Assembly: GCA_963971305.1 (NCBI GenBank)
Contig: OZ020309.1
Span: 2,783,001-2,847,000, forward strand
Origin: Arcuatula senhousia
Taxonomy: Eukaryota > Mollusca > Bivalvia > Mytilida > Mytilidae
Reading direction: 5' to 3'
DNA: 64,000 nucleotides
A program made the position numbers and the translations under genes. Under the pieces are notes generated by a model that saw only the letters and a list, made by a program, of their open reading frames with translations, ran no database searches and had not been told where the DNA came from. Positions 1 to 64,000 of this stretch are shown here, in pieces. How positions within the stretch are numbered: the first letter of the stretch is position 1; each line of letters opens with the position of its first letter.

Positions 1-1433
1 CTCTGGAACGACATCTCATCAAATAATATATTTCAGTTATGTTAACCATTGCAGCAAATGCAATACCTGTCAAAACCTAATTACAGATGAATTGTAGACT
101 AAGGAACTTTAAGAGTTAAATATTGCAATAGTTATTGTTTAAATTATTACTCAAAACACAATTTGTTCTAGGTATCGTACGGAAATGCATGTTTATATTT
201 TATTGTGGCTAATACTGTCAAACCTGCATAGCGGCAACTTCTATTAAGCAATCACCTGCTTTTAACAGCCACATATTTTTTGCCCCCTTTCAATGGAAAT
301 AACCCTTGATGAAGCAGCCACCTGTTGTTGGTTGCCACTTTTCCTCTTCCCAAATGTGGCATTTTAAGTTAAGACAGGTCTGACTATAATATGATCGACC
401 GTGCGCGTGTGCATATGAAACCAAGAAAAAAGGTAAGAAAGTACACTGTAGTAACATACTATAGTGGTGTAAATAAATGCAATGGTTCCTAAGCAGAGCA
501 AATTTGATTATATCAGGAAGATCATCGTGAAATGATGATAAAGGTGTTAGAAGTGGGATTGGTAAAATCATGGTAACAAGTTTTGACTGTCACACAAGAA
601 TTGGTAATGCTTGGCAATTTAGCCTACTGAAATAGATACCATAATTGGATCCTTCTCTTATCGGTCACTGTGGAAGTGTGTTTTGTCCTCCGCCGCAACG
701 CGGAGCGGAGACATAGAAATGCTGGGCGTGCATGTGTCCGTTAGTCATACTTTTTGTAACAGATTTCTCGGCTATTATTGATCCTAAGCTTTGAGTATTT
801 GGTTTGCAGCTTCAGTTGCTTAGATGAGTTTTCAGGTCTGTCTCTTACCTACTTCCTGTTTAACGAGCTGAATTAGAATTTATGACGCTCGGCGGGGGAC
901 TCAGGAATTCCCTTCTTGTTTTCATTTGTTTTTACGTTGAAGCCTAACTAACATATAGACACAAGTAATGCAAGTGTTTTAAGTTGTGATTCGATAAGTA
1001 GTCTTAATAAACTGATAAACATCATATTTGTTCCAAAAATTGAACAGAATATTATTTGTCAGAACAAGGTCTTACGAACTACTGTAATATGATCTACGGG
1101 GTGCATATTCTTAAAACTATTAAAAAAGTATTGTCCCCAAAGTGATATAAAAGTCCGCGGCTTGTCGAGCCTAGGGACCTAACAGAGCAATCATTTGATT
1201 TTTTATTGTTCTATGGATATTTTATTTGTCCTGCCTTTATATCTTCGGGAACATCAGAGCCTGAATTATTTTAAAAGCTTTGGAATCTTTAACTTTGTCA
1301 GTCAAAAGCAGTATTCTTAATACTTTTTTTATTCAAAACACTGTCTTGTGTTTTTAATTTCTAGATTTTGGCCATCCTGCCTTTTAAATATCAGCATAGA
1401 CTTTTTTACCCAATAAAATCAAATCATCGGCCC
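1..1433. other. AT-rich intergenic DNA with repeat fragments
   Basis: I see no gene here. A GC-richer patch at about 688-725 (CCTCCGCCGCAACGCGGAG) and another at about 885-910 look like edges of a degraded repeat. The segment 1330-1433 resembles the right part of the MITE at 43560-43840: both carry a 'CATCCTGCC' stretch and then an AAAATCAAAT...CCCCTTA end. The open frames in this stretch are short and lack recognisable domains. Confidence 0.5.
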
Positions 1434-3303
1434 CTTATTATGAGTCTAATGATTGAAAAATAGTCTTTCGCTCATGAGTAACAAACAAGGAAGACATTAT
1501 TTTTTAGTAATTGTTTTACAATCGTCGTACTAGATTGCCAAAGGACTCGGATATCGTAGTAGATCGGTTGAATTATTGCCAAAGGACTCCTTCAGTAGTA
1601 GATTGGCTTACGTATCATCTGAGGATTCCCGCATCTACAGTCTACTAGATGCAAATTTTAATAAATGAAGTGCATCAATAGTACAATTATGTCATCTGAT
1701 GACAGATAAGTGAAAACAATGAGCCTTCCTGATGCACTTTGTAAAGAACACATAAATATATTTTTTTTGTAAAGAACACATAAATAAATCTTTTTGTAAA
1801 GAACACATAAATATATTTTTTGTAAAGAACACATAAATATATTTTTTTGTAAAGAACACATAAATATATATTTTTTGCAGTAAAGATACAAGATTTGTTT
1901 ATGCAATTCTAGTATCTCTGTCTACGTAAAACGCTTATTTAATTCCATTACCCCCCTAAAAAACATAAAACAACCTTAAAAAGATGCTTTTGGTCACTTG
2001 TCACAGTTTTTAAAGAAACATTTCGTAATGACGTTATGAACAAACAAGGAATAAACAACATTTCCTGGCATAAAACAATAAAAATAAATAGGTAAATATA
2101 CAATGGAATATATGCTTTTTTTTTTAAAGTCGATAAAGGTAAAACATAAAAAGTTACAAACACTATGTCTCTCCCATCAAATGGCCTAAAACTCTTCCTG
2201 GAAAAAGACAATATTTATCAATTTAGACAGTTCTTCGACAATGACTGTTCATCAAACGTGACAAAGGTTTGGCGGATTCCCGTTAATGTTTCCAGACGTT
2301 GCTTACGTACAGCAGGGGTTATTGCAGTAATTTGTGTTTGAAGTGAAATGTCAAAGATCGTTTCCGCAATGATTAAAACAAGAACTTAGTTGATCCGTCA
2401 CGTTTCTCAATAATTGTAAGCACTTTTTTGCCATACAAAGTATATTAAGAGACAGTAAAAAGTTATGAAAAATGTATTTATACCATGTGCTTTGAGTATA
2501 AACGTAGTTTCGTAGAATCTGAAGGTTTAAAAAGCTAAATATGAAATTTTCGTATAAATTTATTACTATTAATATGGACAAAAATCCAAAAATAAATACT
2601 TATATATCAATTGCAGACAATAGAGCCGACCATTTTTCATTGTTTTAATGGACAAACTTGGGGTACCCCCTTCTGGATCAACCACGTGCCTATATGCAGT
2701 TTTAGATCAGTTGATCCATTTATCAAACTGAGGATTTATTTTTTGATTATGCAAAAGGTGATACACTGACAAAGGATAAGCATAATCAAGAAAATATGAT
2801 AAAATCACGATAAAACAGTGCATTTAAAGGCAAGTGCTGATCATCAATAGAAAATAACATATGTTTAAACCGAGAAAAATCGACAGCTATTTAGTACCCC
2901 CCCATTCGATAACGACAAAACACATTTACATTTCATGAATGAATAAACATAAAATGGATCATTTAGAAAAAAAAGATTGAAAGGGATTAACTAGCAGTAA
3001 AATGTAACCTCTTAACGGACTTAGTAATTAATACCCGCCCGTAAAATGAGGATCTAACGATGGTTATTGAGGTTAACCTACAGGGTTTCACATTTACTAA
3101 CAACATCAAGGGGATACCCACGTTGGTCGAATTAAAAATCTTTTATGATGTAATGCTTGCCAGCTTTGTCACATTTAATAATGATTTGTGGCTTTTTATG
3201 TGCCTCTTCAAAAGTGCTTGTGATATTGTGTTTCGGAAGCTGGTTTCATAAAAGCTTAACGAAGAAAGGTGTCAAAAAGAATTATCTTCAATTATCACCA
3301 AAG
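1434..3303. repeat. 1.85-kb tandem duplication, unit A
   Basis: The whole stretch recurs in the same order and orientation directly downstream at about 3304-5150, with scattered substitutions and small indels. For example, the sequence after 3060 (ATGGTTATTGAGGTTAACC) recurs at 4901, and the block at 1480 recurs at 3350. The duplication is local and not very recent. No coding function is recognisable; the short conserved frames inside reflect the copied DNA. Confidence 0.85.
1739..1880. repeat. Minisatellite, GTAAAGAACACATAAATATA unit, 5 copies
   Basis: Five tandem copies of a 24-28-bp unit built on GTAAAGAACACATAAATATA plus a T-run. The matching array in unit B (3616-3725) has four copies, so copy number changed after the duplication. 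Confidence 0.9.
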
Positions 3304-5150
3304 CAGCCCCTTATTATTAGTCTAATGATAAAAAACTAGTCTTTTGCTCATGAGTAACAAACAAGGAAGACATTATTTTTTAGTAATTGTTTTACAATCG
3401 TCGTACAAGATTGCCAAAGGACTCAGAGATCGTAGTAGATTGGATGAAATATTGCCAAAGGACTCCCTCAGTAGTAGATTGACTTACGTATCATCTGAGG
3501 ATTCCTGCATCTACAGTCTACTAGATGCAAATGTGAATAAATGAAGTGCAACTATAGTACAATTATGTCATCTGATGACAGATAAATGAAAACAATGCGA
3601 CTTCCTGATGCACTTTGTAAAGAACACATAAATATATTTTTTTGTAAAGAACACATAAATATATTTTTGTAAAGAACACATAAATATATTTTTTGTAAAG
3701 AACACATAAATATATATTTTTTGCAGTGAAGATAACAAGAACTTTTTATGAAATTCTAGTATCTCTGTCTACGTAAAACGCCTATTTAATTCAATTACCC
3801 CCTAAAAAACCATAGAAACATTTAAAAAAAAATGCTTTTGATCACCAAGACTTGTCACAATTTTTAAAGAAACATTTCGTAATGAAGTTATGAACTAACA
3901 AGGAATAAAAATAAATAGGTTAATATACAATGGAATATATGCTTCTTTTTAAAAGTAGATATATATATATAAAAGGTAGAACATAGAAAATAAAAAAACC
4001 AAACACTTTGTCTCCCAGCAAATGGCCTAAAACCCTTCATGGAAAAAGACAATATTTATCAATTTAGACAGTTCTTCGACAATGACTGTTCATCAAACGT
4101 GACAAAGGTTTGACGGATTCCCGTTAATGTTTCCAGACGTTGCTTACGTACAGCAGGGGTTATTGCAGTAATTTGTGTTTGAAGTGAAATGTCAAAGATC
4201 GTTTCCGCAATGATTAAAACAAGAACTTAGTTGATCCGTCACGTTTCTCAATAATTGTAAGCACTTTTTTGCCATATAAAGTATATCAAGAGACAGTAAA
4301 AAGTTATGAAAAATGTATTTATACCATGTACTTTGAGTATAAACGTAGTTTCGTAGAATCTGAAGGTATAAAGAGCTAAATATGAAATTTTCGAAAAATT
4401 TATTACTATTAATATGGACAAAAATCCAAAAATAAATACTTAAATATTAATTGCAGACAATAGAGCCGATCATTTTTTATTTTTTTAATGGGCAAACTTG
4501 GGGTACCCCCTTGTGGATCAACCACGTGCTTATATTCAATTTTAGACGACAACAATTATTCAGTTGATCCACTTATTAAACTGAGGATTTATCTTTTGAT
4601 TATGAAAAAGGTGATACACTGACAAAAGCAAGAAAATATGATAAAATCACAATAAAACAATGCATTTAAATGCAAGTGCTTAACATTAATGAATATAACA
4701 TATGTTTAAACCGAGTAAAATCGAAAGTTATTTAGTACCTACCCCTTCGATAACGACACAACACATTTACATTTCATGAATGAATAAACATAAGATGGAT
4801 CATTTAGTAAAAAAAGATTGAAAGGGATTAACTAGCAGTAAAATGTAACCTCTTAACGGACTTAGTAATTAATACCCGCCCGTAAAATGAGGATCTAACG
4901 ATGGTTATTGAAGTTAACCTACAGGGTTTCACATTTACTAACAACATCAAGGGGATACCCACGTTGGTCGAATTAGAAATCTTTTATGATGTAAAGCTTG
5001 CCAGCTTTGTCACATTTAATAATGATATGTGGCTTTTTATGTGCCTCTTCAAAAGTGCTTGTGATATTGTGTTTCGGAAGCTGGTTCCATAAAAGCTTAA
5101 CGAAGAAAGGTGTCAAAAAGGAACTACTTTCGTTAAAGAACTCACCAAAG
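3304..5150. repeat. 1.85-kb tandem duplication, unit B
   Basis: Second copy of unit A, offset by about 1.84-1.87 kb. It contains the four-copy version of the internal minisatellite. The similarity ends near 5150, where B continues into unrelated DNA. Confidence 0.85.
3612..3725. repeat. Minisatellite, GTAAAGAACACATAAATATA unit, 4 copies
   Basis: Same repeat as at 1739-1880 but with four units; it lies inside unit B of the tandem duplication. Confidence 0.9.
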
Positions 5151-6500
5151 TCAGAGTTCGGCATATTTTTGTTTTATTGTGCACAAAATTTATTGTCTTA
5201 AAGTTTTTATAATTTTTATTCTATCATATGAAAAAAAGTACGAGATACAGACAATCTGATTAAAATTACATCTACAATAGTTCCATACTGTCTGTACATT
5301 GTAGATCTGAAGACTTTCCATTCTACTTTTTGTCCTGACGACCTTTTGAATTGACCAATCCGGTAGCACTTTCGAAGATTTTGGAGGCATTACTTTTTAT
5401 GATAAATCCAGAGGATTCCGAAAAAGTCATCAGAACAGAAAGTAGAATGGGATGTCTTCAGATCTACCTTGCAGTGACAGAAGGAAACAATTTAAAGATC
5501 TGACTTTAATCAGGATTGGAAACAAAAAAGGCGTTTTAAGCATATCCAAAACGAATCATTTGCAAAGTGACAGGTTCATTTTGCATCAAGCGAATTCTGT
5601 TTGTCCTTTCGGGTGATTCTTGTTCTCTTATGTGTAGACATAAGGTCGTATTGCATTTTGTGTTTATCCCGTTATCCCGTGTGTGTTCTTGTTTCAAGAG
5701 ATATGGAAATAAGTAAACCTTATCAACTTCCTGTAAATCAGTGGCAATTTAAAAACCCGCAATTGAACATGTTGAAAACAATTAAAACCTCCGATTTATT
5801 CGGGGGTTGTTGCTCGCAATCTTTTTATTGACCCTATATCAAACATGCAATGCATATGATCAAATGATACAAAAATCCCTAACTTTGCAACAAAAGACCC
5901 CTGGACTTTGAATAACTGTTTTGTCTGTGTTTTCTGAAATGTTGCCTGGTTTTTCCTTTTGTTTTCATTCAAGATTTGTATTTTTTTGCTTTTCAATGGT
6001 CATTTTAGTGAGAACCATGTATTTCACGTATCTAGCATTGCATTTGCAATCTCTCTTCCTCTTTCTCTCTGTACTCACTCAAGACAACTGTACAGCACAG
6101 AAGACTTATTGTTTTGATCATGACACTGTAAAAGCTATAAAACGCATGCTTAGCATTTCAGTCGTGTAATCTCTGCATATTTTTTCTACTAATTATGTAT
6201 ATTCCAGCATCGTTACTCCTCTTGTGTCGGCACCCAGTAATTGAAAAATCAGAAAATGACTTTATATTTTTTTTGCTCATTACACCGTGCTTAAGACTAA
6301 ATTGATTGTTAAAGTGTGCCAGAAATATTAGGACAGGTACACTGCGGTATGCGATTCGCAATGCATGCATCCGTGTACATTTAGTGTTATTGCACATTAT
6401 TAATTTTTTACTTTAGTTAAAAACGTTTATCTATACAGTTTATATATTAATTCTGGATTCGGAAACACGCTTTATGCCTATGTACATCCCTTTTGACATC
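5151..6500. other. No gene recognised
   Basis: AT-rich DNA with only short open frames on both strands. No domains, RNA genes or clear repeats were seen. Confidence 0.5.
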
Positions 6501-6645
6501 TTGCAGTTTGCAAGCGTGTCGTCTCTTACATGCACGGAGTATTGCTCTGCCCATCACGGGACAACCATTTTCCGTCCCTATCGTTGGACTAGCAATGTTT
6601 CTTGAGACCATTCTCGCAAATGATGTCAATGTTTTGTCCAAAAAA
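6500..6645 (-). repeat. Degraded SINE-body fragment
   Basis: The stretch with GGGACAACC..TTTTCCGTCCC, then GGACTAGCAATGTTT and GAGACCAT aligns by eye with the body of the tRNA-derived SINE at 24751-25074 (GGGACAACCTTTTTCGTCCC, GGACTAGCATCGTTT, AGACCAT). The tRNA-like head is not seen here. Orientation is inferred from the better copy. Confidence 0.55.
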
Positions 6646-9600
6646 TCAAATGAACTTATTGCACAATCAATGATGAGATCCTTAATTTTTGCTAACATTT
6701 ATACATATATGAAACTGAGAGAAAGCGGTTCCTAATCGAGCAAAAACCATGAAAATGCCGGGTCTCCAAACATAATAAAAAAAAAGAAAACAAAACAGCG
6801 AATTACATGTATACTTATTGTATATGTTGATGCTAATAATGGAACCTTATGACAGCTCTAAACAGAGAAAGCAATTGGTTGACAGATTTTAAATTTTCTA
6901 AGAACTCATCCTGTATAGTGCCAATTTAATAGATGAAATTGTCCTGCCCTTTGAAGAATTCTTGTTTTTTACTTGACTGATTTATTGGTTATGGTTTCAT
7001 GTACTTTTATTCAAAGTCCTAGTTTATCTAATTATGATTTAATATTTCGGCCAACTAAAAGAAATTCTGAATATTTCTAATTGATTTAACTGACTTATGG
7101 CTAGCAACCTACTTTTTATGTGTCATTTGATATTTAATAACCGTATCATTTAAATGTAATGCCCGCTATCTCCACATCTTGATTAAATCAATCTTTAGAT
7201 ATCAAGCATTAATTGCTTCATTAACTCTGTCTTTGAACTTCATTATAATAAGGTATTAGATTAAAACAATACTAAAAGACAAAGATATTTATATTGGGGA
7301 CAGAAAAGGTCATGTTAAAATTCATCATGCAAGTTTTGATAGATACACTGGCAAAGGCTCACCGTGGTTTGACCGGAGGGGGTAGGGGGTTTTATAAGAA
7401 GGTTCGGTGCCGATTTTTAACTTTTTCGATTTTTTAAAGGATTTTGTTATCTATTTTGGTCATCTTTCAAGTTTTAAAGCATTTTTGTAATATAGGAAAA
7501 ATGTTGTAAAGAGAAGGGCACGATTTTTAAAACGTCCTTGATAAAGGAAAGTTAATAATTACAACAAAAGATTACTACACGAGCTTCTTGTGATTTTTTT
7601 ATGTTGTTTTAAAATCAAAATTTATAAATAACAAGAGGAACTCTCGAAAGTAAACACTCGTTGTACTTTATTACAAAGAGGAGATAACTCTGCACAAGGG
7701 AGGTAAACCCTTCTTGTCTCATGAAAATGTTTATAAGTAACCTGTTAAATGTAAGAAAACAAATATATTCTATGAGATTTCTGTATCCTCAGACGCCTTA
7801 CAGACAAATTATAGAAACAGATAAATAAAATTTACATTAAATAAATAATTATTACTATATGCATGGAAGTACTATCTAGACTGTCTAGATAGTACTTCCA
7901 TGCTATATGTAACTAAATAAATAAAGGACACTTACCGACGGTGATGTCTCGCTGTAAGCCACCGACGACGACACAGGTTATCGATAAACTCATCCAAAAA
8001 ATTTGGCAATATGTCCCTTTAAGTGATATCATTATTGTCGAGCAACGACATGCTCCAAGCAGTAATGTCCTAAAATCCGCATTTAAATTCTCCCAACCTT
8101 GTTTCTGACACTTTCTCCCAACCTTCTTGGTTTAACAATGCCTTGTGATATATAATTTTTCCAAACGTCTTGGACATTAAACGATATTGTTTCAATACTG
8201 ATTTAGAAAAGAGATAAAATTTCAAAAATAATAAAAACTTAATAAATAACAAGTTAACCTTTTTTATAATAAATCAAAGATTTCATGTAGGTTTATAATC
8301 GAATTGTATCTCTTATCTTGGAATTAACGTTTCAGTTTTATCCATCATGAAAAGCAGTAATTTCCATGAATCCTTTGTAACTCAAGTCCACAAATTATAT
8401 TCCACTCAATGATGAATCAATTATATCATCGTTTGAAATAAATTTCACTTTTTTCAAATGTCTATTATATATTATAATTACAGCTTTACGCAATACGCAT
8501 GAACCCGTGGGTTAAAAACAAATATTTTCAAGTGAATATCCATGTAATTGTAAAACTGAATTTCGTCTTTCTACTAGGCAACTAAATGCCAATCTTAAGC
8601 TGATTTTAACTGTCAAATATGTTCTAAATGTTCTCATCTCATTTACTTCCACTGGATGTTACTGTTCAATATCATATGCAACAAACACAGTCTTTATGCA
8701 TGATTTTTTCCAAATATACAACGTACGTTCTAAGTGATGTGATCTTATATTCTATCGCCAAGTGCCCGTTCCTTTAAACGTTAAATGTTCAATACGATAG
8801 ACACAATTCTCAGTCTATATATTTCCTAAGCATAAAATTCAAGCATGGATCTGTTATTGCACGGAGTGATTCTGAACCCTTTAAAATGTTTGTCCATTTC
8901 CAATATCATATGCATAAAATAGTCTTTTATTTTTTCGAATGATGTATACGATACAATGCCTAAAATGTTACTTCAAATCAATTTCATAGGCACTAATTAC
9001 AGGCTTTTATATTTCCAAAAACACCAAAAAGCAGCTATGGTTAGGATCCTTAGATATTTCTAGAGGGTTATAAACATGACTTGTAAACAAATTGCGTTAA
9101 TTTTTATCCCTGTAGAAAATTGTTCATGTCATAAATCACATGTTTTAATTAAGCACAGTCTTTGTATATTATCCAAAAACTATAAGCTACACCTTCCTTA
9201 AAAATATTACACATATATACGTCAAATATCTGCTTCGTAAATATAAGGTTTTACCCGTTTAACCAGCCAAATTCAGGTTTGAAATCATTACACGGTGAAT
9301 AGGCTGAGTAATAACTATTTCTTTCTTTAAGATATGAAGTAATGCAGAACAATAAAAAGATAAAGTATACATATATTGTCTCTATGTATCTTGAATTGAT
9401 ATTCTATAAGACTTATGCACAAGGAAACAATACTGCGATAACACTGGTTATATGCCCGTTAATATGGTTGTACTAAGTTAGGACTTTCCCGAGGGTATAG
9501 ACTGCTTTCCTTCAACTCATTGATCAATGTCCTCGGGGAACGTATTGGAGAGTAAGATCCATTTGTTAGCATGGGAAAGCAGGGATATGCGACTCCGGTT

Positions 9601-11129
9601 CTGTGACGATTGTAGACTGTTAAATGAACGAGTAATGAAATGGATACCCTCGCTTTATTGATCTTAGACATTTTAATTATTTGTTGGTTTGGAACCATGT
9701 TAAATAAGAAGTATGTAAAGCATAAAAACCTTATCTTTTCTTAAATATCAGTATTTTTTTAAAAGAAAATACCTACATTAATGTTGTTAAAGTGTTTGCA
9801 AAATTATGTTATGAAACTAAAACAAAACATTTTTTTCTCACAATACAAGCTACACAGTACGTTTTTAAGCATTTTTGATTTCAAAATATAATTTCTTTTT
9901 ATTTTACAGGAGCTACCTGCAGAAATTTCGTTGTAATCTTACACGCTAAATTAATAAAATCAAGATTTTTCATATTTTCAGAATTATAAGAAAATGGAAA
10001 GAAATCGTTTATTCATGTGTATAAAAATTCGTCAATCATGATTCAAAATTTGTCTTCTCTATAAGGAATAATTTAAGAAAGGATAGGGAGTAAATGAACA
10101 TGACACCACAACACATATGCTAACTCCAACTGGAATTAATTTTTATGAGCTGTATGGCTATTTCGGAAAACAACAGCACTGGAACCCAAACAAAAGAAAT
10201 CCACAATTCAAAAGATGTTCAAAATGCATAAAGCCAAACGAAATCCAAATATACATATATAAAGCTAAGGGCAAAACTACGGTGGAGGGAGTTCAACCTT
10301 AGGGTTTATAATTTACATAAATTTATATAGTGGTGTAATACAAAATGTACACACGCGAAGTAATCTAATGTACAAGTACACCATTGAGTCTTTAAGCAAA
10401 AAAAATAATAATAAAAAGATACAAAATGCAAAAGGAGACTATGCGAAAAGAAAAATGACAATTGAAATACAACTATCGACTTTAGCCCAGACTTGTCAAA
10501 ACGTTTGTGATTCACAATGGTAGGCATTTCTTGCTTGTTGCACGACAATTTTCTGCTAGTCGATGTGTCGTTGAATGATTCTTGCATCAAATTACGATTC
10601 ACTGATGTGAACTGGTGCACAATATCCTTGATCTAATGAAACAAAAGCCCATAGCATTGTTTCCTAATTCAATTACGCTGCATTAATTCATTTTATATTG
10701 GTTTTTCTGAAAATCTAAAAAATCCCACCAACATCTTAAGTGAACAAAGCACAAGAACATGCAATAATGCCTTTAGCAATTGTTGCATAATGGAGAAAAT
10801 TTGAAATTGTTGATTGTCTTGTCAGCCCAACAAAAGCTTTGGGATCTTAAGTGTTTAATCTCAGACCTTAAGACGAGGCACTAATCTGTTTAAATCAGAA
10901 ATTTCCTTCGTAAAACTTGACAAAGAAATGGCGAAAATCAATGCAAATGCATTTAAGAGAAGAATACAAAAAGTAATATGCATTTAAGGAAATATGAAAG
11001 TTTGAGAAATTGTTTTTGAGTAACCGTGGGAAGTTTTGTAATTTGTTATATAACCTGATGAGGGATAAGTGGAATGATGGGAAGTTGTAGAATGTGTATT
11101 TCATTTTTCATTTGCTGCATCACATGGTT
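6646..11129. other. Long AT-rich stretch without genes
   Basis: I see no gene. It contains the 21-bp palindrome at 7861-7903. Weakly similar blocks near 8648, 8790, 8888 and 9119 (for example CAATATCATATGCA followed by AGTCTTT) suggest an eroded local repeat. The open frame on the minus strand at 10306-10620 (104 aa) has biased composition and no recognisable domain. Confidence 0.45.
7861..7903. repeat. Perfect 21-bp inverted repeat, 1-nt spacer
   Basis: Arms 7861-7881 and 7883-7903 are exact reverse complements (GCATGGAAGTACTATCTAGAC and its complement) separated by a single T. TATAT flanks both sides (7856-7860, 7904-7908), possibly a target duplication but low-complexity. Confidence 0.9.
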
Positions 11130-11300
11130 TAACCCACCATTTCGTTTGAAATGCCTGTACCAAGTCAGGACCATTGCGATCCACCAGTTCTCTGGTATGA
11201 CTGATTCGTTTTTGTCATTTTCTCTGGACTATGAGATTGATCATTCAAGTTCGGTAGTTTTGTTATTACCTTTATTGACCGACATATTAGGAACTTTATA
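11130..11300 (+). repeat. Interspersed repeat family E, copy 1
   Basis: Contains TTTGAAATGCCTGTACCAAGTCAGGACCATTG and further on CAAGTTCGG..TTTTGTT..TACCTTTATT. The same order recurs at 62812-62965 and, truncated by the window end, at 63905-64000. The three copies are diverged. The class is unknown. Confidence 0.65.
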
Positions 11301-11317
11301 AGATTGGAGCAACAAGT

Positions 11318-11421
11318 TTAGTAACGAATAGGTAACAAATGGGGAATAGGGAATAAGTAACGAATAGGTAACGAATAGGGAATAGGAAATTTGTAACGAA
11401 TAGGGAATAAGAAATAAGTAA
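11318..11421. repeat. Minisatellite of GGGAATAGG/GTAACGAATAGG units
   Basis: Irregular tandem repeats of about 12-24 bp built from AGTAACGAATAGG and GGGAATAAG, adjoining family E copy 1. Confidence 0.8.
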
Positions 11422-11429
11422 CCAACTTG

Positions 11430-12050
11430 ACGTCCATTTAAAATTCCAGATTTTAAATGCGTCCTACACAAGTTTATGCAACAAAAACTATAATTTCATT
11501 TTTTTAGAATATAAGTTTGGATAAAGATCAACGATCAATGCTAATAATCTAGGTCATTGTAGGTGATATCAGTGAGCGATCAAATATACTTCGGAATTTT
11601 ACACCCACTTCATTTCTATAAAAGTCATATAATTGCATTAAACACGAAGCTGATAAAAGGTTAAGATGGGAGTGGAGATACAAAGGATAGGTCAATTTTG
11701 AGCACCAATGGAATACCGATGAGATGGGTATAGGGACGGCAAATTAGCCTTTGAGGAGCATTATTTGGGGATTTGGGGCTCCACAAATGATCATTTACGT
11801 GAATGAAGCATGACACTTTCAATTTACGTTAGCTTTACCCTCAATGCTCAGCGGTCAAGCGTTCCGTATTATGACATAACAACCCTGCAGAGGATGGTTC
11901 CCTAATGTGGACTGAGCATCAACCCGACGTTAGAATCCAAAGACTCTTGGCCGCATCTTACGAAAGGCTATGCTCTGCTGTGGACCTATTTACCACCTGG
12001 GCACTGCACGCTATATGATGATACAAGAACAGAATTATATGTTTGGTCGT
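11430..12050. other. No gene recognised
   Basis: No domain, RNA gene or repeat pattern noticed. Confidence 0.4.
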
Positions 12051-12054
12051 CAGT

Positions 12055-12285
12055 ATGAATCAGCTTCCTCAATCGGTTTGCATAGAAAAAATTCTTATTG
12101 TTTATGACCCTAAAAGATACGTGAATTCCCCCGTATATTTCACAATTCAATGCAATAAATATTAACAGAATATCAAAATTTATTGACAAAATACCAAGAT
12201 AAAAACCCCAAGTGTAGACATGATCAATGATTATATAACACTTTTGTGCAGATGCAAATATTTATATTCTGTCAGTGTTAATGCT
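12055..12285 (+). repeat. Local direct duplication, copy 1
   Basis: Includes TATTTCACAATTCAATGCAAT, CAGAATATCAAAATTTATTG and TTTTGTGCAGATGCAAATAT. The same string order recurs at 12590-12802, so this is a diverged local duplication with an offset of about 520 bp. Confidence 0.8.
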
Positions 12286-12589
12286 GTTTTCCACATAAAT
12301 ATATGTCCAATAGTTTTGAGATTTAGTTTTTAGAATACAAGAAAATATTAATGGACGGACGGACAGACTGACGAAGATAGTGAAAACTGCAAGATGTCCA
12401 AATCTTTGAGGAGGGGTCCTTAATTATAACATGATTTAAAGCGAATAATGTTAAAATGCATCTGGACCTCAAGTAATTGTTTTATGTCAACGGTTTAAGA
12501 ACAAATTTACTAATTCACTTTTACTTTTAGACTGTAATTTTGTTTCGGTAGTCTTGTTGTTTGGAAGTCATTTGAATTCGAGATATGGA

Positions 12590-12802
12590 TCGGCTCATAC
12601 TCAATCGGCTATCGAAGAAAAAAGTTTCCATTGTTTATGGCCCTAAAAGGTAAGTCTACTTTCCCTAGATATTTCACAATTCAATGCAATAGTTATATAA
12701 CATTAACAGAATATCAAAATTTATTGACAAAATACCCAAAAGTTGACGTGAACAATGATTATATAACACTTTTGTGCAGATGCAAATATTTATTCACTGT
12801 CA
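12590..12802 (+). repeat. Local direct duplication, copy 2
   Basis: Second copy of the block at 12055-12285, with substitutions and a few indels. The 70-aa frame across it has no recognisable domain. Confidence 0.8.
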
Positions 12803-12849
12803 GAAATCTCACAATTTTTGCACGTACAGTATTCACTTTTTGACAGGAT

Positions 12850-14305
12850 TGTGTAATATTTGTGTTTCAGCATTTTCCAAGACAACAACTTTTTGAAGCG
12901 AATGCTCATCTAAGTGGTGTAAAGTTTTTAAACTAACTTATTTATTGTGGTGTTATAGAGTTAATGAATGCGTTAGGCATGTATGTATACTTGGAAAATA
13001 TCAAACACTTTGTAAAATGTCAGAGTGTATCAGCCTATACAACGGTTAGAACGGTTGATACGATGCTTTATGTCTGACATTTTCTTTTTGTCCGACATTG
13101 CTATCATTTTGCCTATTTTGTTTCCACAAAGTGTTCACGAATTGGCAAATGAAAGGCTACAGCCCTGACTTAGTTGTAAAATTTTACGATAAATTAGAAA
13201 ACACAAATTTAACAAGATTATTTTATTGTCAGGCCCTCGTAGCTTATAAGTATAAAGAATTTGTAACTAGCCTCAGAATGTTGTTATTAAAGTTTTCATA
13301 CAATGACTTTGGTATATGTTTATGGTAACATAAACTAAAACGCTTTATTACTACAGGACATGTAATATTTTAGGACATCTGTGGAGTGCTGACAAAGTTA
13401 TTGTAGAATGTACCCAGTGAATCACGGAATAGAAATACATGTACATGTACCACAAAGACGTAGTTAAGAATGTTTTGTCCCATTCATGCCAAAAATTATT
13501 TATCAAACAGCTCAGCCATCAAAACATTATAGAATACAGTTTTCCGATAGAGGGATATCAAATTTAATGGTTATTGTTTACATACAAAAAATCTCTTCTA
13601 GTTAACAAATTATAAACATTGAAAAATGCAATCTCGTTAAAATATCGCGAGATTGTGTTCTGATACGGGCGATATTTGACCGATTTTGGTATCATTCGAC
13701 CTGACTGTATACTGATACGATCTTAATTAACTTCAACATTGAACTTTAATTTGATTAGGTTTCGATATGGTGTTGATAAATGAATTGTAAACATGCACAT
13801 TTGCTCTAGGTCATGTTTGTTTTTACATATACATGTGCATGTAGCCAAGTTTTTATAAAGTATAAGTTTACTTTAAATCAGGACAAGGGCAAGGCTTACA
13901 CAATACCACTTTTAAAAGCAGAAAAGGATGGTTCATTTTTTTCACAAATTTGTTTCGTAAGAAAATAACCACAAAAAATTATATATGAGTTCAGAGATAT
14001 TTAGTTATTGTCATTTCCGATTGCTTAAATACAAAAGTGTTTAATACATATATCTCTTAGTAGATTTCTTTTATTGTACTGCACATGGTTAATATTCTTG
14101 GTGCTGGATTTGGTTGCCATATTTCATCGTTTTTGTTGTTGAGTATTTTCTTTTTGACTCAAATGCTGCTGATTAGACAACCCCTTGAAATATGAATATA
14201 AAACATATACAAAATAATAGTTTAATAAACAGCTTTGGAGTTAAGTATTTTTAGGAATAATTGTACGCAAGACCAACCATATATCATTAAATACTAGTCT
14301 TAAAA
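12850..14305. other. No gene recognised
   Basis: AT-rich, only short frames; nothing supported. Confidence 0.4.
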
Positions 14306-14585
14306 TGTTTTGTCTTCTTTTACCGGATTTGACACACTGAATTAAGAATTTGCAGCTCCACGGTTGTGCTATAGCAGACAGGAACCGCTTACTCTTCTGG
14401 AGCACCTGATTTCATCCTCATTATGACTTGGGTTCGTGTTGTTAATTGATATCAGTGGTTTTTTGGTTTCCGTGTTATTTGTTGTCTGTTTTTTCGAACT
14501 GTCCATGTTTGTGTTAACTGGTTTTGTCTCTGCTTTCGGACTTTGTCATTCGGATGCCAAATTGGTACCTCTGCTTCTCTAAAGA
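14306..14585 (+). repeat. Interspersed family A (GGAGCACCTGA family), + copy
   Basis: Family A is defined in this window by TTTACCGGATTTGACACACTGA, then GCTATAGCAGRCAGGAACCGC, CTTACTCTTCCGGAGCACCTGA, TGTTTACTGGTTTTGTCTC and a 3' end GCCCCATTGGTACCTCTGCTTCT. This copy carries all blocks with substitutions. No coding capacity is seen. SINE-like by size (about 280-320 bp) and copy number, but I found no clear pol III boxes. Confidence 0.8.
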
Positions 14586-14637
14586 AGCACAAGTATATAT
14601 TTGATATCAATAAGAAAATTTAAAACGATGTTTTTTT

Positions 14638-14765
14638 TATTTTCCATAATTGTACGAAATACACCAACCATAAAACGCGGCAATTTACTTTCTATCCGCA
14701 ATGGAAAGCAAACCTCAGCCTTCACTGTAACCTGTGGTCAATGCTCGCCGTCATGCAACGGGTGT
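14638..14765 (+). repeat. Interspersed family B fragment
   Basis: Shares ACGCGGCAATTTA, CAGCCTTCA.TGT.ACC and GCTCGCCGT..TGCAA blocks with copies at 17515-17830, 19846-19960 and 25690-25820. Short, non-coding, class unknown. Confidence 0.6.
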
Positions 14766-14769
14766 CTGA

Positions 14770-15735
14770 TAAGTCTCAAAACTATGACTCCATATGTTAA
14801 TGTTTTGTATACCCTGTTGTTTTCTGTATATGTTTTGTATTTTACATATTTTTTGTTTTGGTTTTTTGCTTTGACCCATATGGGTGTATCTTGCAAATAA
14901 AGATATGATTTAAAAAACATGAAAATTGCTAAAATTCAGGTAATGTAAAGTTTTATTGGCTTAATATTGTAATATTGTATTATATTACATTTGAACATGT
15001 TTACACTTTTTTCTTACGGGAAAACAAATCTTACTTGATGTGACCTGTCGGGAAACAGAAAAAAAAACCAACATAAATTTTAAAAAATAAATTGTAATTT
15101 CCATCACGAGTAATATTCATGTCCTATGACTACAGCCTTGTCTGCTTGTTAAACACGTGTTTCGTTTGATCATATAAAATGATCATTTTGTAGGTCAAAT
15201 AAGAAAGCATAATAACATATAACGTTTTTGTTCTTGGTATTTTAAGAAAAATAATGGGTTGATCTTCATTTTCAAATATTAAAAGAATTAATATGAGACA
15301 TAACAGTAAGGTCATTAAAGTAAGAGGAACTAGTGCATGAAAAATGGAGTAAGTTATTGAATTATTATAACAGGGTCATCCCATTTGGTTCAACCACCTT
15401 GGACATCACCCGTCAGTTTTCTGAGTGATTCTTTAAGGACCTATACCGGCAGGCTTAGCACTTTAAACATTTTACATAAACGAAACTATCTAAATGGTGA
15501 CCAAGAAATGGTGAAAAAATCATTTATGCCACTCTATTTTAACTTAATGTACCAATAATTACTTTAAAATGTGATTTTGCTGCAAGTATTTTATATTTAA
15601 GAGTTAAATCTGTTATTTAAATATTTAAATAGCCCTTGAATTCAATATATCATTATAAGTAGTAATGCTGTAATGAGGACATTATAATTAAAAGATGGTT
15701 TTATATAAAAGCTTTATCGAAATGTTGAACAATAC
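14770..15735. other. No gene recognised
   Basis: AT-rich DNA. A short block at about 15367-15398 is an inverted match to the motif near 15870-15895 in the next repeat; nothing else was seen. Confidence 0.4.
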
Positions 15736-15737
15736 TG

Positions 15738-16232
15738 AAAGGAACCCGTGCGGGTTCCGAGTGGCGAATAGGCCCGCAGCAGCGTTAAGCTTGTCGGTAA
15801 AAGTCCACTAAAGAGCGCTCAGAAACTTGACATCGGGTCAGGCTGCTTTGCCCACAAAGCGACTGGGATGTGTGCCCAAGGTGGTTGAATGGGACAGCCC
15901 TGACATCGAGAGATGCGGGGTCGTCGGGCGATAATGCGGAAAACCTGAACGCAAACCATAGTGGTGCACCGTGTTGGGAAAAATGTCACGTTCGTCGCAC
16001 GTTAAAGAACCCTGCTGCAGGTCTCGGTAAGAGTAGGACCCGTAGGATCCCCATGCAGGAGGCTAAATTTCCCGTCCCTACCCATCACTCCTTTTTCCAG
16101 TGGCAGTCAAAACGCTCCTACCCGATTAGCCTTGTGTCCTCATTTCCCCAACTTCATCATCATTTCATGTTCATTGTATCACCACCTTCATGTTCATCTC
16201 CCGGATATAGACGAAATCGTGCTGCTTGGGAG
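15738..16232 (+). repeat. SINE-like element F, copy 1 (about 495 bp)
   Basis: A GC-rich element in AT-rich DNA. It begins near GGAACCCGTGCGGGTTCC, an 8-bp hairpin, and ends near CTGCTTGGGAGTAAAG. It includes AAGTCCACTAAAGAGCGC, AAGCGACTGGGATG, CAGGAGGCTAAATT and CCATCACTCCTTTTTCCAG. A second copy at 31705-32090 lacks the middle (about 15940-16040). The 121-aa open frame across it is incidental. Confidence 0.75.
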
Positions 16233-16786
16233 TAAAGCAATAACTAACTAACTGACTAAAAGGGCTGTTTTTATCAGTTACCATAGTGACCAACGATTGA
16301 ATATTGACAATAAAAGTCTGAATTTGAGCAAATTTTTTACATGGAATAAGCAATGATTAATCCTAAGAAAATAGCCAATTACACTGTATGAGAAACGGTT
16401 CAAAATGGCCATCTCGTTCGATTACCATATAGCAAACGTCGTCAATGATTAAAAAAACACCAACTATATTTGTGTTTAAATGGTCAAACTAAACTTCTAA
16501 ACAGTACTTCCCCGTGATACAAGACGGGCACTGTTCCAGTTAAAACAATGATCATCATACTGTGTCCTCTGAAGAAGTTAACACTGGCGGTGATTTGTCA
16601 TGGGCCAGACGACCCAAAGACTTGGCGAGAGTTTGGTGGTCACCGGGGATTGGCCTTCCCTATAGTCACGACTATAAACATCCGAATTGGCCAAATAGGA
16701 TACATACTCAGCCACTTATTATATTTACCTCAACAGCACTTTTAGGATTGGCCTTAATACTTAGGCAAGTGTACTAGATTGGACTC
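16233..16786. other. No gene recognised
   Basis: Two overlapping short open frames at 16548-16777 have no recognisable domain; nothing else was seen. Confidence 0.35.
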
Positions 16787-17664
16787 TAAAAGGACGGGTT
16801 GCGATAAGGCCCTTTTTTGGCCGATCTATAGACAAAAATTAAAAAGTATTTCAAAGTCTGTTACTTTATATCTCATTTTGTAGCAAAATGATGGTACTGT
16901 TGTAAAAGACTACTTTTAAATTCTTTTGCACGAACACAGCTTCGAAAATCGGGTTCAAAATTGATCCATTTTGAGTGAAAATTTCGTCTTGATTTAAAGA
17001 AAATTTCAATGTTGGGCTTCAACAAATTAAAAATTTGTGCTAATATACTTGAGGCCAGTGATAACAATTCTATAAGAGGTTCATCATATATATACATCAC
17101 TTTAAACAACAATTTCGAAATCGAAATGACCGCTGATCTCAAGAAAAACGAAGAAAACGGAGATATTTCGCACATTTTTAACTACTGATTACAACTTCAA
17201 AAATTATAGTCTTTTTAAATTTTCAGTATGCCTTGCACGCGGAACCAGCTTGAAACTTTTACAAAAGATGTCATTTAGTAATACAATTTTTTGAATAAAA
17301 TATGGAGCTGGTTCCGCGTGCAAGGCTATACTTCCGGGAAGGATATATATCTCTCATCTGCTCCTCTTTCCCATAGGCACAATGTTAAAATCATTTTCGG
17401 TGGTTCATTTCAAGCACCATTTACTAAAAGATAAAGTAAGCCTTTCAACTACAGACGTTGGTTTTCAAAAAAAAGAAAAAGAAAAAATTAACCTTTCCAA
17501 CAAGACATTTTGAGATAGAAAATAAAGAGATGTGGAATAAGTGTACGCGACACAGCCCACAATTAAACGGCAATTTAGAAAAACCACAATGGACAGGTTA
17601 GAATTTACTTAACTTTTATTTTGACTTTCGCGAAAACGGGTCTTATCGCAACCCATCCTTTTAA
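16787..17664. mobile_element. Non-autonomous TIR element with TA duplication (about 880 bp)
   Basis: Ends are inverted repeats: AAAGGACGGGTTGCGATAAG at the left and the complement of AAAGGATGGGTTGCGATAAG at the right (near 17642-17662), bordered by TA on both sides. There is no transposase frame. A TA target duplication fits Tc1/mariner-type MITEs, but the superfamily is an inference. It carries a long internal hairpin (17230-17326). Confidence 0.7.
17230..17326. repeat. Perfect 21-bp inverted repeat with 55-nt loop
   Basis: GCCTTGCACGCGGAACCAGCT at 17230-17250 is matched by its exact reverse complement at 17306-17326, nested inside the TIR element at 16787-17664. Confidence 0.9.
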
Positions 17665-18123
17665 AGAATTCGTAATCGAGACCTGTAAAAATGTTTTAAT
17701 TACAGTAAAATATTAAAAGGCAACTTAAGCCAAACATCAGCGTCAATGTACTAACCAACAAAGATGGAAAACAGACAACAGCCTTCAATAGGACAAGTGC
17801 TCGCTGTGCGCCGTTTCGCAACAAAGATAAACCCCAATAGTAATTTCTCAAATTCTATAAAAACCACTGCAGATTTAATGCTCGTGTATTTAATTGTAGT
17901 AAGGAGATACACGCCTGACAAAATAGTCATTGAAATCTTGAATAAGATTGACTTTATAAGTTAAAAATCACATGTACAATGTACATGAGTTAGATGTATA
18001 GATAGCATTTTAAACTTTGTCAAGAAAATAGACTCCTCTGGAAATTTCTATGAAAAAAAAAACATTTTAAAAGCTCTTGAGCTTTTACTTACTTACTTAG
18101 TTCTCTCCGTAAGGGCAGCACAT
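17665..18123. repeat. Family B fragment and unremarkable DNA
   Basis: The stretch 17764-17830 carries GGAAAACAGACAACAGCCTTCA and GCTCGCTGT, matching family B; an upstream B block lies at 17515-17600 inside the TIR element. The rest shows nothing. Confidence 0.5.
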
Positions 18124-18279
18124 AAGGGACTGATCATTTAACTTGAAGGGGGGGCCTTGGTATATTTCTGAAAAAATATTCTGAAAATTATTTTTTATGA
18201 AAATAGAGGGTTAGAAAAAAAGTCTGACCAAAACAAAAAAACCAAGGCCCCCCCTTCAAGTTAAATGGTCCGTCCCTAA
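18124..18279. mobile_element. MITE with GGGAC...GTCCC ends and TAA duplication (about 150 bp)
   Basis: Terminal inverted repeats of about 35 bp (GGGACTGATCATTTAACTTG plus a G-run; complement at 18241-18276), flanked by TAA on each side. A 3-bp TAA/TTA duplication with GGG ends fits PIF/Harbinger-like MITEs. Related ends occur at 20374-20519, 28750-30177, 35621-36446 and 43557-43843. Confidence 0.8.
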
Positions 18280-19335
18280 GTCCTTCACCGAGGATTTCAA
18301 TCACGCAAAACCTACATGCCTTTTGTTTTAACTTTGTCATCTTGTGATAGGAAAGTTTCTTTTGATCACTTGAAGTGATTATTTTGTAGATCAAATAGGA
18401 TACTATAATGATCTCTAATGTTTGTTCTAGACATTTTTGGAAATGAAATATTTCTTGATCTCCATTTTCAAAGATTTCAAGATCTTTAATATGTAAGCTT
18501 TCAGAGAGAAGTAAAAGGTCATTAGGGTCAAAATGATACTGACCTAAAATCTTTATTACAACATTGGTACCTGTTTTATAAATTTTGAAAAAATATTACA
18601 TTAGAATACAAAACTACACCAAAAAAAAGTAGTTTATATAAATATCTATAAAATGAGCAAAATGTAAGTAAGCTGATAATTTTAATTATGGTAAAGTTTT
18701 TATTGATATCTTGAATTTTTATGAAAATTTTTAAAATTAAATCTAGAATGACGGTCTTTAATAGGAGACGTATGTTTTCTGCGTCATAAAATAGTCGGTT
18801 AACAGGAAGTAGATGATTACCGGGCATAAATTGCTTCACACTATATTGTATTATAGGAAGAAGCTACATGCCAAATATCAAGAGACTGTGACATGAAGTT
18901 GGCCTGAAAAATGCAATGATTTTTTTGTGATGTCACAGGACGTCGACACAAGACGACGGATAGTATCAAAGTAACCCATATATATATGTCGCTTTGCAGC
19001 ACGTTGCAGGCGACATAAAAGCGAAATAGCAAAAAAAAAAAACGAAAAGAAGGAAGAAATTAGACTAAGTATAACACAAAAGACTAACAGTAAGTTTGAT
19101 AGGAACATATACATCGGGACTTTATTTCCGGTTTTCTTTTTTCTTGTGACCTTTTGACCTTTTCTCCTGTGACTTTTTTCCTGTGACTTATTTTTTCGAT
19201 TACCATTATGTCACTGGCTAATGCAATTGCTCATCAATACCGCTAAACCACACTGGTTTCTTTTCTTTCTATGTTTCACGTGCATGGTCGTATAAATAAT
19301 GACATTGCCGAATAGAAGTTATTGAGAAAAATAAA
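18280..19335. other. No gene recognised
   Basis: Short frames only; nothing supported. Confidence 0.4.
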
Positions 19336-19565
19336 AAAACAAAGACAAAAGGGCAACGACAAACCAGCAAACACGAACAAAAACAGCACGAAAAAATCAC
19401 AAAACACAAAATTAACCAAACTGAAATAAACAACGCGTACTCAAGTTGTAACAAGAGTGAACCCAGGTGCTCCGGAAGAGTAAGCGTTTTTTGCCAGCTA
19501 CAGTACACCTGTCGTGCTGCTTATTTCCAATTCAGTGTGTCAAATCCGGTAAAGGAAGACGATTT
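19336..19565 (-). repeat. Interspersed family A, minus copy
   Basis: Reverse-complement copy: GGTGCTCCGGAAGAGTAAGCG and CAGTGTGTCAAATCCGGTAAAG mark it. Truncated at its family-3' side relative to the fuller copies. Confidence 0.8.
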
Positions 19566-19639
19566 AAGTCAGTGACAAAACCACAGAGGCATTGTAACAA
19601 AACAGAGAGACACGATTACATTATGCAAATTATCTATAA

Positions 19640-19960
19640 AGAAGAAGAAAAACGAAAATTTCTACAGCAGATACGTTCGTTTATTATTCATAATTTAAAA
19701 TCTAAAAAGCTTTGTCTGGTCTGCCTTTTTCTTTCTCAATTTTTGCCATCCTGTCTTTTTATTTAAGATTTCGCTATGGCCCCTCCCATTAAAAATCAAA
19801 TTGTCGCTCCTGAAGTCATACATTTATAGGAAATAATGAGATGTGGAATGATGTGTAAGCCCACATAAACAACCGGTAATTTACAAAGACCACAATGAAA
19901 AACAGTCACCAGTTTTCAACGAGACCAGTATAGGCGCTACTGGCTGTTTTGCAACTGACC
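19640..19960. repeat. MITE fragment plus family B copy
   Basis: The block 19700-19815 (GCCATCCTGTCTTTTTATTT then AAAATCAAATTGTCGCTCC) matches the right half of the MITE at 43560-43840. The block 19846-19960 matches family B (GATGTGGAAT, AACCGGTAATTTACAAAGACC, GGCTGTTTTGCAA). Confidence 0.6.
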
Positions 19961-20101
19961 TAACGTCAAAATAGAATGCAAACAGTTCAAATCCAGTCTA
20001 ATCATGTAAATGTCATGACATTGTTGACATTGTTTTAAGAACCATGTTTAAATATAGATCTGGACCGTTATGATTATAACCATTGCTTTGTTTTCTTATT
20101 A

Positions 20102-20305
20102 CTGTAGATTAATTTATTTTCGTGGATACCATTTTTTGTGGTTTGATGAAAAATTGTCAGTTCGTGGATTCTTAAATTCGTGACACTGTAGTTTGCAACA
20201 TACAAACCAATATAAAATCTCCTTTTCGTGGAGTATCAAATTTCGTGGGTCAGAACTACCCACGAAAACCACGAAAATTAATACCCACGAATATTAATGA
20301 AACCA
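20102..20305. repeat. Short repeat rich in TTTTCGTGG motifs
   Basis: TTTTCGTGG, ATTCGTGAC, TTTCGTGGGT and the inverse CCACGAAAATTAATACCCACG recur inside 200 bp, giving partial palindromic structure at the ends (TAATTTATTTTCGTGGATACC against GGTATTAATTTTCGTGG). MITE-like; boundaries uncertain. Confidence 0.55.
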
Positions 20306-20373
20306 CAATATTTCAATTATATTAGTCTACTATAAGTATTTATAAAATGAACCTTTATTTTTATGGGTGTCAC

Positions 20374-20519
20374 TTAAGAAACCGACCATTAAATTTGAAT
20401 GGCCTTGTTTTTTTCTACATAGTTTGAATCTGAGTTTTACTGAACTATATTTTGGTAGCAGAGGTTATTGACCAGAATTTTTGTTATCCCCCTTTTAAAG
20501 TTGCTTGGTCCGAAGCTTA
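20374..20519. mobile_element. Degraded PIF/Harbinger-like MITE (TTA-flanked)
   Basis: TTA-AGAAACCGACCATTAAATTT at the left and the complement of CTTCGGACCAAGCAACTTTAAA plus TTA at the right. It resembles the 18124 MITE in arrangement but is more diverged. Confidence 0.6.
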
Positions 20520-20534
20520 GGTTAGTTTTCAATG

Positions 20535-20795
20535 GATTTGGAAGAAGCAATGTCGTACCAAAAGAGCAATCAAATATGACAAAGACAAAATCGGTAGACA
20601 TAAAATCATCACAACAAAACAAATCACAAAACAAACCACAAAACACATAGCAATCAAACCACGATTAGCAACGTTAACTCAAGTCGAAACGAGATATCAG
20701 GTGCTCTGGAGAAGTAAGAAGTACTTGTTTGCTATAGCACACCCGCAACGTTGCCAACAATCGATTCAGTGTTGGTCAAATCCAATTAGGATGAC
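20535..20795 (-). repeat. Interspersed family A, minus copy
   Basis: Carries the family blocks in reverse complement (CAGGTGCTCTGGAGAAGTAAG, TGCTATAGCACACCCG, TTGGTCAAATCC). It lies about 40 bp from an oppositely oriented copy at 20835. Confidence 0.75.
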
Positions 20796-20834
20796 AATAC
20801 CGAAACTCTTTGTTAAACTAACATTTCTATTTCT

Positions 20835-21140
20835 CAATTGAGTGCTGATGTTGGTTTGTCGTATAAATTTGTTTTGTCATCCTTTACCGGAGTTGTCACA
20901 TTGAACTGGAAATTAGCAACATGACGGGTGTGTTGTAGCAGGCGGGAACCGCTCACTCTTCCGGAGCACCTGAGTTTACTCATGTTACGACTTGAGTTTG
21001 CGTTGTTAATTTCCGTTCGGTAGATTTTTTGCTTTATGTTTTTTTCGTGCTGTTCTTGTTCGTGTTTACCGGTTTCGTCGTTGCTCTTTCGGACATTTTT
21101 GACACTCGAATGCCCCATCGGTGCCTCTTTGGCTCTAACA
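20835..21140 (+). repeat. Interspersed family A, + copy
   Basis: Near full-length: TTTGTCATCCTTTACCGG, GGAACCGCTCACTCTTCCGG, AGCACCTGAGTTTACTC and TCGAATGCCCCATCGGTGCC. The 129-aa minus-strand frame here is an incidental product of the repeat. Confidence 0.8.
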
Positions 21141-21970
21141 TCTGCGTTCATCTGAGAGATAGAAATCCTGTATTTGGTGTTTTCTGTAAAATTTCCTGAG
21201 TGAGGACAACAACTGGGCTGCAACGTAACACTGACTTGGTAAATAAACTGTAATAGACCAAGAGATGTTCTGACATTAAAGTCATAGCATAGTGCAACTT
21301 TTTATCAAAATCGATAAATTTAACTTCAATAGAGAGTGGTCTGATTTGAGTTGTTCTATTTTGATGCAACGAATTTCAGGTTTTACTGTACCAAAACAAA
21401 AAAAATTGTATGAAACATGCTTTTGTCTCTGGGTGAAGTTTTCTTTAACAAACAACCATTAGGTAAAGGCTGAAAATTAATAAAATAATGTACAAATACC
21501 TCACTTAAACAAGGTTATCGTTTTTTAAAAAAGAAGCACGGCATGCATATCATCTACATTCTCACATTCTCCGGAAAGAATCAACTCGTTTTATTATATT
21601 ATTATCGGTATGAATTAAAAATGCCCCCTTTCTATCGCTCGAATTGTCATAGAATCTAGTACATTTCCCATGTTTCCTTGTACTTTTAAACCTATATATG
21701 TCATGATCTATAACTCGTTTAAGACCCTTCTGGCCATTTATTATTTGTCAGATGATCCTATGTAAAATCAAATAATGTAATTTCCAGCGAACAGGAAGTA
21801 AAGGAATAGAATTATAGTGCAGAGCAATAGTTTTATATCAACAAATTTATGTCCATGATCTTAGATGGGTTTATCGTGAGTTCTCTCAGTGTCATTTGTT
21901 TCTCAATTGACTTGTGACATTTGTGCTTTTGTTTTCGGAATGGCCTAACTTGAACAAATATGGGGTTTCC
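21141..21970. other. No gene recognised
   Basis: No features beyond short frames. Confidence 0.4.
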
Positions 21971-21974
21971 TTCT

Positions 21975-22295
21975 CTCAGATAAGTGCAGATGTTGGTTTG
22001 TCATTGGTTTTGTTTTGTCCTCTTTTAACGGATTTGACATACTGATTTGGAAATTGGCAACGCGACTGGTGTGCTATATAGCAGGCAGGTACCGCTTACT
22101 CTCCCGGAGCACCTGAGTCCACTCTTATTACAACTAGAGTTCGCGTTGTTTATTGATATTCAGTGGGTTTTGTGTTTGTGTGTTTTATGTTTTAACTTGT
22201 CTGTTTTTTCGTCTTTGTTTGTGTTAACTGGTTTTGTCTCCGCCCTTTCGGACTTTTATACTCGGATGCTCCATTGGTAACTCTGCTTCTTGCAG
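21975..22295 (+). repeat. Interspersed family A, + copy (near full length)
   Basis: One of the best-preserved copies, from TTCTCTCAGATAAGTGCAGA to CCATTGGTAACTCTGCTTCT. Confidence 0.85.
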
Positions 22296-22810
22296 TTTGT
22301 ACATTGGTATTGTTTACTATCTTTTAGTTATCAGGAATTAATTTTCTTTCCAGGGAACCCGATTTCACTCTCTTGTCGACTTAAAGGACCATGGCCATTA
22401 TCCCCTGTATTTAGTTTATAGAATTTGATGGTGCGTTAAACATTTAAAAAGCTATTTATAGATATTTAAAGTCGTCATTCATAAATCCTATTTTAAATCA
22501 CAAGGTAAGTCCCAATCGAAGTCACTTTTAATTACGGTTTGCTGGTTGCATTCGTTTACTTCATTGAAAATGTAGATATTGTTATAAAAATGTCCCAAAA
22601 CCTCTTTTTTCATAAATTAGAAGAAAGTATAAAAAGAAAGAATAAAAGTAAAAACAGTATTAACCGTATAACACAATATTACCAATCGAAAGCTAAAATG
22701 TACTAAGTGTCATATTCGATTTGGCTGGGGGGGAAGTGAAAAAACGGCAAATCATAGAAAAACGTATATGTTTATCACAAAATTGAGATACAGAAGGACA
22801 AAATCGAATT
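22296..22810. other. No gene recognised
   Basis: Nothing supported. Confidence 0.4.
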
Positions 22811-22917
22811 CTCCGTTCAAGATTTGAACTTACATTGTCAATACATAATATTGCTAACACCACTAGTAATAGTATAAGATTCAAATACCAACGACCTAAC
22901 CAATTAAGCTATCGGAG
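22811..22917 (-). tRNA. tRNA-like sequence with insertion (pseudogene or SINE head)
   Basis: Read on the minus strand from 22917, the 7-nt acceptor arm CTCCGAT faces AACGGAG (6 of 7 pair). It is followed by a box-A-like TAGCTTAATTGGTTAG and near the 3' end by a T-arm-like GTAAG-TTCAAAT-CTTGA with box-B character. At 107 nt it is about 33 nt longer than a normal tRNA, the excess lying between the D and T arms. This could be a tRNA pseudogene, an intron-containing tRNA or the head of a tRNA-derived SINE. No confident anticodon can be named. Confidence 0.4.
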
Positions 22918-23576
22918 ACATACTGTAGTAGTGGAAAAAAGAAACATTTAAAGTTTTGAATTCTTTTAATTGGTGATTTTTTTTGGTTTAAAAGTTAATT
23001 TTTCGTTAGAAGGACATCGACAACCAAAATCTTTTAAAATGTATATTATTCTAATTAAACCATTCTACTCCAAACCCCAAAAGTCATATTGGTTGTGCGT
23101 GTCCTTCATGGGGGATTCCCATATTAAAGAGGCGAATTGTAAGAAAAACTGTGCAAAATGCATTTTCTTAGATTTTCAGGACAAAGTATCACCGGTTTGA
23201 AGGTTTTGAATATTGTTGATTTTTATTTACTTCATCGCAATGGCCCCACTCTACACATTTTTATAACATGGAGAGTATTTTGTAAAACTTTTGAAAATGG
23301 CCCGTCTATGGTCAGAATTACAGGGAAAATGGCCATGGTCCTTACATGTTACTTATTCCATTTCATTTGCTCTTTTCCTTTGTTTTTTTTTATTGTTTTC
23401 ATTTTTGAAATTCGTTTTGCCATTTGTGTCTACTGATTCTGTCTAGGTATTTTCGGATATACTATATTTTTTTATGTCATGTCCTTCCTATCACAACAAA
23501 TGTTTTATATTATTGGCTCGAAACTAAAATCTTCACAAATAAATCCTTATAAACCGTTTACTCAGATTTATTTAGG
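22918..23576. other. No gene recognised
   Basis: Two overlapping frames at 22970-23436 have no recognisable domain. Confidence 0.35.
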
Positions 23577-23742
23577 TCACTGTTGTTAAGGCATGAGTTT
23601 GCATTGTTGATTGCGAAAGAGTTAGATTTTGTGTGTTTGTATATTGTTTTCGAGCTTTTATACTTTGTGTTTACTTATTTTATCTTCCAATTTCGGACTT
23701 TTGACATTAAAATGCCCCGCCTGGTACCTTTCTGCTTCTTAA
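23577..23742 (+). repeat. Interspersed family A, 3' fragment
   Basis: GAGTTTGCATTGTTGATTG..., TTTCGGACTTTTGACATTA and GCCCCGCCTGGTACCTTTCTG match the 3' half of family A. Confidence 0.6.
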
Positions 23743-24750
23743 ATAATCTTTTTTTGTTTTTTGTTTTTGTTAATGCCGTGTTTTTTTTGTACTTCCTTGT
23801 ATTGATGAACGCTAGCCTAGCTATGGGATTATGTGTCTTAGAGTTTTGTGTCAGTTTCGTGACAAAAAAGCGATTTAAAAAATATCAAGCTAGAATATAC
23901 CTTCCTTTTCTGTCAAATTATTCTTTTAGCAATTCTCTCATGATAAATAAGACACCAGCGACCGTAATTGGTTAGAGAAAGGACATTTATTTTCATAAAG
24001 TGTCATCAAAAAGAAGAACATACAAATTACAATCATTGTTAACCCGGAAGTTATTTAATGATACTTGATGCGAAGAAAGTTGTATGATATGTATAGGATT
24101 CTCATAATTGTTTATCATTACCATTATGAGGCTTTAGATTTTAAGCAATAATTTTTGGTCTTAATAATATCAATAAATGATTTCAAAATTAAAGGCAAAA
24201 TATTTTCAATTTTAGTTTAAGGTTTAAATGAGGACACCTAACTCTGAAAATATCTGTTCATCAAAAATCTAATTTCATTGCCTTAAATATCAAATAATGT
24301 TGGTATCTGTCATATAAAACTAAAATAAAGATAGGTCACTAGGCTGGTGTTTCCCATATAAGGGTTAAAAGGACATATAAAATGCATAAAATCACTGCTC
24401 AAGAAAAAAATCTTACATTACAAATTTGACTTTATAGGATCAGAATCAATATTATTAAGCAAACTTTGATATAAGATTTAGAAAAAGGGGGTCACCAACT
24501 TCGTTTTGAATATACATTGTATTTTAATGGTCATATTTTACATTGATCATCTCCCTTGAATTTTTGAAAACAATGATTTATTAAGTTAACAGTCATATCT
24601 CTGTTAAAAAAATATATGTTTAACATTTTTTATTAACTCATTTAATATTTTTGTTATGTATTTATTGATATGCAAGCATTTTCTTTGCATTTTTAGATGT
24701 GCTTGGTCACATGACACCTGTCCTCATTAACCTTAAACATATTTATTTTC
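23743..24750. other. No gene recognised
   Basis: AT-rich; nothing supported. Confidence 0.4.
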
Positions 24751-25074
24751 ATTGCATTGGGAAACAAGCTGATTGGCTATTTAAATCCCTATGGAGTTTG
24801 TAGTTTGCGTGTGTGGACTTTGTAGCTGCCCCCATTTGGTCTTCTCTTTTCGAAATCTGCAAAGGGATCTTTAACGTGCACAGATTAATGCTCTCCACGT
24901 ACATGGGACAACCTTTTTCGTCCCTTCCGAAGGACTAGCATCGTTTTATAAGACCATACTTGTCAGGGGAGAGTCGGAAAATCGGTCCATGAAATTTTCA
25001 CCAAAACCAGGATCGAACCAAGAACCTTTGGTATGAGTAGCCCGACGCGTTACCCACTACATCACCGGCTCTCC
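24751..25074 (-). repeat. tRNA-derived SINE, minus strand
   Basis: Read from 25074 leftward, the head GGAGAGCCGGTGATGTAGTG contains a box-A-like TGATGTAGTGGG (25053-25064). An exact box-B GGTTCGATCC (25010-25019) follows about 35 nt further on. The body then has GGGACGAAAAAGGTTGTCCC and CGTTAAAGATCCC, a block common in marine-invertebrate SINEs. The element fades near 24751. Fragments of its body occur at 6500-6645 and 55566-55700. Confidence 0.75.
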
Positions 25075-25375
25075 TTTTTATTACCATACAGTTTGTATAA
25101 CGGAAGACATTATTTTGTTAAGAGGATATGCACTCACCATTTTAAATGTAACCTAAACAGACCAAGAACTGTTCGCCGTGCATTATAATCTCATCCATTT
25201 GTTTCCTGCTTCCTTGTAATAACATAATTTGATTTTACGAACATTTGACAAATAGTAAATGACCAAGAGTCCTGTAATCAGTTATGGATCACGAGTATAT
25301 GTCTGACAGTTACGGGGCAATGTGGCAACACTCAGGGTGTAAACAAAGAAAGAAAAAGTATAATTGCGTATCTAC

Positions 25376-25536
25376 ATTTGTAAGTGTACTTGGTAATCTA
25401 AGTGTACCTGGTAATCTAAGTGTACTTGGTAATCTAAGTGTACTTGGTTATCTAAGTGTACCTGGTAATCTAAGTGTACTTGGTTATCTAAGTGTACTTA
25501 GTAATCTAAGTGTACTTGGTAATCTAAGTGTATCAT
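25376..25536 (+). repeat. 18-bp minisatellite, 9 copies
   Basis: Nine copies of TAAGTGTACTTGGTAATC at a strict 18-bp period, starting with AAGTGTA at 25382. Because 18 is a multiple of three the array reads as a repeating hexapeptide LGNLSV in one frame, which is not evidence of a gene. Confidence 0.9.
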
Positions 25537-25689
25537 TTACAGAACATAACTGAAGCTTGACAACTTTTGTCTTAACTGGACAAAATAAATTGTTTTAAGA
25601 TGGTCTACATTAACTACTTCTACTTCTACTTGGTAGTGACCGCCTTCAACACATTGAAGATAATGTCACGTGGATGCGCCTACTATAAG

Positions 25690-25820
25690 ATAGTGAGATG
25701 TGGAATAAGTGTACGCAAAACAACCTACAATATAAATGGCAATTTATAAATCCAAAAAAACAGAAAACAGTCAGCAGCCTTCAATGTGACCAGCGGTTGC
25801 TGCTCGCTGTTTTGCAATTG
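25690..25820 (+). repeat. Interspersed family B, best copy
   Basis: GATGTGGAATAAGTGTACGC, AATGGCAATTTATAAATCC, CAGCAGCCTTCAATGTGACC and GCTGCTCGCTGTTTTGCAA. It defines the family blocks seen in the other copies. Confidence 0.7.
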
Positions 25821-25865
25821 GCACTGGATTGAAAATAAACTACATATGATTCAAGCCCGACCCTA

Positions 25866-27027
25866 AAGTACAAATGAATGACCCTTTTCTTGACAAAAAC
25901 AATTAACATGACTTGCTTGAAGTCTGCGTAATTTTTGTTCTTCCAAATAAACATACCAGGTGTGGTTGGCAGTATAAATCTCTCTCTTGTTGACTCTATA
26001 GACTTTTGTTAGAATGGATGATATCTAATGTCTTTTCGGTGTATGTTTTGTCTGAAAAAAAGTTTTATATGTTTTGCCGTGGCATTTTCTGTCCTCTGGT
26101 CAGCTCACCAAAATATATCAAAATATCAACAATGCCCTTTCATTCTGGCTTCTTTATTTACGATAAATTGCCTTTTTGTGAGCAAGTAAATTTCATGTCA
26201 AAACATTTCTTTTTATGTTTGAAAATGTGCAAGTTAAAAATTGATTAAAAAGTTCATACACAATTAAGCTGGAATTGTTCAAACGTTTTTTTGGTTTTGT
26301 GTATTAATTTCCATTTCAATTCTTTGGGTTTTTGACCTTCTAATGTTTTGATTCAAATGATGCTGATGAGAAGGTACTCCTTGAAAGAAGCAAATGTGTA
26401 CCAAAGGGGTAATCAGTATCACAAAACCGTAAAGATAAAGACAAAACCGGCAGACAAAAAATCATCACAACAAAACAAACCACATAACAACATAAAACAC
26501 ACACACATAACAATAAAACCGCATTCAGCAACGCGAACTCAAGTCGAAACGAGAGTGAACTCAGGTGCTCCGGAAGAGTAAGCAGTTCCTGAAATATGCA
26601 TATACAGTATAACCAAATTACCCATTCTTTACCTGTTTATATATTTGTGTTCCGTAAAGAAACTTTAAGTGTGAAATGCAATCTGGAACTATTAAGTGTG
26701 GTTTACTTTTCGCAGACAAATGAATACTAAAGGTACATTCTTAATATTTGAAAGTATCGTCAACACTATATGCATGCCATAATTAGGCAATCTCCATACG
26801 GTATGTTGTATAGGCTCTTACGTTTAAGAGTGTTAAGCTTTTAACAACTATACAAACGGAATTAGAAAACGCTATATGCATTTTAAAATAATTTGTTTTA
26901 ATAGAAGAATTGGAAAGTCGATTGCAATATGCATCGTACTAGAACAATATAAATTTGAATTATACAATGTGTGAGCAAACAGGATATGAATACTAATTTG
27001 TTTTGTTTCATGTAAATTTAAGTCATT
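25866..27027. repeat. 1162-bp tandem duplication, first unit
   Basis: The following 1162 bp (27028-28189) repeat this stretch with no difference that I could find by eye, from AAGTACAAATGAATGACCC to GTAAATTTAAGTCATT. It contains a minus-strand family A copy at about 26345-26585. It is either a very recent segmental duplication or an assembly duplication. Confidence 0.9.
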
Positions 27028-28189
27028 AAGTACAAATGAATGACCCTTTTCTTGACAAAAACAATTAACATGACTTGCTTGAAGTCTGCGTAATTTTTGT
27101 TCTTCCAAATAAACATACCAGGTGTGGTTGGCAGTATAAATCTCTCTCTTGTTGACTCTATAGACTTTTGTTAGAATGGATGATATCTAATGTCTTTTCG
27201 GTGTATGTTTTGTCTGAAAAAAAGTTTTATATGTTTTGCCGTGGCATTTTCTGTCCTCTGGTCAGCTCACCAAAATATATCAAAATATCAACAATGCCCT
27301 TTCATTCTGGCTTCTTTATTTACGATAAATTGCCTTTTTGTGAGCAAGTAAATTTCATGTCAAAACATTTCTTTTTATGTTTGAAAATGTGCAAGTTAAA
27401 AATTGATTAAAAAGTTCATACACAATTAAGCTGGAATTGTTCAAACGTTTTTTTGGTTTTGTGTATTAATTTCCATTTCAATTCTTTGGGTTTTTGACCT
27501 TCTAATGTTTTGATTCAAATGATGCTGATGAGAAGGTACTCCTTGAAAGAAGCAAATGTGTACCAAAGGGGTAATCAGTATCACAAAACCGTAAAGATAA
27601 AGACAAAACCGGCAGACAAAAAATCATCACAACAAAACAAACCACATAACAACATAAAACACACACACATAACAATAAAACCGCATTCAGCAACGCGAAC
27701 TCAAGTCGAAACGAGAGTGAACTCAGGTGCTCCGGAAGAGTAAGCAGTTCCTGAAATATGCATATACAGTATAACCAAATTACCCATTCTTTACCTGTTT
27801 ATATATTTGTGTTCCGTAAAGAAACTTTAAGTGTGAAATGCAATCTGGAACTATTAAGTGTGGTTTACTTTTCGCAGACAAATGAATACTAAAGGTACAT
27901 TCTTAATATTTGAAAGTATCGTCAACACTATATGCATGCCATAATTAGGCAATCTCCATACGGTATGTTGTATAGGCTCTTACGTTTAAGAGTGTTAAGC
28001 TTTTAACAACTATACAAACGGAATTAGAAAACGCTATATGCATTTTAAAATAATTTGTTTTAATAGAAGAATTGGAAAGTCGATTGCAATATGCATCGTA
28101 CTAGAACAATATAAATTTGAATTATACAATGTGTGAGCAAACAGGATATGAATACTAATTTGTTTTGTTTCATGTAAATTTAAGTCATT
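27028..28189. repeat. 1162-bp tandem duplication, second unit
   Basis: Apparently identical copy of 25866-27027 in direct orientation, with family A (minus) at about 27507-27747. Confidence 0.9.
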
Positions 28190-28314
28190 TGCATTGATTA
28201 TTTATATAAAACCGATAAAAAGTGACGAGAGGAATCCTTTTATGTGTCAAAACCTGCTATAGCTGTTAATAATTATATGCTCAAAAGCTGCTAGCTGTAA
28301 ATAATAATATGCTC

Positions 28315-28500
28315 AATTCAGCATCGAGTATATCGACCATGTGCAGTAGAAGGAAATAAACCTTGTGTTTTCAATAATTTTGAATTTAACAATAAAACAA
28401 TTTCAACGATAAAAAAGTATTTTATTATATTGGTAAATTCGTGTCAGACAAGTCTGACGACTATGATTGTAATTACCCTAATGGACCGCTGGTGCTGATG
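28315..28500 (-). repeat. Interspersed family C, diverged copy
   Basis: ATATCGACCATGTGCA, AATTTTGAATTTAA, GTGTCAGACAAGTCTGAC and TGATTGTAATTACCCT match, in order, the family C copy at 60797-61150. Orientation follows the minus-strand frame of the best copy. Confidence 0.6.
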
Positions 28501-28749
28501 GGATAAAGAACACTTGAGGATTTAAAATTAACCGGTCACGTTTATTAACATAAATTAAAGGTTGCCCAACAATGCATGGTTGTATTCTAAAATAAAATTG
28601 TGTCGCATGCTTGCTTTGAAATTGCTTAAATATGTATGAACCTTTTTCATTTAAATTTTACTCGAAGCGTCTGTTCATCGTTAATATTTTGTTTTCAGAC
28701 CCAACTTTTACAAGATGATCACGGCTGAGCTCGATTTGATATGACAGAC

Positions 28750-30177
28750 TTAGGAACCAACTATTTTACTTGAAGGGGGGCCTTTGGTTTTTGTTTAGGT
28801 CATATTTCTTTTTTTTGCGCAAACTGCAAAAAAACCTTTTTTCTTTAAGATGTCGTGACAAAATATTATTTCCCTATTCATTCATAGATAATAACATAAA
28901 GAACATGTTGTCCAGTTTTCTTATATTGGATCATTACTCTATTAAAGTACATAAACATTACACACGTGAAGGTTAGCACTGCTGGTGGAGTTTAAATTCC
29001 CCGAGGTTAGCCCGCTCCGGCACCAACACTTTGAGTTGGAGAATACATCAAAGCTTTAAATTATCCGTCTAAATTTCAAAATTGTCTAAACCCTAAGGTT
29101 CTTCCTACCCCAGACATAGGTTGAATATCTTAGTAATAATTTGGTTCCCCAGTTAGGTATTTTTGTTATACTGTTCTATGCTCTTCATATTCATACAGTG
29201 TTTGGCATTTTCAATATTTTTGGTAGAGCGCCTCTGATGAGTCTTGAATAGACGAAACGTGCGTCAGGCGTATCAAAATTTAGTGTCTGGAACTTTGTTG
29301 TCATTTGTATTTCGAACACACGTGAAGGTTAGCACTGCTGGTGGAGTTTAAATTCCCCGAGGTTATCCCGCTCCGGCACCAACACTTTGAGTTGGAGAAT
29401 ACATCAAAGCTTTAAATTATCCGTCTAAATTTCAAAATTGTCTAAACCCTAAGGTTCTTCCTACCCCAGACATAGGTTGAATATCTTAGTAATAATTTGG
29501 TTCCCCAGTTAGGTATTTTTGTTATACTGTTCTATGCTCTTCATATTCATACAGTGTTTGGCATTTTCAATATTTTTGGTAGAGCGCTTCTGATGAGTAT
29601 TGAAAAGACGAAACGCGCGTTAGGCGTATCAAAATTTATTGTCTGGCACTTTGTTGTCATTTGTATTTCGAACACACGTGAAGGTTAGCACTGCTGGTGG
29701 AGTTTAAATTCCCCGAGGTTAGCCCACTCCGGCACCAACACTTTGAGTTGGAGCATACATCAAAGCTTTAAATTATCCGTCTAAATTTCAAAATTGTCTT
29801 AACCCTAAGGTTCTTCCTACCCAAGACATAGGTTGAATATCTTAGTAATAATTTGGTTCCCCAGTTTGGTATTTTTGGTTATACTGTTCTATGCTCTTCA
29901 TATTCATACAGTGTTCGGCATTTTCAATATATTTGGTAGAGCGCCTCTGATGAGTCTTGAATAGACGAAACGCGCGTCAGGCGTAGCAAAATTTATTGTC
30001 TGGAACTTTGTTGTCATTTGTATTCCAATATCAACATTATTTTATATGTCAGAAAATAATTCTTTCTACAGAATATTATTTTTCTTCACCTTTGCTGCCA
30101 AAATATTTTTTCATACAAAATCGGATCAAAAATATTAAAAAAAACTACCCCCTTCAAGTTAAATGATCGGTCCCTTA
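28750..30177. mobile_element. TTA-flanked MITE-like element enclosing a tandem array
   Basis: The left end TTA-GGAACCAACTATTTTACTTG plus a G-run mirrors the right end CCCCCTTCAAGTTAAATG-ATCGGTCCC-TTA. These are the ends of the 18124 MITE family, but 1.4 kb apart. Inside are three 356-bp tandem units. The block just left of the array (about 28876-28966, CCTATTCATTCATAGATAATAAC...) recurs just outside the right end at 30228-30319, so insertion and duplication events are nested. Confidence 0.6.
28961..30025 (+). repeat. Tandem array, 3 x 356 bp
   Basis: Units start at CACACGTGAAGGTTAGCACT (28961, 29317, 29673), a strict 356-bp period with a few substitutions between units. Each unit ends with CTGATGAGTCTTGAATAGACG and CGTCAGGCGT.CAAAATTTA. 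A diverged single unit lies in reverse orientation near 42040-42240. Confidence 0.9.
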
Positions 30178-30179
30178 TA

Positions 30180-31704
30180 TTAAAACTTATGCCTGTTATG
30201 TGTTTTTACTCTCTTAAAGATTAGCCCCTATTCATTAATAGATAATAACATTAAGAACATGTCGTCCAGTTTTCTTATATTGGATAATTACTCTATCAAA
30301 GTACATACACATTACACATATAATTCTACACAAAATACACAATTTGTTCTGAACCAACTGTTGGTTATATCCACTCAACAAATGCTCACCATGGGTAGAG
30401 AAGATTGATCTCAAATGTTCGAAACGAAAAGACAAACCTTATTCAGAATCTTAGTGTTGGTGCCTTGGTACAGGCGATTCAAAAGGAATGATGGCCCCAA
30501 ACCTCCCTCTAAGGGTCTGCTTGTAATACAAAAAGACTACAGGGTTTTGAAGCTCAATTGGATAGTGAGGTGATATTGATATTTTTAATATCTCGACTGA
30601 CAATAGAATATAAGTAGGAACAGCATCATTGGCATCAAATGTCAATCTAATTGCAACAACAAGCCAGACACTATTCAAAGCAATCATAAATCATTCATCT
30701 GTAATAATTCTAATTTTCTAACATTGGCTGATATCAAAGGGATACTTTTAAGAAAGCGTATGAGACGCAAATTTTATTTTGTTTTATTCAAAAACTTAAA
30801 TAAATGCTGTAAAAGTACTCATTTTTTAATGAAGGTGCACTTAGTCTGTTCAAGTCTAAAGAGTGGCTGTACAAAAAAAATATGCCCCCAAAAATCCAAA
30901 CACTTTATGAATATGAAGGGCGTAGAACAATAAAACCAAAAAATCTGAACTAGAACATTAATTATAAATGAGATCAGCGTATGGCTGGGATCAGGAGAGG
31001 TTCAAAGTTTTGAATTATAACATTTACAGCGATAATTTATTACAGTTAGAAGACTTCGTCGTTATCAAAAAAAAAAAAAAAAAACATCGTTACAAAATTA
31101 GATGATTCTACATTGCCGTTGCATAAGTTAAAAAAAGGACTATTTTTGTGTGTTTAGAAAAAAATGTTTTAATCATGACTGCACTATGAAAATTTAGATT
31201 CATGTTCCGTTTGCTCTTGATTTATAAAATTCAAATAATGTAACTTTTGTTTTGTAGAAATCGGTCGGCTTTCTATATTTCCATTGAAAAAAAACTAACA
31301 AATGATTTAGCATGCATAAAGCTTCTTCTAATTCAGTTTGCATTGCTGTTAAAAGCCTTACACTTCTTGACGCTATAAGTCTGATTTGCATAAATGGAAA
31401 TTATGTATTAATGTGTTGCATGTAATCTGTAGATTGGTTTCAGTATTGAATTCTACCATAATTAAGAAACATCAATATAAAAAATGCTAAGAATTATAAT
31501 CCTGGAACTTGCGATGCCAAGTTAAAAAATATGTAACAATGTTATTATCCAAAAGAAAATTATCAATCATTAAGTAAGCAATCGTTTGTTTTATGAGCGT
31601 CTATGGAAAATCCAGCTTGTTTATTTTAGAGCTTGGATTTATTCAGGTGCTGACGCGCATATCTTTAATTTTTTATATTTTCGTTGAATTTTACAGCCAA
31701 AACC
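30180..31704. other. No gene recognised
   Basis: Includes the 30228-30319 block duplicated from 28876-28966. A poly-A run lies at about 31068-31084. Nothing else is supported. Confidence 0.4.
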
Positions 31705-32090
31705 ACAAACCCGTGCGGGCTCCGGGTGGCGAATCGGCCCATAGCAGCACTAAGCTTGTCGATAAAAGTCCACTTAAGTGCGCCCAGAAATCTGACTGTA
31801 GACATAAGGTCAGCCGTATTTGCCTACAAAGCGACTGGGATGGTGCCCAGGTGGTTGAATGAGGCAGACCTGTCATAATGAATTTCGGGGTCGTCAGTAT
31901 TCCCATTCAGGAGGCTAAATTATCCGTCCTTACCCATCACTCCTTTTTCCAGTGGCAGTCATAACTCTCCTCACCGATTGGCCCTTTGTCCCCGTTTCCT
32001 CCATTTCATCATAATTTCATGTTCATTGTATAACCCAATTCATATATGTCCCGGAAATGACCGAAATCACACTGCTCTGGAGTAAAAACT
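31705..32090 (+). repeat. SINE-like element F, copy 2 (internally deleted)
   Basis: Matches 15738-16232 from CCCGTGCGGGCTCCGGGTGG to CTGCTCTGGAGTAAA. It lacks about 100-130 bp of the middle, between the GGGGTCGTC and CAGGAGGCTAAATT blocks. Confidence 0.75.
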
Positions 32091-32323
32091 AACAAAAAAC
32101 CACAAACCTGCCTTTTATAAGACAATTCATTTTCCATTTTGATACAATATGAAATATCGCCGACAAGACATAAAGCAAACAACAATCAATTCTATTACAA
32201 ATTCACCATACCCCTCTTAATATTCAAGTATTTGCTCCCTAAATTGAGGAACTGAATCAGGTAGTCTTTACCTCTAAAACAGATTTAAGGCAGCGAGATC
32301 CTGGCCAGGCACAAACTTACGAT

Positions 32324-32726
32324 AGACCGGTAGTGACATTGGTTCTGTCACATTTCTCGATTGAAGCGGAGACATTTCTCATTTCCACGTTGACATTTCG
32401 CATTTCCAACTTGACATTTCGCACTTCCAAGTTGACATTTCTCATTTCCAACTTGGAAGTGCGACATGACAACTTGGAGGTTTGAAATGTCAACTTGGAA
32501 GTTTGAAATGTCAACTTGGAAGTTTGAAATGTCAAGTTGGAACTGCGAAATGTCAAGTTGGAACTGAGAAATGTCAAGTTGGAACTGAGAAATGCTAACT
32601 TAGAAATACGAAATGTCAACTTGGAACTGAGAAATGTCAACTTGGGAGTGTGAAATGTCAACTTGAAAATGATAAATTTCTCGCATCAATCGAGAAATGT
32701 GGCAAAACCGATGGCACTACCGGTCT
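32324..32726. mobile_element. Foldback element filled with an inverted 21-bp minisatellite
   Basis: The 41-bp ends 32324-32364 and 32686-32726 are inverted repeats with about four mismatches (AGACCGGTAGTG...CACATTTCTCGATTGA). The interior is a tandem 21-bp repeat (AAATGTCAACTTGGAAGTTTG). The left third runs in the opposite orientation to the rest, so the whole 400 bp can fold. The 114-aa minus-strand frame is the translated minisatellite (7-aa period), not a gene. Confidence 0.85.
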
Positions 32727-32879
32727 TTCGTACAAACTGGGTACATTTAAACGAACGAATAAATGCTCACATATTAAACAGCATTAAAGTATAATATAAT
32801 AATTTGATTTCAGAACGATGTTGTAAATGATTGCAGTAAAGCAGACGTCCCATTTTACACTAGCTAGTACTTGTCAATG

Positions 32880-33010
32880 GCATACTGTAAAACGTGGTAT
32901 GGTTCGGTGGTATGGTATATGGTATGGTACGATGGTATGGTATAAATACCATACCATCGTACCATACCACATACCATACCACCGTACAAAACCATGTTTT
33001 ACAGTATGCG
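32880..33010. mobile_element. 131-bp hairpin MITE with 10-bp target duplication
   Basis: Near-perfect palindrome from GCATACTGTAAAAC to GTTTTACAGTATGC. The interior is made of GGTATGGTA-type repeats that pair with their complements. It is flanked by the exact direct repeat CTTGTCAATG (32870-32879 and 33011-33020). A 9-11-bp duplication is typical of Mutator-like elements; that assignment is inference. No transposase. Confidence 0.85.
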
Positions 33011-33020
33011 CTTGTCAATG

Positions 33021-34889
33021 ACCTAAAATAACACCGGTTTGTCTTGTAACCTAGAAATGTTGAATGTCACAATGTTAAATGGAATTTAAAGAAGCTTTAT
33101 TTAATTAATGACAGATTTCAACACACAGACGAATGTATTTAATTCTGATAAATAAAAATGCAATGAAAAGCATTTTTTAGCTCAGAATTTCCGTAATCAA
33201 ATCTTGAAAGAGTACTGTCTAGTTGAAATCTGATGAATGATATGATGGCATGACATGTTTTATGCATGTAAAAATAAACTCGGAAGTCTTTGTCTGCAAT
33301 GAATACAGTTATACCATATATCAAACTTATTTCCATTAAAAAATAAATATTACAACACGTTTTATATTCATGTACGTGTATATTGTAAATTGATGTCAAA
33401 TTTAAAGGAATATTATATACTTGGCAAAAGAAAAGAAAAGAAATGGTACGAGCCCATGCAAATCAGCGGTAAAGAATAAAGAATTCGATCTCCCATAAAG
33501 TTGTGAATAAACATTTCAATCTGAAATTTAAACTAAATAGGAAGTGAACATTTCTTAACAATATCAAGAAAACATCTAAATGTTTTAATTCTCAATTCAG
33601 AAATTTCAACCATGCACATTTTAAACCCCAAAAGGGAAATTGAGATTTTAGTAATTTCTTTAAACAATCAGCACTTTGCTTTGATATTTCTTCCTTTTTG
33701 GAAGAAAAATGATTTAATTATGCTATGAAGGTGGGTTTAAAAAATGTATTGCAATTTTAAAGTTGATTTTTAAACTTCCTGGTTCAAGTGTTCGACTTTG
33801 CAATTAACATCTTCCGTAAAGCTTTTAACATTTAGGACACGATGTGTATTTGTTTATTAAAAAATTAGAAATCCAACACATCCAACTCTACTAAGATGAC
33901 ATTGGCGCTAGGTATCGCCTCTTTTTTTTCCGATATATATTTACAAGACCAATTTAATATTTTATATATTGTTTCAATATACATTTTAATGAGATCTGAA
34001 CTGCAGAACAAAATGTAATAATTTCTCTAAATGAAAAACAAAAACATTTTCAGAAGCTACTATTCATTACCTAGTTTACAAATATGTCAGTGTCTTGAAC
34101 ATTTATTATTATTTAATTATCGCATATAATTACATGTTTTCTGAAATTTGATTTCAAGTTATTATATGTTCGTGAAAGATAAAACAAATCAACTTTTAAT
34201 GCCCTTTAAGACAAGTTATATTTGTCGCAAAACGTCGATACATATTTGGTGATCCTTCATCTAATAGCAAAAAGTAAAAAGAAAGGGGTCTCCTGCACGG
34301 GAGATGGTTTTCAAGCGGGAGAATGGTCCAAAAGCAGGAGTCTCCTGCAAAAAAGTAGGGTTAACAGGTATGAAGCAGTTTTGTAAATGAAAAAAGAAAT
34401 ACAATGTTCTTTTAAGGCTTACTAAAATGATGCAATATAGTTATATTGACCTCGACTTTGTTATTTTGGAACTTAAGAATACTCGCTGGTTCTGTATTTT
34501 TTTTCGTAATTCTCTGGATTTTACCACCAAAATAGGTTATAATTCTCACCCAGGAACCCCATATTTTTATGCATCAATGTCTTTAATATGTCATAAAGAG
34601 GTTATAAACAAAGTTTTATCAAACCCTTTTTATTCTGTCGCGTGTTAACGACTTAATAGCGCTAATGCTAAACCTAAGAAATAGTCAGAGAAAACATTTT
34701 CATGCCAAAGGTTTTACGTCAATTGTATTGAAAACGAGGTCACGAACCCATCAAAATGTTTTGCCCATTTTATACCTTTTGCTATTATCTTTTAATTCTA
34801 GGCATCAAATGAAACCTGTTAATTTTCGATAATTGTAGCGAATATCCTTAAATGGAAATAAAATTAACTTAATGTATGTATGTTTATTA
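33021..34889. other. No gene recognised
   Basis: AT-rich, short frames only. A small GC-richer patch at 34290-34360 repeats the string TCTCCTGCA twice without further structure. Confidence 0.4.
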
Positions 34890-35265
34890 CTTGTCCCAAA
34901 AAAGGTTGTTGTACATATTTTGACCAGAAAACGATATGGGCAGCCATTCGGGCAAAAATTAACAAAAAAATTAGAAACAGACAATAAACTTGAAACAGAC
35001 ACAAAAACACAAAAAACAGACATGAAATTTTATAAACAGACAAAAAAATTCAAAAACAGACATGAAATTTTATTAACAGACGAAAAAATACAAAAACAGA
35101 CGTAAATTTTATAAACAGACAGACGATTATGTAAAACAGACACAAAAATACAAAAACAGACATGAAAGTTTACAAACAGACAGTTGTAAAAAGCCAAGCA
35201 GACGTTTTTAAAAACAGACCTAACAGAGGGCGTGACGATCGGGTGTCGGTAATTAGTGTAACATA
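34890..35265 (+). repeat. Array of spaced AAACAGAC motifs, copy 1
   Basis: About 15 copies of AAACAGAC (or TAACAGAC/AGCAGAC) recur roughly every 12-20 bp with variable AT-rich spacers. The array is bounded by ATGGGCAGCCATTCGGGCAA upstream and by GGGCGTGACGATCGGGTGT downstream. A reverse-complement copy with the same unique flanks lies at 42545-42905, so the unit including its flanks is a mobile or duplicated element. Confidence 0.85.
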
Positions 35266-35620
35266 AACCCGAAACAGGACCGAAGGTTTTTAAAACGTAA
35301 CTTTTTTTCTATTTAAACAAAATACTTCGAGAAAAATAGATCAATGGTTCTAAGTTAAAAAAATGTCACATACGGTGGTTAAGAATTAAAAAAAATGAAT
35401 ATAATATAATTTGTGTAACACACATCTTAATGCGATTAAAGTTTTATATTAACATGTTGCCAAAAACGGTACATTTCTCCTCAAATCCACTTATCTGAAT
35501 TCGTATACTGTTGTGGTAGGTTGAAAAAAAGGAATCATAACTAGATGATTTCACCAAAGGACTCATTGTTTCTATATGTTCAAATTGGTTTTATTTACAA
35601 AGAAAAAGGAAACGTTGTAA

Positions 35621-36446
35621 TTAGGGAACGGTAATTATTTATCAGCTGGGGGGGGGGGTGGGGGGGGGGGGGGGGTGGTGGAGCAATGTGTAGAATGTTT
35701 GGAATCCTGGGAGGTCACCATTAAAAAAAAATCAAATTATAGGGGGGGGGGGTCACCTATGGTAAAATTGTTCCGCAAACATTATTTACGGGAGTCCTTC
35801 GATTTTCACCGGAGCTCATAATTTTTTACTTTTAGGCAATTTGTGTGTTGACATGTGACTTGTATTACCAAACTTCATCACCAGGCATATTTTTCACTAA
35901 AATCCTATAGTCCGTTGGCTCCATCTTAATTAAATGCTATTGTCCAAAGACCATTATATATGATTGAACCTGAATGTGCTAAAATTTATAAAAATCAGTG
36001 TCATTCCAGTGTTGAATAATTCTTTCATTTGCATACCATTGAGAACATACATTGTTACAGTACTTTGTATAGTGCTTTAAGAGTATGCATGCATGTAGCA
36101 GAAATCCTTCTTCAGATTTTTTATCAATCTTTGCTGCAAAATATTTTTCTTTAAAAAAATATTAAAATTATAGACCCCATCTTCAAGGTTGGACCATATA
36201 TCAACGAAAACATGCATATCTTTTTCACTACCTATTATCAAGGAATTATATTCCTTGCTGTTATGCATATAACAATTAAATATAACGCTAAGAACGGAGG
36301 GTCATACATAAAAAAATCAACTCATATGGGGGGGGGGGGGGTCGAGGACCTAAATCTCCTCCGATTGGGGGGTCATTGATCACAGGTCAGATTTTGGTTA
36401 ATTTGCTCCAACCCCCTCAGCTAATAAATAATTCACCGTTCCCTTA
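35621..36446. mobile_element. TTA-flanked TIR element with poly-G tracts (about 820 bp)
   Basis: The left end TTA-GGGAACGGTAATTATTTATCAG and the right end (complement of GGGAACGGTGAATTATTTATTAG, then TTA) form about 28-bp inverted repeats with a TTA duplication. Inside are G-runs at 35648-35680, 35741-35751 and 36329-36341 that could form G-quadruplexes. No transposase frame. PIF/Harbinger-like by ends. Confidence 0.75.
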
Positions 36447-36449
36447 ATT

Positions 36450-39400
36450 TATCAATGAGTCTTAGTCATAATTCACACGGCAGAACCATTATGGAGAAAA
36501 ACATTGTTAACGGACGATACATGCAATTTTTTCACGGTTTATGTCAATTTTCGACTTTTAATCTCGAAAATATCAAAAATATGAATGTAATAAACTTTAA
36601 AAACATGCCCAGTATATAAACAAGAACATATTGTATAAGGATTTAATTTCTTTTTGTCGAACACAATGGTATATTCTTAAATCATTCACGAACGGTGTGC
36701 TCGATTTGATTACATTGACACGGACAATTCAAACTGGTTAATATAAACAGGCCTGTATAGTGTAATAATCTGATGTTATGCTTCTATATGAATAAAAGAA
36801 GTTAATAAAGTTTTGTTTTAATGAAAATATCAATATCCAATAATAACGTTCAATAATTTTTTTATATATTTCAAGCATAACAAAATGACTCTAAATACAT
36901 GCAATAAAATTTGGTAACGGACCGATACATGCAAAATAATCGCGTTGCGTTGTAACTGAAATACAATTAAGAGGTACATAATTTGACAGTGTTCTGGTGA
37001 TACAAATACAAGGCAGGTCACTCTTGTTATGTTGACTACAAAAAGTACATGTAATACATAATGTCATCGTTAATATTAAAAATTCATAGTAAACACAATA
37101 CATCAAAAATCATTGGAAAAAAACTATTTTACCTAATGCTCTATTTACCACAACATCAAAATGTCAGCGTTCAGACGGGGAATAAATTCTGTAATGCATA
37201 TTACAAAGTTTAGAACAACAATTTTATCCCGACCAATAATTCAAATATAATAAAAGGTAATTATAAAAAAACGACCGAACTTGAAGAATCAATCTGAAAT
37301 GCGGAACTGAAAAAAACTAAACAACGCAAACACACCGGAGAAAAAAAGAGATTGCAATGGTTTTGATTTAGAACAGGCCTTTAAAAATATGGTTGAACTT
37401 GGTTTAAATGCACCAAAACCTCCCTCATTCATATTATTTATCGGTACAAGTTGCAAAATATATATGTTTTTTCTTTGTTTTGCGTCAACTCTTTTTGTGA
37501 AAACCTACCAGCCAGCAAGGCAAAGAAACACACAGGGAGACAAAAACACAAATCATTTGTATATGCTTATTCAGTCATATTCTTATGTTATTTAGGCACC
37601 ATAGTCCTGCACAACAGGCTGATATCATTCATTCTGTAACTTGTTTATTTTCACATTGCAGAGACACTTGGGTTTTGTAAAGGAACTGACAAAATGCAGT
37701 CAAAAATCATTCCATAAAATTTACAAATTTTTGAAAGAAATGTAATCAAATTGTCCAATTTTTCACCAATACAAAAAATATTTGCGTTTGGTTTTTTTTC
37801 ATTCCAGATAATTGCATTATTAAACTGTTATATTGAATATTGATATGGACATGAAGCAGTCGCACATAACAGCAAATCCTCATGCCCGTTATATTAAAGT
37901 CTAAAATACTGCCAAAGTCTGGAAGTGTCCCATCGGCAAACATCTAAGTGTTTTCAGAACGGTATTAGTAAAAAGTTTTTTTTCAGTTATTGTTCACTAA
38001 GTCCAATTTGAAAATCCGTGATTTTCTATGAACTTTTTTTTTCAAACAAATTTTATGGATTTTCATGAAATATGTTTTTATATACTAATCATGACATGCT
38101 ACACTGAACCTACCCTTCAACTTTATCAGGATATTGTAAATAGTTTTGGCGTTAAAGTGTTCACAAAGCCCGTTTTCAAAATTATATAAGTTTTTCCAAC
38201 TGTACAGAACTGTATTGTTAGTAGTTTTTAGTTTAAGGTATATTTTTCAAGAGTTGTAGACGGGCAATAGGACGGACGGACAACGTGAAAACTTTAGGGC
38301 GACTCTCTACCACTTGCAGATTCTTAGCTATGGACATTTACCAAAAACTGTAACCACAGTTAAACATGCTGAAAATGTAAGTCAAGATGAATTTCTGTTA
38401 ATGCAGATGCATAATATTGTTATTCACGACAACTGGAACAAACAGGTGACTTACATGTACATAACACACATAAGTAACACTTTGGATACATGTACGATTG
38501 ACGACTTATCCAAATAAACAGAAAACGCAAAATGATTTATTTTCTATCCAATCTTAAATCATGATTAGTCAATTCACTTGCAAATGAAGACATTTGAACC
38601 ATCTAAAAAACTTTAACTTGAGTCATTTATGTGGCAATGTATTAAGTCATGCTGACAACCATTTCAGATTTACATACCCCTGACCTTTAAGATACATGTA
38701 TATGGTTCTGCAGCTTTTGACATAACTAAAACCATTACGTACATGAAGCTTCATACGAACGAGCACACCATAGCCATCTTACAATTACAAGAAAGGAGAA
38801 GGTTGTTGCATCCACCTGGCGGCTCCAGAACTGATATTGATACATTTTTTATTTAATATTAATAAATTTAACTCAGACTGTTGTTTGCAGTTAAGACACG
38901 ACTTTCATACGACAGTCGCTGTCAAAGTATATACACGCACCATTTGTCTGATACATTATAAATCATGCATGTATTCCTCCGTAACGTAGATTATTTGCAT
39001 GTACCCCTTTTTCTTGGACAGCGACATGCTTTGCAGTCCATGGCTTCGTGAAAAAATTGATGAAAGGCCTATACAATTTCAAAAATCATTAAAAGAGCAC
39101 AAAACTTTTAAAAAAACACAAAAAGTGGTTTTTGCTACACGTTGCTCATATTGAAAGTGTGCTATAGTATGAGGGTAGGCTATTGGTTTGTTAATGTTCT
39201 CGAAAACTACATGGCCGATTTCAATGTTTCAAACATAAATATTTAGCTAGTTCATTTTTCTTTATACTGTACGCTTCAGTTTTTCTATTATTATTTGTAA
39301 ACAAATAAAATGTCTTACCTTTTCTGACTATATCCATTCCAAATTGTGTATTTTACCTGTGTTTTAATCCGTTTCAAGGATTTTACGTCTATGTCCCGTC

Positions 39401-40104
39401 CGTCAACATTATTTCTCGTCTTAATGGTTCTGCCGTGTGTAATTGGAAAGTAGTTAAGAGTTAAATGCAGAAACAAACGTGCAACATCTGTCTAGCGAAA
39501 GACCTGTGCTCTTTAGCGTTCTCCTTACTTCTTAGAAACCTATTTTGCGTGCTTAAAACGTGTAAACAACGCCCAGAATGTCATTGTACCTAACGTGGGG
39601 CGCATCGACCCCCAAATTCTATAAGTATCAATGAAATACATAGAAGGAAATCAATCTTAAAACCTTAACAATTCAAACCTGAAAGATAAAAAATATGATC
39701 TACATAACACAATATACTGAGACATAGAAAACAACGTGAAATCTTATATAAAACAAGGGTATATAAACTCAGATGGATTGGTAGGGGAAGTAGTTCTTGC
39801 GAATAATAGCATCGGTGGGCACTTTAGGGTAAAACTCTAATACTACGACAAACCAACGTCTATACTCATTAAAGCACGCGATACGTCTCTATTAAGGACA
39901 TCCATTGTGATATCGGTAGTCAATAAGGTAAAACAAGTGCAGTAAACAGATGCAAGGCACATTTGTTGGAATCAACTAATGACATCGATGATATTATCTG
40001 AACTCAGAGACGCAAACTCTTACCGAGGGTTTCTGGGTAAAAAAGGACACGTTTTATGTATATATTTGTGACAAGGTGTTACGAGAGCCAAGGCCGAAAC
40101 AACC
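36450..40104. other. No gene recognised
   Basis: Short frames only. CACACGGCAGAACCATTA at 36472 is mirrored by TAATGGTTCTGCCGTGTG ending at 39445, with partial similarity continuing inward about 45 bp. This could mark the ends of an eroded 2.97-kb element or two unrelated inverted copies. No transposase was seen between them. Confidence 0.4.
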
Positions 40105-40112
40105 ATTAAGGC

Positions 40113-40262
40113 CACAGGCGTTTGGGTCCAGGATTTTATTTTATTATATTAAATAACGTGTATATAAAAATTTTCATCTCGTCTATATAGACGAGATGAA
40201 AATTTTTATATACACGTTATTTAATTTATAATAAAATAAAATCCTGGACCCAAACGCCTGTG
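40113..40262. mobile_element. 150-bp near-perfect palindromic MITE
   Basis: Two arms of about 75 bp meet with no spacer at TCTATATAGA. The ends are CACAGGCGTTTGGGTCCAGG and its complement. The flanks ATTAAGGC (40105-40112) and ATTGAGGC (40263-40270) match 7 of 8, consistent with an 8-bp target duplication as in hAT elements (inference). The arms are almost identical, implying recent origin or hairpin repair. Confidence 0.85.
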
Positions 40263-40270
40263 ATTGAGGC

Positions 40271-41811
40271 AAGTGAGGGCATCGAAAACCCAATACATGT
40301 ATTAACCTAATAATCACCATATGAGACCCCTACTTCAGCTAATATGTCAAATATCGATAGCCAACAAAAAGTAGTAGCTGAGAAACCTGTCCAGAATTTT
40401 TTTCGATCCTTAAAGAACTCTTAGTTGATTTGTTAAACAGGAAGCCAAATATCGGAAGCCTACGAGTCTTTTACGAAAAAAGTGTAACGGACGCACTTAT
40501 TGGGGGGGACTGGTTCGCGGGAGTATAATTATATAACTGGGTATCTTTTTCGGACATCTTGCAAATTTTAAGAGTGAATTTCAATTAAAATGACTTAAAA
40601 TATCACAAAACAAGCAAAACTTCTTTTAAATTATCTTGTTTTGTTAATGAAATAAAAATAACACATATTTTTAAAAGAAAATTAAGATTTTCTAAAAATT
40701 TCTATTTTCAGGGGGAAGGGGGATTATTTGCGGGAAAATTTGTGACGTATTTTGTATAGCAATGTGCAGGAGAAAATAGTTTTTCTTCAAATATATAAAA
40801 GGAAGGTCCATGACCCTAAGTTTTTTAAATGTTTTTCGGAAGATAGTATATATGACTTGTCACTTGTGAAAAATAACTAAAATCTGATTGATTTCCAGCT
40901 CCAGCTCACAATGATGTTGAATAACTCTTTTCCTATTGAAAAACAAAACTTGAGGTCACCAACTTCACAAGGTCACCTTTAGAAAGGTAGGTGACCCCAA
41001 TTGTTTTGCATTTTTTAATGTTCGTTTATGAAAGTTAATTCTGCAAAATAAAAAGAAAAATATGGATTTTGCTTATACCCCCGAACCACGTTGTCATGCG
41101 CTAAAGATAAGTAATGAATAAATTTGTCGTGCGTAGTAAGTAGTCAGTCAGACGTTTTGGATTCGATCACTATTAATTTTGAAAAAAAACTTTCTACAGC
41201 GACTCGGCCAATTCGAACTTCAGAACACGTTGGATTGAACATTATAGTGCGACAGAGCCATAACGTTATAAAACATACGAAACATGATAGTTTTTATATA
41301 CTTCTTACGATTTCAGCTAACGAATTTTAATAAACTAAATTTATTTGACCATATGAAAGAGTTTAGTTAAAAAAGTTTACTGCATGTTTCAGTGGAATAA
41401 CATGAACGATTGCTAAAAAGACAACGGTTTTCCTTTGTAACTACATGTATAGACTTACCCCCCCCCTTGCACCACCCCAAAAAAAGGAATTATATGATAA
41501 TTGCACTATTCGGCTACATGTACATGTGTTGTGCATTTATTGTTTTTCTGTTTTCTTTTTTTTTTGTCTTTAGGTTGCCTTTTATAAAAATATAAATCCG
41601 TTAAGTGCAGTGGTATTTTGGATACAGAACAATCATAATTGTGATACTCACATGATGAAGATAAATTATGTTGACGTTCATCATATGCATGTTAGTTTGG
41701 GTTTACTTTCAAGTATCATGAATCTACGGGGAAAATGTTTTTTAGAAAGTGACAGAAGGAAAGGAATTGAAATCTTTTACCACTTTCATGTAACACAGTA
41801 CGTATATACCT
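40271..41811. other. No gene recognised
   Basis: Short frames only; nothing supported. Confidence 0.4.
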
Positions 41812-42020
41812 AAGAAGCAAAGGGGCTCAATGGGACATTCGAGTGTCAAAAGTCCGAAAGGGCAACGACAAAACCGGTAAAAGTGAACAAGAACAGCACG
41901 AGGAAACACAAAACACAAAATCAACCGAATAGATATCAACAACGCGAACTCAAGTTGTAACAAGATTGAACTTGGGTGCTCCGGAAGAGAAAGCGGTTCC
42001 TACCTGCTATAGCTGAATAC
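41812..42020 (-). repeat. Interspersed family A, minus copy
   Basis: AAGTCCGAAAGGGCAACGAC, GGTGCTCCGGAAGAGAAAGC and TACCTGCTATAGC show a reverse copy, truncated at the family 5' side. Confidence 0.75.
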
Positions 42021-42039
42021 ATCATAATACAGTTAAAAA

Positions 42040-42240
42040 TTACAAAATTTACACCTAAGTTCTAGACATTACTAGTAATTTTACTATGACTGACGCGCGT
42101 TTCGTCTATTCAAGTCTCATCAGAGGCGTTCTACCCAAAAGATTATAAACACTATAACAAGTCATAACATATTTTATTTTTCCAAATTATATGAAAATGA
42201 ATTAAGAGCATAAAACAATACAGCAAAAATTCTGGGGAAA
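42040..42240 (-). repeat. Diverged copy of the 356-bp unit, minus strand
   Basis: CTGACGCGCGTTTCGTCTAT, TCATCAGAGGCG and, further on, AAGAGCATAAAACAATACAGC correspond in reverse to the 356-bp array units at 28961-30025. Confidence 0.65.
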
Positions 42241-42544
42241 ATCAGCATGCGCGTGTAAGATGACTCAATAAACACAAGTCATTTTTTTCAGTTGAAAAGT
42301 TGAAAGAGAATAATGATAAACTTTGTTTTTTTCCACTAAGATCCTGAATATCGATCAGACCGACACCAGCCTGGTATCACAAAATATCAACTTGGGATCG
42401 ATTAGTTTTAAATAAATGTAAAAATAATATATTTCCACTAAATCACAACAGTTTTTCTTTCGAAAATAACATATAGGCATTAAAATATCTTTTTTAATTG
42501 TTTTTTTTTTTAACGGCGAACAATTCAATTTGATTTCTTTCGGT

Positions 42545-42905
42545 TTTGAAACCTCAGTTCGGGTTCGGGTTTCACAAATTACCAACACCCGATCGTCACG
42601 CCCACTTTTAGGTCTGTTTTTAAAAACGTCTGTTTGGCATTTTACGGTTGTCTGTTTGTAAACTTTTATGTCTGTTTTTGTATTTTTGTGTCTGTTTTAC
42701 ACAATCGTCTGTCTGTTTATAAAATTTATGTCTGTTTTTTATATTTTTTTGTCTGTTTATAAAATTTCATGTCTGTTTTTTGGTATTTTTTGTCTGTTTA
42801 TTTTAAATTGGTGTCTGTTTTTGTGTTTTTGTGTCTGTTTAAAGTTTATCGTCTGTTTTTAAACTTTTTGTTAATTTTTGCCCGAATGGCTGCCCATAAA
42901 ACGAC
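42545..42905 (-). repeat. Array of spaced AAACAGAC motifs, copy 2 (inverted)
   Basis: Reverse complement of the element at 34890-35265. It runs from CACCCGATCGTCACGCCCAC through about 14 GTCTGTTT motifs to TTTTTGCCCGAATGGCTGCCC. The order of spacers is partly conserved between the copies, so both derive from one array, with later changes. Confidence 0.85.
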
Positions 42906-43555
42906 ACAATGTTTTAAAGCCAGGGCGATTAGTACCTTCTTACTATACATTAAAGTACTGAAAGTTTTGTCATAGGACTTGCAAAAAAGTTATTGAAGTT
43001 CAAGGACTGTTTGCAATTGATATGCATAGACTAATTTACTAATTTTATATTGCTCTTGCGAATTCAGACACGACGCCTTTATTTAATCTCATCGCAGTAA
43101 AATACAAAATAGAGGGACCTTTAGCATCCAATAAAACACCCATTGTCTTTAGATATTATCACAATAAATTAGCTCGTAAAAGTAATTTCCCACGCAGAGA
43201 AATGCTCGGTTGCAATAAACTTCTTGAGATATTAGATTCGGGATAACTAACTCCCATTGTGATGAAAATGCTAAAAGGTCACAATCAAATTATTTGAAAG
43301 GAATTATGATGGTCCGTGATGAAAAATGGGACAGATTAATCTAGAGCGCATTTGGCTTGGTACGTACTTTTAAGGTTCCAAAACTTTCAGAAATGAAATG
43401 CATTACAAAGCAATGGGTATGAAATACATTTAATCAATTGTTAATAAAATTCTGTCTAGAATGTATGTTTTGATTACTTAGACGTGGAGAAATATTCAGG
43501 TTTAGTAACGAATTGAAAACGGAATTTAAAAAGCTCGTTTGGTCTTTTAATTTTA
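42906..43555. other. No gene recognised
   Basis: Nothing supported. Confidence 0.4.
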
Positions 43556-43556
43556 T

Positions 43557-43843
43557 TTAGGTAGCAACCATTTGATTTTTAGGGGGGAGCTATGAATATT
43601 TTCTTCGTTCTGCCTATTTATTTTCGAAAAAAAAGTCGAGCCTGGATTTTTTTTGCGCGCTGGCGCTCGCAAATTTTTTTTATTTTTAAAGCAACTATAA
43701 TTCTTATAGCCAAAAATACAACCCCGCCTATTTTTTACTCTAAGCACTGTCCTGCCTTTTTATTTGTGGATTTTTGCCATCCTGCCATTTTATTTCAAAT
43801 TTCACCATAGCACCCCCATAAAAATCAAATGGTCGCTCCCTTA
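43557..43843. mobile_element. TTA-flanked MITE (281 bp)
   Basis: The inverted ends GGTAGCAACCATTTGATTTT and GGGAGCGACCATTTGATTTT (complement at 43821-43840) extend to about 34 bp, with TTA on both sides. Same general class as the 18124 and 35621 elements. Partial copies occur at about 1330-1440 and 19700-19815. No coding capacity. Confidence 0.8.
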
Positions 43844-43989
43844 ACGGCCTTCAATATACTACACGGTTATGTCAATTATTCAAATATCTAAATACATTAT
43901 CATGAAGAAACCATTTACACGGTTATCTTTTTCACCTAAGAAATTTAGTGGAAGACATCATGAACTCAAAAACAAATTATGAGATGTCT

Positions 43990-44093
43990 TTCTCTCAGAT
44001 GAGTACAACTGCTGGTTTGTCAGTGGGTTTTGTTCGTTCCCATTTTTACCATATACGACATACTGAATTGACCGTTAGCATAGCGTCAAGTGT
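43990..44093 (+). repeat. Interspersed family A, 5' fragment
   Basis: TTCTCTCAGATGAGTACAAC to TAGCATAGCGTCAAGTGTG matches the 5' part of the family. It lies about 150 bp upstream of the LTR retrotransposon. Confidence 0.6.
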
Positions 44094-44239
44094 GTTTGGT
44101 AAATTGTATTTGTGAATCGATGTTGTAAGTTAACATTAATTGAATGTCTTTACAAAGCAGTCATTGTTGCTTAGAAATATATTCAATCAATCTTCAAGTT
44201 AATGATGATAACTTCAGGGTCAAGGACGTGGTCACATAA

Positions 44240-44484
44240 TGTAGTAATTCCGGAATTCAGGGTTGTTCCGTGATCGGTCCAGTGTTAATCATTCATAAGT
44301 ATTTCCTGTTGGTGAGTACTTCTCCAAGACCCTTTGCAGTTGATTCCAGGTATTCCTTCCAGTCGGACGTCTGAATTCCTGCTCCTGCCTGTGCTGTCAA
44401 TCCATTTCTAGTAGCCATTCAAAGCCAGCTTGGATTTACAGGTATCTTATTGTTATATCTTTGAATATCCTCGCCATTACAACA
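44240..44484 (+). repeat. 5' LTR (245 bp)
   Basis: Starts TGTAGTAATTCC and ends GCCATTACAACA; the outermost 8 bp form an imperfect inverted repeat (TGTAGTAA/TTACAACA). It matches the 3' LTR base for base as far as I can see. No convincing TATA box or AATAAA lies inside. Confidence 0.97.
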
Positions 44485-44485
44485 T

Positions 44486-44501
44486 TGGTGTCAGGTGTGT
44501 G
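44486..44501 (+). other. Primer binding site, tRNA-Leu-like
   Basis: One base after the LTR, TGGTGTCAGGTGTGTG matches 14 of 16 positions of the complement of a typical animal tRNA-Leu (GTCAGGA... type) 3' end including CCA. The tRNA identity comes from remembered tRNA-Leu sequence and is an inference; the position is canonical. Confidence 0.7.
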
Positions 44502-44514
44502 CCCTGGAACCTAC

Positions 44515-44520
44515 GGTAAG
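44515..44520 (+). promoter_or_regulatory. Candidate major splice donor in the leader
   Basis: CTACG|GTAAGG lies 31 nt after the LTR and just downstream of the primer site, the place where retroviruses carry their major 5' splice site. It could join to an acceptor at 51352-51353 to express the TatD ORF. Inference from motif and position only. Confidence 0.45.
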
Positions 44521-44650
44521 GGCCATTGAATATTGGAAAACCGACCAGCCTTTGAAAATCCCGCCAAAATAGTTGTTTATTGTGTCAAGTTTTTTGACAT
44601 TATAATATAACTAAACCAATCTTTATTTTTTTCATAGTTTCAATATTTTT

Positions 44651-44960
44651 GTCAGGATTTCTGATAAAAATACTTGCATTATATTTGGTCCTTTGGTTTG
44701 AATTTTTTTTTTTTTTTTTTTGTCAGGATTTCTGACAGGAATGTTATTTAACTTAAATTACTACTTGTAATTAGTTGTCAGGGTTTCTGACAGAACATAA
44801 TTATAAATTTACTTTGAGTTGTCAGGTTTTCTGACATTCTAATAAAACTGATAAAATAGAATTTATTTTAGTCAACAGTGGCAACAACAACAAAAAATTG
44901 TCAGGATTTCTGATAATATTTGACTCCGCATATACAAATAATTGCGTCAGGTTTTCTGAC
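44651..44960 (+). repeat. Hairpin cluster 1: six copies in the 5' UTR
   Basis: Copies at 44651-44665, 44721-44737, 44776-44792, 44820-44836, 44899-44915 and 44946-44960 share TGTCAG-GNTTT-CTGACA. Stems of 5-9 bp close a 5-nt loop (GATTT, GGTTT or GTTTT). Copies 1 and 5 replace a G-C by a sense-strand G-U and extend the stem with flanking A-U pairs. The intervening sequence is unrelated AT-rich DNA, so only the hairpin is repeated. Confidence 0.9.
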
Positions 44961-45034
44961 TTAAGGTTGTTAAATAGAAATTAAAACTAATTTACAAGTA
45001 TTAATTGGGCGTATTTGACATATATTTACAAGCA

Positions 45035-46588
45035 ATGTCGCATCCTATTGATTTAAATAAGACAACATTTACCCAGTTAAAAACAATTAAAGGCTTAGGT
45101 GAAACTAAAGCCAGAGCTATTATTGAAAAGAGAGAAGAAGTTGGGGAGTTAACAATTGATGATCTTAAAGCTATTCCAGGTATATCTGCTCCATTTATTG
45201 ATAGTCTCTTTTCAGAAAATATTGTTATATTAGGTAGTAAAGGTGCTTCCGGTGAGAAGGATACTGTTCCCAAGCTTCAAAATCTGGTTCAAGACCTCAG
45301 GAGGAAGATTGATGAGATGAGCAGGGAGCGTAGTGAGTATGCCGATAGCTTTGAATTGCGAGTACAGCAATTAAAAGATGAACATGTAAAAAATGCTGAA
45401 ACACTAAGGTTACAGAATAAAACTCAAATGCAAGAGCAACAAGAAAAGTTTGAAGAAGAGTTCAACAAATTTAAAAAATTAAAAGATGGTGAGTTTTGTC
45501 AGTTAAAAGAAACTCTTGAACAAAAAGACAAAGAAATACAAGAAAGTCAGGCTTACGCACATGAACTTAATCAACAAATTATTCAAAGTAGATTAGAATC
45601 GGTCATCAAGGATAGGGAGGCAAAACAAGCACGCACTGCAGTTCTCTCAGATAGAGATGATAAGCAAAAAGAAGCGAAGTCTTCGATTACTACCAAAATG
45701 TCTACCTATGATGGTAAGATGGACTGGCGTCCTTATCATCTACAATTTACTATAATCGCAGATCATTTAAAGTGGTCCACAGAGCAGCGCTTGTTCAAAC
45801 TGATAGAATGTCTAAGGGATAGAGCCCTTGTATTTTACAGTGATTGTCCCAAATCTGTGCAGACAGATTATGAGTTGTTGTGTAAGAAATTTAGTGACAG
45901 ATTCTGTAAGAAAGAGTCTGCTCATATTCTTCGTAGACTTTTGCAGGACACAAAGCAGGAAGTTGATGAAAGTCTGGATGAGTTTGCTGAACGGGTTAGA
46001 AGTATGGCTGTTGATGGGTATCCTGATACTCCAGACAAAGTTGTCGAAACTCTGGCTGTAGATTCTTTTTTGCGTGGGTGTATGGACAAGAGAGCTGCTT
46101 TGGTTGCTATGGATAAGAATCCGGCATGTCTTGATGATGCGGTTCAGTTTGTAAGAGCGGCTGTAGCAAACCAAAGGGTCATCATGGGAGGTAAGAGGTG
46201 CGAGGTCAAACGGGTAACTTTTGAAGCCTCAGATGAGAAGGAACCGATTGAAATGAGTGAGTTAAATGTAAGGAAGATAGAGAAGGATGATGAAAAGAAT
46301 ACTGGTAACAACTTTGAAAAAAGGTTGAGTAGAACTGAAGAAGATTTAGCAGAAACTAAGGTAATGGTGAAAAAGATTTTGGGAATTTTAAATCAGAATC
46401 AAGGTCAAAGATCACGGTTTGGTTCTAGGTCTCCAACACGAAACAGAACATCTAGTCCCTCAGGTTGTTTTAATTGCGGTATTGAAGGACATTTTGCCAG
46501 GGAATGTCCTAACCGAAATAATAGAAGTAGGTCACCTTCTCCCAGTCATTTAAACTCTTCCAAGTCAAGAACGATGGCCAGTTCTTGA
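45035..46588 (+). CDS. Gag polyprotein with N-terminal helix-hairpin-helix
   Basis: Structural protein of the retrotransposon (517 aa from the first ATG at 45035; the open frame extends 10 codons upstream without another ATG). Residues 11-59 resemble the ComEA-type double helix-hairpin-helix: FTQLKTIKGLGETKARAII followed by LKAIPGISAPFIDSLF. Residues about 80-205 are a charged coiled coil (EEFNKFKKLK, LEQKDKEIQE). Residues about 222-385 look like a retrotransposon capsid (WRPYHLQFTI; FAERVRSMA). C478-C481-H486-C491 (CFNCGIEGHFAREC) is a CCHC zinc knuckle in an Arg/Ser-rich tail. Gag should form particles and bind element RNA. The HhH domain is unusual for Gag and may add nucleic-acid binding. 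Stops at TGA 46586-46588; pol is reached by -1 frameshifting. Confidence 0.9.
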   Translation: MSHPIDLNKTTFTQLKTIKGLGETKARAIIEKREEVGELTIDDLKAIPGISAPFIDSLFSENIVILGSKGASGEKDTVPKLQNLVQDLRRKIDEMSRERSEYADSFELRVQQLKDEHVKNAETLRLQNKTQMQEQQEKFEEEFNKFKKLKDGEFCQLKETLEQKDKEIQESQAYAHELNQQIIQSRLESVIKDREAKQARTAVLSDRDDKQKEAKSSITTKMSTYDGKMDWRPYHLQFTIIADHLKWSTEQRLFKLIECLRDRALVFYSDCPKSVQTDYELLCKKFSDRFCKKESAHILRRLLQDTKQEVDESLDEFAERVRSMAVDGYPDTPDKVVETLAVDSFLRGCMDKRAALVAMDKNPACLDDAVQFVRAAVANQRVIMGGKRCEVKRVTFEASDEKEPIEMSELNVRKIEKDDEKNTGNNFEKRLSRTEEDLAETKVMVKKILGILNQNQGQRSRFGSRSPTRNRTSSPSGCFNCGIEGHFARECPNRNNRSRSPSPSHLNSSKSRTMASS

Positions 46589-46610
46589 CTGATTCTCAGC
46601 AAAGTGGCCA
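46549..46610 (+). promoter_or_regulatory. -1 ribosomal frameshift signal (UUUAAAC plus pseudoknot)
   Basis: T-TTA-AAC at 46549-46555 sits exactly in the gag reading phase required for X-XXY-YYZ slippage. After a 7-nt spacer, AGTCAAGAAC (46563-46572) pairs perfectly with GTTCTTGACT (46581-46590), a 10-bp stem whose 3' arm holds the gag stop codon. The 8-nt loop contains TGGCCA (46575-46580), which can pair with TGGCCA at 46605-46610 to complete an H-type pseudoknot with a 14-nt connecting loop. The pol frame is open from 46531 onward, so a -1 shift here gives Gag-Pol. TGGCCA is also self-complementary and could support RNA dimerisation. Confidence 0.88.
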
Positions 46611-49600
46611 ACAACCAGATATAAGTGAAGCCAATATTAGGGAAATAAATTTATATGAGAACAATAGGAAAGGGGCCACCTTTTGTGTTAAGATATTCAT
46701 AGGGGGAATACCTGTTTTAGCTGTCATAGACTGTGCAGCTCAAGCCTCAGTCCTAAATCATGAACTTTTTCGGAAATTAGGTTCAAAAGTAAAACTGTCA
46801 GAAAAAGTTATTTTAAGGGGAATTGAAAAACATTCTAAATTAGTTGCCCATTGTTCGGAAAAAGTTGAAATTCAACTTGGGAAACAAAAGTTCTTATGGA
46901 ATTTCGTAGTAGCAGATATTAAGGACAAAGTAATTTTGGGGTTAGACTTTTTGGAATTTTCAAAAGTGAAAGCTGATTTTGGTAATTACAGCTTAGATGT
47001 AAAAAATGAGACACTCCAAGGGGAGCGGATAGTGAATAAGGATGGGGAGTTCTCTAACATATACCGAATCACAGTTAGTAAGAAAATAGTAGTCCCTCCA
47101 AATAGCATGAAAATGGTTATCATGGACTCTGACAGGCTGCCTCAGTCAGATATCCTAGTACAACCTAAGTGCAATCTCAAAGGTCTTCTTACCCCAAATG
47201 TCCTTATTAAAGAGGGTGGGGTCCTGCAAACAATGGTCCGCAATGGCACCCAAAAATACATAACCTTAAAAGCAGGGTGTTCTTTTGGAGTGGGGACAGA
47301 AATTGACAAAATAGTACCAATTGAAAACAAGTTAGCAACTGACAGGGTTCCTGACAGTGTTGATTTGAGTCGGTTGAACAGTCACTTTCCGACTGACAGG
47401 TTTTCTGACAGTCTTGCCAGGAACACTAGGTCTCCCATAGATGTGGAAAAAGGATCCTGTTCAGAAGCCAGGGTTTCTGGCTACTCAGTAGGTGAGGGTA
47501 AGAATCCAGAAGCTGTTCCAGAAAATGTAACTTTGTTCAGAACAATGGTGGATGATGACTTTCTGCAGGCAAAGTCTACGCAGGTAAAGGAAACTGGTGA
47601 CTCAGAGAAGGGCAATTCCATGGGTAAGAATGGGCATCTTAGTTCAGAATATATCTCTGACAGGGTTCCTGCTGGAGATGGTCATGCCAGGCTTTCTGGC
47701 AAACAAAAATGTAGAAACTCAGGTAATTTCTCAGATTCTGTACCAGAGATGCCTACTCATCTCCAGAACCTATTTGAGCGGACAGTGCGTGGAATGAACG
47801 AGTCTCAGGCTAAGAAAGTTGCAGAATTATTACTGGATTTCCAGGGTGTGTTTGCTACAGGTGATCTGGATCTGGGGTTGTTCAATGGGGAGATAAGACA
47901 CCAAATAGACACCGGGGATGCAAAACCTGTTAGGAATAGGTTACGTAGAACACCCTTGAAATTTGAAACGGAAGAGCAAGATCATTTGCAACAAATGCTT
48001 GAAAAAGGGGTTATCCAGCCATCAATTTCAGATTGGGCAGCTTGTCCTGTTCTTGTTCGAAAAAGAGACGGGTCATTAAGGTATTGTCTCGATTATCGTG
48101 GTCTTAATAATGTCACCACCAAAGATGCTTTCCCATTACCAAAGATTGAGTCTTGTTTAGATACCCTCAAGGGAAGTATGTACATGAGTAATGTGGACAT
48201 GGCTGCAGGATATTGGCAGTTAGAAATTGATCCCAAAGATCGCCATAAAACAGCCTTCATAACAAAATATGGTCTATATGAACATGTCAGGTTACCATTT
48301 GGGTTATGCAATTCTCCTGCAACATTTAGTAGGGTCATGCAATTAGTTCTTCAAGGGCTCAATTGGGAAGAATGTTTGGCCTACCTAGATGACGTTATCA
48401 TCCTGGGAAAAGACTTTGACGATCATGTCCAAAAACTAAGGCATGTGTTAGAGAGATTTCAGAGATACAACTTGAAATTGAAACCCTCAAAATGTAATTT
48501 ATTTCAGACGGAAGTCAAGTTTTTGGGCAAGGTTGTTAACCAGAATGGGATCTCAGTTGATATGAAGAATATTGAGACTGTTCTAAATTGGCCCATTCCC
48601 AAATGTAAAAAGGAACTGGAGTCCTTCCTTGGTCTGGCTAATTATCACAGGGAACATGTTCATCACTTCTCAAGTCTTGTCGAGCCACTGCATCATTTAA
48701 CAGGCAAAAATGTTGAGTTTCTTTGGAATGAAAGACATCAAAAGGCTTTCGAACAAGTTAAGATTGCTCTCACTTCTCCTCCTGTTTTGGCATATCCAGA
48801 CCCAGATTGTCCTTTCATTTTAGACACAGATGCCTCAGATACCTGCTTGGGAGCACAATTGAGCCAAGTACAGAATGGTAAGGAGGTAGTCATAAGTTTT
48901 GCTAGTAGAGTCCTTTCTCCAGCCCAAAGAAAGTATTGTACCACAAGGAAAGAGTTACTGGCCATTGTCGCATTCACCAGGCAATACCGTCATTATTTGT
49001 TGGGAGGAGAGTTTATTGTAAGAACGGATCATAACAGCTTGCGTTGGTTGCTCAACTTTAAAAACATTGAGGGCCAACTGGCTAGGTGGATAGAGGAGCT
49101 CTCACAATATAATATGGTGATACAACATCGAGCAGGAAATAAACATGCTAATGCAGATGCACTGTCACGGAAACCTGTAACAGAGACATCATGTAATTGT
49201 TATGAAAGGTCAGTAGCACTAGAACATCTTCCATGCGGTGGATGTAAATATTGTCAAAAAGTAAGTGCTCAATGGAAGTCTTTCCAGGAAGATGTTGACT
49301 ATATTGTTCCTCTAGCAATCCGTTCATTGAGTATCTCTGACGACAGGGTTAGTGTCATGGGTATGCCAGCTTCTTACTCAAATAAGGAACTGTGTACTCT
49401 GCAAAGGCAAGACAAGGAAATTGGTCAAGTTATTTCTTGGTTAGCTTGGGGATATGAACCTCAAAAGCAGGAGCTTCAGATGAGTAGTTCTACGGTTAGG
49501 CAGTTGTGGAATTGTAGGTCTCAATTAGTCTTTGATCATGATGTCTTATTCTATCAGTGGGAAGATGAGATAAAACCAAGGAATTTGCTTGTTGTTCCAG

Positions 49601-51264
49601 AGTCATTAAGGCCAGAAGTGCTCAGGTTTTGTCATGACATAAGGTCAAGTGGTCACTTAGGGCAAGATAAGACTCTCTTGAAGCTCAGGAAAACTGTTTT
49701 TTGGCCTGGTATGTCCCAGGACTGTAAACTGTATGTGGCGTCTTGTCATGTTTGCAATAAACAGAAGAAGTCTTGTAAGAAGCCAAAGGCATCATTAGGT
49801 CAGTATCATTCTGGTATTCCATTTGAGAGAATTCATTTAGATATCCTAGGTCCTCTTCCAACTTCAAAACAAGGTAACAAATATGTTCTGGTGGTAATAG
49901 ACCAATTTACTAAATGGATCGAGTGTTCTCCATTACCAAATCAACATGCAGAGACGGTGGCCAGTGCATTAATGGACTCCACCATCTCCAGATTTGGGTG
50001 TCCATTGGAGATTCACACTGACCAAGGAAAGAATGTAGATGGTAGTGTTATGAGACAACTTTGCCAGCTCCTGGAAATTAATAAAACACGAACAACAGCT
50101 TACCATCCAGCTTCCAATGGACAGGTAGAGCGCTATAATCGGCTTCTTACTCAGATGATTCGTTGTTTTATTAAGCGGTGCCAAGACAAATGGGATGTGC
50201 ATCTTCAACAACTTACGGGAGCGATCAGGGCTTCTGAAAACAGACAGACAGGTTTTACTCCGAATTTTATGCTGCTAGGTAGAGAAAATCTTCAGCCGAT
50301 TGATTTGTTACTGGGGACCTTTAATAAACCAGATCTGGCAATGGAAGATACTAGGTGTGCTGAATATGTTAGTGAGTTAAGGCAGGTTCTAGACTATGCA
50401 CATAAACTGGCAAGAGAACATCTTCAGGCAGCTCAGTTCAGACAGAAACGAGACTATGACTTAAATCTTAACCAGCAGTCATATCACACTGGAGAAGTTG
50501 TGCTTAAGTTGGATTCCGCAAGGAAGGTAGGCATATGTCCAAAACTTAAACCTCCTTGGAAAGGACCCTATGTTGTAGTCGAGGTTAAGTCTCCAGCATT
50601 GTACAAGATAAGGAACAAGAAAATTACTGAGGTTGTTCATCATGATCGTCTGAAGCGCTATCGTGACCGTGACATGCCTAAGTGGGTACTTAAGATGCAG
50701 GCTTCCGTCACAGAAGGCAGTACAGGAGATCAGAATGCTGGCTTGGATGAAACTTTGGACCAGTCAGGTTCTCTGGCTGTGTCAGATTCAATTTTTGGTG
50801 CACACAGTACTGCGTTACAGTCAGGCTCCCTGGCTGTTCAAGATGTAATTTCAGGTTTTTCTGATCCAGTAGATATCCATAATGTCCAGCAAGGTTCTCT
50901 TGCTAGATCAGATCTGGTCCCAGATTCAGATAGTCTAATAGAAAACGGTCCTGTCCAGCAAGGTTGCATAAAGGGTTCTAAAGTAAATTCCACAAAAACT
51001 CAGTCAGACAGGCTGACTGAGTCTCTCATCAGTAAAACCAACTTGCAGTCAGGTTTCCTGACTGACCTCAGTCCAGCAGAGTCAAGGACACCAGAATTTA
51101 CTGTGAAAGAATGGGTAGATCTCCTGGATATGGAAGGTGATGAAACCATACTTTATAACATTAATGATGATTCAGATATCATTTCAGGTGATGCCAGATC
51201 AGACAGTGGTGCAAGGGGAAGGAACCGCAGAATGCCGGCCTACCTTCAAGATTATTTTTTGTAG
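46555..51264 (+). CDS. Pol polyprotein: PR-RT-RNase H-IN (via -1 frameshift)
   Basis: Replication enzymes, about 1569 aa from the slip site. The aspartic protease has D59-C-A-A in place of the usual D-S/T-G-A, with ILG at 127-129. A low-complexity linker (about 255-400) carries hairpin-encoded motifs. RT at about 480-660 has PFGLCNSPATF and YLDD (610-613). RNase H follows with LDTDAS (757-759) and TDHNSLRW. Integrase has H1027/H1034/C1064/C1067 and D1096/D1156/E1192 (D,D-35-E). A GPY/F module follows (WKGPYVV near 1335). A tail of about 195 aa has QSGSLA-like repeats and ends in YLQDYFL. The frame is uninterrupted. The only initiator-like codon near its start is a TTG that overlaps the gag stop, which supports frameshift expression. 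Confidence 0.95.
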   Translation, partial: LFQVKNDGQFLTDSQQSGQQPDISEANIREINLYENNRKGATFCVKIFIGGIPVLAVIDCAAQASVLNHELFRKLGSKVKLSEKVILRGIEKHSKLVAHCSEKVEIQLGKQKFLWNFVVADIKDKVILGLDFLEFSKVKADFGNYSLDVKNETLQGERIVNKDGEFSNIYRITVSKKIVVPPNSMKMVIMDSDRLPQSDILVQPKCNLKGLLTPNVLIKEGGVLQTMVRNGTQKYITLKAGCSFGVGTEIDKIVPIENKLATDRVPDSVDLSRLNSHFPTDRFSDSLARNTRSPIDVEKGSCSEARVSGYSVGEGKNPEAVPENVTLFRTMVDDDFLQAKSTQVKETGDSEKGNSMGKNGHLSSEYISDRVPAGDGHARLSGKQKCRNSGNFSDSVPEMPTHLQNLFERTVRGMNESQAKKVAELLLDFQGVFATGDLDLGLFNGEIRHQIDTGDAKPVRNRLRRTPLKFETEEQDHLQQMLEKGVIQPSISDWAACPVLVRKRDGSLRYCLDYRGLNNVTTKDAFPLPKIESCLDTLKGSMYMSNVDMAAGYWQLEIDPKDRHKTAFITKYGLYEHVRLPFGLCNSPATFSRVMQLVLQGLNWEECLAYLDDVIILGKDFDDHVQKLRHVLERFQRYNLKLKPSKCNLFQTEVKFLGKVVNQNGISVDMKNIETVLNWPIPKCKKELESFLGLANYHREHVHHFSSLVEPLHHLTGKNVEFLWNERHQKAFEQVKIALTSPPVLAYPDPDCPFILDTDASDTCLGAQLSQVQNGKEVVISFASRVLSPAQRKYCTTRKELLAIVAFTRQYRHYLLGGEFIVRTDHNSLRWLLNFKNIEGQLARWIEELSQYNMVIQHRAGNKHANADALSRKPVTETSCNCYERSVALEHLPCGGCKYCQKVSAQWKSFQEDVDYIVPLAIRSLSISDDRVSVMGMPASYSNKELCTLQRQDKEIGQVISWLAWGYEPQKQELQMSSSTVRQLWNCRSQLVFDHDVLFYQWEDEIKPRNLLVVPESLRPEVLRFCHDIRSSGHLGQDKTLLKLRKTVFWPGMSQDCKLYVASCHVCNKQKKSCKKPKASLGQYHSGIPFERIHLDILGPLPTSKQGNKYVLVVIDQFTKWIECSPLPNQHAETVASALMDSTISRFGCPLEIHTDQGKNVDGSVMRQLCQLLEINKTRTTAYHPASNGQVERYNRLLTQMIRCFIKRCQDKWDVHLQQLTGAIRASENRQTGFTPNFMLLGRENLQPIDLLLGTFNKPDLAMEDTRCAEYVSELRQVLDYAHKLAREHLQAAQFRQKRDYDLNLNQQSYHTGEVVLKLDSARKVGICPKLKPPWKGPYVVVEVKSPALYKIRNKKITEVVHHDRLKRYRDRDMPKWVLKMQASVTEGSTGDQNAGLDETLDQSGSLAVSDSIFGAHSTALQSGSLAVQDVISGFSDPVDIHNVQQGSLARSDLVPDSDSLIENGPVQQGCIKGSKVNSTKTQSDRLTESLISKTNLQSGFLTDLSPAESRTPEFTVKEWVDLLDMEGDETILYNINDDSDIISGDARSDSGARGRNRRMPAYLQDYFL
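47129..47701 (+). repeat. Hairpin cluster 2: protease-RT linker of pol
   Basis: Hairpins at 47338-47358 (ACTG-A-CAGG GTT CCTG-A-CAGT), 47391-47413, 47463-47485 (AGCCAG GGTTT CTGGCT), 47654-47678 and 47685-47701 (TGCCAG GCTTT CTGGCA), with a diverged one at 47129-47149. Arms change together (GAC to GCC with GTC to GGC), and several share a central A-A mismatch. They encode DRVPDS, DRFSDS, ARVSG and ARLSG-like peptides in the non-conserved linker. Confidence 0.85.
50761..51064 (+). repeat. Hairpin cluster 3: pol C-terminal tail
   Basis: Hairpins at 50761-50779, 50817-50837, 50851-50864 (weak), 50888-50904 (AGCAAG GTTCT CTTGCT), 50998-51022 (perfect 10-bp stem) and 51046-51064 (CAGTCAGG TTT CCTGACTG, 8 bp). 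The arm sequence of 50888 differs entirely from the others while the GTTCT loop and stem length are kept. They are read in a different codon phase from cluster 2 (QSGSLA-type peptides). Confidence 0.85.
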
Positions 51265-51336
51265 AGAGAAGTCAGAGAGAAACCAACCTGTATATCATGT
51301 AAATATGTTCCTTAATTTTTTCTAATCAGTATTTTA

Positions 51337-51353
51337 TTTATTTCTATTTCAAG
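51337..51353 (+). promoter_or_regulatory. Candidate splice acceptor before the TatD ORF
   Basis: A pyrimidine-rich tract TTTATTTATTTCTATTTCAAG ending in AG at 51352-51353, with CTAAT about 30 nt upstream as a possible branch site, lies 4 nt before the TatD ATG. With the leader donor at 44516 it would give an env-like spliced mRNA. Inference only. Confidence 0.45.
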
Positions 51354-51357
51354 AGCC

Positions 51358-52836
51358 ATGGATGATGAAACTGCCTTAGTGCTGGACTATGATGAGGAAG
51401 AAGACACAGGAGCCAAGGTGGTCAAAGGCCAAAGCACAAACAGAAGGAAGTCCAGGGATTGTTCAATCTGCAAGGGAAGGTTTAATAATGTCAGACGACA
51501 CACGTTGACAGATCATCTTCCCTGGTATGTGGCACCAGTTACCTCCTGCTGGTCGTGTAAGTTGCAGTTTGGGCAGACAGGGGCTACCAAAAGGCACTTT
51601 TTGAACCACCACAATGGAGATTCGCATACCCATGCCTATAACAGTACTTCTTTGCATCAATGGGTTGAGTTGATGGGAGGTCTACTCTTGGAGGTATGCA
51701 AGTATCTAGACATTAGGTTGTTAGAGGATCTTGTCAAGTTTTGTGTTAATGACACCAGAATGCAGGTGTGTTTAAATGCTACGTTCCAGGAAACTGATAT
51801 TCCGTTCCTGTGTCATTTCAACTCCATCAACCATTTAGCTGTTCCTGATATATCAACTTTGGCTTTTCCCCCATTTCAACTTTATTCATTACTACATTGG
51901 AAGGTTCTAGCCACACTCATCTATATCAGTGAAAACCAAGAAAATTTACAGTCTTTTGAAAAACGCATTCCACTCTACAGTATAACATGTCTTACCTACC
52001 ATGCTGTCATCGATTCTCATTTTCATTTTGACAAAATGATGTTGCAAGACAGGATTTCTGACTTGCCTTCATATCAGTGGCAATACTCCGCTCATAAAAA
52101 CAAACATTTTCAACTTACAGTATTAATTGCCAATTTTGTATTTCCTAGCAGGTGGGATTCTTGTTTGAAACCATTGCTCTCAAGAAATGAAGCAAACAAT
52201 AAGATTAAAGTGTCCATTGGACTACATCCAAGATCTCTAGATAATGAGTCCAGGTCCAGTATTCCAGCATATCTGGCCGAAATGGAGAAGATTATGACAG
52301 ATTTCAAGGGTAAGATTTTAGCTATAGGGGAATGTGGGCTGGATGTACATGGTTCTCAAGCATTGACTGACAAACAACTTTGGGCTTTTGAGCTTCAACT
52401 TAAATTAGCAAAGCAGTACACTCTACCGGTTATTATCCATTGCAGAGGAGAATCCGCTGTATTTGACAAGTGCCTGGATGTTATGTCTACAGTACTCAAT
52501 CAGGGGCATAAAGTACATTGGCATTGTTTTAGTGGCGAAATTGAACAATATTTTAAAATTAAAGGGGTTTTCCCCAAAACGAAATTTGGAATTTCCCCTC
52601 ATATTTTGTCAGAATCCAAGTTTCCCGAAGAAGTCAGGTCAAAGCTATATGAGATCGGAGTACAGGATTTATTGGTAGAAAGTGACGCACCATACATTCG
52701 GCCAGGAGGCTTTGAGGAGTTTACTCCTATCCTCATCAAAGATGTAGTGGGGGAAATGGCAGAACTTTTTGGTATTTCGCCGATGGAAGTTGCCAAGGTC
52801 ACTTCCGAGAATGCCAGGCAGTTATATGAACTGTAG
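51358..52836 (+). CDS. Zinc-finger TatD nuclease ORF (ORF3 of the retrotransposon)
   Basis: 492 aa, starting at an ATG with G at -3 and G at +4, 93 nt after pol stops. Residues 1-20 are acidic. C35/C38/H48/H53 form a C2H2-like finger with short spacing, and C64/C67/H80/H84 form a classical C-x2-C-x12-H-x3-H finger. Residues about 215-492 are a TatD-family metal-dependent hydrolase: DSHFHFD (H221, H223), SIGLHP, GECGLD (E325), IIHCRGE (H361), HWHCFSG (H389) and ESDAPY (D443), so all expected metal ligands are present. TatD proteins are Mg-dependent DNA/RNA nucleases; human TATDN2 has been linked to R-loop RNA. It lies inside the LTRs and contains one of the element's hairpins (52044-52066), so it belongs to the element rather than to a host gene. 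Its role in the element is unknown. Confidence 0.92.
   Translation: MDDETALVLDYDEEEDTGAKVVKGQSTNRRKSRDCSICKGRFNNVRRHTLTDHLPWYVAPVTSCWSCKLQFGQTGATKRHFLNHHNGDSHTHAYNSTSLHQWVELMGGLLLEVCKYLDIRLLEDLVKFCVNDTRMQVCLNATFQETDIPFLCHFNSINHLAVPDISTLAFPPFQLYSLLHWKVLATLIYISENQENLQSFEKRIPLYSITCLTYHAVIDSHFHFDKMMLQDRISDLPSYQWQYSAHKNKHFQLTVLIANFVFPSRWDSCLKPLLSRNEANNKIKVSIGLHPRSLDNESRSSIPAYLAEMEKIMTDFKGKILAIGECGLDVHGSQALTDKQLWAFELQLKLAKQYTLPVIIHCRGESAVFDKCLDVMSTVLNQGHKVHWHCFSGEIEQYFKIKGVFPKTKFGISPHILSESKFPEEVRSKLYEIGVQDLLVESDAPYIRPGGFEEFTPILIKDVVGEMAELFGISPMEVAKVTSENARQLYEL
52044..52066 (+). repeat. Hairpin inside the TatD ORF
   Basis: GCAAG-A-CAG GATTT CTG-A-CTTGC: 5 bp, an A-A mismatch, 3 bp and the GATTT loop seen in the 5' UTR copies. 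It encodes QDRISDL just after the first metal-ligand motif, in a spot where the family has no conserved residues that I recognise. Confidence 0.85.
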
Positions 52837-53029
52837 TCAGGTTGTCTGACTATAAGTATTCTTTGTAAATAGACATGTAAATTCGTTGAGATTCTGATCA
52901 TTTTTTTTGGTTAAGCCAGGATGTCTGGCTTATAGTTGTTCGTTTATTTTGTTAAGTCAGGATGTCTGATTTATTAACATAATTAACTTTTTCATTTCTT
53001 TTGTTAAGTCAGGATGTCTGATTTGACAA
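52834..53029 (+). repeat. Hairpin cluster 4: TatD stop codon and 3' UTR
   Basis: 52834-52852 (TAGTCAG GTTGT CTGACTA, 7 bp, including the TatD stop codon), 52912-52932 (TAAGCCAG GATGT CTGGCTTA, 8 bp), 52953-52973 (8 bp with a G-U pair) and 53001-53029 (12 bp with two G-U pairs). Loops are GTTGT or GATGT. The GCC/GGC against GTC/GAC arms covary. Confidence 0.9.
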
Positions 53030-53389
53030 ATTTTGAGTGTGAGCTGTTAAGGAGTGGTGGTTTTCCTTCGCATTATTATGACTACCTAGAGTAAACTGGA
53101 CTGATCTTCCTTGGATGTACATTCTATTATGTATCAAAGTGTGCAGAGGAGTCAGCTCTAATATGCAGTCAAGGATCTACCTCTATTTGTAAATTTTATG
53201 TTCTCATAATCGTTTGGATGGATTTATGTTTTACCCATGTTATATGTTTTATGTGAGGATTATAAACTGTCATTGTTGTGAAATATATATGTGACTGTTC
53301 AAGTGTATGTGACATTGTACTGCTGTGTCCGAAACGTAGAATTCAACTTCATCAATAATCTTATCATATAACTTGGATATCTTTTCAGT
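53030..53389 (+). other. Retrotransposon 3' UTR
   Basis: Non-coding DNA between the last hairpin and the polypurine tract; no further repeat or frame was seen. Confidence 0.6.
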
Positions 53390-53402
53390 AAAGGGGGAAG
53401 AA
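53390..53402 (+). other. Polypurine tract
   Basis: AAAGGGGGAAGAA directly abuts the 3' LTR, the usual primer for plus-strand DNA synthesis. Confidence 0.9.
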
Positions 53403-53647
53403 TGTAGTAATTCCGGAATTCAGGGTTGTTCCGTGATCGGTCCAGTGTTAATCATTCATAAGTATTTCCTGTTGGTGAGTACTTCTCCAAGACCCTTTGC
53501 AGTTGATTCCAGGTATTCCTTCCAGTCGGACGTCTGAATTCCTGCTCCTGCCTGTGCTGTCAATCCATTTCTAGTAGCCATTCAAAGCCAGCTTGGATTT
53601 ACAGGTATCTTATTGTTATATCTTTGAATATCCTCGCCATTACAACA
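53403..53647 (+). repeat. 3' LTR (245 bp)
   Basis: Same 245 bp as 44240-44484, with no difference seen by eye. It is followed by the ATAA target duplication; an AATAAA hexamer arises only across the LTR-flank junction. Confidence 0.97.
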
Positions 53648-53907
53648 ATAAACCAAAAATTGTTAGGCATGTGCGTTATTTGTATTTCTACACCAATCAA
53701 ACAGGTAACGTTTATTTTAACTACTAGTATCTAAAAGAAATCCTGAATTTCCCACATACCTCAAGATAAATTTTCCCTTTAATATCTATTTTTTGCTCTG
53801 TGTAAAATAATTTGCGGTGAAAGGATATTAATTTTACTATGAAAATTAAATTTAATTTTGTAAACATCTAGAGATCGTTTTATGCTTATGTTAATAAAAA
53901 AGGTTAA

Positions 53908-54012
53908 TTGTAACCTTCTACAAAGCAGCCATTCAATCTTACTTGAATTCAATGATGATACCTTCATGGTCAAGGACGTTGTCACATAGCCAAATATGGC
54001 TAGACATGTGCT
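53908..54012 (+). repeat. Paralogous empty target site of the LTR element
   Basis: TACAAAGCAGCCATTCAATC...GGTCAAGGACGTTGTCACATAGCC..GGCTAGACATGTGC matches the DNA upstream of the 5' LTR (about 44150-44239) joined to the DNA downstream of the 3' LTR (53648-53675). Here the two halves are contiguous without an insertion, which confirms the element's boundaries and the 4-bp duplication. Confidence 0.8.
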
Positions 54013-54109
54013 TACTATAGAGTGAAAACGCTTTTATAGAAACTTTTCAAAATTAATAAAATACTATACTTTGTAATTGATATCCATATCATAGAAGAAA
54101 TGTTTATGA

Positions 54110-54330
54110 CTACAGTGTCAGGGGATTGCTTGATTTGGGTTTTGTTTTGTTTTCCTTTACCAGATTTGACGCACTGAATTGACTGTTGGTAATGCGACGG
54201 GTATGCTATAGCAAGCAGGAACTGCTTACTCTTCCGGAGCATATGCGTTCACTCTTGTAACGACTTAAGTTCGTGTTGTTGATTGATATTCAGTTATTTT
54301 TGTGTTTCCATGTGTCCATGTTGAATGAAA
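54110..54330 (+). repeat. Interspersed family A, + copy (5' and middle part)
   Basis: TTTCCTTTACCAGATTTGAC, TGCTATAGCAAGCAGGAACTGC, TTACTCTTCCGGAGCA and GTTCGTGTTGTTGATTG. Confidence 0.75.
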
Positions 54331-55304
54331 GGATAAAGCTTTTATACAAATTAGAAATACGAGTCTGATAAATAACTTCCATTAAAGCATGGATGAAATT
54401 ATAGAAATGATTGTTATTGGTTCAAGTAAAAGTGGGTTTGAGAAGGTTTAATACTTTAAGCATTCTTGCAGTTATGATTATGATATCATAATTCAAAGAA
54501 AGCTTTAAAATATGCTTTAACGTTTGCTTATATCTAAATTGTTACGACTGATTTAACGATTGTTTTTAATTAAGATTGTGTATGAACGTTATTTATCGTC
54601 AAAAAAAAATTGTTTGTTTGTTTTTACCCAGTCAAACAAATGGAAATGTATCACGTCAATCATATTCCACATAATCCATAACGAGACACGCGTTCAAATT
54701 AACGGAAAGATGGTGACGATAAAAAGGGGAGATAAATTATTGTTTATTATCCAAAATAACTGTTTCATCAATTTATCTTTTCAATTTTGCAGTTATCAAA
54801 AATGATAAATTGGACAATTTAGAAAATTTACTACAGAAATGTCAAAATTATTGACAGATCATCTCATAAAATTCTTAAATATAACAAAAATGAATTTCTT
54901 AATGCATGTAGAGAAAGTATAAAGATTTCGATAGATGTGATTTATCACTTACAAGTCTCACTTATTTCCTTTTCTCTTGCTTACACTTTCTTCGTTTTAT
55001 TTAGTCCGGAAATTTTTGGGTTACGTAATATAACAAATATTATTGCAAACTTTAAAAGAAATCAGACTGTATTTTTTCTTTCATTGTTATTCCTCCATTT
55101 TAGTAGAAAAGTGTCGGCATGTGATAGATTACAGCTGTACATTGGTTGTACGTTTCAATAGATAACTTTGGTTCGTTAAAATTGTTCTATATTCCTAGAT
55201 TACAATTTGAAGACATGATCAACAGATTATGTAACAGTAATAACTTGAATTTACAAATACTAAGTGGATTGAACTTTTAATGGACAAATGGTTTAGTTCT
55301 GAAG
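54331..55304. other. No gene recognised
   Basis: Short frames only (54560-54805, 54937-55161) without recognisable domains. Confidence 0.4.
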
Positions 55305-55505
55305 CAGAGGTACCAATGGGGTAACCGAATGTCAAAAGTCTGAAAGGGCAGAGACAAAACCAGTAAACACCAACAAGAACGGGACAAAAACAGACAACAT
55401 GTAAAACATGGAAACACAAATCAACTGAATATCAATCAATAACGCGAACTCCAGTCGAAACATGAGTGAAATCAGGTGCTCCAGAAGAGTAAGCAGTTCC
55501 TTAAA
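55305..55505 (-). repeat. Interspersed family A, minus copy
   Basis: GAAGCAGAGGTACCAATGGGG, CTGAAAGGGCAGAGACAAAACC and AGGTGCTCCAGAAGAGTAAGC. Confidence 0.8.
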
Positions 55506-55565
55506 TATATTAAAAAAGGCATATAGACCAAGAGAAAAAGAATATTGCACACAGAAACAGTGTAT

Positions 55566-55700
55566 TTCATTGCATGGGTACTTTGTTTTTCATACTGGAT
55601 TGGGAAATAAGCTTTAAACTTAAGAAAGTCCATTTCAAGTTTGTAGTCTGCGAGCTAGGCCCAAATTGTCCCTAATGGATTTTTAACGCTTAAGGGATGT
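55566..55700 (-). repeat. Fragment of the tRNA-derived SINE body
   Basis: TTTCATTGCAT...TGGGAAATAAGCT, AGTTTGTAGTCTGCG and CCTAATGGATTTTTAACG parallel 24751-24870 of the SINE at 24751-25074. The head is missing. Confidence 0.6.
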
Positions 55701-56190
55701 TAAGGTAATAACAGAATTACAGAATTTGGAGGATTAATCTCAATGTCCAAGAGAAAAGAAAAAAATGACTTTAATGAATTAATATCTACTTCAATCTGTT
55801 CACTTCAATTGTTTTCATTAGGTATGGAAAAGAATATTTTAAGATCATTTTCTGACGCTATCACAGTATTCATAATTGCAATCCCTAGACAAGTCTGCTA
55901 CGAATTTGATCAAATTGATAGTTTTTCATTTTCCAATGTTTTAGACTTAGACTCGGTGCTGGATTTGTCTTGCTTAAGCTTTTCAAACGTTTTTCAAGTG
56001 CTTTTCATCCAATTCTTTGTTTGTTTTTATATTTTATTGTTGCGAAAAGAGGTTTACACAAATTAAATGTTATACTGTAACATCTTGGGTACATTTATTT
56101 TATAACAGATAAAGAATGCATAAGGTTTTTGAATATATTGAAATAAAAACACATTCCAAAGGACATGAAAACATCTCAATACCCGAGTTC
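55701..56190. other. No gene recognised
   Basis: The 107-aa frame at 55743-56066 has no recognisable domain or supporting context. Confidence 0.35.
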
Positions 56191-56194
56191 ACTT

Positions 56195-56340
56195 TTGTTA
56201 AGAATAAAGTTCGCGTAGTTGATTTCTTTTTAATTGTTTTTGTTTTTATGTCGCCGGTTTTTTTGTTCTGTTCTCATTGGTGTTTACTGTTATTGTATTT
56301 GTTTTTTCGAATGCCCCATTGGTACCCCTGCTTCTTCCAA
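56195..56340 (+). repeat. Interspersed family A, 3' fragment
   Basis: AAAGTTCGCGTAGTTGATT, TTCTCATTGGTGTTTACTG and GAATGCCCCATTGGTACCCC match the 3' half. Confidence 0.65.
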
Positions 56341-57264
56341 AGGGAAATAAAACATTTCGATATGTAAAAATATTAAAATTTGGCCCGCAAAAATGCTGTA
56401 ATGGTGACCCTGTTTTTGTTTTGTTCCTGTATGTTTTGTTGTTTATTTTTTCTGTTGTACTTTCCTGATTTTGTGTTGACTTTTAAGGACTTAATTTTGG
56501 CTATTTGATACTAGTGTAATTATTTGAAGGTATCTAGCAAACAAAGAGACTCGAAATGCTCTAAGGACAATGGTATTTATGAGGCAAACGATATTTTAAT
56601 TGTACCAGACTTTCATGTAGGATTCGCACCATTTGAACCGCCCTAGAAATGACAGGATGGAAGAAATCATTCAATCTTGAAGTTCTCAGGAGTAATCAGT
56701 TCTCAAAACATCCACGAAATTAATCCCAACAGTTCTAAGGATGGTTATATTACATCGATCTAATCAAAATAGAATTATATGTTTTTAGTTACAAATATGT
56801 TCCTTTTTAGAAACTATTTTTCGGAAATGCAAACCAGAGAAATGTTTTAATTTTGCACTTCTGGTTTACGATTTGTAGGATTGGCCTCGCCATTGAAATT
56901 CTGTTGAATGACAAAAATCTTCATCTTGTTAAAACAAATTAAATCTGTCGTCCAATGCTTTAATCGACTGAAACTTACGTTTACATCTAAAATTTTACTC
57001 AAAACCAGTTAATTTGAATCAAGGAGGGAAAATTTCGCCAAAACTAGTGGATAGATTCCTTCACCATATCTTATAATTTCTAAGACGACCCTGTAATAGA
57101 ATTGCCATACTCTGTCCTCCATTAATTGGACACAAAATTACATCGTTATAAAAGATCTACCAAGGTCTTAGCATAGCGTCAAACAGGGTTATGTTGCTCC
57201 TCGGTTGTTGTCTTCATTCGAGACATTTTAAGGAAACCACTATGCATTCATAGACAAACATGGG
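56341..57264. other. No gene recognised
   Basis: Nothing supported. Confidence 0.4.
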
Positions 57265-57510
57265 ATCTCAGATGAGTGCAGATGTTGGTTTGTCATAGGA
57301 TTTTGTTTTGTCTTCCTTAACCGGATTTGAAACAATGAAATGACGGTTGGTATTGCGATGGTATCACGCATGTATATAGCAAACAGGAACTACTTACTCT
57401 TCCGGAGCACCTTAGTTCACTCTCTGTGTTTTATGTTGTCTATTTTTCGCACTGTTCTCGTTGGTGTTTACTGTTTTTGGCAGTCGGATGCCCCATTGGT
57501 ACCTCTGCTT
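57265..57510 (+). repeat. Interspersed family A, + copy with internal deletion
   Basis: ATCTCAGATGAGTGCAGATG, TACTTACTCTTCCGGAGCACC and GCCCCATTGGTACCTCTGCTT; the block around CGACTTGAGTTCGCGTTG is missing. Confidence 0.8.
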
Positions 57511-57834
57511 CTGTAATAATGTAATTTCTCTATATCAAGATACAATTTATACAGAAAAAATACCTATTTGTAACATAATTTTCCATTTTGTTCTTGAGCA
57601 GAATTAATAAAGATTATTATATTTTATTTTATGAGAGTTCTTTATATGCTACAAAATAAGGTATAGAGAAGCTGGTGTTGTGAAACTTTATTTTTATTTT
57701 ACGCTATTAGATGGAAAAAAATACAGCCTGGCTGTAACTCATCCACTAAATCTAACATTCTTTTTTTTCGTAAAACGTAGGTTTGTATGTTATTAAAGGC
57801 TTAAAATGACATTTTATAAGTAAAATAAAGAAAG

Positions 57835-58573
57835 AATGTGTCCATGGGACACGGATGCCCCCGCTGGCCTCAAATAAAAAGTTGAAGTCCGACAGGTCTG
57901 AAAGTCGCTTAGGACGCATAGTTTATCATACTCAACCATCCTACCAAGTTTCAAATCATTCCCATGTACAGTTTCTGAGAAAAGCTTGACGGAAATTTTC
58001 ATGTCGATTTTGGTATCGGTCCAGCCCCAAACAGGAAGTAGATGTCTGACAGGTCTAAAATTCGCTTAGGACGTATAGTTTGTCATACTGAACCATCCTA
58101 CTAAGTTTCAAGTCATTCCCATGTACAATTTCTGAGAAAAGCTTGACGGAAATTTTCATGTCGATTTTGGTATCGGTCCAGCCCCAAACAGGAAGTAGAT
58201 GTCGGACAGGTCTAAAATTCGCTTAGGACGTATAGTTTGTCATACTGAACCATCCTACCAAGTTTCAAGTCATTCCCATGTACAGTTTCTGAGAAAAGCT
58301 TGACGGAAATTTTCATGTCGATTTTGGTATCGATCCAGCCCCAAACAGGAAGTAGATGTTCGACAGGTCTAAAATTTGCTTAGGACATATTGTTTGTAAT
58401 ACTGAACCATCCTACCAAGTTTCAAGTCATTCCCATTTACGGTTTTTGAGAAAAGCTTGACGGAAATTCGTACGGACGTACGTACGGACGGACGGACGTA
58501 CGGACGGACGGACGTACGGACGGACATGAGTAAAACTTAATGCCCCCCGACATGTCGTCGCGGGGGCATAAAA
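57835..58573 (-). mobile_element. Pearl-like element: about 4 x 157-bp array plus GGAC microsatellite
   Basis: The motif GACAGGTCT recurs at 57891, 58048, 58205 and 58362, a strict 157-bp period. Each unit ends in CAGCCCCAAACAGGAAGTAG. The array is followed by a (CGTACGGACGGA)-type microsatellite (58469-58525) and by CCCCCCGACATGTCGTCGCGGGGGCAT. This layout (tandem core of about 160 bp, microsatellite, short palindromic end) resembles bivalve 'pearl' elements; family and orientation are inferences. Confidence 0.7.
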
Positions 58574-58596
58574 ATCAAAACCTTGCTATTGTATTA

Positions 58597-58825
58597 CGGG
58601 AATATAGAAAATGACAATATCAAAATTAATTTGCAAGAAAATTGTTCCAATATCAAGTGAAACAGTGTAATCTGATTTAACAATGTTGTAAACGTAGTCC
58701 TTTGATAATATGAGTTATTAATTTATCATATTACGTAAAACAGAACATCACGAAGTTGACTTTTTAGCGTCTTTTCAGAATTTTGTCACGTTAGAATACT
58801 GTGAACATCAGATACCATTGTCTAC
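58597..58825 (+). repeat. Local duplication G, copy 1
   Basis: Diverged direct repeat of 59460-59680. Shared blocks include ATGTTGTA.ACGTAGTC, GACATCACGAGGTTGAC (AACATCACGAAGTTGAC here) and TTTTGTCACGT. Confidence 0.75.
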
Positions 58826-58969
58826 TACACAGTGAGGGTTAGGGTTATAACGAGACCATAAATAGCCTCTGACAACGCGAATATGGTATTATACATAGAA
58901 TAAGTACGATCACCTAGAAAAAATATGTAACTTGTTGGAACGGCTAATCTATAGCTCACAGTGGTATGG

Positions 58970-59095
58970 TTGGTATATGTTTATGTGTATTCTGTGTGGT
59001 TTATTATTGTGATGACGTGATGTCTACATATTTTGTCAGCTTTTCTCGGACTTCCGGTATTCGATTGTCTCATTGGTATACCTATGCTTGTATCA
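58970..59095 (+). repeat. Possible family A 3' fragment
   Basis: TTTTGTCAGCTTTTCTCGGACTTCCGG and GATTGTCTCATTGGTATACC resemble the family A 3' end, with many differences. Confidence 0.4.
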
Positions 59096-59459
59096 GACAA
59101 TGTAAATATACAATAATAAAAAAATGAAAAACGAGATAAAATAATTTGCTAGAAAACTGATAGGCAGAAAATACTTACATAAATAACGGAATGCTAAAAC
59201 AATAAAATGAAAATATGGTATTTCAATGGGGAATTCTTATTTGGTATAGTCCGAAATCGGTAAACAACATTTTCATAAAGAAAACACAGAATTTCCAATG
59301 CAATGACAAAGGTTAAGAGTAATATGGTGTTTTCTGCATTTCAGACCTTTTTTTATGAAAAAAAAACAACTGGTGTAATACTTAAATATTATCAAAAGGA
59401 GTGTTATATGACATGTTTTTGATATTTGATCAGCCTTCTCAAGTAAAATACGTCAAACT

Positions 59460-59680
59460 TTTGTAATTATGTGAAAGGAATAAGAAAAATGGCAATATCA
59501 AATGTAATTTTTCAGAAAATTATTCCAATATTAACTTAGGAATATGATCTGATTCTATAAATGTTGTATACGTAGTCTTGAGATGATATAAGGTTTTACA
59601 TAAAAATGGACATCACGAGGTTGACATTTTTGTGCCTTTTTATCATTTTGTCACGTAGTAAGACCCTGAACAGTAGGCAT
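59460..59680 (+). repeat. Local duplication G, copy 2
   Basis: See 58597-58825; the offset is about 860 bp and the copies are clearly diverged. Confidence 0.75.
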
Positions 59681-59959
59681 CATAGTTAAAACAAGTATCA
59701 AACTATATGAGGGGATGGATAGGGATAGGGGAGAGGTTCTATAAAGCTGTATCCTTTAGATATTTAGCATTTTTTTCTTATTATGTCATTTGTTTTTTTT
59801 TTAGGGTCTCATTATTATTTTATATTCGTTGGCCATCATTTTCTATTTAGTTTTTTGGGATATTATTTTTAAAACAGAATCTGGTAATTTTATTTGCCAT
59901 TAGTTTTCTTCCATCTATACCTCCTATGGGAATATATAATAACACTTTCAATAATATGG
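59681..59959. other. No gene recognised
   Basis: Nothing supported. Confidence 0.4.
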
Positions 59960-60130
59960 ATCGGTTAGATAAAGCGACTAAAACCCCTTATCAGTAGCAT
60001 TTGAATGAAAACATTGAAAATCAAAAGTATTGAAAAGGAATGCACTCATATCCAAAAAACTCGAACATGGAAGCAAAATATATCATCAAGGATATCATCC
60101 GTGTGCAATACAAAGAGAGAAATCTGATAT
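59960..60130 (-). repeat. Interspersed family C, diverged copy
   Basis: CCTTATCAGTAGCATTTGAATG, AAACATTGAAAATCAAAAG, AAAACTCGAACATGGAAGC and ATATCATCCGTGTGCAATAC match the copy at 60797-61150 in order. Confidence 0.65.
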
Positions 60131-60796
60131 TTCAATAATTGCAAGAAACATACTTTATTAAAAACTAAAAATAATGCACAAACATGAACTTTTAAAGGGT
60201 TATTTGCAATAGACACCCTTTTAAAAATGCCCTAAAACAACACAATCAACCCATTTTTATAAGCAATTTCAACAGCCTTCTTCAAAAATATGTCAATATT
60301 TTAATATTATTTTATCTTGGTACATGATATATTGTACAAAATTGGGGCCAGATAAGGTCATCGCTGTTTTGATTTTTTGCAATATTAAGTGACATAAAAT
60401 ACTTCAATTTTTACTGAGTTAAATTTTCATTCCATCTCTTGAATTTATTTTGGAATGTCCTATATATTGCCCCCCCACATTGTTTGTAATAACCCATTTG
60501 CCAATTAATGTCGGATTTTTATTCCCTGATCAATTCAATTTTACAATTTACATAACCGTTATGAAAAATCAAGTTGGTTTCCAAATGAATAGAAATAGGA
60601 CAAGTCTCGGGTTTTATCGTGTACGTCTTGGATAATTCACGTGAAAAATTTAAACAACTAACAGGGATCTAAATGTTTTTGACACCATATTTTAATAAAA
60701 TATACCACATCATTTCATACTACGCTATCAAAATCATTTAAATATGCTTTGATTAGTATATTCAAAATATCGGAATTGCATTGAGAGCAATATAAC
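60131..60796. other. No gene recognised
   Basis: Nothing supported. Confidence 0.4.
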
Positions 60797-61150
60797 AAAT
60801 ACCAAAACGCAGGTATGAACGGTTAATTTGGATATGCTATATATATCGATATTTCAAGGATTAACCTCTCATCAGTAGCATTTAAATCAAAACATTGGAA
60901 GGTCAAATTCCGAAACTCTTGAAAACGAAAAGTACTCAAAACCAAAACGTTCGAACAAGGAAGCCAAATCCAGCACCGAAGATATCGACCATGTGCATTA
61001 CAAGGAAAGAAACCTGGTGTTTTAAACAATTTTGAATTTAAAAACGGAAATTTCAGCGACAAAAATAATAGAAATTTGAGGTTAATCGTGTCAGACATGT
61101 ACAATCTGACTACCAGGCTTGTGATTACCCTCGGGGACCTCTGGTCCACC
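60797..61150 (-). repeat. Interspersed family C, best copy
   Basis: Starts ACAAATACCAAAACGCAGGT and ends GGGGACCTCTGGTCCACCAGC. A partial copy begins again at 61180. A 108-aa minus-strand frame covers most of it and a related frame occurs in the 61560-61970 copy. This could mean a decayed coding region, but I recognise no domain. Confidence 0.7.
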
Positions 61151-61179
61151 AGCAGCGGTTATCGCCCAGTGGTTTCAAA

Positions 61180-61290
61180 ATAACAAATACCAAAACGCAG
61201 GTATGAACGGTTAATTTGGATATGCTATATATCGATATTACAAGGAGTAACCTCTAATCAGTAGCATTTAAATCAAAACATTGGAAGGTC
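61180..61290 (-). repeat. Family C, partial copy
   Basis: Repeats the first 110 bp of the 60797 copy (ACAAATACCAAAACGCAGGT to CATTGGAAGGTCAAA), almost unchanged, then stops. Confidence 0.8.
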
Positions 61291-61559
61291 AAAGCAAGCG
61301 ATGTTCTATTCCTTGTCCGGTGGCTGGTTACCGACGGTAACAGTAAAATCCGATAAAATATGACTAAGTACCCAAATTAATCAAAGTGAACAACAATTGG
61401 CAAATGCACTATTAGAATTTTATTAAGGTATCAAGTACAACCATTCATTTAAAAACAAACTTCCTAATTTTTTGGTGTTGCCATAACAACCATGTATGTT
61501 TATTTCTCTATATTTTCAACCCTAGCCATCCATACGAAACTAAAGATTTAAAAATATAT

Positions 61560-61970
61560 AATAAATTGGTGAATTCGTGTCAAACAAGTCTAATTACAAA
61601 ATGTCTGAATACAATCGATGACCTCTGGCCCACGAGCAGCGGTTATCGACTTAGTTTTTCACAAATCAAGATACCAAAATGGGTATTAAAATGGTTGATT
61701 TGGTTATGCTGTATATGTATATTTCAAGGAGAAACATTTTAATGGAAAACCAAAAGCATTGGAAGCTTAAGAAAAGTACACACGCTCAAAATCCAAGGAC
61801 ATGATTTTCATCAATTACATGTATAATATGCATTAAAAAACCTGATGTTTTAACTATTTTGAAAATAAACCATCGGAATCCAGTCGTTGATAAAAATATT
61901 TTGATGCATTTGTTCCAGATAAGTCTAACGACCAGGTATGTGATTGTCCTCGGGGCCTTTTGGCCCAACA
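61560..61970 (-). repeat. Family C, diverged copies
   Basis: Two pieces: 61560-61660 (AATTCGTGTCAAACAAGTCT, GACCTCTGGCCCACGAGCAGCGG) and 61670-61970 (AAGATACCAAAATGGGTATT, ATGTATATTTCAAGGAG, GTTCCAGATAAGTCTAACGAC, CCTCGGGGCC). Confidence 0.65.
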
Positions 61971-61974
61971 CCTA

Positions 61975-62811
61975 CAATATACTACAATATACAAAAGCGG
62001 GGATATTTTTTTTTTAAAAATAAAAGTAATCACGATTTAAATTTGTCTGTCTGAATGGTTGAAACATAAAACTAAGGAATCTAGTTATCGAAAGAATTAT
62101 CCAAAAAATATAGCTAAATTTTGTTTGAGTTTTACTAGAGAAGTTTATTAATTTTATCCGTTATTGGTATTTTTACAGAAAACTCGCTTTCTGTTTTCGT
62201 GATAGTATGATGTGTGCTTAATTTAAACGTAAAACCATCGCCATTGTGTCTTACTGCGTTCATACCCTTCCCTCTGTAATTCAATAGTGTTTCTGATTAT
62301 TTAAGAAATTTATCTTTAAGCAGTTGGTTAATGCACAAATGTTAGTCCTAATTATTTTCCCATCTAAGCTATCAAATTGCAATTTTCTATACCACAATAC
62401 GTATCAGAATGCCAATAATAAGATTTGACTGGTTTTAGATAAGTTATCTAAAGGCGATTATTGATATGGCAGGCTGGCTATGTCACTGGCGTGGGAAGCT
62501 CAAATAATTAGACATTTCTACATTGTAGTTTCTGTCTTTTTTCGTCTGACACATTTTTCCACTGTTAAGGTCTGTTGAAGGTTTGTCGAAGTTTTGAATG
62601 ATATATACAGTCTGAAAAAATTTAAGCGCCATCACGTTTAAAAATTTCGCCATCTGTTTTATTTTTTTTCCTTTATTTTTTCTTTTGCATGCAAAAACCT
62701 AATATGATGATAGTTTTGTACCTTGAGAACATTTAATGTCAAATAAGATTTTATCATGTTGTACGACTACCCAGATTTTGGAGAGTGTCTTCCTTGTAAC
62801 CAACAGTTAAT
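61975..62811. other. No gene recognised
   Basis: Nothing supported. Confidence 0.4.
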
Positions 62812-62965
62812 TGTCCAATCACTGGTATAAAGACAGGACCATTGTAATCTTCAATTGATCTGTTATGCGTTTGTTTTGTTTTGTTTTGTCTTCTCTTCTT
62901 GAGTATGTATAGGATCGATAATCCAAGTTCGGCGATTTTGTTGTAAGGTTACCTTTATTTGATAC
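62812..62965 (+). repeat. Interspersed family E, copy 2
   Basis: AGGACCATTGTAATC, GTATAGGATCGATAATCCAAG and TTCGGCGATTTTGTTGTAAGG match the 11130-11300 copy. A (TTTTG)n run lies at about 62868-62889. Confidence 0.55.
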
Positions 62966-63336
62966 TTATAATAAAATATAATATATAATACACTTAATAA
63001 TATTTTATAAATTTTAATCTACATGTATCGTGTTTAAAAATCCGTTTTGAGTATGAAGGGTCCATTTAATTACAAAACAGAGCAGAATTTTAGCTGACAA
63101 GTCAATTTTTCCCCCTGTACATCTCAATTATTTTATTATTTGAGAAAGATTGGTTTTCAATTGTAGGTTGTCTATTTTCATTGTCTGAAAAATTATATCC
63201 GTAGGCCGTTATGTCTGCGCACATTATTTTATCGTGAACCTTGGACATACTATTTCAAGTAACCACCTACTTTTTATCTGTATATGTTTATCTAAAGTAC
63301 AAAAAATGCAGAAAATGCAGTCTTTATGCTAAATTA
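62966..63336. other. No gene recognised
   Basis: Nothing supported. Confidence 0.4.
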
Positions 63337-63480
63337 ACAATTCAATTCAATTCAATTCAATTCAATTCAATCTTTATTGTCATATAAACTATATATACAG
63401 TTTGTGACAGTATAACATAGACATAAACAGACATACATACATATACACATGTAACAAGTTAAAAAAATATATATATACAT
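63337..63480. repeat. (TTCAA)n microsatellite and adjoining repeat tail
   Basis: Six to seven tandem TTCAA units at 63337-63370, followed by TCTTTATTGTCATATAAACT. A pentanucleotide run next to such a sequence is common at retroposon 3' tails (minus-strand here), but the body could not be identified. Confidence 0.7.
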
Positions 63481-63904
63481 TATGAAGCAAATGTTTAAGG
63501 TTCCCCTGTCCTCGGTTCTATAGACTTTTTAATAAAGGATCCGTTAAGCTCGGTTTATGAATGTAACACTGATTCAGGATGAATAAACGAAATTTTCAAA
63601 GTTCATTTTCGGGTTATATAATTTCATCTGTTATATTACAGTTAACACGAACATTTAAGTAACAGTTGGATAAAAAAAACACACAAATTTAAAATCAATT
63701 GACCTGATTAATTTTACTATCATTTTAAGAATATATGTGTAAGTAAAAGATTCTCTAAGGATGAAAAGAAACTGCCGAAGAGTCAAAAAGGTCAGAGACC
63801 ATAAAACATATATTAATAAAAAAAAATTGGACACAAACTAAAGTGAACGAAAATGCCCAACTTCTAATCAGGGGATCACTCTAACGTAATGCAACGTAGC
63901 TCTT
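63481..63904. other. No gene recognised
   Basis: Nothing supported. Confidence 0.4.
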
Positions 63905-64000
63905 CAATCGAAGAGGGAGGTTTGGCGTGCCATAAAACCTGTTTAACACACAATTTCTTTTGAAATACCTGTACCAAATCAGGACCATTGTGATCTATAA
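63905..64000 (+). repeat. Interspersed family E, copy 3 (cut by window end)
   Basis: TTGAAATACCTGTACCAAATCAGGACCATTGTG repeats 11138-11177 with few changes; it continues beyond the window. Confidence 0.65.

What the first reader, a model, noticed from the sequence alone, without database searches (positions are those of the whole stretch)
51358..52836. LTR retrotransposon carrying a zinc-finger TatD nuclease as third ORF
Between pol and the 3' LTR of an intact gypsy-type element lies a 492-aa ORF with two C2H2-like fingers and a complete TatD metal-binding set (H221, H223, E325, H361, H389, D443). It takes the env position. Gypsy elements normally encode only Gag-Pol, sometimes an Env-like protein; I know of no described family with TatD. 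The intact frame inside a recent insertion suggests selection on the element rather than passive capture. Possible roles: trimming integration intermediates, degrading RNA-DNA hybrids, disarming a host nucleic-acid defence, or processing the element's own hairpins.
Basis: partly seen in the sequence, partly recalled or inferred. Interest (0 to 1): 0.93.

Follow-up and report, generated by a model that had tools for sequence, protein, structure and literature searches.

The report
Retrotransposons carrying their own TatD nuclease
A group of jumping genes in this animal genome carries a TatD-type nucleic-acid-cutting enzyme, with zinc fingers, as a long-standing third gene, and that gene contains a conserved RNA hairpin whose copies are scattered through some of the elements.

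Summary
The window holds a young Ty3/gypsy-type element, 44240-53647: identical 245-bp LTRs, 4-bp target duplication, gag, pol with a -1 frameshift signal, and an intact 492-aa ORF3 at 51358-52836 with two C2H2 fingers and a TatD domain. ORF3 is not an accident of this copy: the window's own genome has at least 84 ORF3 loci, and all 46 best-scored pol loci, the window's included, have ORF3 downstream. Fingers and metal ligands persist down to about 27% identity. ORF3 and pol trees agree where supported. In one family ORF3 is under purifying selection like pol (dN/dS 0.24, 0.30); three smaller sets are inconclusive. A splice-acceptor-like site precedes ORF3, and two families have no ATG after it, so ORF3 is probably made from a spliced mRNA. 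An RNA hairpin inside ORF3 (52045-52065) pairs across nine families despite changing sequence; one further family lacks it. Related hairpins are scattered through this and some sister elements. Enzymatic ORF3s, including a DEDDy exonuclease, are known in rotifer LTR elements; my searches found none with TatD. The enzyme's role is inferred, not shown.

The parts
44236..44239 (.). target-site duplication ATAA, 5' copy (3' copy 53648-53651)
   Evidence: read; found by script
44240..44484 (+). 5' LTR, 245 bp, TG...CA
   Evidence: (repeat 100% identical)
44486..44494 (+). probable primer-binding site TGGTGTCAG (tRNA-Leu-like, recalled)
   Evidence: the same letters follow the LTR in sister families B and C, not in D and E
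44577..44967 (+). 5' leader array of seven hairpins of the GTCAGG-NTN-TCTGAC family
45035..46588 (+). gag (first ATG at 45035; open from 45005), with N-terminal helix-hairpin-helix and C-terminal CCHC knuckle
46549..46590 (+). -1 frameshift signal: slippery TTTAAAC in the gag frame (46549-46555) and a 10-bp hairpin (46563-46590)
46531..51264 (+). pol (open from 46531): protease, RT, RNase H, integrase
47334..47707 (+). five hairpins of the same family inside the variable protease-RT linker (peptides DRVPD, DRFSD, ARVSG, DRVPA, ARLSG)
50756..51069 (+). four hairpins of the same family in the variable pol tail (QSGSLA-like peptides)
51314..51353 (+). candidate 3' splice site (TTCTAATCAG...TTTCTATTTCAAG) just before the ORF3 ATG
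   Evidence: mediocre score, rank 84 of 736 AG; acceptor-like sites before ORF3 in sister families
51358..52836 (+). ORF3: zinc-finger TatD protein, 492 aa
51460..51612 (+). two C2H2-like fingers of ORF3 (residues 35-85)
52009..52827 (+). TatD_DNase domain of ORF3 (residues 218-490)
52045..52065 (+). RNA hairpin inside ORF3, pairing kept across nine element families
   Evidence: further loci
52829..53029 (+). four hairpins of the same family at the end of ORF3 and in the 3' untranslated part
53390..53402 (+). polypurine tract AAAGGGGGAAGAA
53403..53647 (+). 3' LTR

Best explanation
This is a Ty3/gypsy LTR retrotransposon of a clade in which a zinc-finger TatD nuclease is a standing third gene, acquired before the sampled families diverged and inherited together with pol. 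Shown: anatomy, presence beside every pol relative examined, conserved fingers and metal site, agreement of the trees, purifying selection in one family. Probable: ORF3 is translated from a spliced subgenomic mRNA, like env, while Gag-Pol comes from the full RNA through a -1 frameshift. Inferred: the fingers and helical region guide a metal-dependent, structure-selective 3'-5' exo/endonuclease (as reported by others for human TATDN2) onto structured RNA or RNA-DNA hybrid formed in the element's own life cycle, so that it clears or trims nucleic acid to help replication or to escape host silencing. My likelihood for that broad role (nuclease acting on the element's own RNA or hybrids) is about 0.4. 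The conserved hairpin in ORF3 is the most likely binding or cutting site within the element, at about 0.25.
For: 95 ORF3 matches in the genome, 60 of them full-length (query start 40 or less, end 474 or more), 55 of these without a stop; 84 distinct loci. 46 of 46 best-scored pol loci have ORF3 0.5-2.6 kb beyond the matched pol segment. 23 of 23 loci fetched with 10 kb have pol upstream, two as remnants; 17 of 23 have an LTR pair in the fetched span, 97-100% identical. In one search the metal ligands are kept in 22 of 23 ORF3s (L031 has D443G) and all eight finger ligands in 21 of 23 (L026 has H48Q; the L031 stretch starts after the first two); L022, whose N-terminal part is out of frame, was left out of that count but keeps the metal ligands. 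ORF3 and pol trees share ((L017,L022),WIN) and ((L036,L037),L038). dN/dS 0.24 in family B (seven copies) against 0.30 for its pol (six of the seven). Mytilus ORF3s fall inside this diversity: P0003 with L032 at 99/97, P0001 and P0006 beside WIN at 81/82. An acceptor-like AG precedes ORF3 in the representatives read, and L036 and L037 have no in-frame ATG between it and the conserved start of the protein. TATDN2 as Mg2+-dependent structure-specific RNA nuclease: PMC10707325, PMC12709183 (passages).
Against: No enzyme assay, transcript or splice junction was available. The window's own splice acceptor scores only 84th of 736 AGs by a crude matrix, and no donor is shared by all family leaders, none above the threshold in family C. 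dN/dS is not below 1 with confidence in families C (0.81), D (0.78) and E (0.47). No TATDN2 sequence could be compared; the nearest solved structures by sequence are bacterial YcfH types. Loci L047 and L048 (one family by their peptide) lack the ORF3 hairpin. LTR pairs were not found in the fetched span for L022, L026, L027 and L036-L038. Only 46 of 3,823 first-look pol candidates were scored, so remoter gypsy elements of this genome were not surveyed.
Confidence: 0.78

Rival explanations
1. ORF3 is a counter-defence factor: it destroys host small-RNA precursors, R-loops or cytosolic cDNA that would silence or sense the element, and does nothing to the element's own nucleic acid.
For: A basic stretch before the first finger in most families suits nuclear entry; TATDN2-type enzymes resolve R-loops (PMC10707325 passages); rotifer authors raise links between nuclease ORF3s and silencing or piRNA factors (PMC5408684 Discussion). 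ORF3 diverges faster than pol: window against family B 43% against 68% identity, as an arms race would give.
Against: No target was identified, and no ratio significantly above 1 was seen (the only value above 1, 1.37 in family D, rests on 8 synonymous and 42 non-synonymous pooled differences and includes the damaged L031).
Confidence: 0.25
2. ORF3 and the hairpins form a pair: the element's nuclease recognises its own hairpins, to limit or time its own RNA (autoregulation) or to tell own RNA from foreign RNA.
For: A hairpin inside ORF3 keeps its pairing in nine families although its peptide changes (best of 1085 windows, z 4.9; covariation 0.448 against 0.249 shuffled). The same type is repeated in the window element: 15 of 15 exact core matches of the 64 kb lie in it on the sense strand; by a looser rule 19 sense and 3 antisense in the element, 0 and 1 in 54 kb outside. 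G.U outnumbers A.C 23 to 1 in the core, though 17 of the 23 are one nearly constant pair; this suits a fold of the sense RNA.
Against: Scattered copies of this motif were not found in one copy each of families E, F, H and K, which keep ORF3; L047 and L048 lack even the ORF3 copy. In family B the motif is equally frequent on both strands (10 and 12), because its stems are fully complementary. Packaging or splicing signals would explain conservation as well.
Confidence: 0.22
3. ORF3 replaces env and works in cell-to-cell spread.
For: Same place as env and probable splicing.
Against: No transmembrane segment: the highest 19-residue hydropathy mean is 0.9-1.7 in eight representatives, apart from 1.9 in an unlikely N-terminal extension of L028; the protein is an intracellular-type hydrolase with zinc fingers.
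Confidence: 0.04
4. A passively captured host gene carried along in a few recent insertions.
For: Captured host exons in retroelements are well known (recalled); the window copy is young (identical LTRs).
Against: 84 loci, at least nine divergent families, trees that agree with pol, intact metal sites, selection in family B.
Confidence: 0.02

Closest known systems
Bdelloid rotifer LTR elements Juno and Vesta with DEDDy exonuclease or GDSL esterase ORF3 (PMC5408684; abstract, passages and Discussion read)
   Same: LTR element, enzymatic ORF3 after pol, a 3'-5' nuclease type in some, a Cys-His motif in Vesta2 and Vesta5, no transmembrane part, ORF3 typically from spliced messages
   Different: DEDDy fold, not TatD; there missing from the earliest branches and, by the authors' tests, without significant departure from neutrality, while here it is old, beside all 46 pol loci examined, and under purifying selection in one family
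TATDN2 and the TatD/YcfH nuclease family (PDB 6l25, 2y1h, 8efg)
   Same: TatD fold and complete metal site; TATDN2 is a structure-specific RNA exo/endonuclease (PMC10707325, PMC12709183 passages)
   Different: ORF3 has two zinc fingers and a helical region in front, and lives in a retroelement
Gypsy-type errantiviruses with env (recalled)
   Same: gag, pol, third ORF probably from a spliced mRNA
   Different: third ORF is a nuclease, not a membrane protein
REP hairpins and RAYT transposases of bacteria (recalled)
   Same: repeated short hairpins together with an encoded nucleic-acid enzyme
   Different: retroelement, RNA hairpins, unrelated enzyme; a link between enzyme and hairpin is not shown here

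Membership tests
Ty3/gypsy LTR retrotransposon | paired LTRs, TG...CA, short target duplication, primer site and polypurine tract | tested here: met
Ty3/gypsy LTR retrotransposon | protease, RT, RNase H, integrase in this order | tested here: met
Ty3/gypsy LTR retrotransposon | placement in a named clade (Mag, C-clade and so on) | not tested
   no reference RT set was at hand
TatD nuclease family | Pfam PF01026 above its cut-off | tested here: met
   142.1 bits against 27
TatD nuclease family | HxH, E, H, H, D metal ligands | tested here: met
   22 of 23 copies (L031 has D443G)
TatD nuclease family | metal-dependent nuclease activity | not testable with these tools
   needs purified protein
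env-bearing retrovirus or errantivirus | membrane-anchored third ORF | tested here: not met
env-bearing retrovirus or errantivirus | third ORF from a spliced mRNA | tested here: inconclusive
   acceptor-like site in the representatives read, no ATG after it in L036 and L037, no common donor, no transcripts
rotifer DEDDy-ORF3 elements | ORF3 of the DEDDy exonuclease fold | tested here: not met
   TatD fold
TATDN2 orthologue | groups with TATDN2 rather than with other TatD proteins | not tested
   no TATDN2 sequence was in hand; eight bacterial TatD rows fall outside the ORF3 group at 99/99

The most novel reading that the evidence does not exclude
The TatD ORF3 and the covarying hairpin are two halves of one module: an element-encoded zinc-finger nuclease and its own RNA recognition site, old within the clade and, in one branch (window family, B, L022, C, D), multiplied through leader, linker and tail, serving self-recognition or self-limitation of a retrotransposon.
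Probability: 0.2. Interest if true: 0.92.

Novelty: new variant of a known kind. Interest (0 to 1): 0.78.

Why it matters
Retroelements are known to pick up extra genes, but a catalytic nuclease that has stayed through the diversification of a clade, under selection like pol in the one family that could be tested, suggests that the enzyme is part of the replication strategy. It makes a question testable: which step of an LTR element's life needs, or gains from, a private TatD nuclease. It also warns annotators that some 'TatD' genes of mussels may be transposon genes, and offers a natural set of diverse nucleases with a candidate RNA site attached.

Tried and rejected
Viral-contig scans with ORF3, an ORF3 alignment, pol and a pol alignment gave nothing useful (one search gave two loci with TatD at 26-28%); the genome-contig scan gave four bacterial TatD loci; phage records gave 24 with TatD matches at under 60% identity. 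None of the 120 pol relatives listed, of 2001 found, carried a fused TatD domain. Back-translation of repeated peptides in pol relatives into hairpins gave a weak shift only (mean stem 6.3 against 5.7, windows not independent); I do not rest on it. A count of perfect 6-bp stems shows an excess only in the window element (z 3.9); other elements 1.6 or less, one background stretch 2.2. Genome-wide searches for the LTR and for the hairpin pattern did not complete. Host TATDN genes were not placed in the tree. A library search for scattered hairpins in retrotransposons listed three unrelated papers (listing only). An early note of mine ('60 or more full-length without stops') was too high; the count is 55 of 60. 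Rejected: host exon, env, chance ORF.

Full report
The window carries one complete Ty3/gypsy-type element at 44240-53647. Its LTRs are identical, TG...CA bounded, with a 4-bp ATAA target duplication and a polypurine tract at the 3' LTR. Gag (CCHC knuckle, N-terminal helix-hairpin-helix) and pol (protease, RT, RNase H, integrase) are as expected. Pol lies in the -1 frame behind a TTTAAAC slippery site read in the gag frame and a 10-bp hairpin.

ORF3 (51358-52836) is real and intact. TatD covers residues 218-490; the AlphaFold model built on 13 sequences finds TatD enzymes first in the PDB. In front lie two C2H2-like fingers and a helical region that no Pfam model names above its cut-off.

The protein database gave 17 ORF3 relatives at E 1e-10 or better, among them Mytilus trossulus, M. 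coruscus and M. edulis proteins, in clusters of up to 17 members. More distant environmental proteins share the finger-helix-TatD architecture; two of them (P0012, P0013) have lost metal ligands. No genomic context could be read for any of these.

The window's own genome was decisive. ORF3 has 95 matches, 60 full-length, 55 of these without a stop. I gave 88 of the 95 rows to the script (the seven left out are short N-terminal pieces of loci already listed), which merged them into 84 loci. The search scored 87 of 261 candidates, so this is a lower bound. The pol search listed 61 rows, 46 loci once second segments are dropped, the window's own among them; 44 of 46 had an ORF3 match downstream on the same strand. 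The remaining two were fetched and also have ORF3: L043 is 98% like L038, L044 has one in pieces of different frames. Only 46 of 3,823 first-look pol candidates were scored, so remoter gypsy elements of this genome, which may lack ORF3, were not surveyed. A pol of another source (P0122) found 29 scored loci, all of them among these 46.

Of 20 loci fetched first, 20 have pol upstream (L025 and L034 only remnants) and 17 an LTR pair, 97.0-100% identical, seven at 100%; a 4-6 bp target duplication was found by a permissive script in 11 of those 17. Three more divergent loci (L036-L038) have gag, pol and ORF3 in order but no LTR pair within the 10 kb fetched. The window's family has at least one further, decayed copy: L042 is 94.6% identical over 2.7 kb with stops in ORF3.

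Conservation: the metal ligands are kept in 22 of 23 ORF3s and all eight finger ligands in 21 of 23. Many of these rows are near-identical copies; they stand for eight families. L022, with its N-terminal part out of frame, was left out there but keeps the metal ligands.

Selection: family B (seven copies) has 20 synonymous and 19 non-synonymous unique changes, dN/dS 0.24, p 1.8e-5; without the frameshifted L021, 14 and 13, 0.24, p 2.9e-4; its pol (six of the seven, L020 left out) 27 and 30, 0.30, p 1.3e-5. Families C, D and E have few changes or copies: 0.81, 0.78, 0.47, none significant. Pooled pair counts gave 0.248 for ORF3 and 0.264 for pol in B, and 0.71, 1.37 and 0.47 in C, D, E, where D includes the damaged L031. 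Between families synonymous sites are saturated or nearly so (0.70-0.86) while non-synonymous differences are 0.31-0.47. ORF3 evolves faster than pol: window against family B 43% against 68% identity. Trees of ORF3 and pol agree on ((L017,L022),WIN) and ((L036,L037),L038); the places of L023, L028 and L032 are weakly supported. The bootstrap of the ORF3 tree had not fully settled.

Expression: an acceptor-like AG lies 0-7 nt before the likely ORF3 ATG in the representatives WIN, L017, L023, L028, L032 and L038, pyrimidine-rich in most, poorly so in L028, where an in-frame ATG also lies upstream; in L036 and L037 the frame opens just before the AG and has no ATG before the conserved protein start. 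This argues for splicing over re-initiation, but my crude matrix ranks the window's site only 84th of 736 and finds no donor common to all leaders.

Hairpins: CAGGNTNTCTG occurs 15 times in the 64 kb, all inside the element and on the sense strand; 0.21 expected. A looser search gave 21 matches, two of them on the minus strand, all inside the element; 1.77 expected. For alignment I took 21 sense-strand copies, 19 and two from the pairing scan: 5' leader 7, protease-RT linker 5, pol tail 4, ORF3 1, end of ORF3 and after it 4. In these 88.6% of cells pair (73.0% shuffled), 7 of 10 pairs change on both sides, and covariation is 0.473 against 0.207 shuffled and at most 0.18 slid. The motif that chose most rows includes the inner stem; the outer pairs, which covary most, were not in it. 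G.U outnumbers A.C 23 to 1 in the core, 17 of the 23 at one nearly constant pair, and 32 to 4 with the outer pairs (one of 21 rows mis-centred), which suits the sense strand folding. Residues coded by the nine pol hairpins are among the least conserved of pol (0.02 against 0.42).

The ORF3 hairpin is the deepest. On a codon alignment of nine families its 9-bp, 3-loop frame pairs 7.1 of 9 positions on average, the best of 1085 windows (mean 3.43, sd 0.75); the next best, 5.89, lies in highly conserved codons. The peptides differ (QDRISD, QDSFAG, KTSTTA, QTRISG, MVGSSD, RVGDPD, QDRFSG, SAGSSG, SAGYPG). Pair counts: 83.3% against 72.1% shuffled, covariation 0.448 against 0.249, slid at most 0.299; 6 of 8 pairs change on both sides (the structure was drawn from these rows, which favours it over slid versions). 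L023, L036, L037 and L038 pair 6 of 9; L023 has mismatches inside the stem. In five further loci read afterwards, three keep it: L046 7 of 9 (5 of 279 other windows as good), L049, a decayed relative of the window family, 8 of 9, and L045 6 of 9 (17 of 279 as good, though its fold is stable); two of one family do not (L047, L048, 2 of 9). The scattered copies were counted with a looser rule, sense and antisense: WIN 19 and 3, L015 10 and 12, L022 6 and 3, L023 5 and 1, L026 4 and 0, L027 2 and 2, L031 4 and 4; L032, L036, L037, L038 none. So the scattered hairpins are not strictly tied to the nuclease.

Literature: searches with TatD and LTR retrotransposon (4 papers), Mytilus with TatD and transpos- (none), deoxyribonuclease TATDN2 with transposable element (one genome paper, passages seen), extra ORFs of LTR elements (listings) and TatD with gypsy (3 papers, listing) showed no report of a TatD ORF in a retroelement in the held library. 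One search was too broad to tell (14,476 papers, 30 listed). Subscription papers and Repbase were not searched. The passages I saw of a mollusc LTR survey do not mention a third ORF of this kind (PMC6238403). PMC5408684 describes DEDDy and GDSL ORF3s in rotifers.

Verdict: the element and its nuclease gene are established; splicing is likely; the nuclease's target and the hairpin's role are open.

Noticed in passing
window 28960-30024: Three 356-bp tandem copies; a type I hammerhead ribozyme matches Rfam at 29941-29984 (+), as in retrozyme-like satellites (recalled).
   Followed up: no
window 34962-35214 and 42649-42871: Two arrays of about 20-bp units, AAACAGACA... and its reverse complement TGTCTGTTT..., about 7.5 kb apart and inverted; possibly ends of a large DNA element.
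   Followed up: no
window 54217-54323 and 55395-55501: 107-nt inverted repeat, 77% complementary, just outside the element.
   Followed up: no
window 45035-45190: Gag begins with a ComEA-like helix-hairpin-helix domain (Pfam HHH_3 E 1.5e-9), unusual for Gag as far as I recall; another pol relative (P0117) also lists an HHH domain.
   Followed up: no
P0012, P0013: Relatives of ORF3 from two contigs of about 21 kb that have lost most metal ligands; perhaps non-catalytic or host-adopted versions.
   Followed up: no
pol relatives P0021, P0024, P0025, P0030, P0096: Element-specific short peptides repeated in the N-terminal part, linker or tail of pol; 22 of 122 proteins (120 relatives plus the window's gag and pol) have three or more copies against 2 of 122 shuffled, four of the 22 by long N-terminal repeats of another kind.
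   Followed up: partly
P0070: A related pol with an attached macro domain (PF01661), another possible accessory enzyme.
   Followed up: no
L025, L034: ORF3-bearing copies whose pol is largely missing while LTRs and ORF3 remain: possible partner-dependent derivatives.
   Followed up: no
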